DNA of 5,743 nt from the NCBI GenBank assembly GCA_027061995.1, contig JAMOUT010000088.1, forward strand, positions 1-5,743, in the 5' to 3' direction. Below, one piece after another: positions 1 through 5,743 of the stretch. Below the pieces are notes generated by a model that did not search any database, was not told where the DNA came from, and worked only from the letters and a program-made list of their open reading frames with translations. The position numbers and the translations under genes are program-made. Source of the DNA: Candidatus Aminicenantota bacterium (GTDB lineage Bacteria; Acidobacteriota; Aminicenantia; JAMOAD01). The first letter of the stretch is position 1. Every line of letters starts with the position of its first letter.

Positions 1-73
1 TTCTTTAAAATTTTCCAACTCTTTTATTATTTCAAAAAACGATAGAATAATTAAATTCCAAAATATCAAAAAG

Positions 74-116
74 AAAAGCTTCAAAGCATCGAAGCTTCCA
101 AGCCTTCGAGCTTTTT
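74..116 (+). terminator. Possible stem-loop terminator of a gene left of the window
   Basis: AAAAGCT (74-80) can pair with AGCTTTT (109-115), and inside it CGAAG (90-94) pairs with CTTCG (104-108), ending in a run of five T (112-116). The stretch is built from reiterated AAGC/CTTC words, so alternative pairings such as GCTTC/GAAGC exist. A terminator for an upstream gene is plausible, but the interrupted stem makes this weak. Confidence 0.25.
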
Positions 117-331
117 CAAAATCATGCGAGATTTCACAAGAGCTGAGGGTTTTAATAGTTAGATGCCCTGAGAGTCGAAACAAAGTGGAGATCCCGCACC
201 AATTTATAAATCGGGAGAGTAACAATGAGAAAAAACTTGTGAGGGTAAATCAAAGAATAAGAAAAAAATTGGTGCAGCTGCCCGAAAATGTTTTTAGCTC
301 CGATGCTTCGAGGCTCTATGCTTTAAGCTTT
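75..331. repeat. Imperfect inverted repeat pair bracketing about 230 bp
   Basis: The arm at 75-89 (AAAGCTT-C-AAAGCAT) is complementary to the arm at 318-331 (ATGCTTTAAGCTTT) over 14 bases with one unpaired C. Between the arms lies a second exact complementary pair (196-205 with 266-275). The arrangement resembles either a long folded RNA or a miniature inverted-repeat element. No transposase is present and no flanking target-site duplication was recognised, so this is only a description of the repeats. Confidence 0.35.
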
Positions 332-432
332 GATGGAGGAGGTGTAAATATGTGGTTAAAAACAAGACTGAAATTTCCGATGAAATGAGCGAGAGCTTTA
401 CTTCTCCGCTCGTTAAATGTTTGGGATTTTAA

Positions 433-477
433 ATTTTGTTGAAAAATGTTAAGAAATTGATTAATATTTAAGGAGGA
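433..477 (+). repeat. Peptide-gene leader repeat, copy 1
   Basis: A 36-base block at 433-468 recurs without mismatch at 5455-5490. In both places it is followed (after one extra T here) by AAGGAGGA, the ribosome binding site of a small secreted-peptide gene. The similarity continues across the start codon: 22 of 24 bases match between 485-508 and 5516-5539 in the signal-peptide codons. The block contains TTGAAA, 17 bases, then TAATAT, which looks like a promoter. Transcripts from it would begin inside the ribosome binding site, so a conserved 5' untranslated or recombination segment is at least as likely. Confidence 0.8.
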
Positions 478-481
478 AAAG

Positions 482-697
482 ATGAAAAAAATTTTATTAA
501 TATTAATACTATTTTTCTTTGTTATAGGCTCAATAATTGTTTTCGCTAAGAGTCTTAATGGGGCAGATTCTAAAATTGAAAGAGGATTATGTTTAAAACA
601 TTATGTGATTGTTATTGGTGACGGCGGTCCATGTAAAAAGTTCGTTGATCAAGCAAATGGAGATGTTTATTGGATTTGCAGACCGAAGAAAAAATAA
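482..697 (+). CDS. Small secreted Cys-containing peptide, GGPxC/WxC type (71 aa)
   Basis: I do not recognise a named family, but the build is that of a tiny exported peptide. A Lys start (MKK) leads into a hydrophobic stretch at residues 4-22, then a hydrophilic remainder with cleavage possible around residues 22-28. The mature part has three cysteines, C37, C51 and C66, in the frame C-x13-C-x14-C, with GDGGPC at 46-51 and WIC at 64-66, ending in a basic tail (RPKKK). The peptide at 5507-5722 shares the GGP-x-C and W-x-C signatures and the leader DNA, so the two are paralogues. This copy lacks the paralogue's C44, leaving an odd number of cysteines; intermolecular disulfides or an unpaired thiol are possible. 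The start is fixed by AGGAGG at 471-476, five bases upstream. A strong terminator follows at once, so it is probably transcribed largely on its own. Small exported peptides beside six-bladed propeller genes recall the NVEALA-type peptides of Bacteroidales, but that exact motif is absent. Confidence 0.78.
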   Translation: MKKILLILILFFFVIGSIIVFAKSLNGADSKIERGLCLKHYVIVIGDGGPCKKFVDQANGDVYWICRPKKK

Positions 698-708
698 ATC
701 TTAAAAGA

Positions 709-742
709 GGGGATGGCAATATGTCATCCCCCTTATTTTTTT
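709..742 (+). terminator. Strong intrinsic terminator after the first peptide gene
   Basis: A stem GGGGATGGC (709-717) pairs with GTCATCCCC (723-731), nine pairs including one G-U, around a five-base loop AATAT. CTTA and seven T (736-742) follow. It begins 12 bases after the stop of the peptide gene and stands between it and the propeller lipoprotein at 797. Some read-through into the propeller genes would give much more peptide than propeller transcript. Confidence 0.88.
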
Positions 743-762
743 AGATAATAGGCTAAAAAAAA

Positions 763-789
763 TTGCTGAAAATAATTAATTATTATAGA
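763..789 (+). promoter_or_regulatory. Weak promoter candidate overlapping an AT palindrome
   Basis: TTGCTG (763-768) and TATAGA (784-789) are separated by 15 bases. A perfect 14-base palindrome of A and T (771-784) lies between and overlaps them. Transcription from here would start at about 795-797, on the start codon of the lipoprotein gene, which has no recognisable ribosome binding site. The spacing is short and the region is AT-rich, so chance matches are likely. Confidence 0.25.
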
Positions 790-796
790 ATAGTAA

Positions 797-1873
797 ATGA
801 AAAAAATTATTAAATTATTTTTTATCATAATTATTGTTTTCCATTGTAATTGCGAAAAAAAAGAAATAGTAAAAAAGAATTTGCTCGAAGTCAAACAGAA
901 AATTTTAGAAGATTTAAAATATCCCGAACAACTTTTGATTAATGAAAATGGGATATTCATAAACGATAGTGGGAAAATCTTCTTGTATTCGCTAAATAAA
1001 ATCACCTTAAAAAAAATATTTAACAATAATGGAGATGAATCATGTGGCGAGACAAAGATATTTGTAAATGGAGATAAAATACTTATTTACTATTATAATA
1101 CGGGGGATTTTAAAATATTATCAATTCTTGGTAATACTGTAAAAACAGGAAAAATTTCATCTTTTAACACAACTAACTTGTTGTTATTATCAAATAAAAT
1201 AGTAAGAGTGGCAACTGATTTCAAAGGTGTAAATATAATTCTTCTTGATAACAATCTTCGGGAGATAAAATCAGTATTAAAAATTATTGATAAAGATGAT
1301 AAAAAAGGTAGTATTGAAACAATTAATGTGGATTTTGGTAAAAAAATAAGGAAGAAGAAAAGAAAAGTTTACAAGGGACGGATTTTTGTTGTTTGTAATG
1401 ATAAAAGGTTGTATGTGGCGGATACCACAAATGATTTTTCCGTAAAAGTATTTGACGGAGATGGGAATTATTTGAAGAATATAAGGAAAAGAAAATATAA
1501 GAGAATCAAATGCACGGAAAAATTAAGGAAAATACTTTCTGATATCAATAGAAAGGAATATGAGAATAAGTGTGAAAAGCAAAGGGAATTAATTGATATA
1601 GTAAGGAGGATATATGTAGATGAATATCCTGAATTCATGCCTCCTTTTTCGGATATTTTTGTAAATAACACTAATTTGTTTTTTAAAACTTTTGAATTTG
1701 ACGAAAGTGGAAAAAGTGTGAAATTCATAGTAATGGATTTGGATGGAAAAAATATTAAGATATGTTTTTTGCCAACTCCTTGTGATTTTTTGTATTCATT
1801 TTTTAAGGATAAATATTATTTTTTAAGAAAAAATAAGCAAAAATGGAGCCTTGTGATTAAAAAATGGAATTAA
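797..1873 (+). CDS. Putative beta-propeller lipoprotein, divergent member (358 aa)
   Basis: This is probably an envelope-anchored member of the six-bladed beta-propeller group found at 1902 and 3711. Residues 4-15 form a hydrophobic signal, and C17 or C19 (FHCNC) could be lipidated, although His or Asn before the Cys is unusual for a lipobox. Propeller-like strands include residues 204-230 (LYVADT, then VKVFDGDGNYLKNI). A very basic segment (182-194) and a charged helical insertion (about 238-272) follow. Next comes DEYPEFMPPFSDIFV (275-289), which aligns with FPEYFPAISYFFV in the neighbour. The FGxxGxGPGEF motif of the other two is replaced by FNNNGDESCGET (75-86). The only nearby ATG gives a good signal sequence but lacks a Shine-Dalgarno sequence. 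The next gene starts 28 bases after the stop, so the two form an operon. Ligand and function are unknown; the fold assignment rests mainly on its alignment with the two better members. Confidence 0.72.
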   Translation: MKKIIKLFFIIIIVFHCNCEKKEIVKKNLLEVKQKILEDLKYPEQLLINENGIFINDSGKIFLYSLNKITLKKIFNNNGDESCGETKIFVNGDKILIYYYNTGDFKILSILGNTVKTGKISSFNTTNLLLLSNKIVRVATDFKGVNIILLDNNLREIKSVLKIIDKDDKKGSIETINVDFGKKIRKKKRKVYKGRIFVVCNDKRLYVADTTNDFSVKVFDGDGNYLKNIRKRKYKRIKCTEKLRKILSDINRKEYENKCEKQRELIDIVRRIYVDEYPEFMPPFSDIFVNNTNLFFKTFEFDESGKSVKFIVMDLDGKNIKICFLPTPCDFLYSFFKDKYYFLRKNKQKWSLVIKKWN

Positions 1874-1901
1874 GTAAAAGAAGAAAATTACGGAGGGAGA
1901 G

Positions 1902-2945
1902 ATGATAAAGGAGAAATCAGGAAAAGTTATTTTTTTTATGATATTCATGTTTACCATAGTGGTATCGGTTTTATTAGCAGATGTGCAATCGAAAAAAAAG
2001 ATAGGAATATTAAAGAAAATTTTAGTGGCAAATAGTTTGAAAATCAGAAATAATGATCTGATTATTGTTTCGAATTATAAGGTTTATCATTATGAATTAA
2101 ACGGAGAAAACATAAGGTTTGTTAAATCTTTCGGAAAAAAAGGGGAAGGTCCGGGCGAGTTTAAGACTATTCCTGAAATTATATTAAATAGTAAGAATAT
2201 CATAACTTATACGCCTTATAAGATTATTTTTTTCGATTTTAACGGTAAGCTGAAAAAGGAAATAAGAATGAAAAACAATGGAATATATTTATTATCAAAC
2301 TCAATAATTGTTGAGAGTCTTGATATGATAAAAAAAGGATTTGATGTAAAGTGTTTTGATTTATCGGGAAAATATAAGAGCTATATCTCTTTTATAAGAA
2401 CTCCTGTTTCAATAATTGATTCAGGACAAGAGCATGTATTTGATTTACTTTGTGGTGAAAGTTTATTGGATGTGAGCAAAGATAATATCTTTATTATAAA
2501 AGATTCTCGAAATTTCGTGATTAGTGTTTATAATTCAAAAGGTAAAAAATTGTATGATATAAGTAAAGGTTATAAAAAGATAAAAGTAAGCGATAAAATA
2601 AAAAAAATATACATAAAACGGTTTAAAAAGGAGAAAAAACAAATGCTCAATATAATGAGAAAAATAAATATAAAGGTTAAATTTGCTTTCCCCGAATATT
2701 TTCCTGCTATTTCTTATTTTTTTGTAAGAGGAAATGATTTAATTGTGAAAACTTATGAAAAAAAAGGAGACAAATACAAGTGGTTAATATTGGATAAGAA
2801 AGGAAAAAGTAAAAATGCATTATATTTGAGTGATAAAATAAAAGATACTTTAATTGATTATGATAATCATAGATTCTATTATTTGTTATTTAATGAAGAT
2901 AGTGATTATTATGAATTATATACTGAAAAAAATTCAGGTAATTAA
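1902..2945 (+). CDS. Secreted six-bladed beta-propeller-type protein (347 aa)
   Basis: The product carries an N-terminal signal (hydrophobic residues 9-25, cleavage plausible after LLA at 24-26) with no Cys for lipidation, so it is likely periplasmic or released. FGKKGEGPGEF at 77-87 is the characteristic motif of six-bladed beta-propeller proteins of the NHL/TolB-like kind. Repeating strand-turn units include residues 106-121 (KIIFFDFNGKLKKEI), 148-161 and 195-222 (IFIIKDSRN, then ISVYNSKGKKLYDI). A Lys-rich helical insertion (about 228-260) precedes FPEYFPAI (263-270) and the last blades. The start is supported by GGAGG at 1892-1896. It sits 28 bases behind the propeller at 797 and is clearly related to it, so the pair probably arose by duplication. 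No catalytic residues are evident. Binding of a small molecule, a peptide or another envelope protein is the usual inference for this fold. No terminator is visible after the stop. Confidence 0.82.
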   Translation: MIKEKSGKVIFFMIFMFTIVVSVLLADVQSKKKIGILKKILVANSLKIRNNDLIIVSNYKVYHYELNGENIRFVKSFGKKGEGPGEFKTIPEIILNSKNIITYTPYKIIFFDFNGKLKKEIRMKNNGIYLLSNSIIVESLDMIKKGFDVKCFDLSGKYKSYISFIRTPVSIIDSGQEHVFDLLCGESLLDVSKDNIFIIKDSRNFVISVYNSKGKKLYDISKGYKKIKVSDKIKKIYIKRFKKEKKQMLNIMRKINIKVKFAFPEYFPAISYFFVRGNDLIVKTYEKKGDKYKWLILDKKGKSKNALYLSDKIKDTLIDYDNHRFYYLLFNEDSDYYELYTEKNSGN

Positions 2946-3135
2946 TTCAATATTTCGGTTTGAAAGTTAATACAATCCTTATAAGAAACAAAATTTTTAG
3001 CAAAGAAGGAAAGACAAAATATTGTAAGAGATATAAGTAAAATACAAGCCCGGAAGGCTGCCTAAAAATGATTTAATGACTTATTACGAGCTTTATTAAT
3101 AGACTTAAAGAAAATTCAAAAAATTTCAAAACCAC
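2946..3135 (+). other. Non-coding left half of the 461-bp regulatory gap
   Basis: I see no gene here. The only structures are short weak stems: TTCAA/TTGAA at 2946-2964, AGCC/GGCT around CGGAA at 3047-3059, and CTTTA/TAAAG at 3091-3110. None is followed by a T-run. The transcript of the two upstream propeller genes therefore has no obvious intrinsic terminator and may run on into the next unit or end by another route. Confidence 0.5.
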
Positions 3136-3164
3136 TTGACAAATTACAGTTTCTTTCTTATATT
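3136..3164 (+). promoter_or_regulatory. Near-consensus sigma70-type promoter
   Basis: A perfect -35 box TTGACA (3136-3141), a 17-base spacer and TATATT (3159-3164, five of six matches to TATAAT) make this the best promoter in the window. Transcription would begin at about 3170-3173, giving a leader of roughly 235 bases before the peptide gene at 3407. That leader contains the small ORF, the CT tract and the anti-Shine-Dalgarno element. It probably drives the 3407-5341 cluster. Confidence 0.75.
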
Positions 3165-3196
3165 AAATAATTATGATTAAAGGCGGAAAAATTAAG

Positions 3197-3289
3197 ATGG
3201 TAGGATTAAAGGGAACGAACGGTTTTACTCTCTCTCTCTCTCTCTCTGTAAAGATTGGATTTACTGTGAATTTGTTAATAATAAATTAA
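3197..3289 (+). CDS. Candidate leader-peptide ORF with CT tract (30 aa, or 38 aa from ATG 3173)
   Basis: The ORF starts at ATG 3197, preceded by an AGGCGG ribosome-binding-like site (3181-3186) at a spacing of ten bases. An in-frame ATG at 3173 lies almost on the predicted transcription start and would be leaderless. The (CT)10 tract encodes alternating Leu and Ser after the sequence NGFT, and the product ends in a short hydrophobic stretch (VNLLIIN). The TAA at 3287-3289 lies one base before an anti-Shine-Dalgarno element for the peptide gene at 3407. That is the geometry of a translational attenuator, where translation of the leader ORF frees the downstream site. One extra CT unit would stop translation at 3249-3251; one fewer would move the stop to 3298-3300. 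GFTL also recalls the cleavage site of type IV prepilins, but the ORF is too short and lacks the usual Glu. It could equally be an untranslated chance frame. Confidence 0.35.
   Translation: MVGLKGTNGFTLSLSLSVKIGFTVNLLIIN
3228..3247 (+). repeat. (CT)10 dinucleotide microsatellite
   Basis: Twenty bases of uninterrupted CT lie about 57-76 bases downstream of the predicted transcription start and inside the small leader ORF. Such tracts are prone to slipped-strand changes of two bases, which here would change the reading frame and the position at which leader translation ends. Confidence 0.95.
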
Positions 3290-3290
3290 A

Positions 3291-3399
3291 ACCTCCGTGA
3301 TGAAAACCGAAAAAGAAAATTAGGAAGTTACAAAGCTTTCGACTTTTGCAATTATGCAAAAGATAAATTTAATTAAAATTTAAAAAATTAAACGGAGGT
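3291..3399 (+). promoter_or_regulatory. Shine-Dalgarno sequestering leader structure of peptide gene 3407
   Basis: ACCTCCGT at 3291-3298 is the exact reverse complement of ACGGAGGT at 3392-3399, the ribosome binding site of the gene at 3407 (spacing seven bases). Pairing would close a 93-base loop. Inside it are a perfect 8-bp hairpin (3343-3362) and a weaker AAATTT/AAATTT stem (3365-3381), which bring the two arms closer together. The upstream small ORF stops at 3287-3289, so a ribosome finishing there would cover the anti-site. A translational attenuator, a ligand-sensing leader or a thermosensor are all compatible; the complementarity itself is seen directly. Confidence 0.55.
3343..3362 (+). 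promoter_or_regulatory. Perfect 8-bp hairpin or operator-like inverted repeat
   Basis: CTTTTGCA (3343-3350) and TGCAAAAG (3355-3362) are exact complements around the four-base loop ATTA. It lies in the leader of the peptide gene, within the loop closed by the anti-Shine-Dalgarno pairing. No T-run follows, so it is not a terminator. It may help fold the leader, or be a protein-binding palindrome in DNA. Confidence 0.5.
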
Positions 3400-3406
3400 A
3401 AGAAAG

Positions 3407-3646
3407 ATGAATAATAAAATAGGCAAAAGAAAGATAGAAAAGATTTTGTTTTCTGTTTTATTAAGCATATTGTTGATCGTAGGGGTGTTTGTTACTTCTT
3501 TAATTACACAGAGTGATGTTATCGCAATGTCAGCGGGGGATTCTATATGTTGGACCGGAGTATCGTGCTATCATGTTGGTCAGAAATGTAATGTTAGTTG
3601 TGATTGTAACTGGATAGGAATATGTAAGTACGAATATGTAAAATAA
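3407..3646 (+). CDS. Small secreted six-cysteine peptide (79 aa)
   Basis: This is a tiny exported peptide without a family I can name. A basic start (MNNKIGKRKIEK) is followed by a hydrophobic core at about residues 14-34 and cleavage near VIA-MSA-GDS (38-46). That position is comparable to where the NVEALA motif sits in Bacteroidales peptides. The mature part of about 35 residues holds six cysteines, C48, C54, C61, C65, C67 and C73, enough for three disulfides, and ends in a short charged tail. The final NWIGIC resembles the W-x-C end of the peptides at 482 and 5507, so it is probably a diverged relative. Its leader is different from theirs: it has its own promoter (3136-3164) and a ribosome binding site, ACGGAGGT, that can be masked. 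A 14-bp hairpin separates it from the propeller lipoprotein 64 bases downstream. Signal, toxin, adhesion or ligand roles are all open. Confidence 0.8.
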   Translation: MNNKIGKRKIEKILFSVLLSILLIVGVFVTSLITQSDVIAMSAGDSICWTGVSCYHVGQKCNVSCDCNWIGICKYEYVK

Positions 3647-3660
3647 ATAATATAACAAAT

Positions 3661-3693
3661 AAGAGAACGGGCTTTTTATAAGCCCGTTCTCTT
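3661..3693 (+). terminator. Perfect 14-bp hairpin between peptide and lipoprotein genes
   Basis: AAGAGAACGGGCTT (3661-3674) pairs without mismatch with 3680-3693 around the loop TTTAT, and one further T-A pair (3660/3694) is possible. The 3' side reads TTAATATAAGG with no T-run, so termination on the + strand would be inefficient. It could instead block 3'-to-5' decay and so protect the peptide transcript, or act as a partial terminator setting a high peptide-to-propeller ratio. The ribosome binding site of the next gene begins six bases later. Confidence 0.7.
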
Positions 3694-3710
3694 AATATAA
3701 GGAGAAGAAT

Positions 3711-4841
3711 ATGAAAGGAAATATTAAGATTTTTATTATTGTTTCTTTTATATTAATAGTTTTTCAAGGATGCGAAGAAAGAAAAAAGATAAAGCATTTT
3801 GATTTATTAGCATCGAAAAAAACTATTGGTGTTTACGGTGGAAATTATAGGGGGGTTTTCTCTTTTAGAGTTGATAAAGAAGGTTCGGTATATATTGGAA
3901 ATGGTAAAAAGGTTTGTATTGATAAATATGAGAGAAACGGAAAGTATTTATATTCTTTCGGGAGAAGGGGGAACGGACCTGGTGAATTTCAATGGGTACC
4001 TTTTATTTGCTTTGATAATAATTTGAATTTATATGCCATAAATAATAATAAATTGCAAATATTTAACAAAAACGGAATATTCAAAAAATCTGTAAAAATT
4101 CCGGATAATCCCGAATGGGGATATCTTCAAAATATAGAATATGTTTACGAAAATAAAGTTATTCTTACTTATGAAAATTCTTTTAGATATCGATTTGTTT
4201 TGTATGATTTTAATACAGTAGAGGAAAGAATTTTACTAAGGGATGAGAAAAAATATAGTGAAAAGGCTATGAAATTTCATAATCTTCTCGCCCGTTTTAC
4301 CCCTGCTATTTTTGTTGATAAAGATGGCAACATATATATTGCCGATTCGGTTGACTATAAAATTTATATTTTTGATAAAAACGGAAAATATAAAAGAACA
4401 TTTGAAAAAAAATACAGACACATAAAAATAGATTTAGCTAAAGATTTTATATTGCCAAATATAAAGAGCAAGAGACTATTAAAAGAGCTTAAATCCGGAA
4501 TTACATTAATAAAAATGGCTATTAAAAAAATAGGAGGAATTTACGAGAACTATCCCGATATTATCGGCTTAAATATTGATAATAATAAGATATATATATG
4601 GTCTTCAAAAAGGGATATTAACGGATACGGATATATAGTTGATATTTATAATAAAAATTTCAGACTTTTGGAAAAAAGAAATTATTATGATGATCTTAGA
4701 CATCGTATTGTTATTCGGAATAATTTTCTTTATATACCTGATATATTGCCGGAGAAAAATGAAAAAGTTGGCAGAGTCAGTTGGGCATTATATTCTCTCG
4801 GAACATCCGAAAAAATATTAAAATTTAAATTAAAATCATGA
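3711..4841 (+). CDS. Six-bladed beta-propeller lipoprotein (376 aa)
   Basis: This is the clearest propeller of the window. A lipoprotein signal (hydrophobic residues 5-18, lipobox FQGC with C21) is followed by Glu-Glu-Arg, so it is probably anchored in an envelope membrane. FGRRGNGPGEF (83-93) is the hallmark motif. Strand units with Asp-x-x-Gly turns recur at about 52-82, 98-121 (FDNNLNLYAI, KLQIFNKNG) and 200-231 (FVDKDGNIYIADS, then IYIFDKNGKYKRTF). A helical insertion spans about 241-276, ending near YENYPDII (278-285), the place where the 797 and 1902 products carry a PE(F/Y)xP motif; further blades run to about 365. AAGGAG at 3699-3704, six bases upstream, fixes the start. The last codon overlaps the start of the thioredoxin-like gene (ATGA), indicating translational coupling. 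No catalytic site is visible. A binding or scaffold role with the neighbouring peptide is inferred from gene order only. Confidence 0.85.
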   Translation: MKGNIKIFIIVSFILIVFQGCEERKKIKHFDLLASKKTIGVYGGNYRGVFSFRVDKEGSVYIGNGKKVCIDKYERNGKYLYSFGRRGNGPGEFQWVPFICFDNNLNLYAINNNKLQIFNKNGIFKKSVKIPDNPEWGYLQNIEYVYENKVILTYENSFRYRFVLYDFNTVEERILLRDEKKYSEKAMKFHNLLARFTPAIFVDKDGNIYIADSVDYKIYIFDKNGKYKRTFEKKYRHIKIDLAKDFILPNIKSKRLLKELKSGITLIKMAIKKIGGIYENYPDIIGLNIDNNKIYIWSSKRDINGYGYIVDIYNKNFRLLEKRNYYDDLRHRIVIRNNFLYIPDILPEKNEKVGRVSWALYSLGTSEKILKFKLKS

Positions 4842-5341
4842 ATAAAAAAACATGGATTTTTTTTAGTATTGTTTCTGTTTTTGTTAATGTTTTATTAGTT
4901 TATTTATTGAATTACAATTTAAATCTAAGAAGGAAAATCATTTTGAGAGACAATTATAAACACGAAATTAAAATTAACTCCGTCAAAAGCAAATTTAATG
5001 TTATTGTTTTACTAACAAACAAGAAACAGTGTTATGTTGGTATTTCTTCATCCTTTATAAAGTCTTTATTGAAGAAAAAAAAGAATCATTCAAGTGTTTA
5101 TTTTGTAGTTGAAAAGAAAGAGAAAAATGAAATAGACAAAATACGGGAGAAATTTAAAGTCAGGAATCTCTATTATGATCTGAATAATTCCATATGCTTG
5201 AGACTGGGAGGAGTGTTCCCTTCTATAGTTATTGTTGACAATAAAAGCAATATTATTTTTTATTCACCTATTTTTTCAAATGAGAAGATGAATAAGCTGC
5301 TATTAAATAGAATTAATCAAATTGTAAATTTACCAATATAA
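4838..5341 (+). CDS. Membrane-anchored thioredoxin-like protein lacking CxxC (167 aa)
   Basis: One N-terminal membrane segment (residues 6-25) precedes a domain whose strand-helix order fits a small thioredoxin fold. Strand NVIVLLT (54-60) leads to NKKQC with C65 at the usual active-site place. After a helix come strand SVYFVVE (86-92) and helix EIDKIREKF (98-106). GGVFPSIVIVDNKSNIIFY (124-142) then matches the cis-proline region (TPT-xx-D-x-x-G-x-I) of thioredoxin-like proteins. The second active-site Cys is missing (C-Y-V-G instead of C-x-x-C); the only other cysteine is C120. It may therefore work with a single thiol, pair C65 with C120, or have lost redox activity. With no signal cleavage site evident, it should face the periplasm from the inner membrane. 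Start and stop overlap the upstream propeller gene by four bases, and no separate ribosome binding site is needed. Its position beside Cys-rich exported peptides suggests a role in their thiol chemistry, which is inference. Confidence 0.7.
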   Translation: MNKKTWIFFSIVSVFVNVLLVYLLNYNLNLRRKIILRDNYKHEIKINSVKSKFNVIVLLTNKKQCYVGISSSFIKSLLKKKKNHSSVYFVVEKKEKNEIDKIREKFKVRNLYYDLNNSICLRLGGVFPSIVIVDNKSNIIFYSPIFSNEKMNKLLLNRINQIVNLPI

Positions 5342-5454
5342 TATTTATTTATAAAAAGCTTCGTATCTTATTAAAGAAAACGGTATTAGGATGAGAAAAG
5401 GGAAAAGAAGAAGCTATATTTAGGTATTTTTACAGATGATTTTTCGGTTTTTAT

Positions 5455-5498
5455 ATTTTGTTGAAAAATGTTAAGAAATTGATTAATATTAAGGAGGA
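5455..5498 (+). repeat. Peptide-gene leader repeat, copy 2
   Basis: The first 36 bases (5455-5490) are identical to 433-468, followed directly by AAGGAGGA, the ribosome binding site of the peptide at 5507. The sequence upstream of 5455 differs from that upstream of 433 apart from T-richness, so the repeat has a definite left edge. On the right the similarity fades within the signal-peptide codons. A terminator for the thioredoxin-like gene was not seen in the 113 bases between 5342 and 5454. Confidence 0.8.
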
Positions 5499-5506
5499 TA
5501 GGTAAG

Positions 5507-5722
5507 ATGAGTAAGAAAAAAATTCTATCAATATTAATAATTAGTTTGATGGTTTTGGGGACTATAATGTTTGTGGCGAACAACCTTCAAGCGAAAATGG
5601 ATGCAGGAGAAGGATGTGATAAAGTAAAGAGTCGCTGCACAAACGGTGGAGGACCTTTGTGTGCTACGGTTACAGAAGGAAATATAACTTGGTATTGCTA
5701 TTATGGTGCTATAGAAAGATAA
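5507..5722 (+). CDS. Small secreted Cys-containing peptide, GGPxC/WxC type (71 aa)
   Basis: This is a paralogue of the peptide at 482 and has exactly the same length. A basic start (MSKKK) leads into hydrophobic residues 6-23, then NNLQAKMDAGEGC, where cleavage probably falls between residues 29 and 34. The mature part has four cysteines, C37, C44, C52 and C64, allowing two disulfides, with GGGPLC at 47-52 and WYC at 62-64. C37, the GGP-x-C cysteine and W-x-C align with the first peptide, and C44 is extra. The 36-base leader is shared; similarity drops after the signal region, the pattern expected of a family with a fixed export part and a diversifying mature part. AAGGAGG at 5491-5497 lies nine bases upstream of the start. 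By analogy with the two earlier units, a propeller gene may follow beyond the right edge. Confidence 0.8.
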   Translation: MSKKKILSILIISLMVLGTIMFVANNLQAKMDAGEGCDKVKSRCTNGGGPLCATVTEGNITWYCYYGAIER

Positions 5723-5743
5723 TTAATAATCGGAAGCTTATCC

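Follow-up and report, generated by a model that had tools for sequence, protein, structure and literature searches.

The window, a 5.7-kb stretch that makes up the whole contig, carries two complete cassettes and the beginning of a third. Each cassette starts with a predicted exported peptide, which is followed by an intercistronic hairpin and then by one or more propellers, with a thioredoxin-fold protein in one case. The features are as follows.

417..468, + strand: leader copy 1, with a 30-bp core at 439-468, followed by an AAGGAGG ribosome-binding site
482..697, + strand: exported peptide 1, 71 aa, three cysteines in the mature part
705..734, + strand: intercistronic hairpin 1, terminator-like, with a T-rich tail
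797..1873, + strand: propeller 1, a divergent copy
1902..2945, + strand: propeller 2
3362..3401, + strand: leader of unit 2 in degenerate form, with its ribosome-binding site
3407..3646, + strand: exported peptide 2, 79 aa, six cysteines
3660..3694, + strand: intercistronic hairpin 2, with a perfect 15-bp stem
3711..4841, + strand: propeller 3, of the NHL/DUF5128-like six-bladed type
4838..5341, + strand: membrane-anchored protein with a predicted thioredoxin fold, overlapping propeller 3 by 4 bp
5439..5490, + strand: leader copy 2, with a 30-bp core at 5461-5490
5507..5722, + strand: exported peptide 3, 71 aa, four cysteines, near-identical to a peptide on contig C30
5731..5743, + strand: left arm of the third hairpin, from alignment to C30

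The repeated order of units and the positions of all peptide, propeller, and thioredoxin-like open reading frames agree with the first-pass annotation of this DNA. The export signal or membrane anchor that it assigned to every product is also present, as a hydrophobic N-terminal segment recognized by eye. In unit 1, the "second exported protein" does carry such a segment, but 1902-2945 is more precisely itself a propeller. The end of the window lies in a stretch that is repeated in C30 with ~97% identity. For that reason the contig breaks off within the left arm of the third hairpin, and the truncation of unit 3 reflects the assembly, not a natural end.

A leader element shared by the units

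A 52-bp leader precedes both unit 1 and unit 3 (92% identity between 417-468 and 5439-5490), and the unit 2 leader is a degenerate version of it. The genome contains exactly nine identical copies of the 30-bp core, each of them upstream of such a unit. It was absent from 59 relatives in a search allowing up to three mismatches and is therefore, at that stringency, specific to this genome. Three core-clade propellers that lack a peptide (C20, C21, and C101) still carry the common leader, which at C101/C21 is fused to a truncated thioredoxin-like gene. Neither the leader nor the hairpins matched Rfam. A sigma-70-like TTGAAA-17-TAATAT sequence fits the leader; it lies very close to the ribosome-binding site, so the element may be a leader RNA.

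Propellers and the thioredoxin-like protein

The GPGEF motif was found in propellers 2 (KKGEGPGEF) and 3 (RRGNGPGEF) and in degenerate form (DESCGE) in propeller 1, as had been proposed. The helical insertion described before a PE(F/Y)xP segment appears both in the sequences and in the structure model of 3711-4841 (pLDDT 68; helices 242-247 and 254-274). The label "lipoprotein" was only partly right, since a plausible lipobox-like cysteine is present in 797 and 3711 but not in 1902.

The window propellers fall just below the Pfam gathering cutoff for DUF5128 (PF17170; best score, 21.2 bits for propeller 3 versus 22.9), and another propeller of the same genome scores 29.3 bits. Profile-profile comparison (hhalign) of window-type with Bacteroidales propellers gave 99.4% and an E value of 1.8e-21. 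The propeller 3 model matched NHL domains (VIA, Z about 20, rmsd 3.4, ~250 residues) and 3s9j (Z 19.3, rmsd 4.4, 291 residues). Sequence profiles and the model thus point to a propeller fold and to homology with the six-bladed DUF5128/TolB_like proteins. Fold, a GxGPxE motif, and profile-profile homology are shared with DUF5128, TolB_like (PF15869), and DUF4934 (PF16288). A scan of Genome_contigs with a C4 propeller found nothing.

The model of 4838-5341 is modest (pLDDT 67.6, pTM 0.42), and its best Foldseek matches (E 2.4e-5) are thiol-disulfide oxidoreductases, which supports a thioredoxin fold. A CxxC active site is absent (CYVG), while homologues encoded at the equivalent position carry CPAC, CSVC, CHDC, or CGTC. 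Several units lack the thioredoxin gene altogether. NHLRC2 and SUPPRESSOR OF QUENCHING 1 (SOQ1), in which thioredoxin-type and NHL-type domains act together, were distant matches of the propeller profile, and SOQ1 also distantly matched the thioredoxin-like model. Those proteins, unlike the ones here, are fusions of the two domains and have no associated peptide gene.

Conservation of hairpins and gene order

Dinucleotide shuffling placed the two proposed hairpins far beyond chance (z of -4.0 for 695-796 and -7.7 for 3644-3710). Across the family, the position of the hairpin between peptide and propeller is conserved in 15/15 pairs while its sequence is not. All 15 had dinucleotide z scores of -2.5 to -8.9, and none of 19 control gaps fell under -4. 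In Bacteroidales, 79% of peptide-propeller gaps scored under -2, versus 6.7% of control gaps. Three class-level gaps, at L243, L244, and L257, have no hairpin.

The cassette is also present elsewhere in this genome, in two relatives that belong to another genus of the same family, and in four additional families of this class. Co-occurrence, the check suggested by the first-pass annotation, showed that peptides almost always adjoin propellers in the family, the class, and Bacteroidales. Outside the family, 14 of the 15 short open reading frames matching the peptide profile adjoin a propeller, most of them also a thioredoxin-like gene, versus none of the 12 longer matches. For NVEALA peptides of Bacteroidales, the downstream gene is a propeller match in 53/63 cases, compared with 21/114 (18%) distant open reading frames. 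The converse, that propellers mostly stand without peptides, would count against a system; it holds in the wide sense, since about 7 of 24 profile matches share a unit with a peptide and most lower-scoring propellers of the genome have no adjoining one, but fails in the high-scoring core clade (7/10 with a peptide). The system is real and widespread in bacteria.

Among neighboring genes, RND and C39-ABC export pumps adjoin related propellers. The L257 unit directly adjoins a MauE homologue (PF07291, 91 bits), but MauE was rejected as a regular component, being usually elsewhere and propeller-linked in two places only. Membership in a defense system was likewise rejected; the single match (PDC-S15) was weak and lay on a helical stretch.

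Variable peptides and their relation to NVEALA

Within one genome the signal segment of the peptides is conserved and the mature part is variable; between units the mature peptides are completely different. No Trp pattern is common to them. At class level, a few peptides (L243, L244) contain little cysteine or none, so disulfides are not the whole story.

The window peptides had no Pfam match. The best whole-genome matches to the NVEALA HMM (PF14055) were below the cutoff and at other places, the NVEALA motif after the hydrophobic segment is absent from all 14 peptides of our alignment (A7), and this alignment matched that of NVEALA (A11) over 25 signal columns only. Membership in NVEALA by sequence was therefore rejected. 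The locus architecture is nevertheless alike, with a small exported peptide that has a variable, Cys-rich end, a hairpin, and a homologous propeller directly downstream, which in Bacteroidales is DUF5128/TolB_like. Consistent adjacency thus supports the earlier suggestion of an uncharacterized envelope peptide system resembling the NVEALA-propeller linkage. Two contrasts drawn in that suggestion proved weaker than thought: NVEALA cysteines are also variable (mostly two, four, or six), and many Bacteroidales loci (27/65) also encode a thioredoxin-like protein. The Bacteroidales protein is a thioredoxin-DUF1573, whereas the one here is short, membrane anchored, and without DUF1573; profile comparison gave no convincing homology, and the resemblance is therefore one of fold and position only. 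An adjoining signal peptidase, present at a few Bacteroidales loci, was not seen here. Gut Bacteroidales contain many NVEALA peptides and DUF5128/TolB_like propellers, and our literature search found neither a description of a peptide-propeller system nor an assigned function for either family.

Similarity among mature peptides tracked similarity among propellers, both in the family (Mantel r = 0.87, 29 pairs, much of it from co-inherited orthologous units) and independently in Bacteroidales (r = 0.467, 44 pairs, P = 3e-4), in a permutation test that leaves phylogeny in. Signal peptide similarity was weakly related to propeller similarity in the family (0.31) and unrelated in Bacteroidales (-0.015). 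Because the mature part tracks the propeller while the signal does so weakly or not at all, the cassettes have the appearance of cognate pairs of peptide and propeller.

Proposed function and alternatives

We propose, with a probability of roughly 0.55, that each unit encodes a hypervariable exported disulfide-stabilized peptide that is recognized by its own propeller and folded with thioredoxin-like help. A small precursor with the conserved signal segment would be exported, and its hypervariable, usually Cys-rich mature part would be released and then disulfide bonded, helped by the membrane thioredoxin-fold protein where present. The product of the propeller gene that comes next, a periplasmic or surface-anchored protein, would bind the mature peptide as its specific receptor or as an immunity partner. 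Through the hairpin that follows the peptide gene, the cell may make more peptide than propeller. As to downstream purpose, our guess is bacteriocin-like antagonism first and signaling second.

A bacteriocin/immunity system, in which a secreted antibacterial peptide is paired with the propeller as its specific immunity protein and peptide-less propellers are orphan immunity genes, is possible but doubtful. It would suit the hypervariable mature part behind a conserved signal, the cognate pairing with several unrelated pairs per genome, tandem propellers, the peptide-less propellers on the same leader, and the export pumps. However, propellers are not known to act as immunity proteins, the thioredoxin-like gene would be atypical, and defense models were unmatched apart from the weak PDC-S15 match. 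Peptide signaling or surface recognition, with the propeller as receptor for the strain's own peptide, is an unlikely reading that draws on analogy: the six-bladed propellers of LRP6 bind the Cys-rich ligand Dkk1, and the structural matches of propeller 3 include LRP6 propellers in complex with Dkk1 or with disulfide-constrained peptides. Cognate pairing would again fit, but the units have no recurring neighbor that encodes a kinase, a sigma/anti-sigma factor, or another transmembrane signaling protein.

Methylamine dehydrogenase (mau) and quinohemoprotein amine dehydrogenase likewise combine a small disulfide-rich exported subunit and a propeller with thioredoxin-like and MauE maturation proteins. 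A two-subunit enzyme of this kind, matured by MauD/MauE-like proteins, would account for the company of the three genes and for MauE beside the L257 unit. It is improbable, as peptides are wholly different between units, the conserved Trp/Cys cofactor pattern of TTQ or CTQ is absent, MauE is usually elsewhere, and no heme or quinone genes were seen. Incidental linkage, with the leader repeat as a mobile or recombining element scattering unrelated exported proteins, might explain the identical cores, the breaks of several contigs at repeats, and the fusion at C101/C21, but is the least probable reading, since gene order is kept without that leader in other genera, in other families, and in Bacteroidales.

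More tentatively, and at somewhat less than even odds, the peptides of these cassettes may form a hypervariable exported class that has not been described before. Each peptide would have a propeller of its own as specificity partner, either a receptor or an immunity protein. The arrangement would be conserved in Bacteroidales as well as in a distant class, the signal being conserved, the mature part variable, and the cassettes swapped. If so, the design of this class would be comparable to that of animal toxin gene families or of toxin-immunity polymorphism. The presence of this cassette in an unrelated class, together with co-diversification of propellers with mature parts and not with signals, unites two annotation families in a single testable peptide-partner hypothesis, which can be addressed in tractable Bacteroides strains. 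In Bacteroides thetaiotaomicron, a six-bladed propeller is among the listed iron-responsive genes (PMC10434189).

Organization of the peptide-propeller units

The window is an entire contig (C88) of a 2.36-Mb metagenome-assembled genome (104 contigs, 95% complete). Three small exported ORFs, three propeller genes, and one thioredoxin-like ORF lie on the + strand throughout, in three units.

Unit 1 (+): leader; peptide, 482-697; hairpin; propeller, 797-1873; propeller, 1902-2945
Unit 2 (+): peptide, 3407-3646; hairpin; propeller, 3711-4841; thioredoxin-like gene, 4838-5341
Unit 3 (+): second leader copy; peptide, 5507-5722; hairpin, inside which the contig ends

The start of unit 3 is ~97% identical to another contig of the genome (C30), on which its counterpart runs on from the peptide to a thioredoxin-like gene and a propeller. 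The window peptides received no family name from Pfam or NCBIfam, and the propeller at 3711-4841 narrowly missed the Pfam cut-off for DUF5128, a six-bladed propeller family. A propeller model (pLDDT 68) matched NHL six-bladed propellers (Z about 20) as well as the Bacteroides protein 3s9j. The top matches of the thioredoxin-like model (pLDDT 67.6, pTM 0.42) were thiol-disulfide oxidoreductases; the CxxC motif is kept in relatives and lost in the window copy.

The peptide and propeller as a candidate pair

The first-pass annotation proposed co-occurrence of such peptides and propellers across genomes as a check on the system, and profile searches bore it out. In two relatives of another genus in the same family, G003 and G004, peptide, propeller, and CxxC thioredoxin-like genes are strung together in long arrays. 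Matches in further families came up when 142 genomes of the class were searched with a profile built from the family's peptides. Outside the family, 14 of 15 short-ORF matches adjoin a propeller (the original profile accounts for 11, a version rebuilt to include class members for 3), and most also adjoin a thioredoxin-like gene; for one class member, a Pfam match to AhpC-TSA (E 1e-12) supports the thioredoxin-like assignment. Twelve longer-ORF matches outside the family had no propeller beside them (0/12) and were rejected as false positives of the signal segment.

The signal served as an internal control for relatedness. Across 29 pairs, propeller similarity correlated with that of the mature peptide at r=0.87 and with that of the signal at only 0.31, the first value owing much to orthologous units and the permutation test ignoring phylogeny. 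For 44 independent Bacteroidales pairs among the matches listed, the values were 0.467 (p 3e-4) and -0.015 (p 0.63). Since the mature part tracks the propeller more closely than the signal does, mature part and propeller appear to diversify together. Within the window's genome, signals are alike between different peptides and mature parts unlike; animal toxin families also have similar signals and dissimilar mature parts.

The best-supported reading of these sequences is that exported peptide and propeller form a candidate cognate pair with a folding helper. As its purpose, bacteriocin and immunity is the likeliest candidate, followed by signalling; an MADH-like enzyme is unlikely. No description of such a peptide-propeller system was found in the literature searched.

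Lower-scoring propellers of the same superfamily lie beside RND pumps, ABC transporters, C39-peptidase exporters, and radical SAM proteins, neighbors which suggest that the superfamily generally goes with exported peptides. At loci L228, L230, and L231 of the two relatives, the genes next to propellers encode C39-peptidase ABC exporters or ABC transporters of other kinds, along with radical SAM proteins.

Several variants were also seen. A 138- to 143-aa form in three genomes (L011:104-520, L224:2960-3391, and L220:12500-12922) has an unknown N-terminal domain followed by a strongly conserved C-terminal Cys-rich domain, CCAxCxGGFxACGSxGVCC...CCxxGCPC. In both relatives a type-C peptide precedes an exported protein of ~315 aa (L219:8685-9632 and L225:4329-5285). 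A MauE homologue (L257:514-1236) directly follows a second Cys-rich peptide and precedes a peptide-propeller-thioredoxin unit.

Comparison with NVEALA loci

The resemblance to Bacteroidales NVEALA loci noted at first pass holds for architecture and for propeller homology (profile-profile 99.4%, E 1.8e-21); the peptides themselves failed the NVEALA tests, and membership was rejected. A back-translated pattern located at least 73 NVEALA peptide genes. Among the matches listed, our propeller profile matched the gene directly 3′ of NVEALA in 53/63 cases, compared with 21/114 distant ORFs. Of 65 listed loci, 27 encode a lipoprotein whose thioredoxin-like part carries CxSC, with a C-terminal DUF1573 in 23/23 of those aligned; it resembles the thioredoxin-like proteins here in fold and position only. 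At a few loci (L100, L114, L122, and L165) a signal peptidase S26 gene lies close by, perhaps encoding a dedicated processing enzyme.

Intercistronic hairpin and leader element

All 15 of the family's peptide-to-downstream-gene gaps that were tested form much more stable folds than their dinucleotide shuffles do (z -2.5 to -8.9), with a different sequence in each; none of 19 control gaps from the same loci fell under -4 (mononucleotide shuffles). Among the Bacteroidales matches listed, 79% of 47 NVEALA-propeller gaps and 6.7% of 45 control gaps were under -2. Further out in the class, most units, but not all, have the hairpin. It would allow the peptide to be made in excess over the propeller. 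Because a T-rich tail follows some hairpins and not others, either attenuation or 3′-end protection is possible.

The 30-bp leader core, TTGAAAAATGTTAAGAAATTGATTAATATT, has exactly nine copies in the genome, none in a reversed control scan, and none in 59 relatives. All nine head units of the cassette kind, the propeller of the copy at 5461 falling past the contig end. Six stand upstream of a peptide gene; the copy on C20 is followed by a propeller and thioredoxin-like gene without a peptide. On C21 (L024) and C101 (L027) the core is fused to a truncated thioredoxin-like gene, with a propeller next. The full-length form in G003 (L222:9921-11923) has its own peptide upstream, which suggests deletion or recombination at the C21 and C101 leaders. 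Contig C94 (L237, about 3484-5070, - strand) has a related leader upstream of a 45-aa CEKCC peptide, MLKKIKTNNSIIRTIVLESKNQCEKCCKIGRPYTETYREYHKPKV, which lacks an obvious signal; a hairpin comes next, then a radical SAM gene, an arrangement that resembles a RiPP precursor and maturase served by one leader. A decayed peptide lies downstream of a related leader on C29. The element may be a promoter, a leader RNA, or a recombination boundary.

A 441-bp query (window 60-500) matched 38 places in the genome. Window 1-400 is a repeat mosaic with AAGCTTCGA-type palindromes, and repeats of this type terminate many of the genome's short contigs.

Follow-up and report, generated by a model that had tools for sequence, protein, structure and literature searches.

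A pure (CT)10 tract within a small open reading frame (ORF) probably acts as a phase-variable switch, in which a translated leader gates a downstream secreted-peptide operon by the length of the tract. The window, i.e. the whole stretch of DNA that was analysed (5743 bases), is the entire contig C88 of a 2.36-Mb Candidatus Aminicenantes MAG (G000). Two other Candidatus Aminicenantes MAGs, JAMOVU01 (PIR-30; hereafter G003) and JALVQI01 (A3; hereafter G004), carry related leaders. With one genome per species, tract lengths were compared across paralogous copies and across species.

In the proposed mechanism, the tract would be a slippage site in the translated leader ORF and would gate translation of an operon for a secreted peptide and a beta-propeller protein. 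The mRNA would start just upstream of the leader, and the Shine-Dalgarno (SD) sequence of the operon would be held closed by the anti-SD element ACCTCCGT. A leader ribosome that terminates at or just before this element would cover it and thereby free the SD. A tract length that gives an early stop would let the element re-pair, and the operon would then be poorly translated. One unit gained or lost at replication would place the leader stop at 3300 (nine units, the frame ending in KPP), 3289 (ten units, as assembled) or 3251 (11 units). Because replication slippage would move the leader stop in this way, the proposal is that peptide expression would differ heritably, and presumably reversibly, from cell to cell.

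Anatomy of the leader and its operon

The elements of the leader and the complementarity between them can be read directly from the DNA (Table 1). A near-consensus promoter had been noted ahead of the tract and is indeed present; the other CT-type copies of the leader and the G003 leaders of CA type, described below, have a counterpart, although it is degenerate in the C59 and C28 copies according to the alignment. A second in-frame ATG lies upstream at 3173, and it is the ATG at 3197 that has the SD AAAGGCGG. Every CT-type copy keeps this leader SD as GGCGG or GGTGG, the CA-type copies of G003 have AAGG(C/T)GGG in its place, and the leader SD of G004 is weaker.

The original prediction placed the end of the ten-unit ORF beside the anti-SD, and the stop codon of the assembled allele (TAA, 3287-3289) indeed falls two bases ahead of the CCTCC core of that element (3292-3296). 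The predicted ends of the other two alleles were exact in the frame analysis. With nine units the ORF stops at TGA 3298-3300, within the anti-SD, and with 11 units it stops at TAA 3249-3251. Whatever the frame, the tract codes for alternating Thr-His or Ser-Leu.

Table 1. Features of the window (positions in nucleotides from its first base).
Feature	Position	Strand	Basis
3' part of a second, full-length CT-type leader	1-388	+	Aligned with G000 C3, C30 and C59
Promoter, TTGACA (3136-3141), 17 bp, TATATT (3159-3164)	3136-3164	+	Sequence; aligned counterparts in copies
Leader SD AAAGGCGG	3179-3186	+	10 nt before ATG 3197; sequence
Leader ORF as assembled (ten units, 30 aa, C-terminus LLIIN followed by stop)	3197-3289	+	No stop ahead of the tract in 8/8 copies
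Putative slippage tract, pure (CT)10	3228-3247	+	Counterparts in G000 copies and relatives
Conserved frame after the tract, KDWIYCEFVNNKLKPP followed by stop	3250-3300	+	Fused to the leader start at nine (0 mod 3) units
Approximate seam between CT-type 5' half and KPP/anti-SD-type 3' half	3262-3270	+	Homology limits
Anti-SD ACCTCCGT	3291-3298	+	Exact complement of 3392-3399
SD ACGGAGGT of the peptide gene	3392-3399	+	Sequence; predicted unpaired probability 0.00
79-aa secreted Cys-containing peptide, first gene under the proposed control	3407-3646	+	ORF; hydrophobic N-terminal segment
Inverted repeat in the peptide/propeller gap, terminator- or attenuator-like	3660-3694	+	Opposite-strand self-match
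376-aa lipoprotein-like NHL/six-bladed beta-propeller	3711-4841	+	NCBIfam, Pfam and PDB matches
167-aa protein with N-terminal membrane segment	4838-5341	+	No family above cut-off

Searches of Pfam and NCBIfam returned no family for the peptides or the leader. The window propeller partially matched NCBIfam NF035926 (E 1.9e-15) and matched NHL domains in the PDB (E 5e-16); its match to Pfam DUF5128 (E 1.8e-4) was under the cut-off of that family. The gap between the peptide gene and the propeller gene holds a strong inverted repeat, possibly a partial terminator that sets the peptide:propeller ratio. Rfam gave no match at gathering score in the window, and two sub-threshold L20-leader matches lie near this hairpin.

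The operons behind related leaders are similarly organized. Behind every leader with the KPP end stands a gene whose product is small and has a hydrophobic N-terminal segment. The products of these first genes are mostly 64-79 aa long and contain Cys; two are ~140 aa and that of G003 C135b is 240 aa. The peptide gene is usually followed by one or two propeller genes (~330-390 aa, motif G-x-G-x-GPG(E/D)) and, in several operons, by a gene for a ~155-170 aa protein after the propeller. Secreted products that differ between cells would fit a role in surface exposure or competition. The last peptide of the window (5507-5722, 71 aa) recurs almost unchanged on G000 contig C30, where it stands behind a full 15-unit CT-type leader.

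Tract rarity, length variation and frame conservation

A long pure dinucleotide tract had been regarded as unusual, and this was borne out. Under a first-order Markov model, (CT)10 is expected ~1e-6 times in the 2.36-Mb genome, counting both strands, while four pure CT tracts of at least eight units were found in G000, every one within a copy of the window leader. The (CT)10 tract is therefore not a product of chance. Besides one mixed run, a (CW)8 scan that covered the five genomes of the family yielded 14 tracts of pure CT or CA, each of at least eight units, and every one of the 14 lies in such a leader (four in G000, nine in G003 and one in G004). Any (CW)9 run was present in only 18 of the 142 genomes of the class. 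Those inspected outside the family were single and mostly intergenic, and none stood ahead of a peptide operon; no wider system is therefore claimed.

The window leader belongs to a multi-copy family. The 5' half, comprising promoter, SD, ATG and CT tract (window 3136-3268), was found at five more places in G000 and two in G003. The number of CT units is 8 (C3), 11 (C59) and 15 (C30) in G000, and 10 (C30) and 11 (C25) in the G003 copies. The remaining G000 copies, on C90 and C28, have an interrupted tract, CTCTCTCTTTCTCTCTCTCT, which is as long as ten units. The 3' half, comprising the end of the leader ORF, the anti-SD, the SD and the start of the peptide, was found at eleven places in the two relatives, namely three in G004 and seven in G003 plus one cut by a contig end. 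A sequence model of this half re-found the G003 and G004 places and found none in two other genomes of the family. In a scan of ~85,000 genomes with the genome of the window left out, only JAMOVU01 and JALVQI01 matched the conserved leader end, and the KPP pattern was unmatched in viral contigs.

The tracts of the KPP-type leaders in G003 and G004 are mostly (CA)n with 7, 10, 11 or 12 units; one CA tract has 15 units with a substitution and another is eroded to three. Judged between paralogous copies, tract lengths appear to change faster than their flanks. The tract of G003 C155 has 12 units and those of C11a and C23 have 10, with 0/90 and 1/90 flank differences respectively. In the C90 and C28 copies of G000, the interruption should slow slippage and these are possibly locked alleles; the common 3' ends of these two copies may have been collapsed during assembly.

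Ahead of the tract, all eight copies with a visible start (three genomes; 31 to 327 nt) are free of stops in the leader frame, whereas these segments contain 2-10 and 0-7 stops in the two alternative frames. Beyond the tract, one frame ends in IY(E/C)xFxNN(K/R)LKPP and a stop at the anti-SD. In this KPP frame, 8 of the 15 variable codon columns are purely synonymous (11 copies; TGA/TAA exchange at the stop counted), against 0/15 and 0/14 in the other two frames. Eight synonymous columns were reached in 0/20,000 permutations in which column patterns were shuffled among same-base positions. The absence of stops before the tract and the synonymous bias after it indicate that both sides are kept as coding, and tract length, as judged from these frames, decides whether the two parts are joined. 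The leader codons ahead of the tract showed no clear synonymous excess, which suggests that the peptide sequence there matters little.

The KPP stop is within reach of every copy with a visible start by a change of zero to two units. In G003 C135a, which has (CA)11, the KPP frame is joined as assembled in a leader of 86 aa. Against a switch, however, this is the only one of the eight visible-start copies with the KPP frame as assembled, and the other seven need a change of one or two units. The original prediction that the tract sets the leader frame relative to the anti-SD thus gained from length variation, the open leader frame and KPP conservation, but the conserved allele is that of nine units and not of ten. 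As the evolutionarily kept frame is the one that stops at 3298-3300, the assembled ten-unit allele lies outside it. The ten-unit stop at 3289 is still near enough to cover the anti-site.

Homology of the window to the CT-type copies stops at ~3268, and homology to the KPP-type leaders of G003 and G004 starts just past the tract. By alignment, therefore, the window leader is a chimera of a CT-type 5' half joined just past the tract to a KPP/anti-SD 3' half. Leaders of this kind could also be read as repeats through which operon cassettes recombine, with the tract a recombination seam or a neutral microsatellite and no switch. The position of the window seam, 15-25 bp past the tract, is consistent with that, as are the many copies, the contigs that end within leaders and the two CT copies with an interrupted tract. 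A neutral tract would nevertheless be unexpected in two unrelated leaders (CT and CA), always between an open and a conserved frame, and the frame conservation at both sides of the tract would be left unexplained; recombination without a switch is unlikely.

Predicted sequestration and modelled opening of the operon Shine-Dalgarno sequence

Folding of 11 leaders with ViennaRNA gave an SD:anti-SD pairing probability of 1.00 or 0.99 in ten and 0.67 in one. The window anti-SD has a predicted pairing probability of 1.00, and the unpaired probability of the window SD (Table 1) was lower than in each of 150 shuffled leaders, whose median was 0.21. When the region from tract to SD was shuffled in the different leaders, the number as closed as the natural sequence ranged from 0/150 (window and G004 C174a) to 10/150, with 34/150 for G003 C11a. 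A second type of peptide leader in G000 (AATTTTGTTGAAAAATG..., nine places) showed no consistent SD sequestration and no clear anti-SD.

Opening was modelled by placing a ribosome footprint on the leader. With the footprint on the KPP stop, the predicted SD accessibility was 0.24-0.55 in six of the seven G003 leaders and 0.68-0.78 in G004. Against the switch, the SD of G003 C80b remains shut even then. A footprint 11 nt before the KPP stop opens the SD of G004 but not that of G003 in the model, and still earlier stops open it in no leader (0.00-0.01). A further point against the switch is that the freed SD of the window re-pairs with the CT tract in the fold model unless the tract is covered as well. 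With the tract covered too, the window SD would open to 0.57 with nine units and 0.61 with ten, but would stay at 0.00 with 11. These modelled openings suggest that two of the three frames may be open in the window and one of three in G003. The expectation that a leader ribosome opens the downstream site accordingly found agreement in the model for nine and ten units with a covered tract, but pairing of the uncovered CT tract with the SD had not been foreseen. The predicted polarity, in which an early stop is the OFF state, comes from energy models that represent the ribosome by its footprint. Differences in geometry among the leaders also count against the switch: the anti-SD falls within the KPP codons of the window and of G004, whereas in G003 it is 5 nt beyond the stop.

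The same sequestration bears on a reading in which the leader encodes a small protein of ~33-131 aa (C-terminus NNKLKPP) that is itself functional and phase-variable, with only an incidental coupling to the peptide gene. The KPP C-terminus is kept at the protein level and the leaders of G003 and G004 reach 86-131 aa, as such a protein would lead one to expect. However, the CT-type, G003 and G004 leaders have wholly different N-termini and share only their terminal part, over or next to the anti-SD, and folding predicts a sequestered SD in 11/11 leaders. An independent small protein is hence considered quite unlikely.

Relation to known systems

Simple-sequence-repeat (SSR) phase variation is known from contingency loci such as opa in Neisseria and mod and lic in Haemophilus. 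Phase variation is mostly known from host-associated bacteria and works through the frame or the promoter of the gene itself. Like these contingency loci, the leaders contain a short tandem repeat in an open frame that is set by the number of units, they belong to surface or secreted products encoded in several copies, and the repeat lengths differ between copies. The (CT)10 tract is a pure short tandem repeat beyond chance within an ORF, the tracts are more variable than their flanks among paralogous copies, and changes in unit number shift the frame among several ends of which one is conserved. In contrast, the repeat here is in a separate leader ORF rather than in the product gene or its promoter, and the frame of the product is unchanged. 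GeneTack phase-variation clusters served as the comparison for SSR phase variation (PMC3711429). Hypervariation in Gracilibacterium (PMC6851277) was considered as a precedent and set aside, as its 9-mer repeat is in a surface-protein gene and not in a leader. A length-variable repeat in an mRNA leader is also known to set the expression of a downstream gene, as proposed here; that repeat is the target of an sRNA, whereas the present one shifts the frame of a leader ORF.

The ermB and ermC leader peptides served as the comparison for translational attenuation (PMC8274638). In both systems, a leader ORF has its own start, an anti-SD hides the downstream SD and the position of the ribosome decides. 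The leader ORF has its own ribosome binding site in the window and G003, where the SD and frame conservation predict its translation, and folding predicts that all 11 leaders hide the operon SD behind an element which a leader ribosome could cover. Unlike the erm leaders, in which a drug induces stalling, the place of the stop here would be set by the length of a DNA tract, and no inducer is implied. That the leader is instead a translational attenuator, sensing a cellular signal through ribosomes that pause within the Thr-His or Ser-Leu run, with length as a tuner only, would suit an alternating run that persists in any frame and the erm-like layout of leader ORF, anti-SD and SD, but is very unlikely, since residues are exchanged wholesale among copies (Ser-Leu vs Thr-His), the run number varies, the downstream operon is not one of amino-acid biosynthesis and a frame change by one unit would remove the terminal region. 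An attenuator of the his, thr or leu type was likewise ruled out, as the downstream genes encode secreted peptides and propellers.

Bacteroidetes operons of the NVEALA type encode a small secreted peptide and a six-bladed beta-propeller, and the gene order, peptide first and propeller second, is the same here. Because the peptides match no Pfam or NCBIfam family, membership in the NVEALA type is not claimed.

Full-text literature searches, with most subscription papers outside their coverage, found no description of such an arrangement. The phase-variable leader joins known parts in a new combination and is likely an undescribed design of on/off switch. If true, the switch has been relocated to a small leader ORF, where it would act by the position of a ribosome on an anti-SD, with three defined frames and predicted different outputs. 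It would also recur ahead of many secreted-peptide operons in an uncultured environmental phylum, and would hint at pressure for cell-to-cell variation in the secreted peptides. Each related operon, having its own tract, would switch independently. It is conceivable, though still tentative, that about ten secreted-peptide operons are gated in this independent manner, that the cells of a population express many different peptide combinations and that new operons gain a gate by recombination of leader halves.

The second CT-type leader, at the beginning of the window, would have its tract past the start of the contig. The extended body shared by the CT-type leaders (window 1-388 and its copies) is only a candidate coding region, since it contains indels that are not multiples of three, as well as a transposon-like insert. 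This insert (window 196-275) has 10-bp inverted ends (GCACCAATTT...AAATTGGTGC). The G003 C25 copy lacks a stretch of ~100 nt that holds the insert, which suggests a small mobile element. The motif AATTTTGTTGAAAAATGTTAAGAAATTGATTAATATT of the second leader type, which has no clear anti-SD, is present in the window at 432-468 and 5454-5490 and occurs at nine places in the genome, most of them directly ahead of the SD of a peptide gene.
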